Source: a virus
IMG/VR virus record: IMGVR_UViG_3300008108_000016
Span: 93,808-157,807 of that record
Length of the DNA stretch: 64,000 bases
Strand: one strand, 5' to 3'
This document shows, one piece after another, positions 1 through 64,000 of the stretch (position 1 is its first letter; each line of letters starts with the position of its first letter). Under the pieces are notes generated by a model. That model searched no databases, was not told the DNA's origin, and worked only from the letters and a program-made list of their open reading frames with translations. A program made the position numbers and the translations under genes.

Positions 1-1308
1 TGAATTTCTAACTAAAACAGATGTTTCATTATTATTTGTTGTCGGTGTTGTTGATATATTTAGAGTATTTGCGGTCAAGACATTTGTTAATGTTTGACCT
101 GTAACACTAAAATCACCATTAACCGTAAGTCCTGTCACATCATTAATAGTTGCGGTTAAAGTATTCCCTGAATTATCAGTTAATGTAAAAGTATTATCAT
201 TGTAGGTAAAACCAGTTGTGAATTTATCGTTATCTGTAATACCCGTTGTTGATATTGTGAAATTAGGATATGTTCCTGTAACTGAAATGTATTGTCCGTC
301 ATTTAATGTAACAATTTGATCTGGATCAGTATTTGTTATTGTAAAATTAGGATATGTCCCACCCGTTAATATTCCTGTTCCTCCTGATATTGTAACAACT
401 TGATCAGGGTCAGTATTTATGATATTTATGTTTCCTGTGGTTGTGTTTGCTGATAATCCTGTTCCTGTTGTTAATGAATTAACATAACTTGTTTCACCTG
501 TATAAAATCCTGTTACATTAAATGTTCCTCCTGTATTATTTGTAAACGTTGCAGATCCATTTGAATACGTACCTCCTGTAACAAAAACATCAATCGGTAA
601 ATTTAAATAAGTTGATGCGGAAATTGTATTTGCGGTTAAATTATTAGTGGTTGTATTTCCGGTCACATTTAAATTACCATTAATTGTTAAACCACTAAAA
701 TCATTAATTGTTACCGAAAAATTAGTATTATTATTATTATTAGATATTGTTAATACGTTATTTGAATATGTGTATGCGGTTATAAAGGTGTTTGCATCTC
801 CGGTTAAAGACGTTAAGTCTAAAGTGTACGCCGATAAAATATCATTTCTATCAAAATATGCAAATCCATTTGAATACGTTGCTCCCGTTGTAAATGTATT
901 TGGTATCCCCGTTAAATTTGATCCATCACCATATAATGTTCCTCCACTAATTATTGGTGAATATATTGTATTTGCGGTAAGACCATTTAGAAAAATTGTT
1001 GATCCCGATACTGTTCCACCAGTAAAAGTTCCTCCACCACCTCCTGTATTGAAAATAGACCAATCGGATAATGTTCCGTTCCATGGAGAAGGGTTCAGTT
1101 TATAATAATCTGTTCCACCTGAAACACCAACAACCATTCCCGCTCTTCTACGAAGATCTGGTATGTTATTTAAATCGGAAAGTAAATCAACATTTCGGAA
1201 TCCATCAATACCATATAATGGATCAATAACGGGATACTGATCCGTAGGTTCTGATGGTGAAATAAAACCAAAAACCTCAACACCTCCTGATAAACTAAAA
1301 CTCATCAT
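1..1308 (-). CDS. Tail fibre / virion structural protein, partial (3' end outside window)
   Basis: The reading frame is open from an ATG at 1308 (a second in-frame ATG lies at 1305) to the window edge, 436 codons without a stop, so the C-terminus is missing. After a unique N-terminus (MSFSLSGGVEVFGFISPSEP) the protein is rich in Gly, Thr, Asn and Ser. It has recurring units of the type GLTANT, TGGTYSNG, NTDPDQ-V and VTGTYPNFTI, typical of beta-structured phage fibres. The NTDPDQ unit occurs twice about 30 residues apart. It is the last visible gene of the minus-strand fibre block, 13 bases after the Pro/Thr-rich gene. A role as a fibre or adhesin is inferred from composition and neighbours; no catalytic motif is visible. 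Confidence 0.75.
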   Translation of the reverse strand, partial: MMSFSLSGGVEVFGFISPSEPTDQYPVIDPLYGIDGFRNVDLLSDLNNIPDLRRRAGMVVGVSGGTDYYKLNPSPWNGTLSDWSIFNTGGGGGTFTGGTVSGSTIFLNGLTANTIYSPIISGGTLYGDGSNLTGIPNTFTTGATYSNGFAYFDRNDILSAYTLDLTSLTGDANTFITAYTYSNNVLTISNNNNNTNFSVTINDFSGLTINGNLNVTGNTTTNNLTANTISASTYLNLPIDVFVTGGTYSNGSATFTNNTGGTFNVTGFYTGETSYVNSLTTGTGLSANTTTGNINIINTDPDQVVTISGGTGILTGGTYPNFTITNTDPDQIVTLNDGQYISVTGTYPNFTISTTGITDNDKFTTGFTYNDNTFTLTDNSGNTLTATINDVTGLTVNGDFSVTGQTLTNVLTANTLNISTTPTTNNNETSVLVRNS

Positions 1309-1321
1309 AATTTATTAATAT

Positions 1322-2107
1322 TTATCCACACATCCAACAATATACTTGACCACTAAACGAGAAGAATGTTCTATATATATTGTATGTTATTGGGAATCCG
1401 TTTATATCTATAACTATCACAGTTCCGATTAAATTAATCGGAATATAATTACCTGAACAACCTGTTTCACTATCCCTAAATTCATTTGGTTGAGGAATTG
1501 TTTGAGGTATTAATATGTAACCATACCCACTTCCAAATTGGAAATCTACATAAGATTCTCTAGGGTCATTTGTGTTTACAAATGTTAATAATGACACATC
1601 ACCTGATGTTATTGTAGTACCACTAAACTTACCAAAATAAATTCCTGGCGGAGCCGGTAATGGAGTTTTTGTCGGTGTCGGAGTTGCGGTAACAGTACAT
1701 ATGAACGTTGATGTTGGTGTAGGTGTCTGTGTTTTTGTTGGTGTAGGTGTTGCCGGAAGAGATTTTGTTGGTGTAGGTGTCGGCGTTAACTTACAAGGAT
1801 CAAAAGTTGGTGTAGGTGTTACAGTCGTTGTTGGCGTAGGTGTTTGAGTCCTTGTAGGAGTAACAGTCGGTGTTGGTGTGGGTGTCGGTCTTGGTACATT
1901 TAAAAAGTACGAACATTTTTGTGAAATAACATAAATTGTGTATGTACCAAAAATTTCAGTTGTTGGTGAAATTGATGAAGAATCAAACGTATATGGCAAT
2001 AGATGATCACCCAAATTATATACATTTTCTTCATTATCGGGCTTAAATATTATGTTGGCAATATTACCATCATAACTAGGGCTACTTATAGTTATAAATT
2101 GTTCCAT
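1322..2107 (-). CDS. Pro/Thr-rich virion surface protein
   Basis: 261 residues in three parts. Residues 1 to about 70 form a small beta-rich head. Residues 71-155 are a low-complexity linker of TPTPTPT and TPTPTKT units broken by Cys residues. A C-terminal domain of about 105 residues ends in CWMCG. The same TPTPTP spacer type occurs in the LamG-like protein at 8005, which supports a shared structural role. Thr-rich linkers are classic O-glycosylation acceptors, and the gene is next to a sulfotransferase/glycosyltransferase cassette. It has a TATTTATA element just upstream (2117-2124). Exact function is unknown. Confidence 0.7.
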
Positions 2108-2116
2108 TGTGTCATT

Positions 2117-2124
2117 TATAAATA
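2117..2124 (-). promoter_or_regulatory. Candidate late promoter core TATTTATA
   Basis: TATTTATA on the sense strand, its 5' end 17 bases before the ATG at 2107. It is flanked by a 7-base inverted repeat (CCATTGT at 2104-2110 and ACAATGG at 2124-2130) that spans the start codon. Confidence 0.5.
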
Positions 2125-2201
2125 CAATGGAATATCTATTTTTTTAATCTAATGTGTTTATACCAAACTCTTTCGTCTATAAATTAAAAAAATAAATTTT
2201 A

Positions 2202-3008
2202 TCAAAAATAACCAAATTGATCAAACATCCATTTATATCTATTTTTTACCCAGTTGGATGCCTCAATACCTAATACTTCATTGTAATCTTTTTTAATTGG
2301 TTCAATCTTTTGTTTTATTGTATGATCACCATATATACCATATACACTATCATCTTCTGTTGTTATTTGTTCAACATGATCAAAATCGTGACCGTCATAA
2401 TAAGGTAAACCCAAATAATTATATATTCTATCCATTTCAGTTTTTGGACTTGAGGTAAAGTCCTCAAATCTAACAAACAACATTTTATTGTTTAAACCTT
2501 CTTTAAAAATTTGATATAACCTTTCTAAAGCTAACCCAACAGGTTGACCTTGAGACCAAATATCAATTCTTTTTTCCGTTGTTGTGCCAGCCATTTGAGA
2601 ATGGTTTACAATTCCGGCATCCAAATGTTGATTTTTTCTGAAGTTTTTTTCCATTGATGCAAAAATTGCTCTTGGATCTCTAACCATACAAATTATTTTT
2701 GGATTAGGATAAAATGAATTTAAGAAACCGTAATGAACTCCCCATCCTCTACTCTTATCTAAAACATATGGTTTGTCTGTAATCCCGTTATAAAAACCCT
2801 CAAGACCGTTACGACAAAAAGATAAAAAACCATCTTTCATTAAGTTTTGATCTTGGGCTTTAAATTCGGGTGAGTTAGAATAATTTGCTCTTGCGGCATA
2901 AACTAACTCTAATACACCTGAAGTTGGTGTAACATAAAAATCAGGATTTTGTCCCATTACATTTTGTAGTAATGTTGACCCTGCTCTTGGTAAAGAATGG
3001 ACACTCAT
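2202..3008 (-). CDS. Sulfotransferase family protein (copy 1)
   Basis: 268 residues. The N-terminal motif LPRAGSTLLQNVM matches the 5'-phosphosulfate loop of PAPS-dependent sulfotransferases, and CMVRDPRAIFASMEKNFRKN matches the 3'-phosphate binding region. It is a clear paralogue of the protein at 5502, sharing TPTSG, FKAQD, YVLDKSR and GDHKI-type blocks. Unlike that copy it lacks the leading beta-strand before the loop (MSVHSLPRAG against MVKNIFFNASLPRAG). Its first 68 bases overlap, out of frame, the end of the glycosyltransferase upstream, which looks like a recombination scar. Probable role: sulfation of a sugar or protein made by the neighbouring transferases. The substrate cannot be read from sequence. 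Confidence 0.85.
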   Translation of the reverse strand: MSVHSLPRAGSTLLQNVMGQNPDFYVTPTSGVLELVYAARANYSNSPEFKAQDQNLMKDGFLSFCRNGLEGFYNGITDKPYVLDKSRGWGVHYGFLNSFYPNPKIICMVRDPRAIFASMEKNFRKNQHLDAGIVNHSQMAGTTTEKRIDIWSQGQPVGLALERLYQIFKEGLNNKMLFVRFEDFTSSPKTEMDRIYNYLGLPYYDGHDFDHVEQITTEDDSVYGIYGDHTIKQKIEPIKKDYNEVLGIEASNWVKNRYKWMFDQFGYF

Positions 3009-3825
3009 GTGTCATTCCGTTGAAATTATAATCAAACAGATAACTGTCAGGTAATTTAACATCTGTAGGTAAATCGGCAATAATATTTTTATGAATATCA
3101 TAACCAAATAACTTTGGTGATGTTCCCACCCATAAAACGACCGATGGGAGATTTAATGCTGCCGATGCGTGTTGTAAAGAAGAATCAATTAAAATTCTTT
3201 TTTCTGACATCAACAATAAAGAAAACAATTCCATGTTTGACATTGGGTCTTTAATTACCTCTACATTTTCTAAAGCATTAAATTCATGTCTACAAATTTG
3301 TATTATGTGATAATATTTTGAATAGTGATTAACCAAATGTTGTGATACAGAAATTGGCATATCTCTTGTCCATGAATAAGGATAAGGTTGGTCGTTTAAA
3401 GGTCCTCCGTTTGTTTGAATAACCATAATTGGTTTTTCTCTTTTCCATCTGTTAAACCCAACTTGTTTTTGCCTTAAATTGAATTTTAATTCAGGTTGTT
3501 CCCCGTTGTACTCCAATCCAAATAATTTACACCAATTTAAAATCAATGGTAATTTTTTATGAATGTGGTCATCCGTAAAATATGGTTCGTGTTTAAAAAT
3601 CTTAATATCCTTATCTTTAATAAAATCATCATAAAAATATGGAGTATTACCGATTCTATAAACTCTATCCACAAAATCCAAATTCAAGAATATTTCTGGA
3701 TACGCACAAACAACAATAAGATCCCTATCGGGAAAATTGTTTTTAATACATTTAGCAACTGCGGTTGATGATACGTGTTTTCCTAATCCACCCTCAAGGT
3801 GAAATAATGAATATTTTTTTTCCAT
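2941..3825 (-). CDS. GT9 / heptosyltransferase-like GT-B glycosyltransferase
   Basis: 294 residues. It starts with a GGLGKH nucleotide-sugar loop near residues 12-17 and contains RILIDSSLQHASAALNLPSVVLWVGTSP in the second half, the donor-binding signature of the GT9 (LPS heptosyltransferase) family (cited in pieces: LIDSSLQHASAAL, PSVVLWVG). The C-terminus after THECPF is abnormal: the last 20 or so residues are read from DNA that encodes the sulfotransferase in another frame. The original tail therefore seems to have been replaced by a recombination event. It belongs to the minus-strand cassette between two sulfotransferases. Confidence 0.75.
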   Translation of the reverse strand: MEKKYSLFHLEGGLGKHVSSTAVAKCIKNNFPDRDLIVVCAYPEIFLNLDFVDRVYRIGNTPYFYDDFIKDKDIKIFKHEPYFTDDHIHKKLPLILNWCKLFGLEYNGEQPELKFNLRQKQVGFNRWKREKPIMVIQTNGGPLNDQPYPYSWTRDMPISVSQHLVNHYSKYYHIIQICRHEFNALENVEVIKDPMSNMELFSLLLMSEKRILIDSSLQHASAALNLPSVVLWVGTSPKLFGYDIHKNIIADLPTDVKLPDSYLFDYNFNGMTHECPFFTKSRVNITTKCNGTKS

Positions 3826-3845
3826 GATTAAATTATAATTTGATT

Positions 3846-4751
3846 TTAACTATTAGTAAATGAGAGAGCTTTGTTAATTTGATCAATAACCATTTGTGGT
3901 GTTATTGTCGTATGACATTCATTTTCTCTATTCGTATTTAAAAAAATTGGGCACTTTGATGATATATTTGGGATTATATTAAAACATCCATTACAAACAT
4001 TTTTATTTATAACTCTAAAACAATCAAACTCATTATGTTCTTTTGTAAATCCCGATATCATCACAACAGGAACATCGTACGCCCAAGCAAGCCAAGAAAG
4101 ACCTGACGACAATCCAATAAATAATCTTGACTCCAATATATGATTTAATGAAACATTAATATCATCAAATCCGTGGTATCCTTTAACATTCTTAAGATTT
4201 AATGTATTTTCATACGAAACATTATATACCTCAAATCCTGATCTAATAAGTTCATCAACAATAATTTGCCATTTATCTTTATCCCAAGTAGCAATTGATT
4301 TTAATGATTCCGGAGCAATTGTTATTTTATTATTAATAATTTTTCTTTCTTTTTTAATAAGAGAAGGTTTGATAGGTTTTGTTGATTGTGGGATCATCAT
4401 TGTATCTTTTGTTGCATACATCATGCCACCCAACGTATGAGAAACATCTTCCTTATCATATCCAACAGAAATATGTTTATCAACAATGATTCGTTTTTTT
4501 TGATTTGCATTTATAAATTCATACTTATCATTATTTGATTTTAATAAATGAGGAAAAAATGTTGAAACCAAAACTTTTTTTGGTTTATGATAATCAACAA
4601 ATTGATCCATAAATGATGCAAAACAAATTGTATCACCCAAACAAAAGGAATTGAAATGTAATAGAATTTCTTTATTTTCTAATGTTTTGGTATTCTTATC
4701 ATTTTCAACATAGTCTAACAATTCCGTATTGTCGTAATGTCTTTTAATCAT
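3846..4751 (-). CDS. Autotransporter-type O-heptosyltransferase (TibC/AAH-like)
   Basis: 301 residues. The C-terminal half carries GLSSGLSWLAWAYDVPVVMI, then SGFTKEHNEF, RVINKNVCNGCFN and ENECHTTITPQMVI. This order is the hallmark of the bacterial autotransporter heptosyltransferase family (TibC, AAH), protein O-glycosyltransferases that modify repeat-rich surface proteins. Cys253, Cys256, Cys267 and Cys279 fit the four-cysteine metal finger of that family. The N-terminus (HFNSFCLGDTICFASFMDQF) fits the GT-B start. It overlaps the GT8 gene upstream by 4 bases (ATGA). Its position beside repeat-rich tail-fibre genes suggests a fibre protein as acceptor. Family assignment is strong by motif; the acceptor is inferred. 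Confidence 0.85.
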   Translation of the reverse strand: MIKRHYDNTELLDYVENDKNTKTLENKEILLHFNSFCLGDTICFASFMDQFVDYHKPKKVLVSTFFPHLLKSNNDKYEFINANQKKRIIVDKHISVGYDKEDVSHTLGGMMYATKDTMMIPQSTKPIKPSLIKKERKIINNKITIAPESLKSIATWDKDKWQIIVDELIRSGFEVYNVSYENTLNLKNVKGYHGFDDINVSLNHILESRLFIGLSSGLSWLAWAYDVPVVMISGFTKEHNEFDCFRVINKNVCNGCFNIIPNISSKCPIFLNTNRENECHTTITPQMVIDQINKALSFTNS

Positions 4752-5488
4752 ACTTTTAATTTTAATATTTTTGAGTAATACTCAAACCAATATCTTTCAG
4801 TCCATATGGTTCCTTCTTCCAAAGAAACTAATGGTTTTTGTTGCCAAGGCTTTTTAACAATATAATGAAATATTTTAATATACTTTGGAAGTCCTGTATT
4901 ATGAAAAACTTGTTTGTTATAAGTTTTTAGGAAATTATATTCTATTGGGAATGATGTTATAATATCTTGAAAATAGTAATTTATGATATCCTGATCTAAA
5001 TGTTCCGTGATACCATAAAGTTTTGTTAAATTGATTAGATCGTTTGTTATTTTTTGATTAAGGTATTTTTTACTTATTACCATAACTCCGGTATTATATT
5101 GATCAATATATAATTCTCTAATGGCACCGAAAGAACATTGTGAATCAATTAATTTGTCAATATTACCCAATATTAAAGTATCACAATCTAAAAAAATTAT
5201 TTTGTCCACATCCTCCATTGAAAAAATCTCATATTTGGTATAATCACCAAATGACATTTGTTTCTTTTTTAATTCCTCAATTTCATAATATTTTGACAAA
5301 TCGTAAGTTTTTAACAAAACATTATTGTGTATTTTTCTTGAAGTAATCAAATCATCATGAGTCAAATCGTTACTAATTACAGTGAATGGAATATCTTCTT
5401 TAATTATTCTTGGGTTATTCTCAATTAGAGATTTTAACATAACCTCAAACCCAATTAGATATTCTTTATTACATACGGTTACAAACAT
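4748..5488 (-). CDS. GT8-family glycosyltransferase
   Basis: 246 residues with a GT-A fold pattern. The metal-binding DXD is at 101-103 (IIFLDCDTLIL), followed by YNTGVMVI and DQDIINYYF, and a C-terminal IKIFHYIVKKPW with the second metal-binding His. These are the standard motifs of GT8 (LPS galactosyl/glucosyltransferases, glycogenin). Its length is near that of compact members. It is co-transcribed with the heptosyltransferase-like gene (4-base overlap), so it probably extends or initiates the same glycan. Donor sugar is unknown. Confidence 0.88.
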   Translation of the reverse strand: MFVTVCNKEYLIGFEVMLKSLIENNPRIIKEDIPFTVISNDLTHDDLITSRKIHNNVLLKTYDLSKYYEIEELKKKQMSFGDYTKYEIFSMEDVDKIIFLDCDTLILGNIDKLIDSQCSFGAIRELYIDQYNTGVMVISKKYLNQKITNDLINLTKLYGITEHLDQDIINYYFQDIITSFPIEYNFLKTYNKQVFHNTGLPKYIKIFHYIVKKPWQQKPLVSLEEGTIWTERYWFEYYSKILKLKV

Positions 5489-5501
5489 AGATTAAAGTTT
5501 T

Positions 5502-6320
5502 TTACAGGTAATTAAATTTTTCAAAAAACCACAAATAGTTTTGAATAATAATATTACAATTTTTTGAACCTAAAATATTCAAATAATCATCCTTTAATGG
5601 TTTTATTTCTCGTTGTATTTTATGATCACCAAATATTCCATGTATTATATCATTTTCGTGTGTTAGTTGATCAACATTTTTAAAATCATGTTTATAGTAA
5701 GGGATTTCCAAATACTTGTAGATTTTTTGAATTTCTATTTCTGGGGTTTTACAAAAATCTTCATATCTTATAAATAAAACATTTGAATCTAATCTTTGTT
5801 GTGTAATATCATACAACCACTCAAGAGCTGGCCCAACGGGAGGTGAAACAGAAAAATGAACCATTCTTGAATCTGTTGTCATGTTTTTTAATTCCGCACC
5901 ATTAACAATTAATGGGTCTTTATGTGGATTTTTTCTGTAATTTTTTTCCATTGACGAAAAAATTGATCTTAAATCTCTAACCATAATTATTACTTTTGGG
6001 TTGGACTCAAAAAAATCTAAAAAACTATAATGTCCTGACCACGCTCTACTTTTATCTAAAACATATGGTCTATCTGTTATTTCATTAAAGAATCCCCATA
6101 AACCACCTTTACAAAATCCTCTAAAACCTTTTTTCATTGTTTCAGCATCTTGAGCCTTAAACGCATCTCCTGTTGAATATATTGTTCTTGCTTGTAATAG
6201 AAACTCAACCACTCCTGATGTTGGTGTTGAGTAAATGTCCGGATTTTGCATCATAACATTTTGTAATAATGTTGATCCTGCTCTTGGTAATGATGCATTA
6301 AAGAATATATTTTTAACCAT
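5502..6320 (-). CDS. Sulfotransferase family protein (copy 2)
   Basis: 272 residues with a complete N-terminus: beta-strand KNIFFNAS, then the PAPS loop LPRAGSTLLQNVMMQNP, and the 3'-phosphate region IMVRDLRSIFSSMEKNYRKN. It is paralogous to 2202-3008 over its whole length. The two copies bracket the three glycosyltransferases, as expected after a tandem duplication or acquisition as a unit. It lies 13 bases after the GT8 gene start side and 56 bases from the repeat fibre gene. Likely transfers sulfate to a glycan or tyrosine; no substrate evidence. Confidence 0.87.
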   Translation of the reverse strand: MVKNIFFNASLPRAGSTLLQNVMMQNPDIYSTPTSGVVEFLLQARTIYSTGDAFKAQDAETMKKGFRGFCKGGLWGFFNEITDRPYVLDKSRAWSGHYSFLDFFESNPKVIIMVRDLRSIFSSMEKNYRKNPHKDPLIVNGAELKNMTTDSRMVHFSVSPPVGPALEWLYDITQQRLDSNVLFIRYEDFCKTPEIEIQKIYKYLEIPYYKHDFKNVDQLTHENDIIHGIFGDHKIQREIKPLKDDYLNILGSKNCNIIIQNYLWFFEKFNYL

Positions 6321-6355
6321 AATGATATCTTTATATCAAAATACTAAAAAAATAT

Positions 6356-6363
6356 TATAAATA
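6356..6363 (-). promoter_or_regulatory. Candidate late promoter core TATTTATA
   Basis: Sense-strand TATTTATA in the short gap between the repeat fibre gene and the sulfotransferase, 43 bases before the ATG at 6320. The distance is longer than for most copies of this motif. Confidence 0.35.
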
Positions 6364-6376
6364 AATTGTGTTTTTA

Positions 6377-7984
6377 TTAAACCAACAATATTTTATAATC
6401 AGCACCATTCAATCGGATTGTTAATGTTTTTGTTGACGTACAAGATTCTGTAGTCACCGGCCCAATAGGAGTTCCCGCAGACCCTAAAACAAACTGAGAA
6501 TTTGCCGTTGCTGTCGCTCCATTACCCAATATAACTGAATTTGAGAAATCCCCTGATTGTACATTGTACCCTAATGCCACGTTAGTGTTTCCTGTTGTAT
6601 TATATCGTAAAGCGTTTGACCCTAAAGCAACGTTATTGTTTCCTTCTGTGTTTGAATATAATGAGTTTTGTCCTGCCGAAATATTATAATTCCCTATTGT
6701 GTTGTTATATAGAGAGCTATTACCTAATGAAATATTGTTTACACCTATAGTGTTTTGTACCATAACACTTTTACCTATTGCAACATTGTATTGTCCTGTT
6801 GTGTTAGAATATAAAACATCAAAACCTAAACCAATATTGAAAAATCCTGTTTGATTATTTTTTAAAGATCTATATCCTAAACCAATATTATTTTCACCTG
6901 TTGTGTTAGTTCCTAAAGAACACCTACCTAATGAAATGTTATTACATCCTTCTGTGTTTTTTTCTAAAGCACTGAGGCCTAAAGCAATGTTATTTGAACC
7001 GGAGGTGTTATATATTAAAGCACTTTGACCTAAAGCAACATTATTGTTTCCTATTGTATTGTTAAGTAAAGCACTGTTACCTAAAGCAACATTATTTGAA
7101 CCGGAGGTATTATATTCTAAAGAGGATTCACCTAAAGCAATATTATTATCTCCTATTGAATTAGCTCGTAAAGCGTTTGGACCTAAAGCAATATTGCGAA
7201 AACCTTCTGTATTATTTTGTAAAGCGTTTGGACCTAAAGCAATATTATAGGTTCCTGTTGTGTTATAAAATAATGATTTGTAACCTTGTGCAATATTATT
7301 TGATCCTGTTGTATTTTGTTGTAAAGATCCATTACCTAAAGCAATGTTATGATTTCCATAACTATTAAGTGAAAGAGAACCGTCTCCCATACCTATATTA
7401 TGAGACCCTGATATATTTGAACTAAGAGAGCTATTACCTAAGGCTATATTTGAATATCCTATGGTATTTAAAAGAAGAGACGATTGACCTATTGATATGT
7501 TATCTACTCCTGATATGTTACTTTGTAAAGCACTTATTCCTATGGCAACGTTACTGGATCCTGAGATATTTGAATATAAAGCAGCGTTACCTATTGCAAT
7601 GTTTTGATATCCTGTTGTATTTGAAAATAATGATTTGTAACCTTGTGCAATATTGTTTGATCCTGTTGTGTTGTTAGATAATGTATTATATCCAATACCA
7701 ATATTTGTATTGATATTACCGGCACCAATACCCAACATTAAACTATTAACAGTATTTGCGGTTAATCCTTGCGTAAAAATAGTATCACCAGTAACAGTAC
7801 CACCACTTAATGGTAAAAAGTTATTATCCGATCCTGTAAAACCACTAAGAATATAACTTTGTAATTGGTTTATTTCTATTTTTTTAGTTTCATCGGTCGC
7901 AATATCAACTATTGGTAATACATCGTTTGATGATACCTCGCCAGATAAAATTTGATTTAATTCGGTTATTTTTGTGATTCCCAT
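6377..7984 (-). CDS. Repeat tail fibre / adhesin with 17-residue repeats
   Basis: 535 residues. Residues 1 to about 75 contain a tail-attachment-like region (ITELNQI, LPLSGGTVTGDT, GLTANT). Then come about 22 tandem 17-residue repeats of consensus N-T-x-G-x-x-N-[IV]-[AS]-[LI]-G-x-x-[SA]-L-x-x, a pattern seen in trimeric adhesin heads (YadA/Hep_Hag-like) and phage fibres. The C-terminus (VILGNGATATANSQFVLG, then LTIRLNGADYKILLV) resembles the end of such fibres. The repeats are rich in exposed Ser, Thr and Asn, and the gene directly precedes the sulfotransferase/glycosyltransferase cassette on the same strand. Likely a receptor-binding fibre; glycosylation is inferred. Confidence 0.85.
   Translation of the reverse strand: MGITKITELNQILSGEVSSNDVLPIVDIATDETKKIEINQLQSYILSGFTGSDNNFLPLSGGTVTGDTIFTQGLTANTVNSLMLGIGAGNINTNIGIGYNTLSNNTTGSNNIAQGYKSLFSNTTGYQNIAIGNAALYSNISGSSNVAIGISALQSNISGVDNISIGQSSLLLNTIGYSNIALGNSSLSSNISGSHNIGMGDGSLSLNSYGNHNIALGNGSLQQNTTGSNNIAQGYKSLFYNTTGTYNIALGPNALQNNTEGFRNIALGPNALRANSIGDNNIALGESSLEYNTSGSNNVALGNSALLNNTIGNNNVALGQSALIYNTSGSNNIALGLSALEKNTEGCNNISLGRCSLGTNTTGENNIGLGYRSLKNNQTGFFNIGLGFDVLYSNTTGQYNVAIGKSVMVQNTIGVNNISLGNSSLYNNTIGNYNISAGQNSLYSNTEGNNNVALGSNALRYNTTGNTNVALGYNVQSGDFSNSVILGNGATATANSQFVLGSAGTPIGPVTTESCTSTKTLTIRLNGADYKILLV
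6570..7690 (-). repeat. Coding tandem repeat, 51-base (17-codon) unit
   Basis: About 22 imperfect 51-base units inside the fibre gene at 6377-7984. Units differ at third positions and at variable residues, so the array is protein-level conserved rather than recently amplified. Two units (IAQGYKSLF type) are nearly identical and about 7 repeats apart, which suggests internal recombination. Borders are approximate. Confidence 0.85.
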
Positions 7985-7995
7985 TGTCTTTTATG

Positions 7996-8003
7996 AATAA
8001 ATA
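7996..8003 (-). promoter_or_regulatory. Variant late promoter core TATTTATT
   Basis: Sense-strand TATTTATT, 19 bases before the ATG of the repeat fibre gene at 7984; one base off the TATTTATA consensus seen before other structural genes. Confidence 0.4.
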
Positions 8004-8004
8004 G

Positions 8005-10218
8005 TTATAAAATAATATAATTATTATTTTGTGTTGTAATATAAAATAAATTTTGTGTTACCAAATAATCAACATCAATCAAGACATATACGAAGTCATT
8101 AGGTTCACACACTATTGTATTGCAATTAGGGCAATCAGGATTTAACATATCAAATGTAGACTGAAGTAATAAAAAATTATGTTTTATTTCAGGGGCAGAC
8201 AATGGAGTAACGTACATTCTAAATTGTGATACCCCACCCTCAAATGTTCCTGCAAAATTTTCTTCAAGTAAAATATTTGTTTGTAAACCTGATAATGACG
8301 TTGTGTTTAATAAATCTGTTGAGAATGATTCAGGATCCTGAATATATTTTCCATCTAACGCAGTACATGCCGAGAACGTCAAGTTCTCTCTTAAACCTTG
8401 CGTACCTCCACCCCAAGATATGTTAAAAGGAACACCAAGTTGTTTTTCTTTGTCGGTATTTAACGCTCTTGGAATTATCTCTTCAAAATTTTCAATGGTG
8501 TAGAAGATTTTACCATTAACATAGATTTTTAATCTACCCATTCTAAAGTCGGTTTCATCAAGCCAAGTTTGTTCCAAATTAACAAGTTCAATTTGTTCGG
8601 CAACTTGTTGACCATTCGTATATGGTGGAGCGATTAATTTTGCGGTATCATTTGCCAAAGAATTTAAATACTCAAACTTTGTTATGTCTCCTAATCCACC
8701 TCTCCATTTTAAATCACAAGTGTCCAACCAAGTATACCTTTCCCATACGATATCAACTTGGAACCAATGTTCTTGATCCAAATAATCAGGATTTTCATTT
8801 TCACAATAATCATATATCCCGTTTGGAGAACAATATTCATCAATCGTATATCCTGTAACATATGTTTGACCTGTAGTACAAGTCCCCGTTGTTTCACAAT
8901 TACCCGTCCATCTTAAAACTTTAACACCAATTTTTGGATTTTCTTTTGACCCACATAACTTAACGGCTAAGGCGTTTGACATTGAATCAAATAACGGATC
9001 CGTTTCACAAGTACTTTGAATTGAAGTGAATCCAGTTGGGGTACAATCAACACAATCTTTACATTCCTCACATTTTGTACAAGACGGAGTACATACAGGA
9101 GTTGGAACATCACACGTTGGAGTTGGAGAAGGTGTTGGTGTTGGTGTGGGTTCAATAATAGTTGAGCAAGAATGTTCAAAACATTCCCAACCACAAGTTT
9201 CACAAGGAGTATCATAACATCCGCACCCACAAGTTAATTTTTTATCTTTTATTCCATTACATAAATCACAACCATAATTTAGATGAGGATCATGTTGATT
9301 GTTTTTTGATCGTGGAGGATAAACATAAACACATCTACTATTCGTTACCGTTCTATTACAACACGCACAAGTTTCAACACATTCTTCTAACCCATTTGTA
9401 ACTCTTGTATAACCTGTAAAACAATTTGGTGTCCCATCGGCGTGATGATAAAATTTATTTTCGGCTCTTGTACCAAAATAAAAGAAAATACCCGCATTGT
9501 CAGGATAAACCTCGTTTAATGTTGTTTCACCTGATGATGGAAAAAATTCATTTATTAATCTTGGTTTTAATAACATTTCTACCGCCCATCCTTTATTCAT
9601 TCTTTCAGGTAGGATGTCGTAATCATAACCAAATAATTTATAAAATCCTTGATAAAACCCACCATATAATTCATGATATTTACCAACAGATCCTGTTTTA
9701 CTTACAACCTCATATAATGTTGTTTTTGGTATACCGGAAAATCTTTCATTTTGTGATGTATACCCGGTAACTTGAAACATTTTAAATCTTCTATCATAAT
9801 ATTCTCTATCAAATTTAAATGAATCAGAATATAAACCATTTGTGAAATTTATTGATTCTCCTGTCATTGATGTTACTAGACCATTATCAATTCCTGTTAG
9901 TCCAATATCACAAGCAGTTGATGATGAAAAACAAGAAAGATCTAATTCATCTGGATTATAATAATTTTGAGAAACAAAAACGTTGTTATAATTATATTGT
10001 TTATATAATAAAGTTAAATTTTGAACACTTATTGGGTTATTTATGTCAATATTTATTGGTAATCTATTACCATATGTTTGAGCAATTAAATATGGTGAGA
10101 ATACAACCTCTTGATTAAAGTCAACCTCATCGGACGCCAAAGACATATCTTGACAATCATTTACGATGTTTAACTTTAGTTTTTGGTAAACATATTGATT
10201 AATATTCTGTTGAGCCAT
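8005..10218 (-). CDS. Large Cys-rich virion protein with LamG-like domain
   Basis: I place the start at the ATG at 10218 (MAQQNINQYVYQKLKL, 737 residues) rather than at an upstream TTG, because it follows a TATTTATC element by 18 bases. Residues around 260-420 are very Cys-rich (CACCNRTVTNSRC, CGCGCYDTPCETCGWEC, CTKCEECKDCVDC) with a TPTPTPSPTPT spacer in the middle. The part after residue about 500 (RLKIYVNGKIFYTIENF, GGVSQFRMYVTPLSAPEI) looks like a concanavalin/LamG jelly roll that could bind sugar. It heads the minus-strand fibre block. Role: virion surface protein; the exact location on the particle is unknown. Confidence 0.75.
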   Translation of the reverse strand: MAQQNINQYVYQKLKLNIVNDCQDMSLASDEVDFNQEVVFSPYLIAQTYGNRLPINIDINNPISVQNLTLLYKQYNYNNVFVSQNYYNPDELDLSCFSSSTACDIGLTGIDNGLVTSMTGESINFTNGLYSDSFKFDREYYDRRFKMFQVTGYTSQNERFSGIPKTTLYEVVSKTGSVGKYHELYGGFYQGFYKLFGYDYDILPERMNKGWAVEMLLKPRLINEFFPSSGETTLNEVYPDNAGIFFYFGTRAENKFYHHADGTPNCFTGYTRVTNGLEECVETCACCNRTVTNSRCVYVYPPRSKNNQHDPHLNYGCDLCNGIKDKKLTCGCGCYDTPCETCGWECFEHSCSTIIEPTPTPTPSPTPTCDVPTPVCTPSCTKCEECKDCVDCTPTGFTSIQSTCETDPLFDSMSNALAVKLCGSKENPKIGVKVLRWTGNCETTGTCTTGQTYVTGYTIDEYCSPNGIYDYCENENPDYLDQEHWFQVDIVWERYTWLDTCDLKWRGGLGDITKFEYLNSLANDTAKLIAPPYTNGQQVAEQIELVNLEQTWLDETDFRMGRLKIYVNGKIFYTIENFEEIIPRALNTDKEKQLGVPFNISWGGGTQGLRENLTFSACTALDGKYIQDPESFSTDLLNTTSLSGLQTNILLEENFAGTFEGGVSQFRMYVTPLSAPEIKHNFLLLQSTFDMLNPDCPNCNTIVCEPNDFVYVLIDVDYLVTQNLFYITTQNNNYIIL

Positions 10219-10228
10219 CTTTTTTTTA

Positions 10229-10236
10229 GATAAATA
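10229..10236 (-). promoter_or_regulatory. Variant late promoter core TATTTATC
   Basis: Sense-strand TATTTATC, 18 bases before the chosen ATG at 10218. It supports that start over the upstream TTG. Confidence 0.4.
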
Positions 10237-10272
10237 CCACAAAACAAAGTATTTATTGTAAAAAATACGAAC

Positions 10273-10286
10273 GATTAATATTAATC
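10273..10286. promoter_or_regulatory. 14-bp perfect palindrome, possible operator
   Basis: GATTAATATTAATC is a perfect palindrome lying between divergent genes and ending 8 bases before the ATG at 10295. Its place suggests a protein-binding site for the plus-strand gene. AT-rich palindromes can arise by chance, so the call is tentative. Confidence 0.3.
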
Positions 10287-10294
10287 ATTTTACT

Positions 10295-11284
10295 ATGAGA
10301 AGCAAAAAAATATTGGATGAAATAAAAAAACCCTCTATTGAGGATATCACCAACAAATTAAAAAAGTATAAATCTATTGCCATAGATGAACTTAAACAAA
10401 CTAGATTGTTGGTTAAGATTATTATGTCTTCAATTAAGCAATATTTAAAAGATAAAGATTTTGAACTTGACGCTGAAGATAAAAAATTTATAAAAGATCA
10501 ATCTTCAGACGTATTAAAATTAATCCCGTTAGTAGTATTCCAAGTTGTTCCAGGGTCATCAATCGCAACACCATTTATAGTAAAGTTAGGTCAAAAATTA
10601 GGTATGAAACTTAATTCCGATATTCCCGAAAAATACAAAGAAAAAGAAAAGAAAGATGGTGAAATGAATGAACTTGTTGATTCTGATGGTAGTTTTGCGG
10701 GTTCTAACATTCCAATTTTAAATCAAGGATTACACCCAAGAAAAACTCAAGATCAAACAGTTATAACAACAAGACAAACTAATAATCCTGTTGTTAGAGG
10801 TTATCGTGTTTATTATGGGGAATCAATTGATAAGAATGATGAGAAACTTTTGGATGAGGTTGATATGTCAGATGCGTTTGGTTATGAGGAAACAGAAGAC
10901 GCTCAAACATACTCAAAGGCAAGTAAAATATTAAAGAAGATGGGGATTGAAGATCCTATTGAAAGAAACGATAGATTAGAGGTTATGGGATTTGACCCAA
11001 GGTTAGATAAAGAATTAAAAAGAGAAAAGAGAAGAGGTAAATGTAAAAATTGTTTTACCAAACGAAGATTGTCTGAAACCGAAAGAGAGATGATGATAAA
11101 AATGATTGATGAAATTTTACTAAAGAAAAAAAATAAAGGGGATGATCTTGTAAAAAAAAATAATGAAGAAGAAACTCCTGTTAGTAGAATTTTAACAAGA
11201 AATTTACAATCAATTAAAAAAGTTGCAGAAAAAGAGGGAATAAGTATTAACCAATTAATTAAAATTCTTAAAAAAGGTGAATAA
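10295..11284 (+). CDS. LETM1-like domain phage protein
   Basis: 329 residues. Residues about 60-110 (LDAEDKKFIKDQSSDVLKLI, then PLVVFQVVPGSSIATPFIVKLGQKLG) match the core of bacterial LETM1-like proteins: a charged helix, then a hydrophobic ...P..F..VPG....P...KL segment. The rest is Lys/Glu-rich with a small CKNC motif near residue 250 and a C-terminal helix (ISINQLIKILKKGE). No signal peptide. It begins a five-gene plus-strand run ending at the 13088 terminator. LETM1 proteins are membrane-associated in mitochondria and bacteria; the role in a phage is unknown. Confidence 0.6.
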   Translation: MRSKKILDEIKKPSIEDITNKLKKYKSIAIDELKQTRLLVKIIMSSIKQYLKDKDFELDAEDKKFIKDQSSDVLKLIPLVVFQVVPGSSIATPFIVKLGQKLGMKLNSDIPEKYKEKEKKDGEMNELVDSDGSFAGSNIPILNQGLHPRKTQDQTVITTRQTNNPVVRGYRVYYGESIDKNDEKLLDEVDMSDAFGYEETEDAQTYSKASKILKKMGIEDPIERNDRLEVMGFDPRLDKELKREKRRGKCKNCFTKRRLSETEREMMIKMIDEILLKKKNKGDDLVKKNNEEETPVSRILTRNLQSIKKVAEKEGISINQLIKILKKGE

Positions 11285-11744
11285 GGAATTATACGGACAA
11301 ATTATTAAATTACCTGAAGAACTTGTTGAGTATCTTCAGAAGTGTTTTGAGCAAGTCCCTAACTCTGATTCTACAGTTGAGGGTCATAAGAGAAATATCT
11401 TTTTAAGAGATAAAGGACAAGTAACATTCCAACAACTTGAGAGAATACAAAATTGGTTCAAATATTTTGATGGTAAAAAGGAAGACGCACCATATGTATT
11501 AAATGGTGGTGATTATATGAATAATTGGGTATCAACAACTATTGATGGTTTAAGAAGAGGAACACAAACACCACAAATAACACAAGATGTTATGCCCGAT
11601 GATGTTAATGATGAATTAATTGATAACATGGGATGGTTATCAAATATGAATAGAGAATCAAAAAGTCATAAAGGTTATAATGATGATATCAAAATAACCG
11701 AAAACCTGAAAAGGATAAACGATATTATGAAAAAAATAATTTAA
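11277..11744 (+). CDS. Conserved-looking hypothetical phage protein
   Basis: 155 residues from a GTG at 11277 that overlaps the end of the LETM1-like gene by 8 bases (translational coupling). It has an N-terminal helical part (LPEELVEYLQKCFEQVP), a motif GGDYMNNWVSTTIDGLRRGT in the middle and a Lys-rich C-terminal helix. No recognised domain. Its position among virion-type small genes suggests a structural or assembly role, but this is only context. Confidence 0.65.
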   Translation: MNKELYGQIIKLPEELVEYLQKCFEQVPNSDSTVEGHKRNIFLRDKGQVTFQQLERIQNWFKYFDGKKEDAPYVLNGGDYMNNWVSTTIDGLRRGTQTPQITQDVMPDDVNDELIDNMGWLSNMNRESKSHKGYNDDIKITENLKRINDIMKKII

Positions 11745-11745
11745 A

Positions 11746-12033
11746 ATGGCGGTTACAGAAAGATTAAATTTTGATCAACCACAAAATGAGTTAGGTCAAA
11801 TTGCGGAACAACAAAGACAGAGACTTATACCAAAGAATGATTATAAACCAACTAATCAATATTCACAAACAAATAAAGATGCAATATCCGATGGGGATGA
11901 ATTAGGTAAAGGTACTGGAGGATTTTTGGATACAACTAATGGAGGATCTTCAATTGATATTCTTGAAAGAAAGAATGAAATAAAAATTAATGAATATCAA
12001 TCTAATAAACCGTATACAACTCCTTCGGTTTAA
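11746..12033 (+). CDS. Small hypothetical protein
   Basis: 95 residues, polar, Asn/Gln-rich and probably disordered (YKPTNQYSQTNKDAISDG, GGFLDTTNGGSS). It starts 1 base after the preceding stop, and its TAA overlaps the ATG of the WYL gene (TAATG), so it is part of the same operon. No domain recognised. Confidence 0.6.
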   Translation: MAVTERLNFDQPQNELGQIAEQQRQRLIPKNDYKPTNQYSQTNKDAISDGDELGKGTGGFLDTTNGGSSIDILERKNEIKINEYQSNKPYTTPSV

Positions 12034-12437
12034 TGAAACTTTACAACTCTCTGAAAAGTCTTATTCTTGAGATAGCATCAATAGATTCAATTGTTGATGC
12101 AATTAAGAAAAAACAGAAAGTTGTAATTTATTACAAAGGAGATGAACCAGGTGGAAATGGACTAAGAACTATTGAACCCGTTTGTTTTGGGTATAGTAAG
12201 GCAGGTAACCCTGTTTTACGAGCTTGGGATTTAGAAGGAGCTTCACATAGAGCATATTTAGGGAAGAAACCTTTACCAAGTTGGAGATTATTCAGGGTTG
12301 ATAAAATAGTTTCGTTTAGACCAACCGCAGAAAAGTTTGATACACCAAGACCTGGTTATAACCCTAACGGAGATAAAAGTATGACTAATGTAATTGTAAA
12401 CGCTGTATTTGGTGGTACTGAAGAAACTATAACATAA
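12033..12437 (+). CDS. WYL-domain protein
   Basis: 134 residues. Residues 20-105 follow the WYL pattern: IVDAIKKKQKVVIYYKG, then a Gly-rich turn, RTIEPVCFGYSKAGNPVLRA, and SWRLFRVDKIVSF. WYL domains bind small ligands or nucleic acid in transcription factors and defence proteins; here there is no HTH. The first 13 residues (MKLYNSLKSLILE) resemble the short helix ending in Glu that I propose as a capsid-targeting tag. This could make it a packaged protein. Domain call is good; function is open. Confidence 0.75.
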   Translation: MKLYNSLKSLILEIASIDSIVDAIKKKQKVVIYYKGDEPGGNGLRTIEPVCFGYSKAGNPVLRAWDLEGASHRAYLGKKPLPSWRLFRVDKIVSFRPTAEKFDTPRPGYNPNGDKSMTNVIVNAVFGGTEETIT

Positions 12438-12456
12438 ACAATACAATATTTTTAAT

Positions 12457-13065
12457 ATGTCGGCAGATCAAGATTTAATTAACAAGTTGTTAATATCAAA
12501 AAAAATAATGGAAAGACACGATAGTATGGGTCGTGGAAACCATGCAAATGTCTCAATACCAAACACACCTGTGGTTGAGGACTATAAACCCGTAAGTGGT
12601 AATTACAATATACCTCAAGATTTATTATCTGAAGTGGAAGTACCAACACAAAAGAATTATAATACTTCAGTACCAACGGCAGATAGAATTGCTAGTTCAA
12701 AACTACCTGATGAGATTAAAAGGTTAATGATGGAACACCCAATACAACAACCAAATAACCCATTAACCGCAGGATCATCATTATCACCAGATTTAATTGA
12801 TAAAGCATCAAGACTAATGAATTCAAAAGCAAATGGGGAACCGATTGTAGAAAATGTTAGACCTAAACAACAACCAACTCAATCATCAATTTCTTTTAAC
12901 CCAAACCAAATTAAAGATATTGTAAGAGAAACAGTTGAGGATGTGTTAAGAGAAAATGGTCTAATGGTTGAATCCACAAAAAAATCAAATGAAGTTTTTA
13001 GATTCAAAGTGGGTCAACATATTTTTGAGGGTAAGATTACAAAAATTAAAAAAGTTTCAGAATAA
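12457..13065 (+). CDS. Hypothetical phage protein, mostly disordered
   Basis: 202 residues. The N-terminal two thirds are Pro/Asn/Gln-rich and probably unstructured. The C-terminus has a helix (NQIKDIVRETVEDVLRENGL) followed by a compact beta unit (VFRFKVGQHIFEGKITKIKK) that looks like a conserved docking module. It is the last gene before a strong terminator, so it ends the plus-strand operon that starts at 10295. No function assigned. Confidence 0.65.
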   Translation: MSADQDLINKLLISKKIMERHDSMGRGNHANVSIPNTPVVEDYKPVSGNYNIPQDLLSEVEVPTQKNYNTSVPTADRIASSKLPDEIKRLMMEHPIQQPNNPLTAGSSLSPDLIDKASRLMNSKANGEPIVENVRPKQQPTQSSISFNPNQIKDIVRETVEDVLRENGLMVESTKKSNEVFRFKVGQHIFEGKITKIKKVSE

Positions 13066-13087
13066 CTTAAGTTATTTAAATTCATAT

Positions 13088-13114
13088 CCCCATTCATAAA
13101 GAGTGGGGTTTTTT
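13088..13114 (+). terminator. Rho-independent terminator
   Basis: Stem CCCCATTC / GAGTGGGG (one T-G pair) with a 5-base loop ATAAA, followed by a T run. It ends the operon 10295-13065 and separates it from the homing endonuclease gene. Confidence 0.85.
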
Positions 13115-13148
13115 GTTTTTTTTATTTTACCTTTTGATACAACAGAAC

Positions 13149-13156
13149 TATTTATA
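13149..13156 (+). promoter_or_regulatory. Candidate late promoter core TATTTATA
   Basis: TATTTATA followed by ATAAAA, 24 bases before the ATG of the homing endonuclease at 13173. The context TATTTATAATAAAA is shared with the copies upstream of 46687 and 53084. Confidence 0.55.
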
Positions 13157-13172
13157 ATAAAAACAACATATT

Positions 13173-14075
13173 ATGGCAAAAAAAATTGATTTAAATGAAA
13201 CGTTAATTATTAAAGAATATTTGGGAGGTAAAAGTTCATTAATATTGTCAAAAGAATTTGGGGTGTCTAAACCCACTATTTTATCAGTACTAAAAAAACA
13301 TAATGTAACTAGAAAAAGAAATAGATGTGATTCATTAAAAATAATTAAAAATGATAATAAATATGTTATTTTAAGAAAATGCCCTCAATGTGGTTCAGAC
13401 GTTAAGACAACATCAAAAGATAGGATAATTGCCTGTAGAAATTATTTTAATTTGAGGAATTCATTATGTAAAAATTGTAGTATTATAAATCAAAAAGGAA
13501 ATGGGAATCCATTTTACGGTAAAAAACACACTGGGGAGTCCAAACAAAAAATATCAAATAGTAGAAAAGGAAAAGCAACCGGTAAAGAAAATTCTATGGC
13601 AAACCCAAAACATAGGGATAAGGCTAGAAAAAATTTAAAAAAGAAATGGGATGAGGGTAATATGGAGCATGCCAGAAAAATAATGTCAGAAAAGATGAAA
13701 GAAACAAGAAGATTAGGTAAAATAAAATCTGTGATAAGATCTAAAGCTGAATATGAAATAATAAAAAAAATAAAAGAAATAGGATATAAAGTTAAATCAT
13801 CATTTAGAGTTGACACTAAAATATGTGATATATTTATCCCTAAGTTAAATTTAATTATTGAGTATAATGGAGACTATTGGCATTGCAACCCAAAAAAATA
13901 TCCATCGGATTATTTTCATTCCGTTAAAAATATGACAGCAAAAGAATTATGGGATTATGATAAAAACAAGATTGACTTAGTAAGGAATAAAGGTTATAAT
14001 TTAGAAGTAATTTGGGAATCTGAATATAAGAAAAACCAAAACATAATAAATAAACTAATTAAAAAATATGAGTAA
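13173..14075 (+). CDS. Free-standing homing endonuclease, Vsr-like (EDxHD) nuclease
   Basis: 300 residues, modular. An N-terminal HTH (res. 24-43, FGVSKPTILSVLKKHNV) is followed by two CX2C knuckles (C70/C73, C99/C102) that can hold zinc, then NUMOD3-like DNA-binding repeats (NPFYGKKHTGESKQKISNSR, about 112-131). The C-terminal nuclease domain has D219, E230, D234, H237 and D261 in a CDIFIPKLNLIIEYNGDYWH context, as in Vsr-related homing enzymes. The stop overlaps the ATG of the next glycosyltransferase reading frame. This family cuts a nearby target in phages lacking it, spreading itself and its neighbours. Confidence 0.88.
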   Translation: MAKKIDLNETLIIKEYLGGKSSLILSKEFGVSKPTILSVLKKHNVTRKRNRCDSLKIIKNDNKYVILRKCPQCGSDVKTTSKDRIIACRNYFNLRNSLCKNCSIINQKGNGNPFYGKKHTGESKQKISNSRKGKATGKENSMANPKHRDKARKNLKKKWDEGNMEHARKIMSEKMKETRRLGKIKSVIRSKAEYEIIKKIKEIGYKVKSSFRVDTKICDIFIPKLNLIIEYNGDYWHCNPKKYPSDYFHSVKNMTAKELWDYDKNKIDLVRNKGYNLEVIWESEYKKNQNIINKLIKKYE

Positions 14076-14178
14076 AGAAAGCCCCATGAATGGTCGTGAG
14101 AGAATTAGAGTATTAGTTCTCCCAAGTGACCAATCTGGGGTTGGCTGAGGTAAATTCCGTTCAGTTGACCCCCATGTA
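14068..14178 (+). other. In-frame 5' part of the glycosyltransferase gene, interrupted by TGA
   Basis: From an ATG at 14068, overlapping the end of the endonuclease gene, the frame reads RIRVLVLPSDQSGVG, then TGA at 14146-14148, then GKFRSVDPHVMLQNKYPDEF into the downstream gene. Before and after the TGA the protein looks like one continuous GT-B N-terminal domain, so the stop splits a formerly or conditionally whole gene. TGA is a normal terminator for other genes here (18685, 21377, 22195, 25877), so a general code change is unlikely. Confidence 0.75.
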
Positions 14179-15315
14179 ATGTTACAAAACAAATATCCTG
14201 ATGAATTTCACGTTGATATTGATTACGAACCAAAAATAAATGATCAGAACTATTGGAAACAATATCAAATTGTTCATTTCCACAGAAATATCGGTCAAAA
14301 TTATGAAGATTGCCCTGCACTTATTGAATGGTTAAAAAGTGTTGGTATCGTTGTTATTGCGGATGTTGACGATTATTGGTTACCAACAAAGGAACATCCT
14401 ATTCATCAGTTAATTATTAACAATAAAATTCACGAGAAGATTATTGCAAATCTTAAAGTATCATCATACGTTACAACAACAACAGATATTTTTGCGAATG
14501 AAATTAGAAAGTTCAATAAAAATGTTTATGTTTTACCAAACGCAATTGATCCAAGAGAAGAACAATTTAATCAACCAACTTTACCTTCCGAAAAAATCAG
14601 AGTAGGTTGGCTTGGTGGATCCTCACATTTACACGATTTGAAGTTATTGGATGGTATGGTAAATAAATTAAAACCTCAACAGGATAAATTACAATTTTAT
14701 CTTTGTGGTTTTGATACAAGAGGAACCGTAACAGAAATTAATAAAAATACGGGGGAAGAAGTAAGAAGACCAATTAAACCCGAAGAAACGGTTTGGGTTA
14801 AATATGAATCAATTTTTACTGACAACTATAAAATAATTTCACCAAATTATAAATTATTTTTGGATAGGTTTAATGATGAAGAGTTTCTTGGGTGGGAAAA
14901 TGAAAACTACGTAAGAGTATGGACAAAACCTGCAACATCATACGCAAAGAATTATTCAAGGTTTGATATATCATTATCACCAATTGTTGATCACGTTTTT
15001 AACAGGATGAAATCACAACTTAAAGTTATTGAGGCGGGATTCTATAAAAAAGCCTTAATCGCATCAAACGTTGGGCCTTATACCATAGATCTTAAACATT
15101 CGGTAAGTAATGGTAAATTTGTTGATGGTAATGCCCTATTGGTTGACAAACATAGAAACCATTCAGATTGGGTTAAAAACGTTAAATTGTTGGTAAACAA
15201 CCCAAACATGGTTAAAGATATGGGTGAAAGATTATATGAAACCGTAAAAGACACATATGATCTTAATATTGTTACAAAAAATAGAAGTGAATTTTACAAA
15301 TCTTTAATTAAATAA
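14179..15315 (+). CDS. GT-B glycosyltransferase (GT4-like), N-terminus cut by in-frame TGA
   Basis: 378 residues as an open frame; a full-length protein would start at 14068 and read through a TGA. Features are IVHFHRNIG, VVIADVDDYWL, VYVLPNAIDP at the domain linker, RVGWLGGSSHLHDL in the donor half, and MKSQLKVIEAGFYKKALIAS with the Glu typical of retaining GT4 enzymes. The first Rossmann strand and Gly loop (VLVLPSDQSGVG) are on the far side of the TGA, so the product starting at 14179 would lack a donor/acceptor loop. Possible states: pseudogene, read-through gene or sequencing error. It opens the glycan region and sits beside a homing endonuclease. Confidence 0.8.
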   Translation: MLQNKYPDEFHVDIDYEPKINDQNYWKQYQIVHFHRNIGQNYEDCPALIEWLKSVGIVVIADVDDYWLPTKEHPIHQLIINNKIHEKIIANLKVSSYVTTTTDIFANEIRKFNKNVYVLPNAIDPREEQFNQPTLPSEKIRVGWLGGSSHLHDLKLLDGMVNKLKPQQDKLQFYLCGFDTRGTVTEINKNTGEEVRRPIKPEETVWVKYESIFTDNYKIISPNYKLFLDRFNDEEFLGWENENYVRVWTKPATSYAKNYSRFDISLSPIVDHVFNRMKSQLKVIEAGFYKKALIASNVGPYTIDLKHSVSNGKFVDGNALLVDKHRNHSDWVKNVKLLVNNPNMVKDMGERLYETVKDTYDLNIVTKNRSEFYKSLIK

Positions 15316-15317
15316 TT

Positions 15318-16019
15318 ATGATTAATATACCAATTACCAAAATTTTATTCCTTGACATTGAAACCGTTGGTGGATGCCCTGATTATGAATCCTGTGAGAA
15401 ATTCAATCCAGATCTTGCCAATCAATTTAACAAATATTTTGATTGGTTTCAAAAAAGATTTCCCGAAGATGAAAGTCTGTTTAGAGAGGAAGTGTTTAAG
15501 AAACGAGCAGCTCTTGTTCCTGAATTTGCAAAAATTATCTGCGTATCAATGGCGTTTGTAATGGACAACGGAGAAGTAAAAAAACAGACATTTTCTGGTG
15601 ATGATGAAAAAGAATTATTGATTCAAGTTAGAAATCTTCTTGATAGATGTAGTAAACTTGATTTCTATCTTTGTGGTCATAATCTAAAAAACTTTGACAT
15701 TCCGATGCTTGCAAAACGTATGATCATAAATGGAATTATGCCATCAAAACTTTTACCATCATATGATACAAAGCCTTGGGAGGTAAAAGCAATTGACACA
15801 AAAGAAATTTGGCAATACGGAGCGTATACATCAATTGGTTCTTTGGATCTTGTTTGTTCAACAATGGGAATACCAACACCAAAAGATGGGGAAATTACTG
15901 GTGATAAAGTTCACGATGCTTATTGGATAGAACAAAAATTAAACTCAATATCTGAATATTGTGAAAAGGATGTTGAAGTTCTTATTGAATTTATAAAAAA
16001 ACTTAAAAACTTGGGATAA
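15318..16019 (+). CDS. DEDDy 3'-5' exonuclease (DnaQ/PolB-like)
   Basis: 233 residues. The exonuclease motifs are complete: ExoI FLDIET (D13, E15), ExoII HNLKNFD (D127) and ExoIII YCEKDV (Y214, D218), i.e. the DEDDy set. The layout matches the predicted 3'-5' exonuclease related to the PolB proofreading domain (PF10108 type). No polymerase domain is fused. It is 2 bases after the glycosyltransferase and 1 base before dUTPase, so a small nucleotide/DNA metabolism pair is embedded in the glycan region. Likely DNA repair, proofreading or host DNA degradation. Confidence 0.9.
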   Translation: MINIPITKILFLDIETVGGCPDYESCEKFNPDLANQFNKYFDWFQKRFPEDESLFREEVFKKRAALVPEFAKIICVSMAFVMDNGEVKKQTFSGDDEKELLIQVRNLLDRCSKLDFYLCGHNLKNFDIPMLAKRMIINGIMPSKLLPSYDTKPWEVKAIDTKEIWQYGAYTSIGSLDLVCSTMGIPTPKDGEITGDKVHDAYWIEQKLNSISEYCEKDVEVLIEFIKKLKNLG

Positions 16020-16020
16020 T

Positions 16021-16608
16021 ATGACTAAAGAAAATGATGATTTTTTTGAACAAATAAAAGATCTTGAAGAAACTTTTGATGGTGATGAACCTGACTATAA
16101 TGCTGTTATGGAACTATTTGGAATCGACATAAATGAAATTGATAGAGAAATGAAATCGTATAACACAAAAGTTGAGGTTAATTATACCACAAAACATGAA
16201 AATTCTGTAGACCCTGTATACGCTTACCCAACAGATTCAGGATTTGACTTGCATTCAACAGAGGAAATAGATATTGATCCATTTGGTAGAACCTTGGTTC
16301 CAACAGGATTGTTTATTGACATTCCCGAACATTATGAAATTCAAGTTAGATCAAAAAGCGGTTTAGCATTAAAACAAGGTTTGATGGTATTAAATTCACC
16401 AGGTACGGTAGATCAAGGGTATACAGGTGAAATAAAAGTAATTATTTTTAATACGAATAATCACAAAGTTAAAATTGATAAAGGTCAAAAAATTGCTCAG
16501 GCGGTTTTTTCTCCTGTTGTTTGTGGTAAGTGGATCAATTTTAATAAAGTAATTAACATTAACGATAAAGACAGATCTGATAAAGGATTTGGTAGTACAG
16601 GGATATGA
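16021..16608 (+). CDS. dut: dUTPase (deoxyuridine 5'-triphosphate nucleotidohydrolase)
   Basis: 195 residues. All five motifs of trimeric dUTPases are present: TDSGFDLHS (71-79), RSKSGLA (110-116), GTVDQGYTGEI (128-138, catalytic Asp131), KGQKIAQAVF (154-163) and RSDKGFGSTG (185-194). It hydrolyses dUTP to dUMP and pyrophosphate, keeping uracil out of phage DNA and feeding dTMP synthesis. About 55 extra acidic residues precede the core, longer than typical. Overlaps the next gene by 4 bases. Confidence 0.96.
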   Translation: MTKENDDFFEQIKDLEETFDGDEPDYNAVMELFGIDINEIDREMKSYNTKVEVNYTTKHENSVDPVYAYPTDSGFDLHSTEEIDIDPFGRTLVPTGLFIDIPEHYEIQVRSKSGLALKQGLMVLNSPGTVDQGYTGEIKVIIFNTNNHKVKIDKGQKIAQAVFSPVVCGKWINFNKVININDKDRSDKGFGSTGI

Positions 16609-18029
16609 TAACAATAGGATACTCAACAAGAAAACATAACCAAGAATACATTGATTATCTTCAAAAAACTTCAATGTACAAAGAAGTGGAAATTATAGAA
16701 AAAATTAATAATGGTGAAAAATCATTGTCTCAAGTTTATAATGAAATTTTATCTGAATCAAAATACGATATAGTTGTTTTATGTCATGACGACTTAGAAT
16801 TTGACACAAAAAATTGGGCAGATAAAATACTTAAACATTTTAATAAAAATCCTGAATATGGTATTTTAGGTTTAGCTGGAACAAAATATTTGGATAATAA
16901 TGGAAAATGGTGGGAAGTTCAGAATACCATGTATGGTATTGTTAATCACAAACATGAAGGTAAAAAATGGACAAGTAATTACTCAAAAGATTTAGGTAAT
17001 AAAATTGAGGACGTAATAATTGTTGATGGATTATTTATCGCAATAAATAAGAAAAAGATTAAACACAATTTTGATGAATCGTTTAATGGATTTCATTTTT
17101 ATGACTTAGGGTTTTGTTTGCCTAATTATTTAGATGATGTTAAAATTGGAGTAATGTTTGATATAAGGGTTACTCATCTTTCCATAGGACAAACTAACCA
17201 ACAATGGGAAGATAATAGAATTCAGTTCGCAATTAAATATAAAGATAAATTACCTATAGACATTAATAATAAAGAATTATCCGAAACTTTCATTTTTGTT
17301 CACGATCAAGATATAGTTCTTGAATTTGAATCGTCCAATAAACTATCTAATTTATATAAATATAAATACGTCTTTTTAGGTAATAGACCTATTGATAAGA
17401 TAGGGTATTTATCTAATTTAATAATTGCAAGAAATTATGAAGACAATATAGAACAATATCCTTTATTTACTTCCTATACTGGTTGGTATTGTCTTTGGAA
17501 AAATAATTTAATTAATACTAAATACATTAATCTTTTTGAGTACGATACCATCTTAAATAAGAATATTGATCAATTTCATACAAAAATTTATGAGAATGAC
17601 GTTGAAATGGTTGGATACGTTCCGTTTCCTGTAAGAAGTTATGAATTTATTTTAAACCCTTCTTGGAATGAAAATGTTATACCGGCAATTAAAGAAATAC
17701 ATAAATTTGATTTAATCTCACACTATAACAAAATTGTACAAAATTCACCAGATTCAGTGTGGTCTTCTACATCAAATACAACATTTAGAAAAGATATTTT
17801 TGATGATTTTATGAAATGGTTTTCTCCTGTTGCCGATAGAATTAAAGATACAAAAACTTGTGGTCACGCGCATGAAAGATCCATAACCTACTATTCTTAC
17901 CATAAGAATAGAAAATTTATGATTACAAAAGGACTACTGCAACACTTACAATTAGACTCACATAAAACTCAAGGTCATTTTGTTGACTTACAAAGTAATT
18001 ACGATAAATTATTAAAAAATAAACTATAA
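16605..18029 (+). CDS. Two-domain glycosyltransferase (GT2-like N-terminal domain)
   Basis: 474 residues. Residues 1-230 form a GT-A domain of the Glyco_tranf_2_5 type with VVLCHDDLEF as the DXD-like motif near residue 60 and GFHFYDLGFC as the acceptor-side acidic motif. Residues 235-474 are a second region (FVHDQDIVLEF, YTGWYCLW, TCGHAHERSITYYSYHKNRK) that resembles capsule-type sugar transferases but which I cannot name. The gene starts the long overlapping glycan operon. It may add two sugars, or one domain may be regulatory. Confidence 0.8.
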   Translation: MITIGYSTRKHNQEYIDYLQKTSMYKEVEIIEKINNGEKSLSQVYNEILSESKYDIVVLCHDDLEFDTKNWADKILKHFNKNPEYGILGLAGTKYLDNNGKWWEVQNTMYGIVNHKHEGKKWTSNYSKDLGNKIEDVIIVDGLFIAINKKKIKHNFDESFNGFHFYDLGFCLPNYLDDVKIGVMFDIRVTHLSIGQTNQQWEDNRIQFAIKYKDKLPIDINNKELSETFIFVHDQDIVLEFESSNKLSNLYKYKYVFLGNRPIDKIGYLSNLIIARNYEDNIEQYPLFTSYTGWYCLWKNNLINTKYINLFEYDTILNKNIDQFHTKIYENDVEMVGYVPFPVRSYEFILNPSWNENVIPAIKEIHKFDLISHYNKIVQNSPDSVWSSTSNTTFRKDIFDDFMKWFSPVADRIKDTKTCGHAHERSITYYSYHKNRKFMITKGLLQHLQLDSHKTQGHFVDLQSNYDKLLKNKL

Positions 18030-18685
18030 TGAATTATTTAAGTTTTAGTTTATGGGGTGACAATCTTCTTTATAATATAGGAGCCATAAGAAATTCAGAA
18101 CTGATAAAAACCATATACCCCGGATGGAAAATGATCGTTTATTATGATAACACCGTACCATCAGAAACAATTAAAGAATTGGAAAAAAATGATGTTATAT
18201 GTGTTGATAGTTCGGGAGTACCTTATGGGTGTTTTTGGCGTTTTTTCGCTTCTGACATAGAAGATGCCGAATATGTATGTTTTAGAGATTGCGACTCAAG
18301 AATATCTGAAAGAGAATTTTTAGCTGTGCAAGAATGGATGAATAGTAAAAAACTAATACACGTAATGAGAGATCATCCCGCACATGGTGTCCCTTATGGT
18401 GCAAGTGGTTTAGGTATTTTAGCGGGTATGTGGGGTATTAAAGGTAAAATAATGGAAATGAGAAAAACTATAGAATCTTTTTTAAAGGATAAAATAAATT
18501 ATTACGGCATTGATCAAAATTTTTTACAACACATATATAAATTTTTTAAGGATAATAAATTCACACATGATGAATTTTTTGAGAAAAAACCATTTCCAAT
18601 AGGAAGAGTTAATGGTAGATTTGTTGGTGAACGAATTAGTATAAACGAAACCCCTGTAACGGAAGACTACAAAATATTATTATGA
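18029..18685 (+). CDS. Glycosyltransferase-like protein with DXD
   Basis: 218 residues, compact GT-A-like. ISLW-type start (YLSFSLWGDNLLYNIGAI), YVCFRDCDSRIS carrying the DXD near residue 90, and YGIDQNFLQ as a likely catalytic-side acidic motif. Start ATG overlaps the previous stop (TAATG), and the TGA stop overlaps the next ATG. No signal peptide. Family unknown; capsule-type transferase is the best guess. Confidence 0.75.
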   Translation: MNYLSFSLWGDNLLYNIGAIRNSELIKTIYPGWKMIVYYDNTVPSETIKELEKNDVICVDSSGVPYGCFWRFFASDIEDAEYVCFRDCDSRISEREFLAVQEWMNSKKLIHVMRDHPAHGVPYGASGLGILAGMWGIKGKIMEMRKTIESFLKDKINYYGIDQNFLQHIYKFFKDNKFTHDEFFEKKPFPIGRVNGRFVGERISINETPVTEDYKILL

Positions 18686-19401
18686 AAATAGATTACATAA
18701 TTGTTAGTACCAATGATAATAATTTGTACAAAGATTTTTGGCCCGTAGTAAAAAAATTATGGTATGAATTGATTGGGATAAAACCTATTTTGGTTGAGAT
18801 ATGTGATACAAATGAAATAGTTGATTATGGTGATCATATCATACACAAAATAAAAAAAATAGAAGACATAGATACAGGATTTCAATCACAAATAGCAAGA
18901 ATGTACGTAACTAAGTTTTATCAAAATAGTGTCTGTTTGACATCAGATATTGATATGTTACCATTATGTAAGAATTATTTTGTTAATGATATAGAAGACA
19001 TAGATAATGATAATTTAGTTATTTTTAGTTCTGATGCGTATCAAGGTGTTGTTAGATACCCAATATGTTACAACGCATCAAAAGGAAAGGTATTCAATGA
19101 CATTATGAAATTTGAAGACACTTTTGAGGAGTACTGTATAAAATTAAATGACATGGGGTTAGGTTGGGATACGGATGAGTTATATTTTGGAAAAATGGTT
19201 AACCTATATGAAAATCAATCAATAATTACTAAATTAAATCGTGGTTGGGAGTACGGAAGAGCAAAAAAAAGAATAGATAGAGTTTATTGGACATATGATG
19301 AAAACGAATTAAAATCTCAAAATTATGTAGATTCTCACTCTTTACGCCCATATTCAAGATACAAAAATGAAATAGATAAATTAATAAACTTTTTAATATG
19401 A
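18682..19401 (+). CDS. Glycosyltransferase-like protein (GT-A)
   Basis: 239 residues. The motif VCLTSDIDMLPL near residues 92-103 holds the DXD, and GWDTDELYFGKMV gives a second acidic motif. Both are in the order of GT8/GT-A enzymes. It overlaps both neighbours by 4 bases, so it is translated in step with them. Donor and acceptor unknown. Confidence 0.75.
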   Translation: MKIDYIIVSTNDNNLYKDFWPVVKKLWYELIGIKPILVEICDTNEIVDYGDHIIHKIKKIEDIDTGFQSQIARMYVTKFYQNSVCLTSDIDMLPLCKNYFVNDIEDIDNDNLVIFSSDAYQGVVRYPICYNASKGKVFNDIMKFEDTFEEYCIKLNDMGLGWDTDELYFGKMVNLYENQSIITKLNRGWEYGRAKKRIDRVYWTYDENELKSQNYVDSHSLRPYSRYKNEIDKLINFLI

Positions 19402-20033
19402 AAATATTAATTTTAGTTCTTTCATATGACGATTCAGGAATATATACTGAATTTTATAAAACACAAAAACAAACGTGGGATAGTTTACCTGTTGAAGGTG
19501 TAGACACATATTACTATTTTGGTAATTCAGACGAGGAAAAAATAGACGGGAATAATATTTTTTTAGGGGTGAGGGAATCACTAATGAATTGTGCTCATAA
19601 AACAATAGACGCATTTAATTTAGTGAAGGATTTTGATTTTGACTTTATATTTAGAACAAATTCAAGCTCTTATGTTGACAAAAAACTTTTAAAAAAATAC
19701 GTAGAAAATAAATCAAATCAGAATTTTTATTCAGGTATCATTGGGAATCACATGGGCATTCCTTTTTGCTCAGGATCTGGTTATTTTTTATCTAAGGACT
19801 TAGTTAAACTTATTATAAATAATAAGTCAGAAATAAACCATAATCTTATAGACGACGTTGCTTTTGGGAATTTTTTAAAAAATCAAAATATAGAATTTAA
19901 ACAATCTGAAAGGTTTGATGTAATAAGTAATGATCACATACCTATGGATTATTTTCATTATAGATTAAAAACATCTCATAGACAAAATGATATAAAAAAT
20001 ATGGAATTAATTTTTTTAAACAAATGCAAATAA
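19398..20033 (+). CDS. GT31-like (beta-1,3-glycosyltransferase type) protein
   Basis: 211 residues. The order KQTWDSLP, DFDFIFRTNSSSYVD, FCSGSGYFLSKDLV and LIDDVAFGNFL parallels eukaryotic and bacterial GT31 enzymes (xxTW, DXD, GxGY and EDV motifs). The usual DDD metal motif is replaced by RTNSSSYVD, which is unusual and could change metal dependence. Overlaps the previous gene by 4 and the next by 10 bases. Confidence 0.7.
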   Translation: MKILILVLSYDDSGIYTEFYKTQKQTWDSLPVEGVDTYYYFGNSDEEKIDGNNIFLGVRESLMNCAHKTIDAFNLVKDFDFDFIFRTNSSSYVDKKLLKKYVENKSNQNFYSGIIGNHMGIPFCSGSGYFLSKDLVKLIINNKSEINHNLIDDVAFGNFLKNQNIEFKQSERFDVISNDHIPMDYFHYRLKTSHRQNDIKNMELIFLNKCK

Positions 20034-20788
20034 TTACAGGAAATAAATTTAAAAAAATATGTGACTATATCTTGGATGAAAAAGGATTCAATAAAACAGA
20101 AGTCACTAATGAAATACCTATTTATTTTGTAAAAACTGATTACTTACATTCATTTTTTACCACATATAAGCCCAACCATAAATATAAAATTATTACACAT
20201 AATAGTGACTATCCTATTGATATAAAATTTATGAATATATTAGAGGATGTAAATTTAGTGTACTGGTTCGGTCAAAATATTAATTTTGAACACAAAAAAT
20301 TAAAATCTATACCAATAGGGATTGCAAATGAAATGTGGGATCACGGTAATGAAGAGGTTTTATTAAAAATTATTAATCAAGATAATAAAAAAAGTAAAAT
20401 AATTCATTGCTCGTTTGATATAAACACAAATAGATACGAAAGAACCCAATGTGTTAACTCAATGAATAGGAACAATTTAGTTATGAACCAAAGGGAAAAG
20501 TTTGAAGATTATTTAACATCTTTAAGTAATAGTTTTTTTACTTTAAGTCCTAATGGTAATGGTGTTGATTGTCATAAACTATGGGAATCATTATATTTAA
20601 AAACTGTTCCTGTGGTTACTAAAAGTATTAATATTGATTTTTATAGACATTTACCTATCTATGTTATAGACTCATGGAGTCATTTCAATATTAATGATTT
20701 AACAGAAGATTTGTATTATGATATAATAAAAAAACATAATATAGAAAAAATAAGTTTAGATTATTTTCTAAATAAAATAATTAAATAA
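20024..20788 (+). CDS. Exostosin-like glycosyltransferase
   Basis: 254 residues. The C-terminal half contains NSFFTLSPNGNGVDCHKLWE and LYLKTVPVVTKSINID, followed by LPIYVIDSWSHFN. This is the pattern of exostosin-type GT-B domains (PF03016), where this region binds the nucleotide sugar. The N-terminal half (THNSDYPIDIKFMNILED, SIPIGIANEMWDHG) fits the acceptor domain. Its Start overlaps the GT31-like gene by 10 bases. Linkage not predictable. Confidence 0.75.
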   Translation: MQIITGNKFKKICDYILDEKGFNKTEVTNEIPIYFVKTDYLHSFFTTYKPNHKYKIITHNSDYPIDIKFMNILEDVNLVYWFGQNINFEHKKLKSIPIGIANEMWDHGNEEVLLKIINQDNKKSKIIHCSFDINTNRYERTQCVNSMNRNNLVMNQREKFEDYLTSLSNSFFTLSPNGNGVDCHKLWESLYLKTVPVVTKSINIDFYRHLPIYVIDSWSHFNINDLTEDLYYDIIKKHNIEKISLDYFLNKIIK

Positions 20789-20795
20789 AATATAA

Positions 20796-21377
20796 ATGGA
20801 AAAAATAAAGTTAATCTATGAAAATGAGTGTGTAATACCTTCTGATATTAATGAACATTTACCCACCTTACTAAAATACGCCAATGAATGCGATCACATA
20901 ACAGAAATGGGTGTTAGATGGGTTTCATCTACTTGGCCACTATTACTGTCTAACCCCAAAAAAATGATTAGTTATGATATAGTAAAACACCCTAAAATTG
21001 ATGAGGTAATTGAGTTATCAAATGAATATAATTTAAATTATCAATTTATTGAGGATGACGTTCTAAAAACTAATATAGAAGAAACTGATTTACTTTTTAT
21101 AGATACCTTACATACATATAACCAATTAATTTGTGAATTAGAATTACACTCTGACAAATCTAAAAAATATATAATTTTACACGATACTACGTCATTTGGT
21201 AGTGTTGACGAGGTAATATATAACCATGCTAGTTCAGATATTAAAAATTTAGAAACTAAAAAACAAGGACTGTGGACTGCAGTAATTGATTTTTTAGAGT
21301 CGGATAAAGGTAAAAATTGGCAGATTCACGAAAGACATATGAATAACAATGGATTAACAATTCTTAAAAGAAAATGA
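20796..21377 (+). CDS. Class I SAM methyltransferase-like protein
   Basis: 193 residues. HITEMGVRWVSSTW corresponds to motif I of Methyltransf_24-type enzymes (normally E-x-G), LLFIDTLHTYNQLICELELH to the D-x-x-H-x-Y segment, and KKYIILHDTTSFG to the HD motif after it. The same layout is found in cephalosporin-hydroxylase-like and sugar O-methyltransferases. It lies between glycosyltransferases, so sugar methylation is likely. TGA stop overlaps the next ATG. Confidence 0.75.
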   Translation: MEKIKLIYENECVIPSDINEHLPTLLKYANECDHITEMGVRWVSSTWPLLLSNPKKMISYDIVKHPKIDEVIELSNEYNLNYQFIEDDVLKTNIEETDLLFIDTLHTYNQLICELELHSDKSKKYIILHDTTSFGSVDEVIYNHASSDIKNLETKKQGLWTAVIDFLESDKGKNWQIHERHMNNNGLTILKRK

Positions 21378-22195
21378 AAATTTTATTTATAACAAAAGGA
21401 GATAGTCCAGATTATATGTCTGATATGGTTTTCCATGGGGGTAAGTCTATTTACGGTAATGATTTTTACGAATCAAATAAAGTTTGGTATATGTATGACG
21501 ACTTAAAAAATAAACAAAATCTTTATGGAAGAGGGTTTACCATGTACGGTAAAGTACCATTTAAATTATTTAATGATATTTCTCAAAAAATTACAGAAAT
21601 GATTAGTGATAAATATTTTGACAAAATAATTTATGGTTCTGTTTGGAGGTGTATGGACTATTTTGATTTGGTAAAAAAAGTTTACAATAAAAAAGACGTA
21701 TTACTTATTGATGGAGAAGATACTCCAGTCATCAAAGAAGACATTAAAAATTTTGGAAAATATTTTAAAAGAGAACTTTATCGTGATGACAATGAACTTT
21801 ACCCAATTAACTTTGGTGTACCTGAAGAACTCATATTAAATAATGTCGGAGAAAAAGTAAAAAAAATATCGGACATAGTACCAAATACTAATAGAAAGTA
21901 TGTTTTTGATAATGAAAATGATTATTATAAAGAATATTCTAATTCGTGGTTTGCACACACAAGAAAAAAGGGGGGGTGGGATTGTTTAAGACATTATGAA
22001 ATTATGATGAATGGGTGTATTCCATTGTTTGAAAATTTAGATGCCTGCCCAAAAAACACTATGACGGACTTTCCTAAAAAAGAAGTTTTAAAATTTATGA
22101 AAGAAGGGGAAAATATAGAAAATAACCAATATATTTTAGACTATACAAAAAATAGATTAACAACAAAAAAAATAATAAAAAAAATATTAGTATGA
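21374..22195 (+). CDS. Glycosyltransferase-like protein (GT-B, CgeB/exostosin type)
   Basis: 273 residues. The C-terminal half has SNSWFAHTRKKGGWDCLRHY and EIMMNGCIPLFENLDACPKN, the donor-site pattern of GT-B enzymes in which a conserved H-Y-E follows a basic loop (CgeB/exostosin-like). The N-terminus MKILFITKGDSPDYMSDMVF is a Rossmann start. Overlaps the neighbours by 4 bases on both sides. Probably transfers a hexose to the same glycan. Confidence 0.7.
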   Translation: MKILFITKGDSPDYMSDMVFHGGKSIYGNDFYESNKVWYMYDDLKNKQNLYGRGFTMYGKVPFKLFNDISQKITEMISDKYFDKIIYGSVWRCMDYFDLVKKVYNKKDVLLIDGEDTPVIKEDIKNFGKYFKRELYRDDNELYPINFGVPEELILNNVGEKVKKISDIVPNTNRKYVFDNENDYYKEYSNSWFAHTRKKGGWDCLRHYEIMMNGCIPLFENLDACPKNTMTDFPKKEVLKFMKEGENIENNQYILDYTKNRLTTKKIIKKILV

Positions 22196-22764
22196 AAAAA
22201 ATAGTACAAATAGGAGCAAACAAAGGTAACGATGATTTAAGTCAAATTATAAAAAATGATCAACCTGAGATTTTAATACTTGTCGAACCAATGTTTCTAC
22301 ATAATGATAATTTAAAAAGCCACTATTCTTGGGTTAATAATTTATATATAGAAAATTTAATAATAAGTGACGTAAAATCCAATAATGTTGATTTTTATTA
22401 CCATTTGGATGATGGTCCAGGGTTTGAGGTTGCTAGTGTTGATATTAATCACATAACTAAACATTACCCAAATACGGTGGATAAGATTGTTAAAACAAGT
22501 TTAGAATCTATAACTATAAATGAGTTATTTGAAAAACACAATTTATCAAAAATTGATATCCTTTTTATTGATGCAGAAGGTATTGATGATATCATTATAA
22601 GATCTATAAATTTTTCTAAAGTAGAAGTTAATCAAATTTATTTTGAAAATTTACACATAAAAGATTTTGGAGTGTATGATTACTTAAAAAGTATTGGTTA
22701 CAAATTAACTATGAAAACTGGAAGTCATGGTTGGTGTTCATTAGCAGAAAAAATAAATAATTAA
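22192..22764 (+). CDS. FkbM-family methyltransferase (1)
   Basis: 190 residues. KIVQIGANKGNDD is the glycine-rich SAM loop of the FkbM family; SLESITINELFEKHNLSKID and ILFIDAEGIDDIIIR form the characteristic T-L-D-x-L...D-V-E-G block. FkbM enzymes O-methylate sugars or polyketides. It directly precedes a second FkbM gene, so the glycan may carry two different methyl groups. Confidence 0.85.
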   Translation: MKKIVQIGANKGNDDLSQIIKNDQPEILILVEPMFLHNDNLKSHYSWVNNLYIENLIISDVKSNNVDFYYHLDDGPGFEVASVDINHITKHYPNTVDKIVKTSLESITINELFEKHNLSKIDILFIDAEGIDDIIIRSINFSKVEVNQIYFENLHIKDFGVYDYLKSIGYKLTMKTGSHGWCSLAEKINN

Positions 22765-22774
22765 AATATAAAAT

Positions 22775-23386
22775 ATGTCAGCTCAAAATAACATAGATAA
22801 AATAGTTTTAGAAATATTTGGTATTGATAAAACTTTTGTAGAAGCGGGTGGATCACACCCACAAGATCAAAACAACACACATCTTTTAGAAAATCATGGA
22901 TGGGTTGGATTGGTCGTTGAACCAAAAACGGATTTTAATATGATGTATAAAACATATAGATCTAAAACTATATTAGAAAATTATGTCTTAGTGAGTAATA
23001 AATATGAATATGATGAAATTGATGGTGACTTTTCTCACTATATGGTAGGTGGAGTTTTTAATAATCATTTATCTGGTACATGGAACCCAACTAAATATAA
23101 GTGTACAACATTAGATACGTTATTGTCTAAACATAATATTAATGAGGTACATTTTCTAAGTTTGGATGTTGAGGGGTATGAAAATGAAGTAATTGAGGGA
23201 ATAAACTTTGATAATACTTTCATACATCTTATAGTTGTTGAAATCCATAATTTTAATGGTGTGCCTACTAATTTTGATTACCTTACTAACTATGGTTTTG
23301 AAAAGGTTAAATCTGTTGGTAACAACCATCATGATTTCTATATGAATATTAAAAGTGAATTTTACGAAAAATCAAAAACAATTTAA
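22775..23386 (+). CDS. FkbM-family methyltransferase (2)
   Basis: 203 residues. Motifs are TFVEAGGSHPQDQNNTHLLE (SAM loop), GLVVEPKTDFN, CTTLDTLLSKHNI and HFLSLDVEGYENEVIEGI, the full FkbM set, followed by HLIVVEIHNF. The ATG follows a short gap of 10 bases without Shine-Dalgarno. Distinct in sequence from the preceding FkbM protein, so this is not a recent duplicate. Confidence 0.88.
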   Translation: MSAQNNIDKIVLEIFGIDKTFVEAGGSHPQDQNNTHLLENHGWVGLVVEPKTDFNMMYKTYRSKTILENYVLVSNKYEYDEIDGDFSHYMVGGVFNNHLSGTWNPTKYKCTTLDTLLSKHNINEVHFLSLDVEGYENEVIEGINFDNTFIHLIVVEIHNFNGVPTNFDYLTNYGFEKVKSVGNNHHDFYMNIKSEFYEKSKTI

Positions 23387-23388
23387 AA

Positions 23389-24426
23389 ATGAAAAAAATT
23401 TTAATTTTAGGTGGGGGTGGATTTATTGGAGGACACCTCTCCAAAAAGTTGAGTAACGAAGGAAATTTTGTAAGAGTAGTTGACATTAAAAAACACGAAT
23501 ACTTTAATGAAAAAGAATTTTGTTCTGAATTTATACTGGGAGATTTAAGGGATCCACATTTTGTATCAACAATAATGTTTGCGCCAAATCAAATATCCGT
23601 TGACGATAAAAAAAATTCATTTGATGAAGTTTACCAATTAGCAGCAGATATGGGGGGTGCGGGATATATTTTTACAGGAGAAAATGATGCAAATGTTATG
23701 CACAATTCATCATTAATTAATTTAAATGTTGCTTACTATGCATCTAAATTTAATGTTAAGAAAGTTTTTTATTCTTCATCCGCTTGTATGTATCCTGAAC
23801 ATAATCAGTTAGATACTGAAAACCCAAATTGTGAGGAATCATCCGCATATCCAGCAAATCCAGATAGTGAGTACGGATGGGAAAAATTATTTAGTGAAAG
23901 ATTATATTTTGCCTTCATGAGAAATTATAAATTAGATGTTAGAGTTGCAAGATTTCATAATATCTTTGGACCTTACGGAACTTGGGGTGGGGGTAAGGAA
24001 AAGGCACCAGCCGCTATGTGTAGAAAAGTTGCAGAAACAGAAGATGGTGGTGAAATAGAAGTTTGGGGTGATGGCAATCAAACAAGATCATTTTTGTATA
24101 TTGATGATTGTATTTCGTCAATTTTAAAAATGATGAACAGTGATTTTGTTGGACCAGTAAATATCGGATCAGAGGAAATGGTAACAATAAATGAATTGGC
24201 ACAAATGACAATCTCAATATCAGGAAAAAATATAAAAATTAAAAATATTGATGGAAAAGATTTTTTTAATAAATATGGGTTTAAATGCCCTGTAGGGGTT
24301 AAAGGTAGAAATTCAGATAATAGATTATTTACCGAAAAAATAGGAGACCCTAATTATAATGATTTAATTGTTGGGTTAGAGAAAACATATAAATGGATTA
24401 ATAATGAAATATCTTCATTATCATAA
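23389..24426 (+). CDS. GDP-mannose 3,5-epimerase-like NAD-dependent epimerase
   Basis: 345 residues, extended SDR fold. NAD loop GGGGFIGG (8-15), YQLAADMGGAGYIF (82-95), YSSSACMYPE with Ser131 and Cys133, Y162-x3-K166 (YGWEK), GPYGTWGGGKEKAPAAMCRK and WGDGNQTRSFLYIDD. These blocks are those of GDP-mannose 3,5-epimerase, which makes GDP-L-galactose (and GDP-L-gulose), rather than of generic UDP-glucose epimerases. It supplies a rare sugar donor to the surrounding transferases. Confidence 0.85.
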   Translation: MKKILILGGGGFIGGHLSKKLSNEGNFVRVVDIKKHEYFNEKEFCSEFILGDLRDPHFVSTIMFAPNQISVDDKKNSFDEVYQLAADMGGAGYIFTGENDANVMHNSSLINLNVAYYASKFNVKKVFYSSSACMYPEHNQLDTENPNCEESSAYPANPDSEYGWEKLFSERLYFAFMRNYKLDVRVARFHNIFGPYGTWGGGKEKAPAAMCRKVAETEDGGEIEVWGDGNQTRSFLYIDDCISSILKMMNSDFVGPVNIGSEEMVTINELAQMTISISGKNIKIKNIDGKDFFNKYGFKCPVGVKGRNSDNRLFTEKIGDPNYNDLIVGLEKTYKWINNEISSLS

Positions 24427-24430
24427 TACT

Positions 24431-25264
24431 ATGATAGAAAAAATAATAAATTTCACCCCAACAGGAACTCAAACAACCAGAACAAATTCATTTGCACCAT
24501 TAACTCCTAATGAAATTATTGATGAGGTTCATGAGGCTTATGAGTTAGGTATAACTTTAACTCATATTCATGCTAGAGATCCATTAACTTTAGAAAACAC
24601 ATACAAAAAAAATGTGTATGAGGAAATTATAAATGGTATAAAAAAGTATTGTCCCGAGTTAAGTGTTTGTGTTTCTTTATCCGGAAGACGTTTTCCTGAA
24701 TTTGAGAAAAGGTCGGAAGTACTTGAATTATACCCCGATATGGGATCACTTTCAATGTCGTCTTTAAATTTCCCGAAATCAGCATCTATTAATGAACCTG
24801 ATATGATTATTAAATTAATTAATAAAATGGAAGAATATGGTGTTATTCCTGAAATAGAATGTTTTGATTCAGGAATGTTAAATTATACAAATTATTTAAT
24901 AAAAAAAGAACTATTAAAACCACCATACTATATTAACACAATATTTGGTAATTTATTTAACTCACAATTAGAACCATCAACAATATCAACAATTATTAAT
25001 AACAAACCACAAAATTCACATATGTGTTTTGGTGGGATTGGTGATCATCAATTAAATTCAAATATTATGGGATTAATTTATGCGGATGGAATTAGGATAG
25101 GTCTTGAGGATAATCTATATTTTAAAAACAAAGAAAAAACAACAAACATTGATTTATTAAAAAGAATACATAGAATTATTAATGAAATGGGATTATCTAT
25201 CTTAACCCCATCAAATTTCAGAAAAAATGGATTTAAAAACAAATACAATAACAGTCTTAGGTAA
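24431..25264 (+). CDS. BKACE-family (DUF849) beta-keto acid cleavage-like enzyme
   Basis: 277 residues from the ATG at 24431, chosen because the longer frame from 24404 would overlap the epimerase and adds nothing conserved. Motifs: FTPTGTQTTR, TPNEIIDEVHEAYELGITLT, THIHARDP (metal-binding His pair), PDMGSLSMSSLNFP, PEIECFDSGML and DGIRIGLEDNLYF. These are the signatures of DUF849/BKACE enzymes, which condense or cleave beta-keto acids with acetyl-CoA. A metabolic enzyme of this kind inside a sugar operon is unusual. It may make or modify an acyl group or a keto-sugar precursor. Confidence 0.85.
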   Translation: MIEKIINFTPTGTQTTRTNSFAPLTPNEIIDEVHEAYELGITLTHIHARDPLTLENTYKKNVYEEIINGIKKYCPELSVCVSLSGRRFPEFEKRSEVLELYPDMGSLSMSSLNFPKSASINEPDMIIKLINKMEEYGVIPEIECFDSGMLNYTNYLIKKELLKPPYYINTIFGNLFNSQLEPSTISTIINNKPQNSHMCFGGIGDHQLNSNIMGLIYADGIRIGLEDNLYFKNKEKTTNIDLLKRIHRIINEMGLSILTPSNFRKNGFKNKYNNSLR

Positions 25265-25877
25265 AAGTGATGCAACAATATCACTAATTTTGAATAATTT
25301 AGAATCAAACAATCTTTTTCCAAAAATTGAAATTATAAATAATTTAAACCTTGAAGTTATCTATGATTTTAATAACCCAAATTTTCAAATAGAGATTAAA
25401 AATTACTTACAAAATACTCCATTGAATTACTGTTTAGGTGGTTATACCCCAAAAGTAAAAAAAACTCTATTTAATTATTTTAATTTACCTATTGATGGTT
25501 ATGTAAATATTATACATAAATCATCTGAGATTGCATCAACAGTATCTTTAGGTTATGGAATTTTAATGAACGCATTGATATCAATTGCTCCTCATACTAA
25601 TATTGGTAATTTTGTCTCTATAAACGGACAAGTATTACTAGGACATCATGTTACTATAGATAATTTTGCAACATTAAACCCTAAAGTGTGTGTTGCGGGT
25701 CATTGTGAAATTGGAGAGGGATCAACAATTGGTATGGGGTCAAATGTGTTAAATGGTGTGAAAATAGGTAAAAATGTTGTGATCGGTGCGGGGTCTGTTG
25801 TTACTAAAGATATACCTGACAATGTTGTTGCCTACGGATCGCCTTGTAAAATAATAAGAGAAAATACTATCACATGA
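25227..25877 (+). CDS. NeuD/PglD-like sugar O- or N-acyltransferase (left-handed beta-helix)
   Basis: 216 residues. N-terminal nucleotide-sugar binding Rossmann part (NTITVLGKSDATISLILNNL) followed from about residue 95 by hexapeptide repeats (GYGILMNALISIAPHTNIGN, VTIDNFATLNPKVCVAGHCE, IGEGSTIGMGSNVLNGVKIG, KNVVIGAGSVVTKDIPDNVV). The His in GQVLLGHHVTI matches the catalytic His region of NeuD/PglD. It overlaps the BKACE gene by 38 bases and precedes the aminotransferase. Together the two would give an N-acetylated amino sugar. Confidence 0.85.
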   Translation: MDLKTNTITVLGKSDATISLILNNLESNNLFPKIEIINNLNLEVIYDFNNPNFQIEIKNYLQNTPLNYCLGGYTPKVKKTLFNYFNLPIDGYVNIIHKSSEIASTVSLGYGILMNALISIAPHTNIGNFVSINGQVLLGHHVTIDNFATLNPKVCVAGHCEIGEGSTIGMGSNVLNGVKIGKNVVIGAGSVVTKDIPDNVVAYGSPCKIIRENTIT

Positions 25878-26980
25878 TTTCAGTATTTGGTTCAAAATAT
25901 ACTCAAGAAGATATTGACGGAGTAATAGAATGTTTAAAGAATGGTTGGACGGGAATTGGGTCAAATGTTAAAAAGTTTGAGTCAGAATTTAAACAAAGAT
26001 TAAATGTTGATAATTTTCTAATGGTAGACTCAGGATCTAACGCTTTATATTTGGCGTTAAAAAATTTAAACCTCCCTAAAGGATCTGAAGTTATTTTACC
26101 ATCATTTACTTGGGTTAGTTGTGCTCAATCAATTTTATTAAACGATTTAATTCCCGTTTTTTGTGATGTTGATCTATATACACAAAATGTAACAGTTGAT
26201 TTAATACAAGAAAAAATAACAGATAAAACATCAGCAATAATGATTGTTCATTATGCGGGATTACCTGTTGATATTAAACCTATTATTGAATTAGGTTATC
26301 CTGTAATAGAAGATACTGCCCATGCGGTTGACTCTAAAATAGATGATAAATATTGTGGAACATTTGGTGATGTTGGTATATGGAGTTTTGATTCCGTTAA
26401 AAATATTGCCGTTGGCGAAGGTGGGGGGATATATTTTAGAGATAAAAAAATGTCAGAAAAATCATTACAAATGAGGTATTGTGGTATTGGTTTCTCGGGA
26501 TTCAATAATGCGCAAAATGATCCAAATAAAATATGGTGGGAATATAATATAACCACCCCAAATGTTAAAATGTTACCATCTGACATTGAGGGGTCATTAG
26601 CGTTAACACAATTAAAAAACTTACATTTAAATCAAAAAAGAAGAAAAGAAATTTGGGATTACTATCAAGAAAGTTTTAAAAATATAAATTTAATAACTCC
26701 GACAGAGTGTAAAAAAAATGAAACCCATTCATATTTTACTTACTTCATACAAATGAATGAAAATATTAGAAATGAGGTTGCCAAAAATTTATTTGACCTT
26801 GGGATATACACAACTTTAAGATATCATCCTTTACATTTAAATCCAATTTATAAAACAAATGTTAGATTACATAATTCAGAAAAATTAAATAAAACAGGTT
26901 TAAACATACCTTTACATCAAAACTTATCTGATGAGGATGTAAATTATGTATGTGATAAATTAAAAAAAATAATAAAATAA
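25874..26980 (+). CDS. DegT/DnrJ/EryC1/StrS sugar aminotransferase
   Basis: 368 residues, PLP-dependent fold I. GSNALYLALKNLNLPKGSEV, PSFTWVSCAQSILL, VIEDTAHAVDSK with the PLP-stacking region, and SFDSVKN with the Schiff-base Lys176. GEGGGIYF follows as in the family. It aminates a keto-sugar nucleotide (as in perosamine or Qui4N synthesis). The preceding acyltransferase would acetylate the product. No dehydratase gene (RmlB/GMD type) is visible here, so the keto-sugar must come from the host or from outside the window. Confidence 0.9.
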   Translation: MISVFGSKYTQEDIDGVIECLKNGWTGIGSNVKKFESEFKQRLNVDNFLMVDSGSNALYLALKNLNLPKGSEVILPSFTWVSCAQSILLNDLIPVFCDVDLYTQNVTVDLIQEKITDKTSAIMIVHYAGLPVDIKPIIELGYPVIEDTAHAVDSKIDDKYCGTFGDVGIWSFDSVKNIAVGEGGGIYFRDKKMSEKSLQMRYCGIGFSGFNNAQNDPNKIWWEYNITTPNVKMLPSDIEGSLALTQLKNLHLNQKRRKEIWDYYQESFKNINLITPTECKKNETHSYFTYFIQMNENIRNEVAKNLFDLGIYTTLRYHPLHLNPIYKTNVRLHNSEKLNKTGLNIPLHQNLSDEDVNYVCDKLKKIIK

Positions 26981-27588
26981 TGCTACACATAATTACACCT
27001 CTTTATAGATACGAAAATCTAACTCAACTATTTAGTTCAATTTATGCGAATGATGATATAACTTGGCATATCGCACATTCAAATAAAAAACCCTTACCTG
27101 AATTGGAATTTTTAAAAAGTAAAAATATAAAAATATATAGTGTGGATTGTTTAGATACAGATGCAACCAGTAAAAGAAATGAAGTATTAAAAAATATCAA
27201 AAATGGATATTTTTGTTTTCTTGATGATGATACAATTTTCCACGAAAATATGTATATGAAATACCGTGAATGTGTTGATCACAATTTTGTTGGGATGATA
27301 ATCGGAGAACAAATAGATAATGATGGGAAATTAAGATTGGTTGCAAGTAAACCTGTATTCCGTAGGATAGACACTGGAAATGTATTATGTCATCATTCTT
27401 GTTTATCTGAATGTGAATGGCCAAGTGAATACATACCCGAAGTTAATCAGAAAGATTTTCTTTTTTGGGATTCTGTCTATAATTATTACAATAAAAAATG
27501 TGGTATTTGGAATCAACCAATAAGTTACTACAATAAATTATCAAAAATAGAAAATGACAACAAGAAAAAAACCAAGTCAAACAAATGA
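26980..27588 (+). CDS. GT2-family glycosyltransferase
   Basis: 202 residues. HIITPLYRYENLTQLFSSI is the GT2 start, KRNEVLKNI the donor-side helix, and YFCFLDDDTIFHENM (near 84-98) the DXD. Short, with only the GT-A domain. The start ATG overlaps the preceding stop by 1 base, and the last 35 bases overlap the phoH gene. It ends the main glycan operon. Confidence 0.85.
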   Translation: MLHIITPLYRYENLTQLFSSIYANDDITWHIAHSNKKPLPELEFLKSKNIKIYSVDCLDTDATSKRNEVLKNIKNGYFCFLDDDTIFHENMYMKYRECVDHNFVGMIIGEQIDNDGKLRLVASKPVFRRIDTGNVLCHHSCLSECEWPSEYIPEVNQKDFLFWDSVYNYYNKKCGIWNQPISYYNKLSKIENDNKKKTKSNK

Positions 27589-28294
27589 ACAGGTTGAATC
27601 TAAACCCTTCTCAAGAAAAGATTTCATAAACTCAGTCATTAAGAAAAAACAAAAAAACAAATTTTTATCCACAAATCAAGAAGAATATTATAACATTCTA
27701 AAAGACAATCAAATCACAATTTGTTCAGGACCTGCTGGTGTAGGTAAAAGTTATATATCAATGAAAGCCGCGGTAGATCTTTTATTAGATCCAAATAACG
27801 CATATGAAAAGATAATAATTGTAAGACCTGCAGTTGAGGCCGAAGAGAAATTAGGATCATTACCTGGTAACTTGGAGGAAAAATTGGATCCATATATTTT
27901 CCCATCTTATTATCTTTTAAATAAAATTATTGGTAAAGAAGCAAGAGAAGAATTAAAAAAGGCTGAAATAATTGAGGTGTTTGCATTGGCCTATATGAGA
28001 GGTATGAACATTGATAATTCAATTTTAATATTTGAGGAAGCGCAAAATTCAACACCAAATCAAATGAAATTATTGTTAACAAGAATAGGATTCAACAGTA
28101 AGTTTTTCATATCAGGAGACTTAGAACAAACAGATAGATATAAAGATAAAAAACAATCGGGTCTATATGATGCATTACAAAGATTTAAAAATGTTAATGA
28201 CATTGGAGTATATGATTTTAGAAACGCCAAAAACGTTAGAAATCCATTAATTGGTAAAATACTTGACAAATATGATGAAGAGAATAGGGATTGA
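27554..28294 (+). CDS. phoH: PhoH-like ATPase
   Basis: 246 residues. Walker A GPAGVGKS (59-66), IIIVRPAVEAEEKLGSLPGN, FALAYMRGMNIDNSILIFEE (Walker B with EAQN) and FISGDLEQTDR are the standard PhoH motifs. It is an ATPase of the RNA-helicase-like PhoH group, common in marine T4-like phages, of uncertain function (RNA metabolism or phosphate stress). N-terminal 40 residues are basic. Overlaps both neighbours. Confidence 0.94.
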   Translation: MTTRKKPSQTNEQVESKPFSRKDFINSVIKKKQKNKFLSTNQEEYYNILKDNQITICSGPAGVGKSYISMKAAVDLLLDPNNAYEKIIIVRPAVEAEEKLGSLPGNLEEKLDPYIFPSYYLLNKIIGKEAREELKKAEIIEVFALAYMRGMNIDNSILIFEEAQNSTPNQMKLLLTRIGFNSKFFISGDLEQTDRYKDKKQSGLYDALQRFKNVNDIGVYDFRNAKNVRNPLIGKILDKYDEENRD

Positions 28295-28958
28295 GATTAA
28301 CGGAGTATTGAGGGATACAATTGGGAAATTTAAACATTTGTATGAAAAACATTTAATTGAAAATAATGGATTTGATGTAGAATCTATTGACAAAACGTAT
28401 GAGTTAACTTTTTCAGGCGATACTGACGAGTTAGTTGAGATGAATGAGAGTACCAATGTTAATTGGTTTAAATATGAGATACTAAGTGAAGTTGATTCTC
28501 TTGAACTTGATAAACATTTCTCTTTTCAGTCAAAAGAGGAGTTATATTCATTTATGTACGAAGATTATACAATGGAATTATTTGGTCATGCACCATCAAC
28601 GGAAACTCTAACATTTAATTACTTGAATGATTTTTACCTTAATTTAAGAGATGAAAATGATATTATAATATTGTCAGATGAGATTGGTAGATCAAAACCA
28701 TCCTCACTTTTCTTCTTATCTAAGTTTGGATGTTTGGTTGAAAAGATAATTTTTTACTCAAATCAAACAAAAAATACAATTTGGGATAATGTAGACATTT
28801 TACTTACCTCAAACCCTGACTTATTATTAAATCATCCACCAAATAAAATAGTGGTTAAATTTATAACAGATTACAATAAACAAACACCCTCAAAATATCA
28901 GATTGAATCATTGTCTGAATTTGAGAATTTAATTAAAGAATTAAAAGAATATGCTTAA
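28272..28958 (+). CDS. HAD-like protein with altered catalytic Asp
   Basis: About 228 residues from the ATG at 28272 (a TTG at 28251 would extend it). RIGIEINGVLRDTIGKFKHL is the first HAD strand, but the D-x-D nucleophile pair is E-I-N. FYSNQTKNTIWDNVDILLTS and HPPNKIVVKF fit motifs III and IV of 5'(3')-nucleotidase-like HAD proteins. With nucleophile and acid/base both replaced, phosphatase chemistry is unlikely, so a binding or structural role may remain. Overlaps phoH by 23 bases. Confidence 0.65.
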   Translation: MMKRIGIEINGVLRDTIGKFKHLYEKHLIENNGFDVESIDKTYELTFSGDTDELVEMNESTNVNWFKYEILSEVDSLELDKHFSFQSKEELYSFMYEDYTMELFGHAPSTETLTFNYLNDFYLNLRDENDIIILSDEIGRSKPSSLFFLSKFGCLVEKIIFYSNQTKNTIWDNVDILLTSNPDLLLNHPPNKIVVKFITDYNKQTPSKYQIESLSEFENLIKELKEYA

Positions 28959-29226
28959 GATCCTTGGTGAATATTATTATGTTGATATGGACATGATTGA
29001 TACATTTACAAAAATTGAAGATACGAGTGAACCAACTGAAGAAAATGAAATGGATGGTACAAAAGTACATATTGTAAAATACGAAACCGTAAAATTTATG
29101 TTGGAAATTGTAATGGATCAACAATCAGAAGTTGATGAAAAATTATTAGGTAGTTCAGAACTTTCTATTCCATTTAAATTGGCATTTAACACTCTTTTAA
29201 ATAAAAAAATAATTAATAAACTTTAA
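28951..29226 (+). CDS. Small hypothetical protein
   Basis: 91 residues, acidic in the middle (TSEPTEENEMDG), with a helix MLEIVMDQQSEVDEKLL. Overlaps the end of the HAD-like gene by 8 bases and lies 4 bases before the next glycosyltransferase. No domain recognised. Confidence 0.6.
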   Translation: MLKILGEYYYVDMDMIDTFTKIEDTSEPTEENEMDGTKVHIVKYETVKFMLEIVMDQQSEVDEKLLGSSELSIPFKLAFNTLLNKKIINKL

Positions 29227-29230
29227 AATT

Positions 29231-30292
29231 ATGAATCAAGAACAACTATCAAAACTTGAAAAGTCTATTCAAACAATGAAAGATAAACAGTGTAGAATTT
29301 ATCTTGTTGTACAGGACACAAAAGGAAACGCCAAAGCCTCAATAAGATATATATATCAAGTTGGAATGGCTCTTAAAAATAACGGATTTAATCCAATCAT
29401 TCTACACGAAAAACCAGATTACTTTGGTGTGGGTAATTGGTTAGGGGAAGAATATATGACTGAATTACCTCACATGGCAATTGAGGGGACTAATCTTGAG
29501 GTTTCCCCTGAAGATCTAATTATTATTCCCGAAATTTATGGATTTGTTATGGATCAAATCACAAAACTTCCTTGTGGTAAAGTGGTGTTATGTCAGGCGT
29601 ATGATCATATTTTTGAAACATTAAACCCCGGAGACACTTGGTCAAGGTTAGGTTTCTACAAATGTATCACAACATCAGAAAAACAAAAGGAGGTTATTGA
29701 AACGTTAATGAGAGGAGTATCTATTGATGTCTTACCACCTGTAATTTCGGAATGTTTTGAAAAACAAACATTACCACCTAAAACTATAATTTCTGTACAT
29801 ACCAGAGATCAAAGAGAAACTGTTAATCTTATCAAGGCATTTTATGCTAGGTTTCCACAATATAGATGGATAACATTTAGAGATATGAGAGGGTTATCTG
29901 AAAAAGAATTTGCAAACGCAATGAAAGAAAGTTTCTGTTCTGTTTGGATGGATCAAACAAGTGGTTTTGGAACATTCCCTCTTGAATCATTCAAAATGGG
30001 AATCCCTATTATTGGTTTAGTCCCTAATCTAGTACCTGAATGGATGAATGAGGATAATGGTATATGGATTAACAACCCAAATATGATGGTAGACGTTATT
30101 GCGGATTTTACTCAAAACTGGCTTGAGGATAATATTAGTCCTGTTATTTTTGAGGGTATGGAAAAAACAATATCAGAGTATTCTGACATGAATAGATTTG
30201 AATCAAACGTTGTAGAACTTTTTAGTAAAATGATTGACACTCGTTTAGAATCATTTGAAGAACAATTAAATAAATTTGAAACAATAGAATAA
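29231..30292 (+). CDS. GT-B glycosyltransferase-like protein
   Basis: 353 residues. ARNDAs such as CRIYLVVQDTKGNAKASIRY start the first Rossmann half; VVLCQAYDHIFETL and KCITTSEKQKEVIETL fit the linker, and FGTFPLESFKMGIPIIGLVP is the donor-site motif with the conserved Glu of retaining GT4 enzymes. The same domain order is seen in the TGA-interrupted gene at 14179. It forms a pair with the GT2-like gene downstream (1-base gap). Confidence 0.75.
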   Translation: MNQEQLSKLEKSIQTMKDKQCRIYLVVQDTKGNAKASIRYIYQVGMALKNNGFNPIILHEKPDYFGVGNWLGEEYMTELPHMAIEGTNLEVSPEDLIIIPEIYGFVMDQITKLPCGKVVLCQAYDHIFETLNPGDTWSRLGFYKCITTSEKQKEVIETLMRGVSIDVLPPVISECFEKQTLPPKTIISVHTRDQRETVNLIKAFYARFPQYRWITFRDMRGLSEKEFANAMKESFCSVWMDQTSGFGTFPLESFKMGIPIIGLVPNLVPEWMNEDNGIWINNPNMMVDVIADFTQNWLEDNISPVIFEGMEKTISEYSDMNRFESNVVELFSKMIDTRLESFEEQLNKFETIE

Positions 30293-30293
30293 T

Positions 30294-31097
30294 ATGGAAA
30301 ACAATACTATTTCGGTAATTTTACCAATTAGAAGCGGAAAAACAGGATTTTTTGAGGAGTATTTTGATAAAGCGATTACTTCATTAAAACAACAATCAAC
30401 ACCAATTGATGAATTAATTATTGTTCATTGTAATGAGACTTATCTAAAGAATCATTTAGATAGTTATGATTTTGGTGATCTAAATGTAAAATTTGAGGAA
30501 TGGACTAAAGATCCTAATTTTGCAGGACAAATTAATCAAGGAGTTAGAGTCTCAGCATCAAAATGGGTTTCTATTTTTGAATTTGATGATGAGTATTCAA
30601 ATATATGGATTAAGAATTTTAAAAAATATGCGGAAATATATCCTGAAGTTGATGCATTCTTACCTATAGTTGTTGATGTAGATGAAAAAGGTGTTTTTGT
30701 TGGTTTCACTAATGAAGCAACATTTGCGGCGAATTTTTCACCTGAAATGGGTATCCTAACAAATGACACTCTATTGAACTATCAGAATTTCCAATTATCA
30801 GGATTGGTTATTAAAAAGGATTCATATGTTGATTATGGAATGTTAAAAACATCATTCAAATTAACATTTGGTTATGAATTCTTATTAAGAATGACTCGTA
30901 ATTCAGTTCGTTTTATGACAATCCCTAAAATCGGTTATAAACACACTAATTTAAGAGAAGGATCCATATTTTGGAATTACAAAAATGGTGATGATAGATT
31001 AAGTGAGGATGAGGTTAGATTTTGGATTGATTCGGCGAAGAAAGAATATTTATATATTAATCAACGAGAAATAAAATATGAACCTCAAGAAGTTTAA
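30294..31097 (+). CDS. GT2-like glycosyltransferase
   Basis: 267 residues. SVILPIRSGKTGFFEEYFDK and AITSLKQQSTPIDELIIVH form the first strand and helix of a GT2 enzyme; WVSIFEFDDEYSNIW carries the DXD-like FDDE near residue 98. The acceptor half contains LTFGYEFLLRMTRNS. The stop overlaps the start of the sigma factor gene by 1 base, tying glycan and transcription genes into one transcript. Confidence 0.8.
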   Translation: MENNTISVILPIRSGKTGFFEEYFDKAITSLKQQSTPIDELIIVHCNETYLKNHLDSYDFGDLNVKFEEWTKDPNFAGQINQGVRVSASKWVSIFEFDDEYSNIWIKNFKKYAEIYPEVDAFLPIVVDVDEKGVFVGFTNEATFAANFSPEMGILTNDTLLNYQNFQLSGLVIKKDSYVDYGMLKTSFKLTFGYEFLLRMTRNSVRFMTIPKIGYKHTNLREGSIFWNYKNGDDRLSEDEVRFWIDSAKKEYLYINQREIKYEPQEV

Positions 31098-31843
31098 TGA
31101 CTGAAAGTGAAAACATTTTAAACGACACGAATGAAGGTAAAAGAAAAGGAAGAAAAGCAAAGTTAAATAATTATTTTGATGAAAGAGAGGAAAACGCGGT
31201 TAGGATGTACCTAACCGCAACCACTTTTGAAGAAAAAAACAAAATATATAATGATTATTTAAAACATCCTTTAGATAAAATGATATCGTCAATTATAAGA
31301 CGGTATAAATTATACAGAAAAGATATGAACTACGATGAGGTTCATATAGATACCCATTCATTTTTAATGACCAAAATTGATAAGTTTAAACCATCAAAAG
31401 AAAAAAAGGCTTATTCATATTTTGGTACAATTTGTAAAAATTATTTGATGGGTCAAATAATGAAAGATCAAAAAGAAATGAATAGAAAAATATCCTATGA
31501 GGATATTTCTAGTGATCTACAACATAGTCCAGATATGATTTATCATATTGATGATGATACTCTTACAACCGAAGAAATTATAAATAAATTTTTAGGGAGA
31601 TTGAGTGAATCAATGAATGATAAACAAATAACTGAACAAGAAATAAAATTAGGTAAGGCTCTTTATGATATTTTTGAAAATTACAATGAAATTTTTATTG
31701 ATATATCAAATAATAAATTTCATAAGAATGTGATCTTATTTGAACTTCGTGAAATGACAAACCTAACGACTAAAGAAATAAGAAACTCAATAAAGAGGTA
31801 TAAAAAAATATATTTCCAACTAGTACAGGAAATGTTAAAATAA
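31097..31843 (+). CDS. Late-transcription sigma factor, T4 gp55-like
   Basis: 248 residues. KHPLDKMISSIIRRYKLYRK is a sigma region 2.1-like helix. FLMTKIDKFKPSKEKKAYSY and FGTICKNYLMGQIMKDQKEM correspond to sigma region 2.3-2.4, with the Tyr/Phe-rich promoter-melting stretch. The C-terminus (LREMTNLTTKEIRNSIKRYK) resembles a region-4/HTH remnant. T4 gp55 is a minimal sigma for late promoters. Here it may recognise the TATTTATA element found before many structural genes. Start ATG overlaps the previous stop. Confidence 0.82.
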   Translation: MTESENILNDTNEGKRKGRKAKLNNYFDEREENAVRMYLTATTFEEKNKIYNDYLKHPLDKMISSIIRRYKLYRKDMNYDEVHIDTHSFLMTKIDKFKPSKEKKAYSYFGTICKNYLMGQIMKDQKEMNRKISYEDISSDLQHSPDMIYHIDDDTLTTEEIINKFLGRLSESMNDKQITEQEIKLGKALYDIFENYNEIFIDISNNKFHKNVILFELREMTNLTTKEIRNSIKRYKKIYFQLVQEMLK

Positions 31844-31852
31844 ATAATTTAA

Positions 31853-31860
31853 TATTTATT
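31853..31860 (+). promoter_or_regulatory. Variant late promoter core TATTTATT
   Basis: TATTTATT 11 bases before the ATG at 31864; one base off consensus. If used, the transcript would be nearly leaderless. Confidence 0.35.
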
Positions 31861-31863
31861 GTT

Positions 31864-32232
31864 ATGGCAAGACCTCAAAAAAAACAAATTAATTTAACAA
31901 AAGAATCAATGTTGTCTCTAATGCAAGAGATCTACAATGAACTTGTTGAGCAAAGAAATACCGCTATCAGGATCCAAAATAAAATGCTCACAATGATGAA
32001 GGAACCTGAAGATATGCAATTAATAGGACCGGTTATTGAAAAACAACAAAAAATAATTAATGATTGTGTTGAAAAGAAACTAACTCTATCTAAATTACAA
32101 TCTCAAATGTGGCAAAAATCAAACGAAAAACAAGAAGAATTTACATTGTCTGATATTGATCTTGATGATGATATTATCAAAACTTTAATAGATAAAGACA
32201 CATCCGATGATAAAAATTATAGATTAAAGTAA
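31864..32232 (+). CDS. Small coiled-coil protein next to the sigma factor
   Basis: 122 residues, helical (SMLSLMQEIYNELVEQRNTA, VIEKQQKIINDCVEKKLTLS) with an acidic tail (LSDIDLDDDIIKTLIDKDTS). A DNA-independent adapter such as T4 gp33 has a similar size and acidic, hydrophobic C-terminus and is a gp55 partner, but the resemblance is only in size, charge and place. Terminal A of its stop is the first base of the next ATG. Confidence 0.6.
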   Translation: MARPQKKQINLTKESMLSLMQEIYNELVEQRNTAIRIQNKMLTMMKEPEDMQLIGPVIEKQQKIINDCVEKKLTLSKLQSQMWQKSNEKQEEFTLSDIDLDDDIIKTLIDKDTSDDKNYRLK

Positions 32233-34157
32233 TGGCATTAGATATAAGAGATGGATATGGTTTTATAAAAAAAAAGGTCTCAACAACTCAAACTTATGCT
32301 CAAGTTAGTTCTGATATTGAAGATCTAAAAAAAAGGTCTGGTGATTCTTTAGAATTGGCAAATAAAACTTTGTCCGAACAATTATCAAGTCTAAAAACAA
32401 AAACCGATAATTTCCAAAAAGGAACTGAAAATGTTAAATCCCAATTTGAGGAATTATTAGACTTAAGTAAACTAATATCAAGTGATAGTACCACTAAAGG
32501 TAATTCAAAGACTACTAGGTATTTAAAAAAAATATTTGTTAAATCCTTACAAGAGTTGACATCCCAACTCCCAAATCTTATTAATGAACTTGGGGTAAAG
32601 GCAATAGGATGTTCAGAAGATCAAACATATTTACCAAACCAATCAATTTATATTAAAGTTAAGTCTATTGATTTTATGGGTCTACTTAAAGACGATCCAC
32701 AAAGTGTGGTTGGTAAAATTACCTATGAAAAAAATGATATACAATACAATATATTTCCATTTTCAATGAATAGGGAATTATACGGTAGAACACAAGATAT
32801 AAACCAACCATATTCTGTTCCATCAGGATCTGACTATCTTGGGGTCTCAACTCAAAATTTATTTGACATTACTTATGTAGAGTCATATGTGGATCCGGTA
32901 ACATTACAAACAATAACAGGAAACTTCTTCAAGGTTGATTTAAAACCAAGACAAAATAATCTTGTTACTGAATTTTTAAAAGATTATTACGAAACTATTG
33001 AAGTACTTGATTATAAAAATGTTTTCTCCCATTTGATGGATCAACTTACAGGTGCAATATCAATTGAGAAGGGATATGGTGATGCGGATCTATTGGATAT
33101 CAATAAAGTATTACTAATATTTAAAAGATTAATAGGTTTGTGTTTTGACTCAAATAAAGAAATTGATGTCAGTGGGGTTGCCAAAGTTTCTGAAAACGAC
33201 AATATTGATGAATCATTTTTTGAATTTAATGAAATTGATTTAAGAACATTAGATCAAAAAATTTCAGATATAAAACTGGGAGTCGTTGAGTTTGAGGAAT
33301 GTCAATCGGTCAAATTATCCGTTGATAGTTTATCTATTGTTAATTCAATTAACAATCTAAATTTTATTGATGGTGGAAATAATAATAATCAAATTAATGA
33401 CGCATCTAATTTAACCGATGTTGCAACAAATGGTTTCTTTCCTATCTCAGTAAATATTGATTTTAGTTTTTTAAAGGAATTCCCAAAGTCAATTGCAATG
33501 GCGGTTCTTTCACCGAAAACAGTTTTACCAATTATGGTACTTTCAAAATCAATTGGTAATAATGTTGCAGATGAAATAAATTCATTTGTTGATTTTGTAA
33601 AAAAATTAAAAACATATGTAAGTGAACTAATTACAAAAATTACAGAAGTTTTTGTTAAAATTCTTTTTGATATAATTAAAAAAGATATTAAAGCATTGAT
33701 TAGTAGAATTATCAATAATGTAGCAAAGGAGAAAACAAAAAAATATACCGATATGGTATTATCACTTACCGCATTATTAGTTCAGATTGCAAATATAATT
33801 AAAGATTTTAGAGAGTGTAAAAGTATTATTAATCAATTACAGTCTTTATTGAATAACATACAAACAAGAACAAGCTCACTACCATTACCTTTATTATTGG
33901 CATCAAAATTAAGAAAAGGTTATTCAAAAACGGGAGCATTTTTGAGAGTAATAAAAGAATTTGAGGAACTTGGATTACCAACCGGCCCTATGCCTGATGG
34001 TAGCCCTAATTTAATGTTAGCCGCAGCAAAGGCAATAATCAATGGTATTGATGATGAAATGACTGAAAACGGAAGGGTGGATATTGCAATCCCTCCTCTT
34101 AGCATAACACCAGTTTTCATTACAGTACCAAATGTAGGATCAGGAGTCGTAATGTAA
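32232..34157 (+). CDS. Large virion (baseplate-region) protein
   Basis: 641 residues. N-terminal 100 residues are coiled coil (LKKRSGDSLELANKTLSEQL). A beta-rich central domain follows (about 130-260). A long hydrophobic-amphipathic helical stretch is at about 440-520 (FVDFVKKLKTYVSELITKIT, VFVKILFDIIKKDIKALISR). The C-terminus is Pro-rich. No enzyme motif. It begins the baseplate block shared with the gp5-like protein, so a baseplate or tail-tube-associated role is likely. Confidence 0.65.
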   Translation: MALDIRDGYGFIKKKVSTTQTYAQVSSDIEDLKKRSGDSLELANKTLSEQLSSLKTKTDNFQKGTENVKSQFEELLDLSKLISSDSTTKGNSKTTRYLKKIFVKSLQELTSQLPNLINELGVKAIGCSEDQTYLPNQSIYIKVKSIDFMGLLKDDPQSVVGKITYEKNDIQYNIFPFSMNRELYGRTQDINQPYSVPSGSDYLGVSTQNLFDITYVESYVDPVTLQTITGNFFKVDLKPRQNNLVTEFLKDYYETIEVLDYKNVFSHLMDQLTGAISIEKGYGDADLLDINKVLLIFKRLIGLCFDSNKEIDVSGVAKVSENDNIDESFFEFNEIDLRTLDQKISDIKLGVVEFEECQSVKLSVDSLSIVNSINNLNFIDGGNNNNQINDASNLTDVATNGFFPISVNIDFSFLKEFPKSIAMAVLSPKTVLPIMVLSKSIGNNVADEINSFVDFVKKLKTYVSELITKITEVFVKILFDIIKKDIKALISRIINNVAKEKTKKYTDMVLSLTALLVQIANIIKDFRECKSIINQLQSLLNNIQTRTSSLPLPLLLASKLRKGYSKTGAFLRVIKEFEELGLPTGPMPDGSPNLMLAAAKAIINGIDDEMTENGRVDIAIPPLSITPVFITVPNVGSGVVM

Positions 34158-34159
34158 TT

Positions 34160-34372
34160 ATGGAAAAAATAGAATCATCAAAAATAGTGGAAATTATTAA
34201 AGAACATAAATCAAGTTCTAATAGTGATTTAAAATTAGCAATGGACTTCATTCAAAAAGATTTTGAATTAACAAAAGAAACAATTATAAAATTAACAAAT
34301 CATTTAGATAAATTGGAGGTCAGTTATAATACACTATTAAGAGAATATCAATCAAGAAATGGAACAAAATAA
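34160..34372 (+). CDS. Small helical protein
   Basis: 70 residues, entirely helical and charged (KIVEIIKEHKSSSNSDLKLA, LTNHLDKLEVSYNTLLREYQ), probably a short coiled coil. It starts 2 bases after the large virion gene and overlaps the gp5-like gene by 14 bases. Could be a small baseplate or chaperone component. Confidence 0.6.
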   Translation: MEKIESSKIVEIIKEHKSSSNSDLKLAMDFIQKDFELTKETIIKLTNHLDKLEVSYNTLLREYQSRNGTK

Positions 34373-35915
34373 AATAATATATTATGGTAAGGTTATTTCA
34401 GTAAACGATCCAAAAGGTATCGGTCGTTTACGTATTGAACCTCAAACCGAGATAATAAAATATGTTTACCCAAATGATTTTGTGTTTGGTGTTGATGAAT
34501 GGACAAATAAAGATCCATTGTGTTTTCTTCCATTAATACCTTACTTTTTTTGGCAAACACCAAAAGTTGGTGAATTTGTTAATATAATTTACGCCAATAA
34601 AGAAGAAAGGTATGATGCAAACAAATTTTACATACAAGGCCCGGTATCAAGACCATGGAACAACAAATTTGAGGATTATACCAACTCACAATCTGTTATG
34701 GCAAGTGGTGAGAATTTTAAACAATCCGAATCAATAATTGATCCACAATCAGGTAAAGTTAGAGTTACTTTAGAAGGGGTATACCCAAAACCAGGAGATA
34801 ACGCTATTCTTGGTAGAGGTAGTAGTGATATTATTTTGGTTGAGAACGATCTTGATGGATCATCAAACGTATTAGTAAGATCAGGTAAATATTTAAGATC
34901 TGGTAATGATAATATTCCTGTGGTTAAAAATGATAAGAGAGGATTCTTCCAATTATCAAGTTATGAGTTAGAAAATATTGATGCGGGAACAAGTACTGTA
35001 ATAAGTGAAAATTATGAAGATATATCAACAAGTATGTACGTTGAGTGGTCAATTGACAATTTATCCTCAACCGCAACCACTTATGATTGTACAATCAATT
35101 TATATAAATTACCTAAAGATAATCAAAATACTAAAGTATCAAATATAAATGAGTCTATTGATGTTTTATCGGGTTTAACAATAAATCCACTTTACACATT
35201 ACAATTCACAGGAAAAACATTAGACGAATCATCCGAAATAGTTAATAACTTTATAAAAGGTGTTAATGAAGGTAAAATACAGATTCTTCCATATGTAAAT
35301 TATCCTGCGGGAAATAGTTTAAAAATGGATAATCAGTTTCCATTTTTTTATGGGCCTAAGAAAGAAACTTATTCTTATTTATTGAGTGATTTATCATTAA
35401 CACAGTTATCGGACTTATCTGCCAAATCAAAAGTTATAGAACTTTACAATAAAATAACTTTAAGTGAGGGTTATAAAGAAAAAGGGTCAGGTTTAGTATG
35501 GACTTATACCCCACCAAAATTAGGGATATTAAAAAATATTAGTATTACCGAAGTAAATAAAAGAGATTATCTTGTTAATCCAGTAACATATTCTGTTATG
35601 GGATCAGATAAGATTTATTTATTATCTCACAGATCTACAGACAAATTCACAATAGATTTAAAAGATACATTATATGGAATACCTCAATCAAAGTTGGCGG
35701 TAGAAATTGAGAACAAAACAAATTCAATGGTTAGAGGTGAAGAACTAATTGATCTTTTAAAACTAATTGTTAGATTTTTAACATCCCATGTTCATGCGTT
35801 TCCTGGTGTACAACCAACGCAGATATCTAAAGACGGGACGCAAATACAAGAGATCCTTTCCAAACTTGCAAATGCTGATAATACGATATTAAATAAAAAT
35901 ATTCGTATTAATTGA
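34359..35915 (+). CDS. Baseplate hub/spike protein with gp5-like OB fold
   Basis: 518 residues. Residues 1-110 fit the OB-fold of T4 gp5: YYGKVISVNDPKGIGRLRIE, then CFLPLIPYFFWQTPKVGEFV and NIIYANKEERYDANKFYIQG with PVSRPW. The C-terminus contains LIVRFLTSHVHAFPGVQPTQ, an H-x-H segment also common near the end of hub proteins. There is no lysozyme domain. The fold call rests on pattern only. In T4 this position anchors the tail needle. Confidence 0.65.
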   Translation: MEQNKIIYYGKVISVNDPKGIGRLRIEPQTEIIKYVYPNDFVFGVDEWTNKDPLCFLPLIPYFFWQTPKVGEFVNIIYANKEERYDANKFYIQGPVSRPWNNKFEDYTNSQSVMASGENFKQSESIIDPQSGKVRVTLEGVYPKPGDNAILGRGSSDIILVENDLDGSSNVLVRSGKYLRSGNDNIPVVKNDKRGFFQLSSYELENIDAGTSTVISENYEDISTSMYVEWSIDNLSSTATTYDCTINLYKLPKDNQNTKVSNINESIDVLSGLTINPLYTLQFTGKTLDESSEIVNNFIKGVNEGKIQILPYVNYPAGNSLKMDNQFPFFYGPKKETYSYLLSDLSLTQLSDLSAKSKVIELYNKITLSEGYKEKGSGLVWTYTPPKLGILKNISITEVNKRDYLVNPVTYSVMGSDKIYLLSHRSTDKFTIDLKDTLYGIPQSKLAVEIENKTNSMVRGEELIDLLKLIVRFLTSHVHAFPGVQPTQISKDGTQIQEILSKLANADNTILNKNIRIN

Positions 35916-35923
35916 TATTTATA
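35916..35923 (+). promoter_or_regulatory. Candidate late promoter core TATTTATA
   Basis: TATTTATA followed by TTAAAAA, 21 bases before the ATG at 35937. Confidence 0.55.
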
Positions 35924-35936
35924 TTAAAAAGTGTAA

Positions 35937-37403
35937 ATGTCAATTAATAATTCTTATTTCAGTAGAAACAATACAATAATATCCAATAGTTATACCAACA
36001 CAGGTAGAAACCCTGTTATGGAATTATTTTATGGTAATGGTGGTATTGCCAATCCTATTGGGTTTAGTCGTTTTATTTTTGATTTAGATTTAGATCTACT
36101 CAAAGAAAAATATAGTGATGGTACAATAGGTGATTGTAATAACAGTGTTGCTCATACATTAAGAATGACAAATACCTCATTCTTTGATAAAGATTTGTTA
36201 AATACATACACATCCACAGGTAGATTAAGAGCAACATCATTTGATTTAATTTTATTTAGAATACCATATAGAGATTTAGATCCTGATCAACCTCAAAATT
36301 GGGATGAAGGTGTGGGTTATGATTTTGCTGATTTATTAACACAAATACCAAGTGATAAGAATTATTCTGATAGACCGTCAAATTGGTATCAAACAACAAC
36401 CATAGGTACTTGGGAACAACCAGGTATATATAGTAATACAAATACAGGTGCATTTAATTACAACCAACTACAAATAGTTGACATTCATCACTTTGAATTT
36501 GGGGATGAAAACATTGAGTTCAATATGACTCAAGAAATAAACAATATATTAAATGGATCATTTGATAATCCTGTTGGTTGGGGTATTGCTTATTTACCTC
36601 AATTAGAAAACTTAACAGGAACAACAGGTACATATGAAGTTGGGTTTTTCACAAGACATACTCAAACATTTTATGAACCATTTTTGGAAACAACATATGA
36701 CGATTTGATTGATGACGATAGAAATACGTTTTCATTGGGTAAATCAAATAAACTTTATCTATATGTTTATGAAGATGGTGAATTTAAAAATTTAGACTCA
36801 AATCCACTTGTAACAATTAGTGATCAAAATGGGGATCCAATAACAGGATTGATTAATTTACCAAGTTGTAGAAAAACAAAAGGTATTTATGAAATTACTT
36901 TACCACCTTTTTCACCTGCGGCTTACAAAACACCTTGTATATTTACCGATACTTGGAGTAGTTTAAGTTTGAACGGGTTCCCAATGCCAACAGTTGAGAA
37001 TGAGTTCACAATATACCCACTAAAGAAATCAGTCCAAATTGGAACTGACTCTAAACAACCTGAAATGTATGGTTTTGATTATTACGGGATAAAACAAGAT
37101 GAGAAAATATTAAACACCGATGTTAGAAAAGTTGGTGTTATTATTAAAAAGGCATATACAACAAATCATATGTTACAACCAAATGTATCTGCATATTATA
37201 GAGTATATGTTAAAGAGGGGTCAACAGAAGTTCAAGTTCAAGATTGGACAAGAATTAATAGAACACCAAATGAATATTATTTCATTTTTGATACAAGAGA
37301 TAAAATACCTAATGAATATTTTATTGATCTAAAGGTTACTTCTTCGGGTGAGGTAAATACTTATAAAAAACAGATTAAGTTTCAAATAGTTAATCGCAAA
37401 TAA
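35937..37403 (+). CDS. Virion structural protein (baseplate/tail)
   Basis: 488 residues, beta-rich. N-terminal part (SRFIFDLDLDLLKEKYSDGT, TLRMTNTSFFDKDLLN) resembles carbohydrate-binding or DNRLRE-like modules, and the rest is made of Ig-like units (TKGIYEITLPPFSPAAYKTP, YYRVYVKEGSTEVQVQDWTR). No signal peptide or catalytic motif. It is preceded by a TATTTATA element and lies in the baseplate block. Confidence 0.65.
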   Translation: MSINNSYFSRNNTIISNSYTNTGRNPVMELFYGNGGIANPIGFSRFIFDLDLDLLKEKYSDGTIGDCNNSVAHTLRMTNTSFFDKDLLNTYTSTGRLRATSFDLILFRIPYRDLDPDQPQNWDEGVGYDFADLLTQIPSDKNYSDRPSNWYQTTTIGTWEQPGIYSNTNTGAFNYNQLQIVDIHHFEFGDENIEFNMTQEINNILNGSFDNPVGWGIAYLPQLENLTGTTGTYEVGFFTRHTQTFYEPFLETTYDDLIDDDRNTFSLGKSNKLYLYVYEDGEFKNLDSNPLVTISDQNGDPITGLINLPSCRKTKGIYEITLPPFSPAAYKTPCIFTDTWSSLSLNGFPMPTVENEFTIYPLKKSVQIGTDSKQPEMYGFDYYGIKQDEKILNTDVRKVGVIIKKAYTTNHMLQPNVSAYYRVYVKEGSTEVQVQDWTRINRTPNEYYFIFDTRDKIPNEYFIDLKVTSSGEVNTYKKQIKFQIVNRK

Positions 37404-37415
37404 AATTAATTAAGA

Positions 37416-37423
37416 TATTTATA
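37416..37423 (+). promoter_or_regulatory. Candidate late promoter core TATTTATA (with TATAAATA overlap)
   Basis: TATTTATAAATAAAA. The sequence contains both TATTTATA and the T4 late consensus TATAAATA (37420-37427) on the sense strand, 22 bases before the ATG at 37438. Confidence 0.6.
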
Positions 37424-37437
37424 AATAAAAAGAAATT

Positions 37438-38043
37438 ATGGGCATTTATTTTGTAACAGATTGTTTTAGTGGTAATACATATGAAGTTGACTTTGGGTCT
37501 TTTGAGGTCAACCCATTAGAGGTGTGGTCATTCTCAGGTGTTGGTGGTACATTATATTGTGGAACTATTAATGAGGGCGAACAACCAACCGTATCCGAAT
37601 ATACCGGTATAACACAATATACTGATTGTTATGATTGTTTTACTGGAAGTGGAATTAGTGTTTTAATGGAAGAATGTAATAGTCTATTTGGTTATTATCA
37701 AAATCCTTCATTTTTCACATCTATTCCTAATATTGGTGATGTTTATAAATTTTGCTCACCGTTTGAGTCGGCCGATTGTTATTGTTTTAAAGTTTTAGGA
37801 TTTGCGTTTGGTGAGAGTATTGATCCTATTTACGCTGGTGGGCCGTTTACCGATTGTTTTACTTGTCAAAACCCACCTACTAGTGCAGGAACAGAGGTTT
37901 TCTTATGTGAGCAAATATGTACAGAATCAGGAACAACAGTAGTAAGTGTGGTTGCTCCTCACCCAGTATGGACTAATGGTTACGGAGGTGAAGTAACTCA
38001 ATTAAATATGATTACCCTTGGTGGTAATGGATTAAACTCGTAA
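37438..38043 (+). CDS. Cys-rich small virion protein
   Basis: 201 residues with paired-Cys units of the type YTDCYDCF, ADCYCFKVLGF and FTDCFTCQ at about 50-60 residue spacing, suggesting three related small domains. No transmembrane segment. The Cys density is like that of the LamG-like protein at 8005. The gene has its own late-type promoter element. Function unknown, probably virion. Confidence 0.6.
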   Translation: MGIYFVTDCFSGNTYEVDFGSFEVNPLEVWSFSGVGGTLYCGTINEGEQPTVSEYTGITQYTDCYDCFTGSGISVLMEECNSLFGYYQNPSFFTSIPNIGDVYKFCSPFESADCYCFKVLGFAFGESIDPIYAGGPFTDCFTCQNPPTSAGTEVFLCEQICTESGTTVVSVVAPHPVWTNGYGGEVTQLNMITLGGNGLNS

Positions 38044-38047
38044 TAAC

Positions 38048-38527
38048 ATGAAGAAAATAATTAATTTAACCGAATCAGATTTAAATAGGATTATAAAAAG
38101 AGTTCTTAATGAAGGTAATGAAGAAAGCAATCGTTATATGTTTTTCTCAAATCTACAACAAATACGAAGACAATGTGATATGTTATTAGAAATGGATCAA
38201 TCTATGATTGAGGGAATTCTTGAAAACGGTCATGATTGGGCTCAAGACCATATTGCTGAAGCAAAAAACAATATGGATCAGGTATTTGATTTTCTTATGA
38301 ATGAAACTAAAAATGATGATATGTCCATGGATTATGATGATGACATGGTCATGATGGAAGGTCGTAAGAAAACAGGTACAAAGTTGTGTGCTAGAGGTAT
38401 CGCTTCAGCCAAGGCTAAATATGATGTTCACCCCTCTGCCTATAGTAATGGACACGCTGTTCAAGTTTGTAAAGGAAAGATTAAAGGTTTGGACGGGAAA
38501 AAAAGATGTTCAGGTGCTTTTTGTTAA
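38048..38527 (+). CDS. Probable head-packaged protein with capsid-targeting-like tag
   Basis: 159 residues. Residues 1-22 end in TESDLNRIIKRVLNE and match the N-termini at 46109 and 46469. I read this as a capsid-targeting tag cleaved after Glu22. The middle is acidic and Met/Asp-rich. The C-terminus (KLCARGIASAKAKYDVHPSA, CKGKIKGLDGKKRCSGAFC) is a Cys-containing basic domain of a type seen in other phage and algal-virus proteins (DUF5872-like, uncertain). A small basic domain would suit DNA binding inside the head. Confidence 0.7.
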   Translation: MKKIINLTESDLNRIIKRVLNEGNEESNRYMFFSNLQQIRRQCDMLLEMDQSMIEGILENGHDWAQDHIAEAKNNMDQVFDFLMNETKNDDMSMDYDDDMVMMEGRKKTGTKLCARGIASAKAKYDVHPSAYSNGHAVQVCKGKIKGLDGKKRCSGAFC

Positions 38528-38573
38528 TTTGACTTTTTAACTACAATTTACTTATATTTAAAACAAAAAAGAT

Positions 38574-39005
38574 ATGAGTAAAGTCGGTAAATGGTTTTCA
38601 AGAGTAGTAAAACGTACAAAAATGAAGTTTTATTTGTGGTCAAAAGGAGTTTCAATTGCCCCACAATATGAAGAGAAACCGTCATTGTACGAAAAAGTAT
38701 CATTCAAAATTTGTTTAAAATGTATCAATCATAAAGACTCTGAATTCATGATTGATCCGATCACCGATAAAAGATACATTAGAAATGATGAATTAAGTAT
38801 TTTTATTACTCTATCAGAGAATAGAGTTGATATAACTAATCACGTTTATCATTATAGTGTAAAATTAACCAATAGAGATTGGTCAAGAATTCTATTCATA
38901 TTTGATAAAGAAACAAATAAAAGAAGAGTTGATATGGAAAATACTGTGAATTCTCAAATTAAGAATTCACTTAATGATGTGTATGAAAGAATATCAAAAA
39001 TGTAA
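38574..39005 (+). CDS. Hypothetical protein
   Basis: 143 residues; basic N-terminus (KWFSRVVKRTKMKFYLWSKG), then a compact alpha/beta part with two Cys (FKICLKCINHKDSEF) and TLSENRVDITNHVYHYSVKL. No known domain. It is preceded by TTTG at 38528 and TATATTTA at 38553, a weak host-type promoter. Its end is 2 bases from the convergent gene at 39008. Confidence 0.65.
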   Translation: MSKVGKWFSRVVKRTKMKFYLWSKGVSIAPQYEEKPSLYEKVSFKICLKCINHKDSEFMIDPITDKRYIRNDELSIFITLSENRVDITNHVYHYSVKLTNRDWSRILFIFDKETNKRRVDMENTVNSQIKNSLNDVYERISKM

Positions 39006-39007
39006 TT

Positions 39008-39946
39008 TTACTTTCTTAATTCAGATAATATTAATTGAATTAATTCTGATTCAGTTATTCTAATTACATTTTCATTTGTACTCTTTTTTGGTTTATAAGA
39101 AGTCATTATTGGTTTTTGACCTTTACCTGTTTGGGTATCCTTTTTCTCGGCTTTTCTTTTTTGTTGGCAAGCAGATCTTTTTTCACTATCACTCATTTTA
39201 CCCGCAACACCAGCGGCACGACATTTAGGATACGCCCCCTTACTTGTATCAGGTCTTCCACAAGGAGGATGTTTTCCATCAACTTTCCTACAAATATTTA
39301 CCCAAGGCCCTTTTGGTTGTTTGGATCCTTTTGGTTTTTTCTTTTTGCCAAACCAAACGGCAAGATCTTCATTAATGGTATGAACGTCATGTTCTTCTTG
39401 TTTAAAAGTCCCATCTGAATTTTTTTCCCAAACACCAACTTGTTTTTTTATATTATTTTTCATTGTTTTTTTCTTTTTTTCATGATTTACTTTAATATCC
39501 ACAAAATCCGTAAATGGTGCTAAAGTATGGTTTTTCCATTTCTTTAAACCCAATTCTATTGGCCCTGTATATTCACCAGCAGAGATTGATGTTGTATTTT
39601 CTTTTAATGGAACTATTTTTTTACCTTTACCCGGTGTTGGGTTTATTATATTACCATCATCATCGGATGAGGTTGATTCAGGATGTTTTTTTATAAAATT
39701 TTGGATTTTTGATGCCTGTTTTTCTAATTTACTAATTTGACCTCTTCTTAAATCCCAACTATGGTCATAACTATCATATTGCACAAGTGGACTTTTATAA
39801 TCTGAAACAGATACATTAAAAGGATCTAATGAAGATTTTTCAAAGGGTCTTAATCCAGCGGTTAAAGGTGCAATATATGTTCCTCTAGATCCGCTAGTTG
39901 ATGTTGCTTCAAACAACACTCTTTTAATAATTTCCTTTATATTCAT
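39008..39946 (-). CDS. Virion/head-associated protein with tags at both ends
   Basis: 312 residues from the ATG at 39946; the longer frame to 40033 has no good start and runs into the divergent gene. N-terminus MNIKEIIKRVLFE then ATSTSG fits the proposed cleavage tag. The C-terminus ends in NVIRITESELIQLILSELRK, a second copy of the tag-like helix. Between them, KGPWVNICRKVDGKHPPCGR and KGAYPKCRAAGVAGKMSDSE form a small Cys domain like DUF5872, seen in phage and giant-virus proteins. Probably packaged in the head. Confidence 0.68.
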   Translation of the reverse strand: MNIKEIIKRVLFEATSTSGSRGTYIAPLTAGLRPFEKSSLDPFNVSVSDYKSPLVQYDSYDHSWDLRRGQISKLEKQASKIQNFIKKHPESTSSDDDGNIINPTPGKGKKIVPLKENTTSISAGEYTGPIELGLKKWKNHTLAPFTDFVDIKVNHEKKKKTMKNNIKKQVGVWEKNSDGTFKQEEHDVHTINEDLAVWFGKKKKPKGSKQPKGPWVNICRKVDGKHPPCGRPDTSKGAYPKCRAAGVAGKMSDSEKRSACQQKRKAEKKDTQTGKGQKPIMTSYKPKKSTNENVIRITESELIQLILSELRK

Positions 39947-39964
39947 AAAATAGTTAACTATACT

Positions 39965-39972
39965 TATAAATA
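39965..39972 (-). promoter_or_regulatory. Candidate late promoter core TATTTATA
   Basis: TATTTATA on the minus strand, 26 bases before the ATG at 39946. The plus strand reads TATAAATA towards the gene at 39988, so it may serve both directions. Confidence 0.45.
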
Positions 39973-39987
39973 TAAAACTATTGATAA

Positions 39988-40203
39988 ATGGAAGAAAATA
40001 ATATTGAAATATATGGTAATTTATTCGGATCAATTAATCTTTTGTCTGAAGATCACTTAGATATGATATTATCTACTATGGATAAAGAACACTCAATTTA
40101 TTATTTGGTTGAGTCAGTTAAATCGGCTCATAAAAAAGGTGCTTTTACTTTAGGTGAATCTGAAGTAATATCTAAATCAATTAGAATCCTTTCTAAGGGA
40201 TAA
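39988..40203 (+). CDS. Small hypothetical protein
   Basis: 71 residues, helical (INLLSEDHLDMILSTMDKEH, YLVESVKSAHKKGAFTLGES). Its start is 42 bases from the divergent 39946 start with TATAAATA between. Its 3' end overlaps the convergent membrane-protein gene by 27 bases. No domain recognised. Confidence 0.6.
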   Translation: MEENNIEIYGNLFGSINLLSEDHLDMILSTMDKEHSIYYLVESVKSAHKKGAFTLGESEVISKSIRILSKG

Positions 40204-40644
40204 TTTCCTTACGTATAACAACATATTTAGATGAAAGAGACATAAGACCTCAATTGACCATGTTTCCATCCAATACATCCCAAAAAAAGACCATATAGGA
40301 ATTGACATTAGATATAATGCGGAATAAAATTTAAATCGTTTGGTCTCAAATAGTGGGAACAAACAAGAAATAAAAAATAATACCGCCAAAACATTATGTA
40401 TATCTTTAAATTGAGACACGGAAAAGGCGGTTAAAAATAATAATAACACCGAAGAAATTTTCCACTTTGGTAAATCAAAAAAGAAATAACTAACACAAGC
40501 ATTTGTTATTATAAATAAAGGTTGGAGAATGGTTTCCCAAGATGATGAAATGGATGGAATATCTCCACATACCCAATAAATTATAAAAGGTTGTAACATA
40601 GCCATTAAAACTACAAACAACCTTCTATAATAATCAAATAACAT
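40177..40644 (-). CDS. Polytopic membrane protein
   Basis: 155 residues with four to five transmembrane helices (LFVVLMAMLQPFIIYWVCG, FIITNACVSYFFF, VLLLFLTAFSVSQF, VLAVLFFISCLFPLF, MSIPIWSFFGMYW). It follows the T9SS cargo gene directly (1-base overlap), so they are co-expressed. No known transporter or holin signature; holins are usually shorter. Possibly a host-derived gene carried as cargo. Confidence 0.7.
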   Translation of the reverse strand: MLFDYYRRLFVVLMAMLQPFIIYWVCGDIPSISSSWETILQPLFIITNACVSYFFFDLPKWKISSVLLLFLTAFSVSQFKDIHNVLAVLFFISCLFPLFETKRFKFYSALYLMSIPIWSFFGMYWMETWSIEVLCLFHLNMLLYVRKLSLRKDSN

Positions 40645-41777
40645 TACCTCATTCTTTTAATTGTTGATCCGTCCTCATAAACTTCAATTATTACTCCAAC
40701 ATAATTTTCATCAATTTCTTGACCCAATAAGTTAATTATTTTAACCAATTTTTTTCCAGTATTTCTGTTATCAATCGCAATAGGTCCGTATATCTTAAAA
40801 TTACCATCAGTATCCACTTGAGTTATTCTATAGTAATTAATATCCCTTTGAAAATTATTATCTAAAAAATTATAACTAATAAGTTGATTACTATTCCCCG
40901 CACCAAGTTTCTGACCAATTACCGAATTCTCATTAAATTCCCCTGTTGTTGATCTCTCAATCAAATAATAATCAGAGTTTTGTTCAGATGCCGTTTTCCA
41001 TGTTAAAAGATTACCGTGATCTGTTGATATACCCTCAAAAGAAATAAGCTCAACAGGTAACGGATCAATTTCAAGTAATTCAATATTATCTATCCACCAT
41101 TCTTCACCAACAGAATTTACCCGACATAAAATATCAATCGCAACTTGTGTAATATTTGGTTGTAAATTTAATGTAATAAAAGTTAATCCATTACTTAAAA
41201 TAGGGGGGTTAGTGGTTGTACCTGCAGGGGATTGATATATATCACCAGCAGGAAATAAAGAATTTGTAAATGATCCGTTTGCGGTATGAATAACCGATCC
41301 CGTGGCGTTATAACCCCAAAGAGCATTAGTGTTACCTCTAATTCTAAGTTCAGAAAAATAATTTACACCTCCGTCTGTTGATACTTGAACCTCAACAAAA
41401 TCCGTTCCATCTACCCCTCTTGATGTGGATGAGGGAGAAAAAAAAGAGTAAGATGCAAGTCTAAATTTAAGTTGATATAATCTATTTGGGTTTAATCCTG
41501 TTACATTTGGTAAAACATACCAGTTTTGCTCAATTCCTGAACTTCCATTTCCATCACCATATAAAAGAGCACTCTCGTTTGATGTCACTGATGCATTTGT
41601 TGCCCATCCTGAAAACCCACCAGCATTAAAAAGAGCACCCCCAATTGGGGTCACTGGGGTTAAAAACGCCCAATATCCTGCCCAATTCCATGTTTCCATG
41701 TAATCATATCTAATTAATGTTTGAGAGTTTGATGTTATTGAAATAAACAAGAATAAATAAAGTAATAAATTTTTCAT
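40644..41777 (-). CDS. Secreted protein with T9SS type A C-terminal sorting domain
   Basis: 377 residues. Signal peptide 1-18 (KNLLLYLFLFISITSNS, then Gln). Residues about 20-235 form a jelly-roll-like domain with WYVLPNVTGLNPNRLYQLKF and WWIDNIELLEIDPLPVELIS. The next module, LLTWKTASEQNSDYYLIERS to YYRITQVDTDGNFKIYGPIA, is the Fn3-like unit usual in Bacteroidetes surface proteins. The last 35 residues (KKLVKIINLLGQEIDENYVG, then VIIEVYEDGSTIKRMR) match type A T9SS sorting domains, which direct export and surface anchoring. In a phage genome this is striking and marks the host as T9SS-positive. Confidence 0.88.
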   Translation of the reverse strand: MKNLLLYLFLFISITSNSQTLIRYDYMETWNWAGYWAFLTPVTPIGGALFNAGGFSGWATNASVTSNESALLYGDGNGSSGIEQNWYVLPNVTGLNPNRLYQLKFRLASYSFFSPSSTSRGVDGTDFVEVQVSTDGGVNYFSELRIRGNTNALWGYNATGSVIHTANGSFTNSLFPAGDIYQSPAGTTTNPPILSNGLTFITLNLQPNITQVAIDILCRVNSVGEEWWIDNIELLEIDPLPVELISFEGISTDHGNLLTWKTASEQNSDYYLIERSTTGEFNENSVIGQKLGAGNSNQLISYNFLDNNFQRDINYYRITQVDTDGNFKIYGPIAIDNRNTGKKLVKIINLLGQEIDENYVGVIIEVYEDGSTIKRMR

Positions 41778-41881
41778 TTTAAAAGATTTTATATTATATA
41801 AGTATAAACGTAAAAATAAAATTTGATAGTTTAAATAGGTTTTAGTTCTTTAATGTTTAAATCCCATTTATTATTTATCAT

Positions 41882-42565
41882 TTATAAAATAACTTTGTTA
41901 GATTTACGTATATTTTCATCACCCCACAAAGGTTGGAGGTTTGATAACGACCAACATTTCATAAATTCACCATCACCAATCTCCTTGATGTCAAAAGATG
42001 ATATGGGTAAAATGTGATCAACGTGCCATTCACCATAGTTGTCCCAAGTCATTTTATCTGTGAATTTATTTTCTAAATGATTAATCAAATCATCGGTCGT
42101 GTATTTTAAAATATCAAAATAGTGTCCATTCTTTTTTACATTATTTTCTTTTAATACTTGATAAATAGCAGTTCTGAAATTGTTTATTAATTTATAGAGG
42201 GGATCGTTTGCTTTTTTTGTTTTTTCATAGGTTCTTTTTACCTCACGGATTCTGTCAATATTTTTTTCACGGTATTCTTTTAGATATTGTTTTCTATGTT
42301 CTTTGTTTTGTTCGTACCAGTTTTTTGATTTCTGAGATAAATATTCTTTATTACTATCTCTCCATTTTTTATCCGCAATTTTTCTACCCCCGATAAATCT
42401 TCTACCATATTGTCCCAATACAACTCCATTTTCTTTTAGTATCCTTAAAATTGTTGGTTTACTTAAACCAGTCCTTAAAGATATTGTATGAGACCCTAAC
42501 ATTTCTTCATTATACATTTTAAGTATAATAGATAATTCTTCTTTAGTAGGGTCGTATTTTTTCAT
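41882..42565 (-). CDS. HNH homing endonuclease
   Basis: 227 residues. N-terminal HTH (res. 28-48, LRTGLSKPTILRILKENGV), then a long charged linker (res. 65-120) and an HNH nuclease: EWHVDHILPISSF (His181, Asp183, His184), SLSNLQPLW with Asn209, and ENIRKSNK (217-224). Its HTH is related to that of the Vsr-type endonuclease at 13173 although the nuclease domains differ. It lies just downstream of the major capsid gene, beyond a terminator. A stand-alone mobile gene. Confidence 0.92.
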   Translation of the reverse strand: MKKYDPTKEELSIILKMYNEEMLGSHTISLRTGLSKPTILRILKENGVVLGQYGRRFIGGRKIADKKWRDSNKEYLSQKSKNWYEQNKEHRKQYLKEYREKNIDRIREVKRTYEKTKKANDPLYKLINNFRTAIYQVLKENNVKKNGHYFDILKYTTDDLINHLENKFTDKMTWDNYGEWHVDHILPISSFDIKEIGDGEFMKCWSLSNLQPLWGDENIRKSNKVIL

Positions 42566-42569
42566 ATAC

Positions 42570-42577
42570 TATAAATA
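42570..42577 (-). promoter_or_regulatory. Candidate late promoter core TATTTATA
   Basis: TATTTATA 12 bases before the ATG of the HNH endonuclease at 42565. Confidence 0.45.
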
Positions 42578-42622
42578 TAAGAAACTTTACCAAAAAAACT
42601 ATAGTTCTATTATAGAAAATAA

Positions 42623-42650
42623 AAAAAGGTTAGATTTCTCTAACCTTTTT
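42623..42650. terminator. Bidirectional-type terminator after the capsid gene
   Basis: Stem AAAAAGGTTAGA / TCTAACCTTTTT with a 4-base loop (TTTC), A-run on one side and T-run on the other. It lies 23 bases after the stop of the major capsid gene and separates it from the HNH gene. Confidence 0.85.
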
Positions 42651-42672
42651 CTTATTCTATTTTAAGATTTGA

Positions 42673-44583
42673 TTATCTCAATTCTCTTAAATCAAATGTA
42701 CGTACGCCATCAACGGTAATTCGTCCGTAGAAGCGATTATTTACCATCTTCTTCGCGTATCGGGTCATAATACCTTTGATTGGCGTGAAGTTGAATGGGT
42801 TGTACATTGTAGGTGTTAATTGTAGAGGTACATACGGTGCGTAGATGTAACCTGTGTCAAGTAACGATGTTCCTTTGTGACCCAACAAAATTTGGTTTGG
42901 TGGGAAGTAAGGATCACGATACACTTGGTAACGTCCTGCAAGAGTACCAACTCTTTCAATACCCATGTTGTACTGGTCTTGTTCAGGAGATGCGTTAGAT
43001 ACGTGGAAGTATTCTAAATCATCAAAGATTGCTGAAACTTCAGATGATACAACGATCCAGTTAGCTCCACCACGAAGAGTTGACTTGTGGATTTGTGCTG
43101 ACAATTGGTTGATCGCAGTGATCAATGTTTGGTTCCAGTCCTTCTGAGTGTAAGAAGTTGTTTGTGCAATTCTTCTCCATCCGTTGTAGTCCCAACGTAA
43201 ATTCCAAGCCGCTCCTTTTCTCAAGTCACGTAGGATTTCACGGTCAATCTCTGCTGCTACCTGCTCTGACAACAACGCTGTCAATTCAGCCTCAGCATCA
43301 ATGTTATGGAATGCCGCAACGTCCTGAGCCATTTCAGGTGACCACTGTGCTCTTAGTTTTCTTTCAGTTACAGAAACTGTTACAGACTCAAGGTCAAAAG
43401 AAACTTCACCAATTTGGTCTTCAAACTCAAGGTTTGCATAACGTCTCCAAACAGCTGTGAAAGAATCACCAGAAGTTAAAGTATCTGTCAATGTTGTACC
43501 TGTGTAACCATCCAATGATGTGGAATCACAATCAGCACATACAGGACAAGAAAGATCTACTTCAAGGAAGATACATCCATCAGCATCACAGATATCATAG
43601 TAAGAACCACCATTACCTGTTGATGAAAGATCGCCACTTGGTAGGTTACCAGGCCATGAAGTTTGTTTAGTAGAACCATATTTAACGATTCCTTTTCCGT
43701 ATTGCTGAGTAACAACTCTAAACAATAGAGAGTTTGGCCCGTCAGTTCCATAAACAACATTACAAGGAGTTGTTCCTGTTAATGCTGGATTAGCCAAAGG
43801 TGCGAAAATTCTCAAATCAGAAAGGAAAGTTTCTGAATCAACTTCCATACCATCAGGCCCAATTAATTTACCGTATCCTGCTTGTGATGTCCAACCACAA
43901 AGCTTAACAATAATTTTTCTAACATTATCACCCGATGCGTATTCGTATGGTAAAAGATCACCACCTTGCCATGCAACAACTGTAGTGTTGCTAGTAACCG
44001 CAGTCCACTTACCTTTTGAGTAGTCAAACAATCCTGGAGGATCTAATTGACCTTCAGATCCTTCATAGAATAAATCATAAAGATTCTTCTTGAATGGTTG
44101 GTTATTTGGTGCAGTACTTCCAGGATAACCTTGGCTAGGGAAGTTATTACCACTATTTACCGCCTCAGGAGACCCAATAGGTGAATAATGATATGCGTTT
44201 CCTTCATATCCATTTGCTGCCGTTTGCTCCTGAGATGTAGGTGCGTATCCCTGAATACGAGGTACAAAGTAGAACAATTTACCGATAGGTAAGTTCATAG
44301 CCTGTACTGATACGATGTCGTTAGCCAACAATTTAGAGAAAACTCTTCTTACGATTGGGAAAACAACAGTTTCAAACGCTCCGTTAGAAGTTTCTGAAGT
44401 TGCTTCGTTAATCAAGAAAGAAGCTTGGTTTTCATATAACTGTGCTACGTTCTCTTTTAGATGTCCTTTAAGTCCATCAAGGAACCCTAATTTGTCCCAC
44501 TTGTTAATTGTATCTTCTTTGATAACTTTAAGGTGCTTAAGACCGATGTTACCAACAAGACCTGATTCTAATAATGCTCCCAT
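42673..44583 (-). CDS. Major capsid protein, T4 gp23-like
   Basis: 636 residues. Core signature LRAQWSPEMAQDVAAFHNID, then AEAELTALLSEQVAAEIDRE, as in gp23. SFLINE60 then ATSETSNGAFETVVFPIVRR aligns with the gp23 maturation site (T4 cleavage after Glu65), so the first 60 residues are probably removed by the prohead protease. The protein is about 115 residues longer than T4 gp23. The extra length seems to lie between about 180 and 370, including a Cys-rich stretch (FLEVDLSCPVCADCDSTSLD), perhaps a surface insertion. Forms the capsid hexamers. Confidence 0.95.
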   Translation of the reverse strand: MGALLESGLVGNIGLKHLKVIKEDTINKWDKLGFLDGLKGHLKENVAQLYENQASFLINEATSETSNGAFETVVFPIVRRVFSKLLANDIVSVQAMNLPIGKLFYFVPRIQGYAPTSQEQTAANGYEGNAYHYSPIGSPEAVNSGNNFPSQGYPGSTAPNNQPFKKNLYDLFYEGSEGQLDPPGLFDYSKGKWTAVTSNTTVVAWQGGDLLPYEYASGDNVRKIIVKLCGWTSQAGYGKLIGPDGMEVDSETFLSDLRIFAPLANPALTGTTPCNVVYGTDGPNSLLFRVVTQQYGKGIVKYGSTKQTSWPGNLPSGDLSSTGNGGSYYDICDADGCIFLEVDLSCPVCADCDSTSLDGYTGTTLTDTLTSGDSFTAVWRRYANLEFEDQIGEVSFDLESVTVSVTERKLRAQWSPEMAQDVAAFHNIDAEAELTALLSEQVAAEIDREILRDLRKGAAWNLRWDYNGWRRIAQTTSYTQKDWNQTLITAINQLSAQIHKSTLRGGANWIVVSSEVSAIFDDLEYFHVSNASPEQDQYNMGIERVGTLAGRYQVYRDPYFPPNQILLGHKGTSLLDTGYIYAPYVPLQLTPTMYNPFNFTPIKGIMTRYAKKMVNNRFYGRITVDGVRTFDLRELR

Positions 44584-44620
44584 TTTTTTGGTTTTTATTT
44601 GTTTTTATTTATTTTTATTT

Positions 44621-45976
44621 TTATATTTTTGACATTAAGTCCTTCATTCTTAAGAACTGAGGATTCTCATAAGTCTTTGATTCAATTAGATTTGTTGCAG
44701 ATCCACTAGATGGTGTCTTTTCAACAGATCTTTCAAAAGATTCAGTGATTGTCGTTTCAGTTCCTTTTGAGTTTAACAACTCATCTTTAATTGTTTTGTA
44801 GAGATTTTTTGATTCCTTAATAGTTTCAACACCATCAAATCTTTTTAAGATGTTTATCTTTTCTTGTTTAGTTGTTGAATGTTCAGTAAACAAACGTGTT
44901 GCGTATGCAAGGTTTGAATTAAATACCGCCACCTCATTTAACTTTGTTCTGAAAAGATTAAGTGCTTTTCTATATTCCTCATTTTTCTCTCTAAGAAGGG
45001 TTAATTCCTTATCTGTTGACTCAACTCTCAAGTGTCTTGGTGCGGCTTTAGGTTTATCCAAACCTTTTCTACCCCATCTTTTACCTGAACCTAATGTTCT
45101 TGAAGCTTCTTTTGTTTCAGCCTTTTTAACAACAGGTTTTTTCTTTTTATCAACATCAGACATATTAACTTCTTCCTTATACTCAAATTTGGCTTTACCC
45201 ATACCAACTCCTCTGGTTCCTTGTTTCATTTTTGTTTTGAACCCTTCTCCTTGATTAGGTTTTTTACCATACTTGAATTTTGAAGCGTTGCCCATTCCAA
45301 CTCCCTTGGCTTTGAACTTAGAAGATTCCATAACATATTCGTCCATTTCAAAATAGTCATCACTCACAGGATCTAATTCGTCTTCCATGTAATCTTCGTC
45401 ATCAAATTCCATTTCTAGTTCATAAATGACTTCTTCGGTTTCCTCGTCATCATCTTCTTCGTCATAAGATTCATCAAGTTCTTCTTCATCTTGATCATCT
45501 TCTTCTTTTGACTCACCAAGTTGGATTATGTACTCAACGTCCTCATTATCATCTGATAAGTGTAACATTTCGTCATCCTTTTTTACAATGATACCATCGT
45601 CATCATTCATAGCTTTAAACACACGAAGAATTTCTTCGTCTGAAGCATTTGTTAGATCAATTGTATCATCCATGTCCATATCCATTTCATCTTCTGAATC
45701 CATATCCATGTCCATATCCATGTCCATTTCATCTTCAGACTCTTCGTCCTCAAAATCCATATCCATGTCATCTGCATCAAATTCTACCTCTTCGGTATCA
45801 TCTTCAACATCTTCAATCTCCTCATCTTCTTGTTCTTTGAGAGATTCTTTTACAAGCGATTTGATTTCTTCCTTCATAGTAGAAGCAAGTATTCCTTTTG
45901 CATTTTCATTGATAGCGTTTTCCAAATTCTTAATTTGGATAAACGTATCTTCAACTAATGATTCTTTTTTACTCAT
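44621..45976 (-). CDS. Prohead scaffold/core protein, gp22-like
   Basis: 451 residues, directly upstream of the capsid gene as in T4. N-terminal helix (LVEDTFIQIKNLENAINENA) then MKEEIKSLVKESLKEQEDEE. A very acidic stretch follows from about 55 to 220, with DMDMDMDMD tracts. A basic, Gly-containing segment (KGVGMGNASKFKYGKKPNQG, twice) and a C-terminal coiled coil (LTLLREKNEEYRKALNLFRT) complete it. Composition and place fit an assembly core protein cleaved on maturation. Sequence similarity to gp22 itself is weak. Confidence 0.78.
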   Translation of the reverse strand: MSKKESLVEDTFIQIKNLENAINENAKGILASTMKEEIKSLVKESLKEQEDEEIEDVEDDTEEVEFDADDMDMDFEDEESEDEMDMDMDMDMDSEDEMDMDMDDTIDLTNASDEEILRVFKAMNDDDGIIVKKDDEMLHLSDDNEDVEYIIQLGESKEEDDQDEEELDESYDEEDDDEETEEVIYELEMEFDDEDYMEDELDPVSDDYFEMDEYVMESSKFKAKGVGMGNASKFKYGKKPNQGEGFKTKMKQGTRGVGMGKAKFEYKEEVNMSDVDKKKKPVVKKAETKEASRTLGSGKRWGRKGLDKPKAAPRHLRVESTDKELTLLREKNEEYRKALNLFRTKLNEVAVFNSNLAYATRLFTEHSTTKQEKINILKRFDGVETIKESKNLYKTIKDELLNSKGTETTITESFERSVEKTPSSGSATNLIESKTYENPQFLRMKDLMSKI

Positions 45977-45996
45977 TATTTTTTAAAGTGTTTTCA

Positions 45997-46004
45997 AATA
46001 AATA
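45997..46004 (-). promoter_or_regulatory. Variant late promoter core TATTTATT within inverted repeat
   Basis: TATTTATT 28 bases before the scaffold ATG at 45976. A 9-base inverted repeat (AAAGTGTTT at 45985-45993, AAACACTTT at 46033-46041) brackets the element. It could be an operator or RNA structure. Confidence 0.35.
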
Positions 46005-46073
46005 CTTGACATTTTCAAAAAATTCATTTTGTAAACACTTTTAGGTAAAAAAAATTAAATTATGGTAATAAAA

Positions 46074-46101
46074 AAAGGATGAACATTTGTCCATCCTTTC
46101 T
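46074..46101 (-). terminator. Rho-independent terminator
   Basis: Minus-strand stem AAAGGATG / CATCCTTT with a loop of about 10 bases, followed by a T run. It ends the transcript of the small genes 46109-46985 before the scaffold gene. Confidence 0.75.
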
Positions 46102-46108
46102 AAAATTT

Positions 46109-46456
46109 TTATTTTTTATTTGATAATATATTTTTATATTTACGCCATACATAATATATCTCCTCATTCTTTAGATTAAACATCTTTTTACAATAATTAT
46201 AGAATTCAAAATAATCAAAATCACTTAAAAACTGGTTCATAGGGCTAAAAGGTGTACGATATATTTTTCTATAATACGGATATATAGAACCTTTTATGGT
46301 GCCAACCATCTTCGTTTGCTCAACAAACATAGTAATAACTTTATCTAAAAACTTGGATCTTTTATCATCTTCATTAGATACTTCATCAGATTCATTCATT
46401 ACTCGTTTAACAATTCTTGTTAAATCTGATTCGGTCACTCTAACTATTTTTTTCAT
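46109..46456 (-). CDS. Small protein with capsid-targeting-like N-terminal tag
   Basis: 115 residues. The first 22 residues end in TESDLTRIVKRVMNE, followed by SDEVSN. The tag is nearly identical in the proteins at 46469 and 38048. The remaining 93 residues are basic and aromatic (YPYYRKIYRTPFSPMNQFLS, YYVWRKYKNILSNKK), compatible with an internal head protein. It lies between protease and scaffold genes. Confidence 0.75.
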   Translation of the reverse strand: MKKIVRVTESDLTRIVKRVMNESDEVSNEDDKRSKFLDKVITMFVEQTKMVGTIKGSIYPYYRKIYRTPFSPMNQFLSDFDYFEFYNYCKKMFNLKNEEIYYVWRKYKNILSNKK

Positions 46457-46468
46457 ATAATTTTTATA

Positions 46469-46687
46469 TTAAGATTTTATTTCTACCGGTGTTTGGAAAG
46501 TTTTACCACTTTCGGTCTCAACTATAAGTGTATAACCATATGGTTTCCCCATAGATTGTGTCACAAAAGTACCAACAACATTATCACGTTCTCTTGTTTT
46601 TTGTCTTTCTTCAAAATCATCTTCTTTCATTACACTTTTAACGATACGTGATAGATCTTTTTCAGTTAATCTAATTACTTTTTTCAT
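46469..46687 (-). CDS. Very small protein with capsid-targeting-like N-terminal tag
   Basis: 72 residues. Tag TEKDLSRIVKSVMKE in residues 8-22, then DDFEER and a short beta part (GYTLIVETESGKTFQTPVEI). The tag makes up almost a third of the protein. Sits 12 bases before the similar gene at 46456. It probably acts as an internal head or core component after cleavage at Glu22. Confidence 0.72.
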   Translation of the reverse strand: MKKVIRLTEKDLSRIVKSVMKEDDFEERQKTRERDNVVGTFVTQSMGKPYGYTLIVETESGKTFQTPVEIKS

Positions 46688-46701
46688 AAATATTTTTTTA
46701 T

Positions 46702-46709
46702 TATAAATA
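46702..46709 (-). promoter_or_regulatory. Candidate late promoter core TATTTATA
   Basis: TATTTATAATAAAA context, 22 bases before the ATG at 46687. Same 14-base context as before 53084 and 13173. Confidence 0.55.
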
Positions 46710-46716
46710 TATGAAC

Positions 46717-46749
46717 AAAAAAAAACACACTTGTTAGTGTGTTTTTTTT
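46717..46749. terminator. Terminator hairpin with A/T flanks
   Basis: AAAAAACACAC, loop TTGTTA, GTGTGTTTTTT, between the DUF4494-like gene and the small tag gene. It is symmetrical, so it could act in either direction. Confidence 0.75.
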
Positions 46750-46769
46750 GAATTTAATTTACTTGTATT

Positions 46770-46985
46770 TTACTCAATCACCTCATCAATCTTTGATTCC
46801 GTAATTGATGTGATCCTCCAGTCCATTGTATAATTTTCATAAACTTTGGTAACCTTTGCTTCAACATCAGTAGGACTATATCCCAAAACCAATTTTTCTT
46901 CTCTTACTTTTTTAACTTTTCCCGACTCTGTATCCAACAGATCAGAAGTGATTTTTGCTACAAAATATTTTTCTCCTTGTTCCAT
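46770..46985 (-). CDS. DUF4494-like small protein
   Basis: 71 residues. YFVAKITSDLLDTESGKVKK, then VREEKLVLGYSPTDVEAKVT and MDWRITSITESKIDEVIE follow the DUF4494 pattern (ligand-like beta fold with a conserved 'V.A.S.TEAEA' core; here GYSPTDVEA). That family is common in Bacteroidetes phages and prophages. Lies between protease and tag genes. Function unknown. Confidence 0.6.
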   Translation of the reverse strand: MEQGEKYFVAKITSDLLDTESGKVKKVREEKLVLGYSPTDVEAKVTKVYENYTMDWRITSITESKIDEVIE

Positions 46986-46991
46986 ATTAAA

Positions 46992-47723
46992 TTATTTATC
47001 CAAATAATCGGATAAACGTTTCATTAAGTCAAGGGATTTGTTTCCTGAAGATCCAATATTTCTTTCTATCGCCATTTTTTTATCTTCTTCAAGATTTTCT
47101 TCAAATTGCATTCTATCGTCTTTATTTAAGAAAAGATACGCCCCAGGTGTTGATGGAGAAGAAACCAAATCAAAACAAATTAATTCAAAATCATCTTGTA
47201 CTTCATTTTGTTCACCAACTTTTTTAAGAGATCCAACCCCACGAGATGATATACCAAGAGTAACACCTTGTCTTAAATAGTTTGCCGCAAGATCTCCTTT
47301 GGTGGAACATATTCCCCTTTCATGAAACCCAGGACTTGTTAACAATTTTAACTTACCTAATAATACCGGGCCGTCCCACCATATCTCGGTAATTATATGG
47401 GATACTCTATCAAGATCAATAAGTGAGGATTCAGGGTGATTAAGTTCTGAAAGAGAAGTTCCCTTATCAATCATTTTTTTATAATTCTCAGCCTCCCTCT
47501 TTAATACTTTTTCAGGATATATTCTACCATTTCTATTTGGGGTATTGTATTTTTGTAATACCGCATAAAATTCAAATGGTTTTGAATGATCTAAAAAATT
47601 CTTTGATTCTTTTATAATCTCAGAATTGTATTTATCGTTTGGATTTATATACCCAGCATCGTACTCAATAAGAATTCCCCTCTTATTTGTTTCATTAGGG
47701 CCTAGTATTCTACTATCAGTCAT
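46992..47723 (-). CDS. Prohead core protease, gp21-like (S78/S80 fold)
   Basis: 243 residues. N-terminus GILIEYDAGYINPNDKYNSE, YAVLQKYNTPNRNGRIYPEK, then SELNHPESSLIDL with the catalytic His96 and GVTLGISSRGVGSLKK with the catalytic Ser (159 or 160), as in T4 gp21 and related assemblin-type proteases. C-terminus acidic (FEENLEEDKKM). It matures the capsid and core proteins, cleaving after Glu. Predicted targets here include the gp23-like Glu60 and the small tags described in the findings. Confidence 0.92.
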   Translation of the reverse strand: MTDSRILGPNETNKRGILIEYDAGYINPNDKYNSEIIKESKNFLDHSKPFEFYAVLQKYNTPNRNGRIYPEKVLKREAENYKKMIDKGTSLSELNHPESSLIDLDRVSHIITEIWWDGPVLLGKLKLLTSPGFHERGICSTKGDLAANYLRQGVTLGISSRGVGSLKKVGEQNEVQDDFELICFDLVSSPSTPGAYLFLNKDDRMQFEENLEEDKKMAIERNIGSSGNKSLDLMKRLSDYLDK

Positions 47724-47739
47724 ATCAAAAGTTTTTCTA

Positions 47740-47747
47740 TATAAATA
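47740..47747 (-). promoter_or_regulatory. Candidate late promoter core TATTTATA
   Basis: TATTTATA 24 bases before the ATG of the protease at 47723; it overlaps the end of the upstream gap. Confidence 0.5.
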
Positions 47748-48215
47748 TCAAACTTTTTCTATTTTTACTTTTTGTTGTCTTACATTTCCATTTTTAGTCA
47801 AATAAAATTTAAAATATTGATTCTTTGTTAATACATCATCATATACTCCTTTTATTATTTCTTTTAATTTTCTTTTTAATTTTATATCTTTGAAATCAAT
47901 TTCTTTTATTAAATAAAGGTTAATTTCTAAGTTTAAAAATGATTTCTTTTTTAGTTGTAGGCCACTTGTTCTTAAATCCATGTCAACAATAAATTTTTCA
48001 TCAAATAATGTTTTATCAATGTGATCATAAATTGAATGCTTAATGGATCTTGACATATTTTGAGTTATTCTGATCCAAGATTCATAATCATCTTTTGGTT
48101 CAACCCAAGTTTGTAAATTAAGATAGAGTGATTTAAAGTCTTTTGAGTCCACCGTTCCATAGGTGATTTTGGAAGTTCTAAAGCCATTTAATTTGGCTGT
48201 TTTTCCTTTTTTCAT
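47748..48215 (-). CDS. Hypothetical protein of the head block
   Basis: 155 residues, basic (KKGKTAKLNGFRTSKITYGT, NLQTWVEPKDDYESWIRITQ), with a helix LKRKLKEIIKGVYDDVLTKN and C-terminal FKFYLTKNGNVRQQKVKIEK. It sits between portal/core and protease genes, a slot taken in T4 by gp67/gp68. No sequence similarity I can name. Confidence 0.6.
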   Translation of the reverse strand: MKKGKTAKLNGFRTSKITYGTVDSKDFKSLYLNLQTWVEPKDDYESWIRITQNMSRSIKHSIYDHIDKTLFDEKFIVDMDLRTSGLQLKKKSFLNLEINLYLIKEIDFKDIKLKRKLKEIIKGVYDDVLTKNQYFKFYLTKNGNVRQQKVKIEKV

Positions 48216-48257
48216 AAAATATTTTCATATATTCGGTTTATTTTTAAAAAAAATAGA

Positions 48258-48265
48258 TAAATTTG
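48258..48265 (+). promoter_or_regulatory. Host-type -7 element TAAATTTG before rpsU-like gene
   Basis: TAAATTTG fits the Bacteroidetes -7 consensus TAnnTTTG, 51 bases before the bS21 ATG at 48316. The -33 element is only weakly met (TTCG at 48232-48235), so the promoter is provisional. Confidence 0.4.
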
Positions 48266-48315
48266 TAATATATATCAAATATAATAAACTAACTAATTAA
48301 AATAAAAAAACATAA

Positions 48316-48504
48316 ATGCTTATTGTTAAAATAAAGAAGACAGGAGACATTGAGAGAGCTCTTAAAGAACTGAAGAGTAAAGTAATTAAAACAAGACAAA
48401 ATTCCTTCCTCAACGAGAGAAAGGAATTTAAGAAAAAATCAGTTTTAAACAGAGAAAATAAGAATAGAGCTATATATCGCCAAAAGATGAAATTAAACGA
48501 TTAA
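48316..48504 (+). CDS. rpsU: Ribosomal protein bS21 (phage-encoded)
   Basis: 62 residues. MLIVKIKKTGDIERALKELK, then SKVIKTRQNSFLNERKEFKK and SVLNRENKNRAIYRQKMKLN. This matches the length and pattern of bS21: an N-terminal beta strand, the D-I-E-R-A-L-K helix, and a basic 'RERREFKKPSVxRRxKxxxA' tail. bS21 contacts the 3' end of 16S rRNA and, in Bacteroidetes, helps hide the anti-Shine-Dalgarno sequence. This is the only plus-strand gene inside the head block, so it seems independently regulated. It may alter the host ribosome in favour of phage mRNA (inference). Confidence 0.85.
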   Translation: MLIVKIKKTGDIERALKELKSKVIKTRQNSFLNERKEFKKKSVLNRENKNRAIYRQKMKLND

Positions 48505-49217
48505 ATATTTTCGTTTAATTTTTGTAATTTGAAATAAGATTCTTTATTGAAACTCTCTTCTTTAACTTTACTTATTGTTTCATTTATTTTTTGGATTGTT
48601 TCATTATCCATTTCATTTTCCTGCAATTTTTCAAGTTTACCCAAGATAGTACCCTTAAGAGTATAGAATGATTCAGTTAGTTGAGATTCATCAGATAAAA
48701 TAATTTTCTTTATTTCTGACTTATCAGATTCGGATAAATTTTCCAAATATGACTCAATTGTTTTATTAGCAATTTCAACCATAGTACTTATTGGAACCTT
48801 AACAATTTCACCATTATTAACAGGAGACTTCATTATATTTTCCAAAATAGTATTCTTACTTTTTATTTTATTTTCAAGGTTCAAAACGCTGTTGGAGAAA
48901 AGATCATCAATTTCATTATATTGATTATCACACTTTACGTGCCCAACCCACATTTCCAATTCTTTAAGTTCCGATGGTTTAATTTTATTTATTGTGTTTT
49001 CATAAACAACAATACTCTGATTAATAAAATCATTTGCAATAGATTCATTTAATCCTTTGTTTGAATTAAGTTCATCGTATAAAAAATATAATTTACTTAT
49101 GTTTTTATTTTTTAAAATTAATTCATCAAAAATGAACATATCCCTTTTTAATTGATTTTCTTTGTATGATTCAATTAACACGGATTCTATTTGTGATTTT
49201 AATATACCAAATTTCAT
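48501..49217 (-). CDS. Prohead core-type helical protein
   Basis: 238 residues, almost all helical and charged (FIFDELILKNKNISKLYFLY, KLEKLQENEMDNETIQKINE). N-terminus MKFGILKSQIESVLIE then SYKENQ fits the proposed Glu-ended tag. It lies next to portal, where T4 has core genes 67 and 68. Its 3' end overlaps the bS21 gene by 4 bases in opposite orientation. No nuclease or enzyme motif. Confidence 0.65.
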   Translation of the reverse strand: MKFGILKSQIESVLIESYKENQLKRDMFIFDELILKNKNISKLYFLYDELNSNKGLNESIANDFINQSIVVYENTINKIKPSELKELEMWVGHVKCDNQYNEIDDLFSNSVLNLENKIKSKNTILENIMKSPVNNGEIVKVPISTMVEIANKTIESYLENLSESDKSEIKKIILSDESQLTESFYTLKGTILGKLEKLQENEMDNETIQKINETISKVKEESFNKESYFKLQKLNENI

Positions 49218-49230
49218 AACTTTTTTTATT

Positions 49231-49238
49231 TATAAATA
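49231..49238 (-). promoter_or_regulatory. Candidate late promoter core TATTTATA
   Basis: TATTTATAAATAAAA on the sense strand, 21 bases before the ATG at 49217; it lies just inside the end of the portal gene region. Confidence 0.5.
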
Positions 49239-51062
49239 TTAGTCTCTTAACAATTTGCTCAATTCATCTTCAATTGACCCCAAAGAATTTTTTCCCTTAC
49301 TAAGATCAATATAAGAATCTCCTGAGATATCATCAGTTTCTAATAAGATTTTTAAATTGTCTTTTTTATTTCCTTCAGGTAATCCTTCAGGCCCTCCTGG
49401 TGGTGGGGATTCTTCTCCTCCTCCCATTGGTGGTGGAGCTCCCATATCACCTCCACCCATAGGTGGCATTCCTCCTTCAGGTGCCGCTCCTGCGGTTTGT
49501 GTGGATCCTGATTTAACTTTATATAGTTTATCCACAGTATCAAACATACCTGTATGTGTAATAACGGTTGGTGTATTGGCAAGTTCCGCAGCTACGGCTC
49601 TTTCTAATCTCATTTGTTGTACATCCAATTTAATATCTTCATCAGAAAATCCAAATATATGTTTCTTAGCCCAAGTTGCTGATGTTGGTGCAAGTGTGTT
49701 AGGTATTTCACTGACAAGATCTTTATATAGTAAAACTTTTTCTTTCCATACATCAACCATTAATAGGTCAGCTTGTTTTGATGGATTTGTTAAACCTAAA
49801 GTAAAGTTTTGTAATTCGTCCTCAAAACCTAACAAGAATAAATGAATGATTGCGATTTTATTCATTTCGGCAATCATACTTTTCTGAATTCTATTTATTG
49901 TTCTTGCAAAACGAATGTCCTGTAATGATAAGTTTTTCCCATCACCAACAACTTCCTCAAATCCAAGGTATGCCTTTGGGACTCTTAATGCGGTAACCAA
50001 TTTCTTTTGGATGTATTCAATATCGGCAATTTCCGAAAGATTTTGTGCCCCAGGTAAAGTTTCAATTGGCATTGTTTGTGCCGGATCTCTAACAGGGACA
50101 AAATAATCTTGATCCACCGCCATTTGGTTAAAACGTAAGTCAACATTACCTGTTTTTGAGTCAACAACTTGATCTCTTTTAAATTTATTCGCAACACGTT
50201 GTACATATGGTTCAACATCCTTATCGTCCATATTTCCAACAAATACTTTAAACACCCGTCTTTCGGGTGCTCTTGATGTACGATAGATTAACATTGCATC
50301 TTCAGATAACATTAATTGTTTCCATATCCTTCTTGCTTTTTCCAACATAGAAGTCCCGTATGGTAGTTTTCTATCATCACCTAATAATCTAAAATGTGCT
50401 ATTTCCCAAGAATTAAATTCCATATCTTTTGCTTTCCAATGGAACTTTAATCCTTTTGATTTTGGGTCCACTTCGGCATTTATTGATTTTGCCTGCATAC
50501 CTCTCTCTAATCTTTCAATCTCAATATTTGGTAATTGCATACAACCAACAATACCCTTTTCAGGATCAAGTTTTAAATAAACAAAATTATCACCGTATTT
50601 ACAAGTATTTCTTGTCCACATTGGTAAGTTTGTATTTATGTCCAATGTGTTGTTAAATAAATCCGCAAGAATACCTTTTATCCTTTTTGATTCGGAGTAT
50701 ATTTGTAGGATATATCCATCTTGATTTGCGGTGGTTGATTCTTCGGCATATATATCTAATGCTGTTGATATTTCAGGAGTGAACTCCATTGATTCATAAT
50801 CATAAAACGAAGCTAATCTTGTTGGTTCATAATAAACCGCTTGAGTATATAAATTGTTTTCAATCTTTGCCCATTGACCTGACAAATAAAGAGTTTGTTG
50901 TGCTTGTAGTTTTTCTACCTCATACTCTTTTTTATCTGTGGTTTTTAATAATTCTTTTTTGTCTAACTTATATGTTGGTAAATCTTGATTCAATAATGAA
51001 TTTGGCCCAAACGCTTGGGACAGTCTTTGCCATATTGTTAAGTTATTTTTATTTTCTTCCAT
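49239..51062 (-). CDS. Portal protein, T4 gp20-like
   Basis: 607 residues. NDLP-type start (NLTIWQRLSQAFGPNSLLNQ), then YDYESMEFTPEISTALDIYA, TRNTCKYGDNFVYLKLDPEK, AHFRLLGDDRKLPYGTSMLE and LRVPKAYLGFEEVVGDGKNL (each typical of gp20-type portals). The last 90 residues are Pro/Gly/Met-rich (GGMPPMGGGDMGAPPPMGGG), unlike T4, and probably disordered. It forms the dodecameric ring at the packaging vertex. Order with terminase and protease is T4-like. Confidence 0.95.
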   Translation of the reverse strand: MEENKNNLTIWQRLSQAFGPNSLLNQDLPTYKLDKKELLKTTDKKEYEVEKLQAQQTLYLSGQWAKIENNLYTQAVYYEPTRLASFYDYESMEFTPEISTALDIYAEESTTANQDGYILQIYSESKRIKGILADLFNNTLDINTNLPMWTRNTCKYGDNFVYLKLDPEKGIVGCMQLPNIEIERLERGMQAKSINAEVDPKSKGLKFHWKAKDMEFNSWEIAHFRLLGDDRKLPYGTSMLEKARRIWKQLMLSEDAMLIYRTSRAPERRVFKVFVGNMDDKDVEPYVQRVANKFKRDQVVDSKTGNVDLRFNQMAVDQDYFVPVRDPAQTMPIETLPGAQNLSEIADIEYIQKKLVTALRVPKAYLGFEEVVGDGKNLSLQDIRFARTINRIQKSMIAEMNKIAIIHLFLLGFEDELQNFTLGLTNPSKQADLLMVDVWKEKVLLYKDLVSEIPNTLAPTSATWAKKHIFGFSDEDIKLDVQQMRLERAVAAELANTPTVITHTGMFDTVDKLYKVKSGSTQTAGAAPEGGMPPMGGGDMGAPPPMGGGEESPPPGGPEGLPEGNKKDNLKILLETDDISGDSYIDLSKGKNSLGSIEDELSKLLRD

Positions 51063-51119
51063 ATTCCTTTTAAAAAATTGTTATATATAATTTTAATATT
51101 CAATTCTAATAAGTCCATA

Positions 51120-51308
51120 CTAATTACTTGTTGATCCCGATGAGGGTGTTTGATTAGTATTTTTTTCTCTACTGTTATCTGGTAAAGATCCCTTTTTATT
51201 ATTGAACGATACCTCAAAATTTTTGGCACTTAAAACAGGTTGTCCCGGAACAATAAGGGATGATCCCCCAATTAAGTTTCCTGATTTTTTTCTTCTTTGT
51301 AATCCCAT
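51120..51308 (-). CDS. Small basic protein between terminase and portal
   Basis: 62 residues (GLQRRKKSGNLIGGSSLIVP start, NQTPSSGSTSN end), disordered-looking and basic at the N-terminus. It starts 12 bases after the terminase stop and fills the gap to portal. No competing gene on either strand fits better. Function unknown; a small head-completion or accessory role is possible. Confidence 0.5.
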   Translation of the reverse strand: MGLQRRKKSGNLIGGSSLIVPGQPVLSAKNFEVSFNNKKGSLPDNSREKNTNQTPSSGSTSN

Positions 51309-51320
51309 ATTATATAAGTA

Positions 51321-53084
51321 TTATCTGATACCAAATAACCAACCATAGTTTTCATAATCTTTTCTACTCTGTGAGGAAGTATCTCTCGCTCTATCTTGAT
51401 TATAGTTTGGTATAACAGGATTAAAATCAATTACATTTTTAACCGATTCATTATTATTTACCGTCCAAGATTCTAACATTGCCTTTGTTTGTTCAGTAAC
51501 CTTTTCCAAACTTGAGAAGGATGATTCCCCAACATATAGTGCCATTGATATTGACATAATTAGGTCATCATGATGTCCTTTTTGGTGATCTGGTCTACCA
51601 TTTATATAGACAAACGTATTCATTTCATTATATAAACGAGAACTATAAATTCTAAAATCGTGTCTCATTCCTTCCTCAAACGCTGCAATAATTTGAACAC
51701 GTTTATTATTAAAGTTTATACCAGGAATTTTATCCATTGCCTTTGGATTATACTTCCAAGTATTATTTAAATCAACTCCATCAATATACATATTTTTATA
51801 CCCTAACTCTTGAAGTTTTCTTGATGTCGCAATTCCCATACCTCCTGTAATATCTATAACAATAAATGCAGAATACATATTACCCCATTTATATGCCACC
51901 TCTGCAAGAACATCAGGTGGAATTTTTCCAATATATTCCAATACTTGTTCTCGTGTATCAAAATCAATAATTTGTATTGTTGAGAAATCCTCACTATCCC
52001 CACGAGAAACGTCAACCCCCATGATATATTTATGCCCAACAACTGGTTCTTTGAAAATCCATAATGAGTTTCCCATCATTTTATTTGATGGTTCTTTAAC
52101 CATATTTTCACGGATTTTTTGCATTAACTTAGAATCAAAGACATTATCACCAGATCCAAGGAAATTACATTCCAACTCCTGAGATACTTTTCTCTTATCG
52201 TACTTAAGTTTTTTAACCATACTCTCAAACCAAGCAGAACAAGGTTTATAACCTTTGTCCATTATGTCTTTAAGTTCCACATAATCCCTTGATTCAAATG
52301 GTTTATCTAACCAACTTATTATTTTTTCTTCACCATATTCTTCTTTATTTAGAAGATAGTGAATAATGTCATCTGTTTGGACTAAATATAAATCTTTGGT
52401 ATATCTAGGATCTCTGAACCAATACATTTCAGTGATTTTGAAATCGTTCATTCCACTACTTGCTTGATCATATATTTCATAATATATTGGATCATATCCA
52501 TTAGGTGTTGACACCACGATTACTTTACCTCCTGTAGAAAGGGATGCCATACAAGCTGCCCAAAAGTCACTATCCGCCTCAATAAATGCCGCCTCATCAA
52601 ATATTAATATTGTTGGGGTAAACCCACGAAGGGCATCTTTTGATGTTGCAACCGCCTTAACTTCACATCCATTATTTAACTTATAATGTTTTTGTGAATT
52701 TTTTTCCGCAGCAAAATCAATACCAACCCATTTAGGCCATTGACCCACAAAAGCCCTAATTTTGTTTGCCATCTCTAAAGACGTATCCAATTTGTTTGCA
52801 ATAATTAGGATTTTTTCAGGTTTTATTTTTTTTGCAAATGCCAATTTTTTTGATACCCAAGCTGCGGTTACGGTTGATACACCCGCCTGACGATATTTTA
52901 ATGCAATATTTTCATTGTATTCCTCATAATCATTTAATAATGTTATTTGATCAGGAAATAATTGTAGTGGGACGTATTGTGAAACCGTATTATCGTAAGT
53001 TTGTAAATATGTTTTTAATGCGTATGGGGTATCTTTCATACATTTCACATACTCTAACATTAGTTGTTCTTTACTCAAACTCAT
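51321..53084 (-). CDS. Large terminase subunit, T4 gp17-like
   Basis: 587 residues. ATPase domain: adenine-binding LFPDQITLLNDYEEY, Walker A-like ALKYRQAGVSTVTAAW near residue 63, TLAI-type RGFTPTILIFDEAAFIEADS (Walker B with catalytic Glu). Nuclease domain: MGVDVSRGDSEDFSTIQIID, FIVIDITGGMGIATSR and HHDDLIMSISMAL (three acidic residues). The usual P-loop Lys is missing from the GVST segment; Lys63 just upstream may replace it. It powers DNA packaging and cuts concatemers. Confidence 0.96.
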   Translation of the reverse strand: MSLSKEQLMLEYVKCMKDTPYALKTYLQTYDNTVSQYVPLQLFPDQITLLNDYEEYNENIALKYRQAGVSTVTAAWVSKKLAFAKKIKPEKILIIANKLDTSLEMANKIRAFVGQWPKWVGIDFAAEKNSQKHYKLNNGCEVKAVATSKDALRGFTPTILIFDEAAFIEADSDFWAACMASLSTGGKVIVVSTPNGYDPIYYEIYDQASSGMNDFKITEMYWFRDPRYTKDLYLVQTDDIIHYLLNKEEYGEEKIISWLDKPFESRDYVELKDIMDKGYKPCSAWFESMVKKLKYDKRKVSQELECNFLGSGDNVFDSKLMQKIRENMVKEPSNKMMGNSLWIFKEPVVGHKYIMGVDVSRGDSEDFSTIQIIDFDTREQVLEYIGKIPPDVLAEVAYKWGNMYSAFIVIDITGGMGIATSRKLQELGYKNMYIDGVDLNNTWKYNPKAMDKIPGINFNNKRVQIIAAFEEGMRHDFRIYSSRLYNEMNTFVYINGRPDHQKGHHDDLIMSISMALYVGESSFSSLEKVTEQTKAMLESWTVNNNESVKNVIDFNPVIPNYNQDRARDTSSQSRKDYENYGWLFGIR

Positions 53085-53098
53085 ATAATCTATTTTAT

Positions 53099-53106
53099 TA
53101 TAAATA
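53099..53106 (-). promoter_or_regulatory. Candidate late promoter core TATTTATA
   Basis: GATATTTATAATAAAA, 22 bases before the terminase ATG at 53084, immediately after a terminator. This ordering makes it one of the clearest promoter candidates. Confidence 0.65.
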
Positions 53107-53109
53107 TCA

Positions 53110-53141
53110 AAACCCCCAATTAATTTCTTAAAAGGGGGTTT
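53110..53141 (-). terminator. Rho-independent terminator
   Basis: Minus-strand stem AAACCCCC / GGGGGTTT with a loop of about 16 bases. It ends the upstream gene 53161-54513, and the terminase promoter follows at once. Confidence 0.75.
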
Positions 53142-53160
53142 ATTGTTATTTTACGATTTA

Positions 53161-54513
53161 TTAAATTCCTAATCTACTTAAGATATCATCATCATCTTCT
53201 TCTTCGTCCTCATCATCCTCATTACCATAATATTTATCATAGTCTTTTTTGGCTTTAGACAATATTTCCTCAAATCTACGTTTAACTTTATCATTATCGG
53301 AAGGTCTTTCAGAGATAACATTTGACATTATATCCTTTAAAAATTCTTGTGCCGGAATTCCGTAAAGAATTCTTTCAAAGAAAGGTAAGTATTTTCTTCC
53401 CTCAAGATCAATTGTTAACTCGTCAGGAAGTAAAGATTTTAATTTTCTTACTAATTCACCACCAACCCTAAATTGCATTGGTTCATGTGAAAATACGTCA
53501 GTTTGAGACATTACATCCATAGCCATTCCAGGGTCTACCTCTCTCCATTGTTCTCTTGACGCAACAGATGCAAACCCTTTAACCAATTCGTGTAATAAAA
53601 TTGGAAATATAAGACCATTTGTAACAATCACATCCATTGAGTCTCCTTCACCACCTTCTTCATCTTCTTCATCATCAGACTCCACTGAAGATGATCCCGC
53701 AGCATTACCCCCAAGCATTTCAATTAGTTGATCATTTGTGAAATACAATAAATCATTTCCTGACATGATTTTGTTATAAAGAGGGTATAATCTAGGATCA
53801 ATCTCATCTAGTCTATCTTTAAATGCTTGATAACTAAATTGACCTCTCTTACCTCTACCTTGAATCAGAGCATTTATAATATGTCTTTTTTCTATTTCTA
53901 ATTGTCTTTGTTCTTCCGGTGTTAATTCATCAATGTCAAATGAGAAATTTTTTGGTAATTCCAATTTTGGTAATTTACTTTTTTCCATTCTAAATTGATT
54001 TGGGTCTATTTTCTTTTCATTTAGATATGCAACAACATTTATAAAATCAAATTTATATTTCGTCCCACCATCTTGTGTTTGAGTCTTAACAATTAATCCT
54101 TCATCTATTGCCTCTTGTAGTGTTATACTATATGGTAACCATCCTTCTTCTTTAGATGCAATCTCAACTGCCAAATCTTTTAATTGTTGTTTTTTACTTG
54201 ATTCAATAATTAAAGCCTGTTGAGTCGCTCTCATCATTTCAGTCATTATTGCTTGGGCAACATCAGGTCTTGTTAAATTTTCTGTTGTACCATAATATCT
54301 TTTAACATAGTCAACAACCTCCTTAAATCTTGTACCAGCAAGTCTCTCAACATCAGGAACACCACCAAAAGCTCTTGTTTTTGCAAATATACCTTCAGGA
54401 TCTGAAATCTTTCTTTCAGCACTTGGATCCATTCTCTCAGGATAACTACCGTAATCAATCGGCGCTTCTTTTACTATTCTTCTTATTAATTTTTTTAATT
54501 CCTTATCTCCCAT
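53161..54513 (-). CDS. Head-associated structural protein with Glu-ended N-terminal helix
   Basis: 450 residues from the ATG at 54513; the longer frame from 54555 would overlap the previous gene. N-terminus MGDKELKKLIRRIVKE then APIDYG fits the proposed targeting and cleavage tag. The body is helical, with QLEIEKRHIINALIQGRGKR and LIFPILLHELVKGFASVASR. An acidic SDDEEDEEGGEGDS linker (near 290) and an acidic C-terminus (NEDDEDEEEDDDDILSRLGI) follow. It resembles no enzyme; probable inner-head or neck protein. Confidence 0.65.
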   Translation of the reverse strand: MGDKELKKLIRRIVKEAPIDYGSYPERMDPSAERKISDPEGIFAKTRAFGGVPDVERLAGTRFKEVVDYVKRYYGTTENLTRPDVAQAIMTEMMRATQQALIIESSKKQQLKDLAVEIASKEEGWLPYSITLQEAIDEGLIVKTQTQDGGTKYKFDFINVVAYLNEKKIDPNQFRMEKSKLPKLELPKNFSFDIDELTPEEQRQLEIEKRHIINALIQGRGKRGQFSYQAFKDRLDEIDPRLYPLYNKIMSGNDLLYFTNDQLIEMLGGNAAGSSSVESDDEEDEEGGEGDSMDVIVTNGLIFPILLHELVKGFASVASREQWREVDPGMAMDVMSQTDVFSHEPMQFRVGGELVRKLKSLLPDELTIDLEGRKYLPFFERILYGIPAQEFLKDIMSNVISERPSDNDKVKRRFEEILSKAKKDYDKYYGNEDDEDEEEDDDDILSRLGI

Positions 54514-54517
54514 GATA

Positions 54518-55393
54518 TTACGATAATGCTTGTTTAATCCAATGGATAAAATCATTCTTCATTTTTTCTTGTTCTCCTCTTGGCTTTTCTTTCACACCAG
54601 GATTAGGATTTTTGAACGGATTTTTTCTTGTTGGGGTTTTTGTCTTTTCTCTCTCTTTTGTTCTTTCCTTTTCTTTGGTTCCTTGTTCTTCCATAGAGGT
54701 TTTTCCCATTGATGTTATTTTACCGATTGGTCTTTTCATTTCAATACCTTCTTCTTCAGAAAACATAGATACCTTTTTTGGGTTTTTCAACATCATTGAT
54801 TCTGACTTTTCAGTAATTGACTTTTTGAGATCACCTTTTGTAATTTTAGGGTTAATATGATTTGACAACATTTCAACAATCATATCTTCAAGTTCCTGCT
54901 CGTAATTTTCTTTTGTTGTTTTTTTCTTGTATTTTACGGTTTTTTCAGGGTGTTTCTTTTCAGGCATTTTTTCATATTGTTTTTTTGACGTACTCTTTGA
55001 GAATTCTTTTGCCATTTTACACCACTTACAATCTTCGGTTTCACATTTATTACAACGAGCCCAAAATAAACCTTGTTGTGCCTTTGATTCAAATTTTTCA
55101 GTCATTTCACCTTCAGCTTGAGTGACTTTTAAATTACCACCCTCAACAGAAACAAGAGTTTTTTTAGATGGATCTGTGGGTGGTGGTACTTGTAAACCTT
55201 TACCACCAGAAACCGCAGATACAGGTGCTTTATATTCCACCTCCTGTTTAACATTTTTTTGCCATTGTTCTTTAGTTTCTTCCTTATCAAATTTCTCCGC
55301 CAACAATTTAATTTGTTTTTCTGACATATTCATTAATGTTGAGAAATGGATCCCATTTTCCAATAATACCAAAGCATGATTCTTATTTTTCAT
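54518..55393 (-). CDS. Lys/Glu-rich protein with Cys cluster
   Basis: 291 residues. The centre has SKAQQGLFWARCNKCETEDC and KWCKMAKEFSKSTSKKQYEK. The K-A-Q-Q start and CX2C...CX2C layout recall phage 'KAQQ' (DUF3008-like) modules, here with an added Cys pair able to hold zinc. The C-terminal third is low-complexity basic (TKEKERTKEREKTKTPTRKN). The first 60 residues are helical. Likely a DNA- or core-associated virion protein; unproven. Confidence 0.6.
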   Translation of the reverse strand: MKNKNHALVLLENGIHFSTLMNMSEKQIKLLAEKFDKEETKEQWQKNVKQEVEYKAPVSAVSGGKGLQVPPPTDPSKKTLVSVEGGNLKVTQAEGEMTEKFESKAQQGLFWARCNKCETEDCKWCKMAKEFSKSTSKKQYEKMPEKKHPEKTVKYKKKTTKENYEQELEDMIVEMLSNHINPKITKGDLKKSITEKSESMMLKNPKKVSMFSEEEGIEMKRPIGKITSMGKTSMEEQGTKEKERTKEREKTKTPTRKNPFKNPNPGVKEKPRGEQEKMKNDFIHWIKQALS

Positions 55394-55793
55394 ATACTAC
55401 TTTTTTTTCAAATTCAAGAACGATATCACGTTCATATAATTTATCTTTAACTTCTTCTTCAGTTTGTCCAAACTTAAAAACAAGTCTTTTAATAATTGAG
55501 AAATCAATCCCATCTACTTCTTTCTCCCATCCTAATGCAATAACATCATCTGTTGCGTCTATAATGGAAAAAACATCGGAGTCTTGTACCAACTCCAATG
55601 TTATTTCACCATTTCTTAATACTCCAACTTTCTTAATATATTCAATATCAGGAGGAAGTGGATAACCATTTGCAGGTTTTGATTCCCAATTTTCCCCCCA
55701 TACATCTTCAATTGTATTGGAGAATATAAATTCATATATGTTGTCTCCCTTATAGTTTGGGCCTAATCCATTAATATAGATTAATTTATTCAT
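55383..55793 (-). CDS. Hypothetical head-region protein
   Basis: 136 residues, compact alpha/beta (YEFIFSNTIEDVWGENWESK, GEITLELVQDSDVFSIIDAT, DFSIIKRLVFKFGQTEEEVK). No known motif, but its regular composition and 4-base overlap with the next upstream gene indicate a real product. Overlaps the downstream gene by 11 bases. Confidence 0.68.
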   Translation of the reverse strand: MNKLIYINGLGPNYKGDNIYEFIFSNTIEDVWGENWESKPANGYPLPPDIEYIKKVGVLRNGEITLELVQDSDVFSIIDATDDVIALGWEKEVDGIDFSIIKRLVFKFGQTEEEVKDKLYERDIVLEFEKKVVYEK

Positions 55794-57151
55794 ATAAGTC
55801 TACCTTCAGGTGTAATTTTATATTGTTCACCGTTTAGATTGAAAATCAAATTCTTTTTGTTTGTTATACCAATAAATTCTGAATCTGTATTTTCCTTCAA
55901 AAATTTAATTGCCGATCTTTCTTGTTTAGTAGTTTCTGACAATCTTAAGATTTCGGATCTTGTTTCAAACAATCTTTTTTTGTTTTCTTCTTTTTTAATT
56001 GATTCGTTCAATTTTTTATCACCCTCCTCAACCTCAAAATATTTTGTTATGATCTTATCCACAACTGACTCACTAAATGTTCCATGTAAAAAATGATCAT
56101 CATCATAAGAACGTCTGTGTTTTCTTGCTCCTCTCATAGTGTAATCGTCTTCCTCTTCTTCGTCCTCAAATCCAAATTCATCTTCAAACTCATCAAGACC
56201 AACTTTTTTAGCCACGTTATGTCCATATACACTTGGTATTTTTGATTCCAACGCATCTCCTAATGACATCATTTCCGCCATTTCACCTTCAGGTGATGGT
56301 TCCATATTTTCCATTTCATCACCTTCTTCAGGTGCCATAGGAGATTCAACTTCTCCTTCCATTTCACCACCTTCTTCTGGCATTCCTTCTTCCTCCCCTT
56401 CAAAACGAGCAAATATTTCATCAATATCATCTTCATCCAATACAGAAAGATCCAAAGCCGATAAAATGGAATTTATAACATATTTCACATCATTTCCATC
56501 CAATTTTTCTTCTTCTTCTTTTCCGCTTTCATAGTCACGAATTTTTTGTGCTAATTTACCTGTTAACTTTTGGATAGTTTTGAAAGTAATTTCTTCTTCA
56601 GGAGTTTCATCTTCCATTCCTTCTTCAGGTTCCGGCAACTCATCTTCAGGTGTTAGTTCCATTTCAGGTTCTGGTTCAGGTGCGGGAGATGGTGCAGGTG
56701 CGGGAGATGGTGCGGGAGATGGTGCAGGTGCGGGAGCGGGTGCCGGACTTTGCTCATCTAAAGACTCTTCTTTTGTGGTTTTAAGATAATATTTCTTATC
56801 TCCCTCAAATAAAGAAGTCCCAACAGAATTTTCGTGAAGAGAATTAATCTCTTTTGCCATCAAATTTAAACGCTTAAGCGCTTGAGAGTATGAAGAATAA
56901 TATTTTCTATTCTTCATTGGTTCAATATATTCACTTACGTTTTCACTGATTTGTTGCTTTATAATATAACCCACTTTTTCTTTAACGATCTGATACGTGT
57001 TACCATCAGCCATTGGTACAGAAAATTCGGTTGATTTAGTCTCATTTACAGGATTTGGTAGATGCTCATTATAACGAGCGATTTCAAGTATCCTATTAAT
57101 TTTATCCATACCTTGTAGTTTTTCACTACCAATTGGTTTAAATCCTCCCAT
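55790..57151 (-). CDS. Acidic virion/core protein with Pro-Ala linker
   Basis: 453 residues. Residues 1-115 are an alpha/beta domain. About 130-165 is a PAPAPSPAPSPAP linker. About 165-310 is extremely acidic (EEEGMPEEGGEMEGEVESPM). The C-terminus (FLKENTDSEFIGITNKKNLI, FNLNGEQYKITPEGRLI) forms a compact beta unit. Acidic plus helical regions are usual for prohead core proteins, but there is no clear gp-name. Confidence 0.62.
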   Translation of the reverse strand: MGGFKPIGSEKLQGMDKINRILEIARYNEHLPNPVNETKSTEFSVPMADGNTYQIVKEKVGYIIKQQISENVSEYIEPMKNRKYYSSYSQALKRLNLMAKEINSLHENSVGTSLFEGDKKYYLKTTKEESLDEQSPAPAPAPAPSPAPSPAPAPSPAPEPEPEMELTPEDELPEPEEGMEDETPEEEITFKTIQKLTGKLAQKIRDYESGKEEEEKLDGNDVKYVINSILSALDLSVLDEDDIDEIFARFEGEEEGMPEEGGEMEGEVESPMAPEEGDEMENMEPSPEGEMAEMMSLGDALESKIPSVYGHNVAKKVGLDEFEDEFGFEDEEEEDDYTMRGARKHRRSYDDDHFLHGTFSESVVDKIITKYFEVEEGDKKLNESIKKEENKKRLFETRSEILRLSETTKQERSAIKFLKENTDSEFIGITNKKNLIFNLNGEQYKITPEGRLI

Positions 57152-57183
57152 TGTTTTTTGTTTTATTGAATTATTTTTTATTA

Positions 57184-57191
57184 TATAAATA
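57184..57191 (-). promoter_or_regulatory. Candidate late promoter core TATTTATA
   Basis: Sense-strand TATTTATA 40 bases before the ATG at 57151; farther than usual for this motif. Confidence 0.4.
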
Positions 57192-57196
57192 TATCA

Positions 57197-57224
57197 TATT
57201 CATTGTTTGTTAACACAATGAATA
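57197..57224 (-). terminator. Hairpin with weak terminator features
   Basis: Perfect 10-base inverted repeat TATTCATTGT / ACAATGAATA with an 8-base loop, after the stop of 57242-57976. There is no long T run, so it may stabilise an mRNA end rather than terminate. Confidence 0.4.
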
Positions 57225-57241
57225 ATAATTGTTTAGTTTAA

Positions 57242-57976
57242 TTATTTTATGGACAATTTTTTATCTAAAAATTTGTCTCCAAATTTATATAGTTTATCTA
57301 TATATCCGTTTCTTCTCAATATTTTAAAAACCAAATTCTCATAAGAATACTCCCCTTCTTTCTCTAATCCACAAGTTCTATATTTCTTAATTTTTTCTTT
57401 GTATTTCTTCAATATATTTTTTGCAGTATCAATATCCTCATCTTTTACATTATCAATAACACCATCAATAATATCCATCCATTGTTTGGATTTATCTTTT
57501 AATTTTTCTTTATCAATAGTTACTGATTCTTTCTTTGGTTTGTTTGCCCATTGATCAAAAAGAATGGAATAAACCCCACTACTAAAATGTGCCTCAGACT
57601 CATCCTCAACATATAACTCAACATCATAATCATAAATGGTGATATCGTGTTTTTCGTTAAAGATTATTTTTTTCAATGTGAAGAACTCTTTATAAAGTTC
57701 AAGTTGGTTAGATGGGAATTGATTAAAATTGGCAACTATATGTAAATCTACATCCGAATATTTTGACCAATTATAATTAGCCAAGGATCCTGTCATAACA
57801 ATATCTGTGATTAAAATATCAACACCTAAAAAATCAATAAATTCATAAGCAATCTCTAATAAACGATCCCTTATCTCTTTATTTAATTTTGGATCATCAT
57901 CAACATTATCCCAAATTTTTGGGTTTAATGTTTTTTGAACTTTAAAACTAGAAATTATATCTCCGTATGTATCCAT
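57242..57976 (-). CDS. Pol-beta-type nucleotidyltransferase
   Basis: 244 residues. G63-S64 in MTGSLANYNW, D75-x-D77 in SKYSDVDLHIV and the third acid near 118-120 (YDYDVELYV) form the nucleotidyltransferase triad. A helical C-terminus (KYKEKIKKYRTCGLEKEGEY) follows. Substrates of this superfamily include RNA ends, proteins and small molecules; the target here is not identifiable. No MNT/HEPN partner gene is adjacent, so it is not an obvious toxin-antitoxin unit. A TATTTATG element is at 57981. Confidence 0.85.
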   Translation of the reverse strand: MDTYGDIISSFKVQKTLNPKIWDNVDDDPKLNKEIRDRLLEIAYEFIDFLGVDILITDIVMTGSLANYNWSKYSDVDLHIVANFNQFPSNQLELYKEFFTLKKIIFNEKHDITIYDYDVELYVEDESEAHFSSGVYSILFDQWANKPKKESVTIDKEKLKDKSKQWMDIIDGVIDNVKDEDIDTAKNILKKYKEKIKKYRTCGLEKEGEYSYENLVFKILRRNGYIDKLYKFGDKFLDKKLSIK

Positions 57977-57980
57977 TATT

Positions 57981-57988
57981 CATAAATA
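57981..57988 (-). promoter_or_regulatory. Variant late promoter core TATTTATG
   Basis: TATTTATG 12 bases before the ATG of the nucleotidyltransferase at 57976. Confidence 0.35.
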
Positions 57989-58006
57989 CCATACAAAATG
58001 AAATTG

Positions 58007-58249
58007 TTATAGTTTTTTGTATTTGAATGTTTTTGCGATTTTTGAACTAAAGAATTTACCTTGAGACTCTGACATTCTAAATTGAGTGTATAATTGGTGG
58101 GGAACCTCATTATATTCGTACTTGGCACCATTGTTGAACTCAACAACCAGTTTTTTTGTTATTGTGTCGTAAATGGTTTTTTTCAAATTACTTGAATTAA
58201 TCTCGTTTACGATTGTTGTTCCTGAAATTTCTTCTTTTACAATTGCCAT
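58007..58249 (-). CDS. KTSC-domain small protein
   Basis: 80 residues. INSSNLKKTIYDTITKKLVV, EFNNGAKYEYNEVPHQLYTQ and SESQGKFFSSKIAKTFKYKK follow the KTSC pattern, named after the end of lysyl-tRNA synthetase-like proteins and common as a stand-alone phage protein. Function unknown, possibly nucleic acid or ligand binding. Separate from neighbours by short gaps. Confidence 0.82.
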   Translation of the reverse strand: MAIVKEEISGTTIVNEINSSNLKKTIYDTITKKLVVEFNNGAKYEYNEVPHQLYTQFRMSESQGKFFSSKIAKTFKYKKL

Positions 58250-58278
58250 AATTTTTTTTATAAAAACATAATAATAAT

Positions 58279-58309
58279 TTTGGATAATTCAATAATTTAT
58301 ATATCTTTG
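58279..58309 (+). promoter_or_regulatory. Bacteroidetes-type promoter (-33 TTTG, -7 TATCTTTG)
   Basis: TTTG at 58279-58282 and TATCTTTG at 58302-58309, separated by 19 bases, matching TTTG-N19/20-TAnnTTTG of the Bacteroidetes primary sigma. The ATG at 58334 follows 24 bases later. This is probably read by the host polymerase early in infection. Confidence 0.75.
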
Positions 58310-58333
58310 TATAAACAATTAAAAATAAAAAAT

Positions 58334-58774
58334 ATGAAAAATTTTGTCTTCTCCTTGGTTATGTTGTTCGTTTCTTTTGTTGGGTTTGGTCAAGTGATAA
58401 TTGCAGAAATTGATCAATGGTCAACTTTTGAATGTAAGTTTACTGAAAATTACGATTCAATTGTTGGGGATAAAAATCTAACTGTTTTAGGTTATGGATT
58501 TGGTCGTAATACCCTAAAATTTGACTTGAGTGCCAAAACATACAAATTCTTTTTTCTTGATGATGAATTTTCATCAGGAATTATGGATTATAAAATTAAT
58601 AATGGTGTTTATATTTTTACTTGCAAAACAATTGATAGAAAAACAAATGAACCTATGGATCTTTTTGTAACGGTTAATACAAATAATATGAAATCTAATG
58701 ACCCATACGTTACACAATTCTATTCAGATGTTAACACAAATAAATCATATGGGATTATAAGTTATTTAAAATAA
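58334..58774 (+). CDS. Secreted protein with signal peptide
   Basis: 146 residues from the ATG at 58334, chosen because a signal peptide begins there (MKNFVFSLVMLFVSFVGFGQ) and a promoter lies just upstream. The mature part (TFECKFTENYDSIVGDKNLT, FKFTLSAK-type beta strands) is a small beta-rich domain with two Cys. No lipobox Cys at the cleavage site. Probably exported to the host periplasm. Function could be superinfection exclusion or envelope change, not shown. A bidirectional terminator follows. Confidence 0.75.
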   Translation: MKNFVFSLVMLFVSFVGFGQVIIAEIDQWSTFECKFTENYDSIVGDKNLTVLGYGFGRNTLKFDLSAKTYKFFFLDDEFSSGIMDYKINNGVYIFTCKTIDRKTNEPMDLFVTVNTNNMKSNDPYVTQFYSDVNTNKSYGIISYLK

Positions 58775-58798
58775 AAAAGGGTCTTACGACCCTTTTTT
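58773..58798. terminator. Bidirectional terminator
   Basis: AAAAAAGGGTC, loop TTAC, GACCCTTTTTTT between the convergent genes at 58774 and 58798. It has A-run and T-run flanks. Confidence 0.9.
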
Positions 58799-59355
58799 TA
58801 TGAGCAAAAATCTTGTTTAAATTCAACTAGGAATGGGTTTGATTTAGTGATAAGTTCAGGACTTAATTGTTTTAATACGTTATTTATGTTTTCAGAACCA
58901 CTGTAAGTTTTATTATTTTCAATAGGGTTTGTAACAAATACTGAGTCGTCTTTAACCACTGATTGAACAAATCTAGCTCCGTACGAACAAGTAAAATCAA
59001 ATCGTAAATCAATACTATTGGATTTTAACATAATAGTGTAAACATCTGATGTTAGTTTACCTGTACTAGGATCCTTCTTACCCGGTGTTTTTGTTACTTT
59101 TGTTGTAAAATTAACTCCATCTGGTTGAGATTTTGATTTAAAAGTTAATTTAGATGTAGGATCATTATTTATTGCAATATTTGCAACCGATTTAACAAAT
59201 GCCGCAGGATCTTTAGTTCCTGGTGCTGTAACAGGAGTTGTGGGTGTAGTTGCCGCTTGTTGCTCCCCTAAATATTGTTTTTTGGTTGCGGTCTCATGCA
59301 TTTCAAGGATTCTTCTTTTTTCAGATTCATCAATATTAAATAAAGTTTTTTTCAT
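58798..59355 (-). CDS. Hypothetical protein with second type of N-terminal helix tag
   Basis: 185 residues. N-terminus FNIDESEKRRILEMHETATK then KQYLGE and QQAATTPTTPVTAP: an amphipathic helix followed by a Thr/Pro linker. The body is beta-rich with a Cys pair (FTCSYGARF, EFKQDFCS). The helix is different from the TESDL tag but has a Glu (LGE) just before the linker where cleavage might occur. There is no secretion signal. Function unknown. Confidence 0.65.
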   Translation of the reverse strand: MKKTLFNIDESEKRRILEMHETATKKQYLGEQQAATTPTTPVTAPGTKDPAAFVKSVANIAINNDPTSKLTFKSKSQPDGVNFTTKVTKTPGKKDPSTGKLTSDVYTIMLKSNSIDLRFDFTCSYGARFVQSVVKDDSVFVTNPIENNKTYSGSENINNVLKQLSPELITKSNPFLVEFKQDFCS

Positions 59356-59372
59356 ATTTTAAAAGATTTATA

Positions 59373-59380
59373 TATAAATA
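59373..59380 (-). promoter_or_regulatory. Candidate late promoter core TATTTATA
   Basis: TATTTATATATA, 25 bases before the ATG at 59355. Confidence 0.45.
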
Positions 59381-59391
59381 TACGACAATAA

Positions 59392-59416
59392 AAAAAAATC
59401 CACCGTTTGGTGGATT
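59392..59416 (-). terminator. Rho-independent terminator
   Basis: Minus-strand stem AATCCACC / GGTGGATT with loop AAAC and a following T run; it ends the UVR gene transcript. Confidence 0.85.
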
Positions 59417-59428
59417 CAAAGGTCAAAA

Positions 59429-59857
59429 TTATTTCAAACTATTTATTCTATCTCTTAACTCAATACATCTTTCATAATCCTGATTTTTAATTGATTCATT
59501 CAATTCCTTATTTAAAGACTCCAATTCTTCTTTGTTTGATTCCAACTTTTTGATCTTGTCTCTTAATTCACAAGCCTTTTCAAATTCTTGATGATCAATC
59601 AAATTATCAAGTCTTAATTTAAGATCTGATATCTCATCACGTTTATTTGGTGGTTTTGAATTTCTGGTTATGATTGTATACGAATAAAGTCCGTCATCAC
59701 TCCTAAAACTTCTTCTTTCCCAATCACTATTCTCATCTTCTCCTGACTCAATTCTTTCCTTATTATTGGTGAAGGAATTATTAATACCCTCAAAAAGACC
59801 ATCAAAAGAATTAAATTCTCTAAACAAACGATTAAGATTGTAAAAATTTCTAAACAT
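59429..59857 (-). CDS. UVR-motif protein (McsA/ClpC-adaptor-like)
   Basis: 142 residues. The C-terminal half has two UVR motifs: LRLDNLIDHQEFEKACELRD then KIKKLE, and LNESIKNQDYERCIELRDRI then NSLK. UVR motifs mediate protein contacts in UvrB/C, McsA and the ClpC middle domain. N-terminus FRNFYNLNRLFREFNSFDGL is aromatic and may bind another protein. It is divergent from the ClpC-like gene and shares the intergenic operators, so an adaptor role with ClpC is an attractive inference. There are no zinc fingers as in full-length McsA. Confidence 0.78.
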   Translation of the reverse strand: MFRNFYNLNRLFREFNSFDGLFEGINNSFTNNKERIESGEDENSDWERRSFRSDDGLYSYTIITRNSKPPNKRDEISDLKLRLDNLIDHQEFEKACELRDKIKKLESNKEELESLNKELNESIKNQDYERCIELRDRINSLK

Positions 59858-59897
59858 ATTTTTTTTATTTAAGGTTTATTTTTAACCTCCTTTTTAC

Positions 59898-59929
59898 TAA
59901 AGATATGCTAAAATAAAATTAATGACAAA
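59898..59929 (-). promoter_or_regulatory. Bacteroidetes-type promoter for UVR gene
   Basis: Minus-strand TTTG (59929-59926, inside operator 1) and TATCTTTA (59905-59898) with 20-base spacing, close to TTTG-N19/20-TAnnTTTG. Just downstream the leader carries AAAGGAGGTT (about 59890-59882), a rare Shine-Dalgarno-like sequence. It lies 25 or more bases from the ATG and is partly in a small AGGTT/AACCT hairpin. Confidence 0.5.
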
Positions 59930-59935
59930 ATGTCA
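59923..59935. promoter_or_regulatory. Operator candidate 1: TGACA-N3-TGTCA
   Basis: TGACAAAATGTCA, a palindrome apart from its centre (15 bases with the flanking A/T). Its reverse complement is identical to operator 2 at 59954. It overlaps the -33 region of the UVR gene and lies next to the -7 element for the Clp gene. Confidence 0.7.
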
Positions 59936-59943
59936 TATTTTTG
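59936..59943 (+). promoter_or_regulatory. Host-type -7 element TATTTTTG for ClpC-like gene
   Basis: TATTTTTG fits TAnnTTTG and sits between the two operators, placing a start of transcription near 59950. No good -33 TTTG is seen at the expected place. Confidence 0.4.
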
Positions 59944-59953
59944 TTAATTTATA

Positions 59954-59966
59954 TGACATTTTGTCA
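59954..59966. promoter_or_regulatory. Operator candidate 2: TGACA-N3-TGTCA
   Basis: TGACATTTTGTCA, identical to operator 1 in reverse orientation. Centres are 31 bases apart, about three helical turns, so two dimers could bind on one face. It would block elongation or open-complex formation at the Clp promoter. Confidence 0.7.
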
Positions 59967-60018
59967 AAATATAGACTTTTATTTATTCATTGATTAGATT
60001 TTTAAAAAATTAGAAAAA

Positions 60019-62079
60019 ATGATAGAAAATATGGATAATGATGACAAAGGTAAAAAAGGTTCTGACAAGAATACTCCCGTTCTTGATAATTTTAGTCGCG
60101 ATTTAAATAAGCTTGCTGAAGAAGGTAAATTAGATCCTGTTGTTGGTAGAGAAAAAGAAATTATGAGGATCGCACAAATATTATCAAGAAGAAAGAAAAA
60201 CAATCCAATTATTGTTGGTGAACCAGGTTGTGGTAAAACAGCAATTGTTGAGGGTCTTGCAATGAAAATTTATGAGGGTGATTGTCCAAAAAATTTATCA
60301 GATAAAAGAATCGTTTCTTTGGATATGAACTCAATTGTTGCTGGAACAAAATATAGAGGTCAGTTTGAGGAAAGAATGAAAGTAATTATTGAGGAATTAC
60401 AGAACAATCCTAACATAATTGTTTTTATTGATGAGATTCACACAATTGTTGGTGCTGGTAGTTCTTCAGGATCATTAGATGCATCAAACATATTCAAACC
60501 AGCCCTTGCAAGGGGTGAGATCCAATGTGTGGGGGCAACAACTCTTGATGAGTATCGTAAGAACTTTGAAAAGGATGGAGCCTTGGAAAGAAGATTCCAA
60601 AAGATCATTGTTGATCCTTCAACAAAAGAAGAGACATTAACAATTCTAAAGAATTCAAAACCAAAATATGAATCCCATCACAAAGTTTTTTATACCGATG
60701 AGATTTTAAATTTATGTGTTGAGTTGGCAGACAGATATATAACAGATAGGGAATTCCCTGATAAAGCTTTTGATATATTAGATGAGGTTGGCGCCAGATC
60801 TCAAGTAGATTTAAAATTACCTGAAAACATTGAGAAATTAAAATATGAGTTATCTCTTATTAAGGTTGAAAAATTGGATGTTATTAAAAAACAAAAATAT
60901 GAGTTGGCGGCAGATTTAAGGGATAAAGAAAGGAAGATTCTAACAAAATTAGATGAAGAGAAAAAGAAGTTTGAGGATCAATTACAACAAAGTAAAAGAG
61001 AAATATCTGAAGAACTTGTTTATGAAGTTGTGTCAAATATGACAAAAATCCCTGTTAATAAAATTACGATAGATGAAACAAAGTCTTTGGTCAATTTGGA
61101 ACAAACATTAAATGATATTGTTATCGGACAAGAAGATGCGGTTAAAAAGATCTCAAAATCAATTAGGAGAAACCGTGTCGGCATTAAAGATCCAAATAGA
61201 CCGATTGGTTCATTTATATTTTTGGGATCAACTGGTGTAGGAAAAACGTTCTTAGCAAAAAAATTGGCAAAAGAAATATTCGGAAATGAAGAAAATTTGA
61301 TAAGAGTTGATATGTCTGAGTTTCAGGAGAAACACACAATATCAAGATTAATCGGATCCCCTCCAGGGTATGTTGGTCATGAAGAAGGTGGTCAATTAAC
61401 AGAACAAGTTAAGAACAAACCATATTCGGTTATTTTATTTGATGAGATTGAAAAGGCAAATAAGGACATATTTGCAACCCTCCTTCAAATGTTAGATGAT
61501 GGTCATATGACAGATGGTTTGGGAAGAAAAATTAATTTCAAAAATTGTTTGATTATCATGACATCAAATATTGGAGTTAAAAAACTACAGGATTTTGGTA
61601 ATGGAGTTGGTTTTAAATCAAACAACAATAGTGAGGCAATTAAAGAAGAATATAAAAGAGATATTCTTAAGAAAGAATTAAGTAAGTTTTTTGCTCCCGA
61701 ATTCTTAAATAGAATTGATGATGTGATCATATTTAATTCTCTTAAAAAAGAACATATTGATAAAATTGTTAAACTTGAAATTGATAAGTTAATTGGTAGA
61801 TTAAAATCAATGAAATATAACATCTCCTACGAGTCTTCGGTTATTGATTTAATATCTGAAGTAGGATTTGATGAACAATATGGTGCAAGACCAATTAAAA
61901 GAGCAATACAAGATAAAATTGAGGATCTTATTTCAGAAAAAATATTACTTGACGAAATTAAAGAGGGTCAAGAACATATGTTATATGTTAAGGTTGAGGG
62001 TGAAAATAAAATTATTGATATTGAAAATAGATCATTAGAACAACCGAAGAAAAAAGGGAGAAAGAAAAAGGAGGTTTAA
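60019..62079 (+). CDS. ClpC-like AAA+ unfoldase without N-domain
   Basis: 686 residues. It starts almost directly with AAA-1: [20 protein letters not shown], Walker A GEPGCGKT (67-74), [21 protein letters not shown] short middle domain carries a UVR-like segment ([20 protein letters not shown]). AAA-2 has GSTGVGKT near 405, [41 protein letters not shown]530-G531-F532 ([11 protein letters not shown]) is at the place of the ClpP-docking loop. The usual double Clp N-domain is missing. It probably feeds host ClpP with substrates picked by an adaptor such as the divergent UVR protein. Confidence 0.9.
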
Positions 62080-62092
62080 TAACCTCCTTTTT
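62066..62092. terminator. Bidirectional terminator
   Basis: AAAAGGAGGTT, TAAT loop, AACCTCCTTTT, overlapping the last codons of the ClpC-like gene and ending at the convergent peptidase stop. Confidence 0.88.
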
Positions 62093-62877
62093 TAATGTTT
62101 AGTATAACCAAGTTCTTCAATCATTAGTTTACCCACTTTAATACCATTATAAACATCGTCAACAACAACATATTCATTTTCGGTATGATATCTATAATAT
62201 CCAATTGAGATATTGAAGCAAGATATTTTAAATTTTTGTCTGATCGGATAAATGTCAGTATATGGGTGTCTATGGTATCTTGTATCTTTAGGGAAATGTT
62301 CATTGATCAATCTACCACCAACCTCAAAGAAATCACTTTTACGGTCAAACATATTAACTCCCATCAAAAATTCTGAAATCATATTGTTTTCAGGAGCATC
62401 AAACTGAATAGCATAACCAACATTATCAAAGAATTTAGGATCGGCATTTGAGGATCCCTTACAACCAGTTTCCTCCGAAACAAAAAATGCCGCCTTAACA
62501 TTAGGAAGTTCTTTAAGTAGTTCCAAACAAGCATAAACACCACACTTATCATCACCACCAATACCTGTAGGGTTCCCATCGTTATTATACGCCTTCAAAG
62601 ATAATTTAACATTACCTTGAGCATCTGGTAACATCTCTTCTCTAACATTAATAGAATCAATGGTATGAACCGTGTCCGTATGAGCAATTACACAAGGAAA
62701 ATGATCAACATTTTCATCCGTTTGTTTGGTTGCATAAATATTATAAAGTAGATCAACATAATACGGAATGTTGTTTTCATCCAACCAATCACATATAAAT
62801 TGAATCATTAAATCTTCGTGATACGTTTTTGTCGGAACCGACAAAACTTCTTTCAATAATTGATAATTTCTTTCCAT
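62092..62877 (-). CDS. M20/PepT-like zinc metallopeptidase
   Basis: 261 residues. Metal ligands and catalytic residues in order: H66-x-D68 in CVIAHTDTVH, D109/D110 in GIGGDDKCGVYACLEL, E135-E136 in FFVSEETGCKGS, D160 in YAIQFDAPENN, and a C-terminal His in YYRYHTENEYVVVDDVYNGI. This fits a di-zinc aminopeptidase/tripeptidase of the M20/M28/M42 type. It lacks the M20 dimerisation domain (length 261 against about 400). It lies convergent to the ClpC-like gene and could process the peptides released by ClpP. Confidence 0.85.
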   Translation of the reverse strand: MERNYQLLKEVLSVPTKTYHEDLMIQFICDWLDENNIPYYVDLLYNIYATKQTDENVDHFPCVIAHTDTVHTIDSINVREEMLPDAQGNVKLSLKAYNNDGNPTGIGGDDKCGVYACLELLKELPNVKAAFFVSEETGCKGSSNADPKFFDNVGYAIQFDAPENNMISEFLMGVNMFDRKSDFFEVGGRLINEHFPKDTRYHRHPYTDIYPIRQKFKISCFNISIGYYRYHTENEYVVVDDVYNGIKVGKLMIEELGYTKH

Positions 62878-62895
62878 ACCACAAATGTATGAAAA

Positions 62896-63978
62896 TTAAA
62901 TCAATTTTAAAAACTTTTTTATATTTTTTTTATTTTCTATGAATAATTCATATTGACTCTCAAATCTAATGAATTCATCATAAGTTAAGGATCTTTTAGT
63001 GGTAGAATTAGTTATGTTATTAACAATTTCTATTAACAATTTATTTGTTTTGGGATCCACACTTTTAACTCTGAAGTATAGATTTTTATTTCTTTGTAAA
63101 TTAATCCATTTATCAAAACCATATTTGTTAGCAACAAAACGAATAATACTATAATATTCCTCAACATCATTATACTCTTCAGAATCATATAGTGATTCCA
63201 AAATGTTATCAAAATATCTTGTTATTTGACTATTAAAATATTCATTATCAAAATTATGACATCCAGTATTATAGTATGACTCATTATACATACCATAATT
63301 TTGTTTAGTGTACTTATTAACTATAGAGTGTAATAAGTCCTTCAATGTAGATTCTTCACTACTCCCATTTATAGTTTGAAACAACTTAATTAGTATGTTT
63401 ACAGAAGTAACATATTTGTACATTGAGGATACTTCTCTAATTCCAAAATATTTAAATCTATTCCCTAACTCACTTTCAACCTCTTCCCTACAAGACTGTA
63501 GTTTACATTCATGCTCAATGGTAGCATATTCACCATATACCCAATCAGATTCGTTTGGGAAGTGTTCATAAAAATATTTTGATTTTTGGCGCCAATCTTT
63601 ATTAATTAAATCTTTATTAGTTATATCAACAATCGTATTTAATTTATTTTTGTTATCATTATTTAAAAAATATTCATACAACCACCCTTCGCTCCAAGCT
63701 TCCTCCACATCATATGTGCCATAATCCGCATCCCAATAAGAATCTTCAAACCTCCTTATCCAATATCTATCATCATCATCAAGTTCAAATAAATCAAAAA
63801 AATCATCATCATTATCAAACGTAATAGTTACTTTACTTAAACCCGGATTTTTTTCATTAAAATTAATATGATCTAAAAGATCATCATAACGACTCACATA
63901 CCAACCAGGATTAAACCCCTTTTTAATTGACAATAATAGTTCGTAAATTGGACTATAATCAAGATCTTCGTTTTCCAT
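62896..63978 (-). CDS. Hypothetical protein
   Basis: 360 residues, acidic and aromatic-rich (FDNDDDFFDLFELDDDDRYW, EEAWSEGWLYEYFLNNDNKN), with Asn/Tyr-rich middle (KQNYGMYNESYYNTGCHNFD) and a basic C-terminal helix (SQYELFIENKKNIKKFLKLI). No domain, signal or membrane segment recognised. It has a TATTTATT element at 63984 just upstream, and the peptidase follows 18 bases downstream. Confidence 0.65.
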   Translation of the reverse strand: MENEDLDYSPIYELLLSIKKGFNPGWYVSRYDDLLDHINFNEKNPGLSKVTITFDNDDDFFDLFELDDDDRYWIRRFEDSYWDADYGTYDVEEAWSEGWLYEYFLNNDNKNKLNTIVDITNKDLINKDWRQKSKYFYEHFPNESDWVYGEYATIEHECKLQSCREEVESELGNRFKYFGIREVSSMYKYVTSVNILIKLFQTINGSSEESTLKDLLHSIVNKYTKQNYGMYNESYYNTGCHNFDNEYFNSQITRYFDNILESLYDSEEYNDVEEYYSIIRFVANKYGFDKWINLQRNKNLYFRVKSVDPKTNKLLIEIVNNITNSTTKRSLTYDEFIRFESQYELFIENKKNIKKFLKLI

Positions 63979-63983
63979 ACTAA

Positions 63984-63991
63984 AATAAATA
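63984..63991 (-). promoter_or_regulatory. Variant late promoter core TATTTATT
   Basis: TATTTATT 13 bases before the ATG at 63978. Confidence 0.35.
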
Positions 63992-64000
63992 TATGTTATA

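What the first reader, a model, noticed from the sequence alone, without database searches (positions are those of the whole stretch)
48316..48504. Phage-encoded ribosomal protein bS21 in a Bacteroidetes phage
A 62-residue bS21-like gene is placed alone on the opposite strand in the head block, with a host-type -7 element. In Bacteroidetes, bS21 helps bury the anti-Shine-Dalgarno end of 16S rRNA. A phage version could change start-site choice. Phage genes here rarely have Shine-Dalgarno sequences, with an exception in the UVR-gene leader (59882-59890).
Basis: partly seen in the sequence, partly recalled or inferred. Interest (0 to 1): 0.8.

Follow-up and report, generated by a model that had tools for sequence, protein, structure and literature searches.

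The report
Phage-encoded ribosomal protein bS21
A virus of Bacteroidota bacteria carries its own version of a small ribosomal protein, a kind of gene already described in related lake viruses; new here is that its copy lacks the Shine-Dalgarno signal that host copies often carry, and has a different promoter from the capsid genes around it.

Summary
The 62-aa ORF at 48316-48504 (+) is a real bS21: it aligns without gaps to Flavobacterium johnsoniae bS21 (PDB 7jil), carries Tyr54, and is under strong purifying selection. It stands alone on the plus strand inside a T4-like head block, as in 79 of 79 related viral contigs. This system is already published (Chen et al. 2022, PMC9723584), including opposite-strand placement, Tyr54 and Bacteroidetes hosts.

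That it changes start-site choice is only partly supported. Tyr54, which helps bury the anti-Shine-Dalgarno, is invariant, and phage genes show no SD above chance. The claimed UVR-leader SD lies 27 nt from the start codon and is not conserved.

Three points go beyond the papers I read. (1) Host rpsU often has an extended SD (50 of 95 distinct leaders), used for autoregulation in F. johnsoniae; this phage clade has none (0 of 28). (2) Neighbouring head genes use a TATTTAT promoter-like motif; bS21 instead has a conserved GTTTA-N17-TAnnTTTG/TATATATCAA element. (3) It shares that region with a divergent 155-aa protein of unknown family. Most likely it replaces host bS21 while escaping the host feedback loop. 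New member of a known kind.

The parts
48316..48504 (+). phage bS21 gene (62 aa; Tyr54; phage-specific block residues 21-30 SKVIKTRQNS)
48236..48240 (+). GTTTA, -33-like element (GTTTATTT in 33/33 distinct relatives), 17 nt before the -7 element
48258..48265 (+). TAAATTTG, host-type -7 element (TAnnTTTG), present in 26/33 distinct relatives; 24 of these have GTTTA with a 17-nt spacer
48269..48278 (+). TATATATCAA element (often within palindrome TGATATATATCA), 31/33 relatives; upstream of only bS21 among 332 genes of three phages
48216..48315 (.). divergent intergenic region shared by bS21 and the 155-aa gene
48489..48522 (+). 12-bp hairpin across the bS21 stop codon followed by a short T run, candidate terminator; not evenly conserved
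47748..48215 (-). CN155: 155-aa conserved protein of no known family, divergent partner of bS21
48501..49217 (-). CN238: 238-aa conserved protein, tail-to-tail with bS21 (4-nt overlap), with TATTTAT promoter-like motif
46992..47723 (-). prohead protease (S77), TATTTAT upstream
49239..51062 (-). T4-like portal protein
51321..53084 (-). terminase large subunit, TATTTAT upstream
42673..44583 (-). Gp23-like major capsid protein

Best explanation
It is a true bS21 paralogue of a T4-like phage that infects Bacteroidota. Shown by sequence: homology, Tyr54, purifying selection, conserved placement, absence of an SD in its leader, and a promoter region unlike that of the neighbouring head genes. Inferred: the protein takes the place of host bS21 on the 30S platform during infection and keeps the anti-SD buried, so phage and host SD-less mRNAs are both readable. 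Because its own gene has no SD, its synthesis should not depend on bS21-free ribosomes, unlike an SD-bearing host rpsU. Filling ribosomes with phage bS21 should then keep such a host rpsU gene switched off through its own feedback, making the replacement self-sustaining. The altered helix 1-2 face may bias mRNA or factor binding, which is untested.
For: bS21 membership. Tyr54 in all phage copies read. Host rpsU leaders with an SD match of 6 nt or more: 42/67 and 8/28 Flavobacteriales, together 50/95, against 0/28 in the phage clade (Fisher p=3e-8; Flavobacteriales alone p=0.004). Autoregulation by bS21-free ribosomes through the extended SD in F. johnsoniae (PMC9976891). TATTTAT upstream of scaffold-position gene 28/28, protease 28/28, CN238 30/30, terL 18/18, but bS21 1/32 and CN155 0/30. 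Conserved GTTTA-N17-TAnnTTTG. A different phage bS21 enters ribosomes in E. coli (PMC6375957).
Against: No expression or ribosome data for this phage. In related phages bS21 is transcribed together with the late genes (PMC9723584), so the different promoter does not prove different timing. Nearly half of the sampled hosts also lack an SD on rpsU, so the feedback escape would not matter there; the actual host is unknown. A 735-kb huge phage bS21 has an SD-like AAAGGAGG leader, so SD absence is not general to phage bS21.
Confidence: 0.5

Rival explanations
1. Phage bS21 re-targets initiation: chimeric ribosomes prefer phage late mRNAs over host mRNAs (view of Chen et al. and of the first reader).
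For: A phage-only block SKVIKTRQNS at residues 21-30, in the N-terminal part that Chen et al. place where mRNA would bind, is almost invariant across the clade; location in the head block and late transcription in relatives (PMC9723584).
Against: No SD or other obvious leader signal separates phage genes: SD counts equal shuffles, and A enrichment at -3 and -11 to -13 resembles the known Bacteroidetes start context. Tyr54 is kept, so the anti-SD should stay buried.
Confidence: 0.22
2. Dosage only: the phage tops up a ribosomal protein that is limiting or turned over in slow-growing freshwater hosts, with no change in specificity.
For: Strong purifying selection, retained bS21 hallmarks, own conserved promoter.
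Against: The phage clade is separated from host bS21 by a long branch (2.35 changes per column, support 100/99) and has a fixed divergent block, which mere top-up would not need.
Confidence: 0.13
3. Poison: phage bS21 cripples host translation at a chosen stage.
For: HTVC008M phage bS21 lowers E. coli ribosome activity to about 5% in vitro (PMC6375957).
Against: That was a cross-species mix; the phage needs translation for its capsid proteins, and bS21 is transcribed together with them in relatives (PMC9723584).
Confidence: 0.07
4. It acts outside the ribosome or inside the virion, for example packaged in the head and injected with the DNA.
For: Sits among head genes; Chen et al. raised packaging as a possibility.
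Against: Its promoter region differs from that of the head genes and the rRNA-tail contact residue is kept.
Confidence: 0.05

Closest known systems
bS21 of freshwater Bacteroidetes jumbo myophages, clades a-e (Chen et al. 2022, PMC9723584)
   Same: bS21 on the opposite strand between two hypothetical genes inside the TerL, portal, protease, capsid region; aromatic residue at 54; AT-rich; predicted Bacteroidetes hosts
   Different: The promoter split and the SD-less leader were not reported in the text I read.
F. johnsoniae bS21 (rpsU; PDB 7jil; PMC9976891)
   Same: 62-64 aa, three helices, Tyr54, ungapped alignment at 42% identity
   Different: Phage protein has SKVIKTRQNS at 21-30 where the F. 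johnsoniae protein has RKFDKTGTVR, KKSV for KPSV, and its gene lacks the extended SD
bS21 of huge phages (LR745206, LR756501, LR756502, LR756504; identified as the Al-Shayeb et al. 2020 set from memory)
   Same: phage-encoded, Tyr54 present
   Different: Not in the same clade: they fall among host sequences and lack the phage-specific block; LR756501 has a strong SD-like leader
Pelagibacter phage HTVC008M bS21 (PMC6375957)
   Same: phage bS21 shown to enter ribosomes in E. coli
   Different: Proteobacterial type, acquired from another host lineage

Membership tests
Ribosomal protein bS21 (PF01165) | Profile match over nearly the whole domain | tested here: met
   Window protein E=1.7e-4 over profile 2-54/55 but 21.6 bits, below cut-off 27; sister phage proteins over the cut-off; 23/23 members match
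Ribosomal protein bS21 (PF01165) | Basic helical protein with bS21 fold | tested here: met
   Model with helices 12-26, 28-36, 41-61, pLDDT 80, pTM 0.39; all seven Foldseek hits are ribosome entries, E. coli first, but E-values are weak, 0.3 and up
Bacteroidota-type bS21 | Tyr54 that stacks on A1534 | tested here: met
   Tyr at position 54, invariant in the alignment
Bacteroidota-type bS21 | Sequesters the anti-SD on the 30S platform | not testable with these tools
   Needs structure or biochemistry
SD-autoregulated rpsU | Extended SD upstream of the start codon | tested here: not met
   0/28 distinct phage leaders
Chen et al. bS21 phage group | bS21 on opposite strand in TerL/portal/protease/MCP block, flanked by two conserved hypothetical genes | tested here: met
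   Window and 79/79 relatives
Chen et al. bS21 phage group | TerL similarity of at least about 70% to their genomes | not tested
   Their sequences are not in the collections searched; diverged IMG/VR relatives here show 66-85% TerL identity to the window
Chen et al. bS21 phage group | bS21 transcribed in the late stage | not testable with these tools
   No RNA data

The most novel reading that the evidence does not exclude
The phage bS21 gene is built to break the host's bS21 feedback loop: it is SD-less and driven by a dedicated bidirectional promoter shared with a conserved 155-aa partner, so phage bS21 fills ribosomes, holds host rpsU off through the host's own SD-dependent autoregulation, and the partner helps exchange bS21 on the ribosome or controls the pair.
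Probability: 0.2. Interest if true: 0.7.

Novelty: new member of a known kind. Interest (0 to 1): 0.38.

Why it matters
Phage bS21 is by far the commonest ribosomal protein found in phages (PMC9976891), yet what it does is unknown. Bacteroidota are a group where bS21 loss is known to change mRNA choice and to regulate bS21's own gene. The contrast found here, an SD on many host genes and none on the phage gene, turns a vague hijacking idea into a simple reporter test.

Tried and rejected
Chance ORF: rejected by homology, synteny and dN/dS. SD in the UVR leader: rejected for spacing and lack of conservation. SD use by phage genes: no excess over shuffles in three phages. CN155 as an RpbA relative: only 2 of 25 members match Pfam RpbA, best E=0.049; PHROGs gave scattered weak hits; PDB fold search gave nothing below E=0.009; the viral library gave one uncharacterised myovirus protein (E=2e-8, TM about 0.7). 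CN155 in phages without bS21: none seen, 73 of 73 checkable loci have bS21 divergently next to it, but only close relatives were returned. EM motif search on AT-rich leaders found nothing useful; k-mer counting found TATTTAT. A first Fisher test used a miscount (51/95); corrected to 50/95.

Full report
OBSERVATION. The ORF at 48316-48504 on the plus strand encodes MLIVKIKKTGDIERALKELKSKVIKTRQNSFLNERKEFKKKSVLNRENKNRAIYRQKMKLND. Pfam finds Ribosomal_S21 over almost the whole profile, E=1.7e-4, 21.6 bits, under the curated 27. The best solved relatives are bS21 chains 9i5v and 7jil (F. johnsoniae), aligned without gaps. Sister phage proteins exceed the Pfam cut-off, and 23 of 23 phage and host members of a joint alignment match the family. 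Fifteen distinct 62-aa coding sequences give a median dN/dS of 0.07. An AlphaFold model has three helices, and all seven Foldseek hits are ribosome entries, E. coli first, although E-values are weak for so short a protein. The gene is real.

SETTING. The window is positions 93808-157807 of a 157,807-base IMG/VR virus record. The head block runs on the minus strand: terminase, portal, a 238-aa protein (CN238), [bS21, plus strand], a 155-aa protein (CN155), prohead protease, a scaffold-position protein of 451 aa, and a Gp23-like capsid protein. A viral scan returned 80 related loci. In all 79 that could be checked, bS21 lies on the opposite strand, with CN155 and CN238 as neighbours. No tRNA and no Rfam family was found in the window.

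WHAT IS ALREADY KNOWN. Chen et al. 2022 (PMC9723584) describe the same thing: bS21 on the reverse strand in the TerL, portal, protease and capsid region of freshwater Bacteroidetes myophages, an aromatic residue at position 54 in all, late expression, and the proposal that it replaces host bS21. McNutt et al. 2023 (PMC9976891) show that Bacteroidia bS21 helps bury the anti-SD, that F. johnsoniae rpsU has an extended SD and is autoregulated by ribosomes lacking bS21, and discuss phage bS21. Mizuno et al. 2019 (PMC6375957) showed that another phage bS21 enters E. coli ribosomes and lowers their activity. The finding is therefore a new member of a known kind.

PROTEIN COMPARED WITH HOSTS. In a joint alignment, Tyr54 is invariant. 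The phages share a block at residues 21-30 (SKVIKTRQNS) that differs from all hosts in the alignment; it covers the region where Chen et al. report phage-host divergence. A tree of 97 proteins puts the 31 phage variants in one clade (support 100/99) on a long branch, while four huge-phage bS21 proteins fall among hosts. With only 64 columns, finer relations are unresolved.

SHINE-DALGARNO TEST. I compared leaders with the anti-SD complement. Among 67 distinct host leaders nearest to the phage protein, 42 have runs of 6 or more matching bases, often AAGGAGGTGAT. In a second sample of 28 Flavobacteriales leaders, 8 do. Of the distinct phage leaders, 0 of 28 do; 50/95 against 0/28 gives Fisher p=3e-8. 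The sequences are related and the host samples are not random, so the p-value is only a guide, and the host of this phage is unknown. Across the phage genome, 5 of 139 genes have an SD match of 5 bases or more, against about 5.8 from shuffled leaders, and the pattern repeats in two related phages. Leaders are enriched in A at -3 and around -11 to -13, which I recognise from memory as the Bacteroidetes start context. So there is no sign that phage mRNAs rely on an opened anti-SD.

PROMOTER TEST. TATTTAT is strongly enriched upstream of phage genes (76 of 332 against 20 expected) and concentrated 12-28 nt before start codons. All distinct leaders of the scaffold-position gene (28/28), protease (28/28), CN238 (30/30) and terminase (18/18) have it; bS21 has it in 1 of 32 and CN155 in 0 of 30. 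The bS21/CN155 intergenic region instead carries GTTTATTT (33/33 distinct regions), TAnnTTTG (26/33; 24 of them with GTTTA exactly 17 nt upstream) and TATATATCAA (31/33; about 0.1 expected by shuffling). Among 332 genes of three phages, TATATATCAA lies upstream of bS21 only. The distinct regions come from related phages, so these counts are not independent events. I read this as a host-type promoter for bS21 with a shared control element; no transcript start has been mapped. It could explain why Chen et al. saw matched transcript levels of bS21 and one opposite-strand neighbour, if that neighbour is CN155, which I could not verify.

CN155. It is exactly 155 aa in all 27 variants collected, 82% mean column identity, with no credible family, no good solved fold match and one structural relative in an uncharacterised myovirus protein. 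In 73 of 73 loci where it could be checked, bS21 is its divergent neighbour, though the scan returns close relatives only.

MECHANISM. Shown: a bS21 gene under selection, with the anti-SD-burying Tyr54, an SD-less leader and a separate promoter region. Inferred: it replaces host bS21, keeps the anti-SD shut, and by avoiding SD-dependent control is made when ribosomes are already full, while an SD-bearing host rpsU stays off. The start-site-switch idea stays possible only through the phage-specific 21-30 block. Limits: no expression data, unknown host, and no sequence comparison with the Chen genomes themselves.

Noticed in passing
window 59429-62079: A UVR-domain gene (minus) and a ClpC/ClpA-like ATPase gene (plus) are divergent and share inverted repeats of the type TATGACATTTTGTCA in between; TGACAT/TGTCA-type repeats persist in homologues L210, L212 and L213. 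Looks like an operator for a McsA/ClpC-like pair.
   Followed up: partly
window, upstream of many genes, e.g. starts at 53084, 47723, 49217, 45976 (-) and 35937 (+): TATTTAT promoter-like motif, 12-28 nt before start codons, in 76 of 332 genes of three related phages (about 20 expected); likely the phage's own promoter class.
   Followed up: yes
L089, L091, L093, L094, L095, L098, L100: Several Flavobacteriales rpsU leaders lack an SD and share TTTGCCgTCCAATTTTGAC just before the ATG, perhaps another kind of rpsU control.
   Followed up: no
G001, G084, G091, G107 (Flavobacteriales genomes): Two or three bS21 matches per genome, so host paralogues exist.
   Followed up: no
L295 (LR756501, 735-kb huge phage), just upstream of position 3001: Its bS21 has an AAAGGAGGATAA leader directly before ATG, unlike the window clade.
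   Followed up: no
window 62066-62092: AAAAAGGAGGTTTAATAACCTCCTTTTT hairpin at the end of the ClpC-like gene, before the convergent peptidase gene, probably a terminator; it accounts for two of the nine AAGGAGG matches in the window.
   Followed up: no
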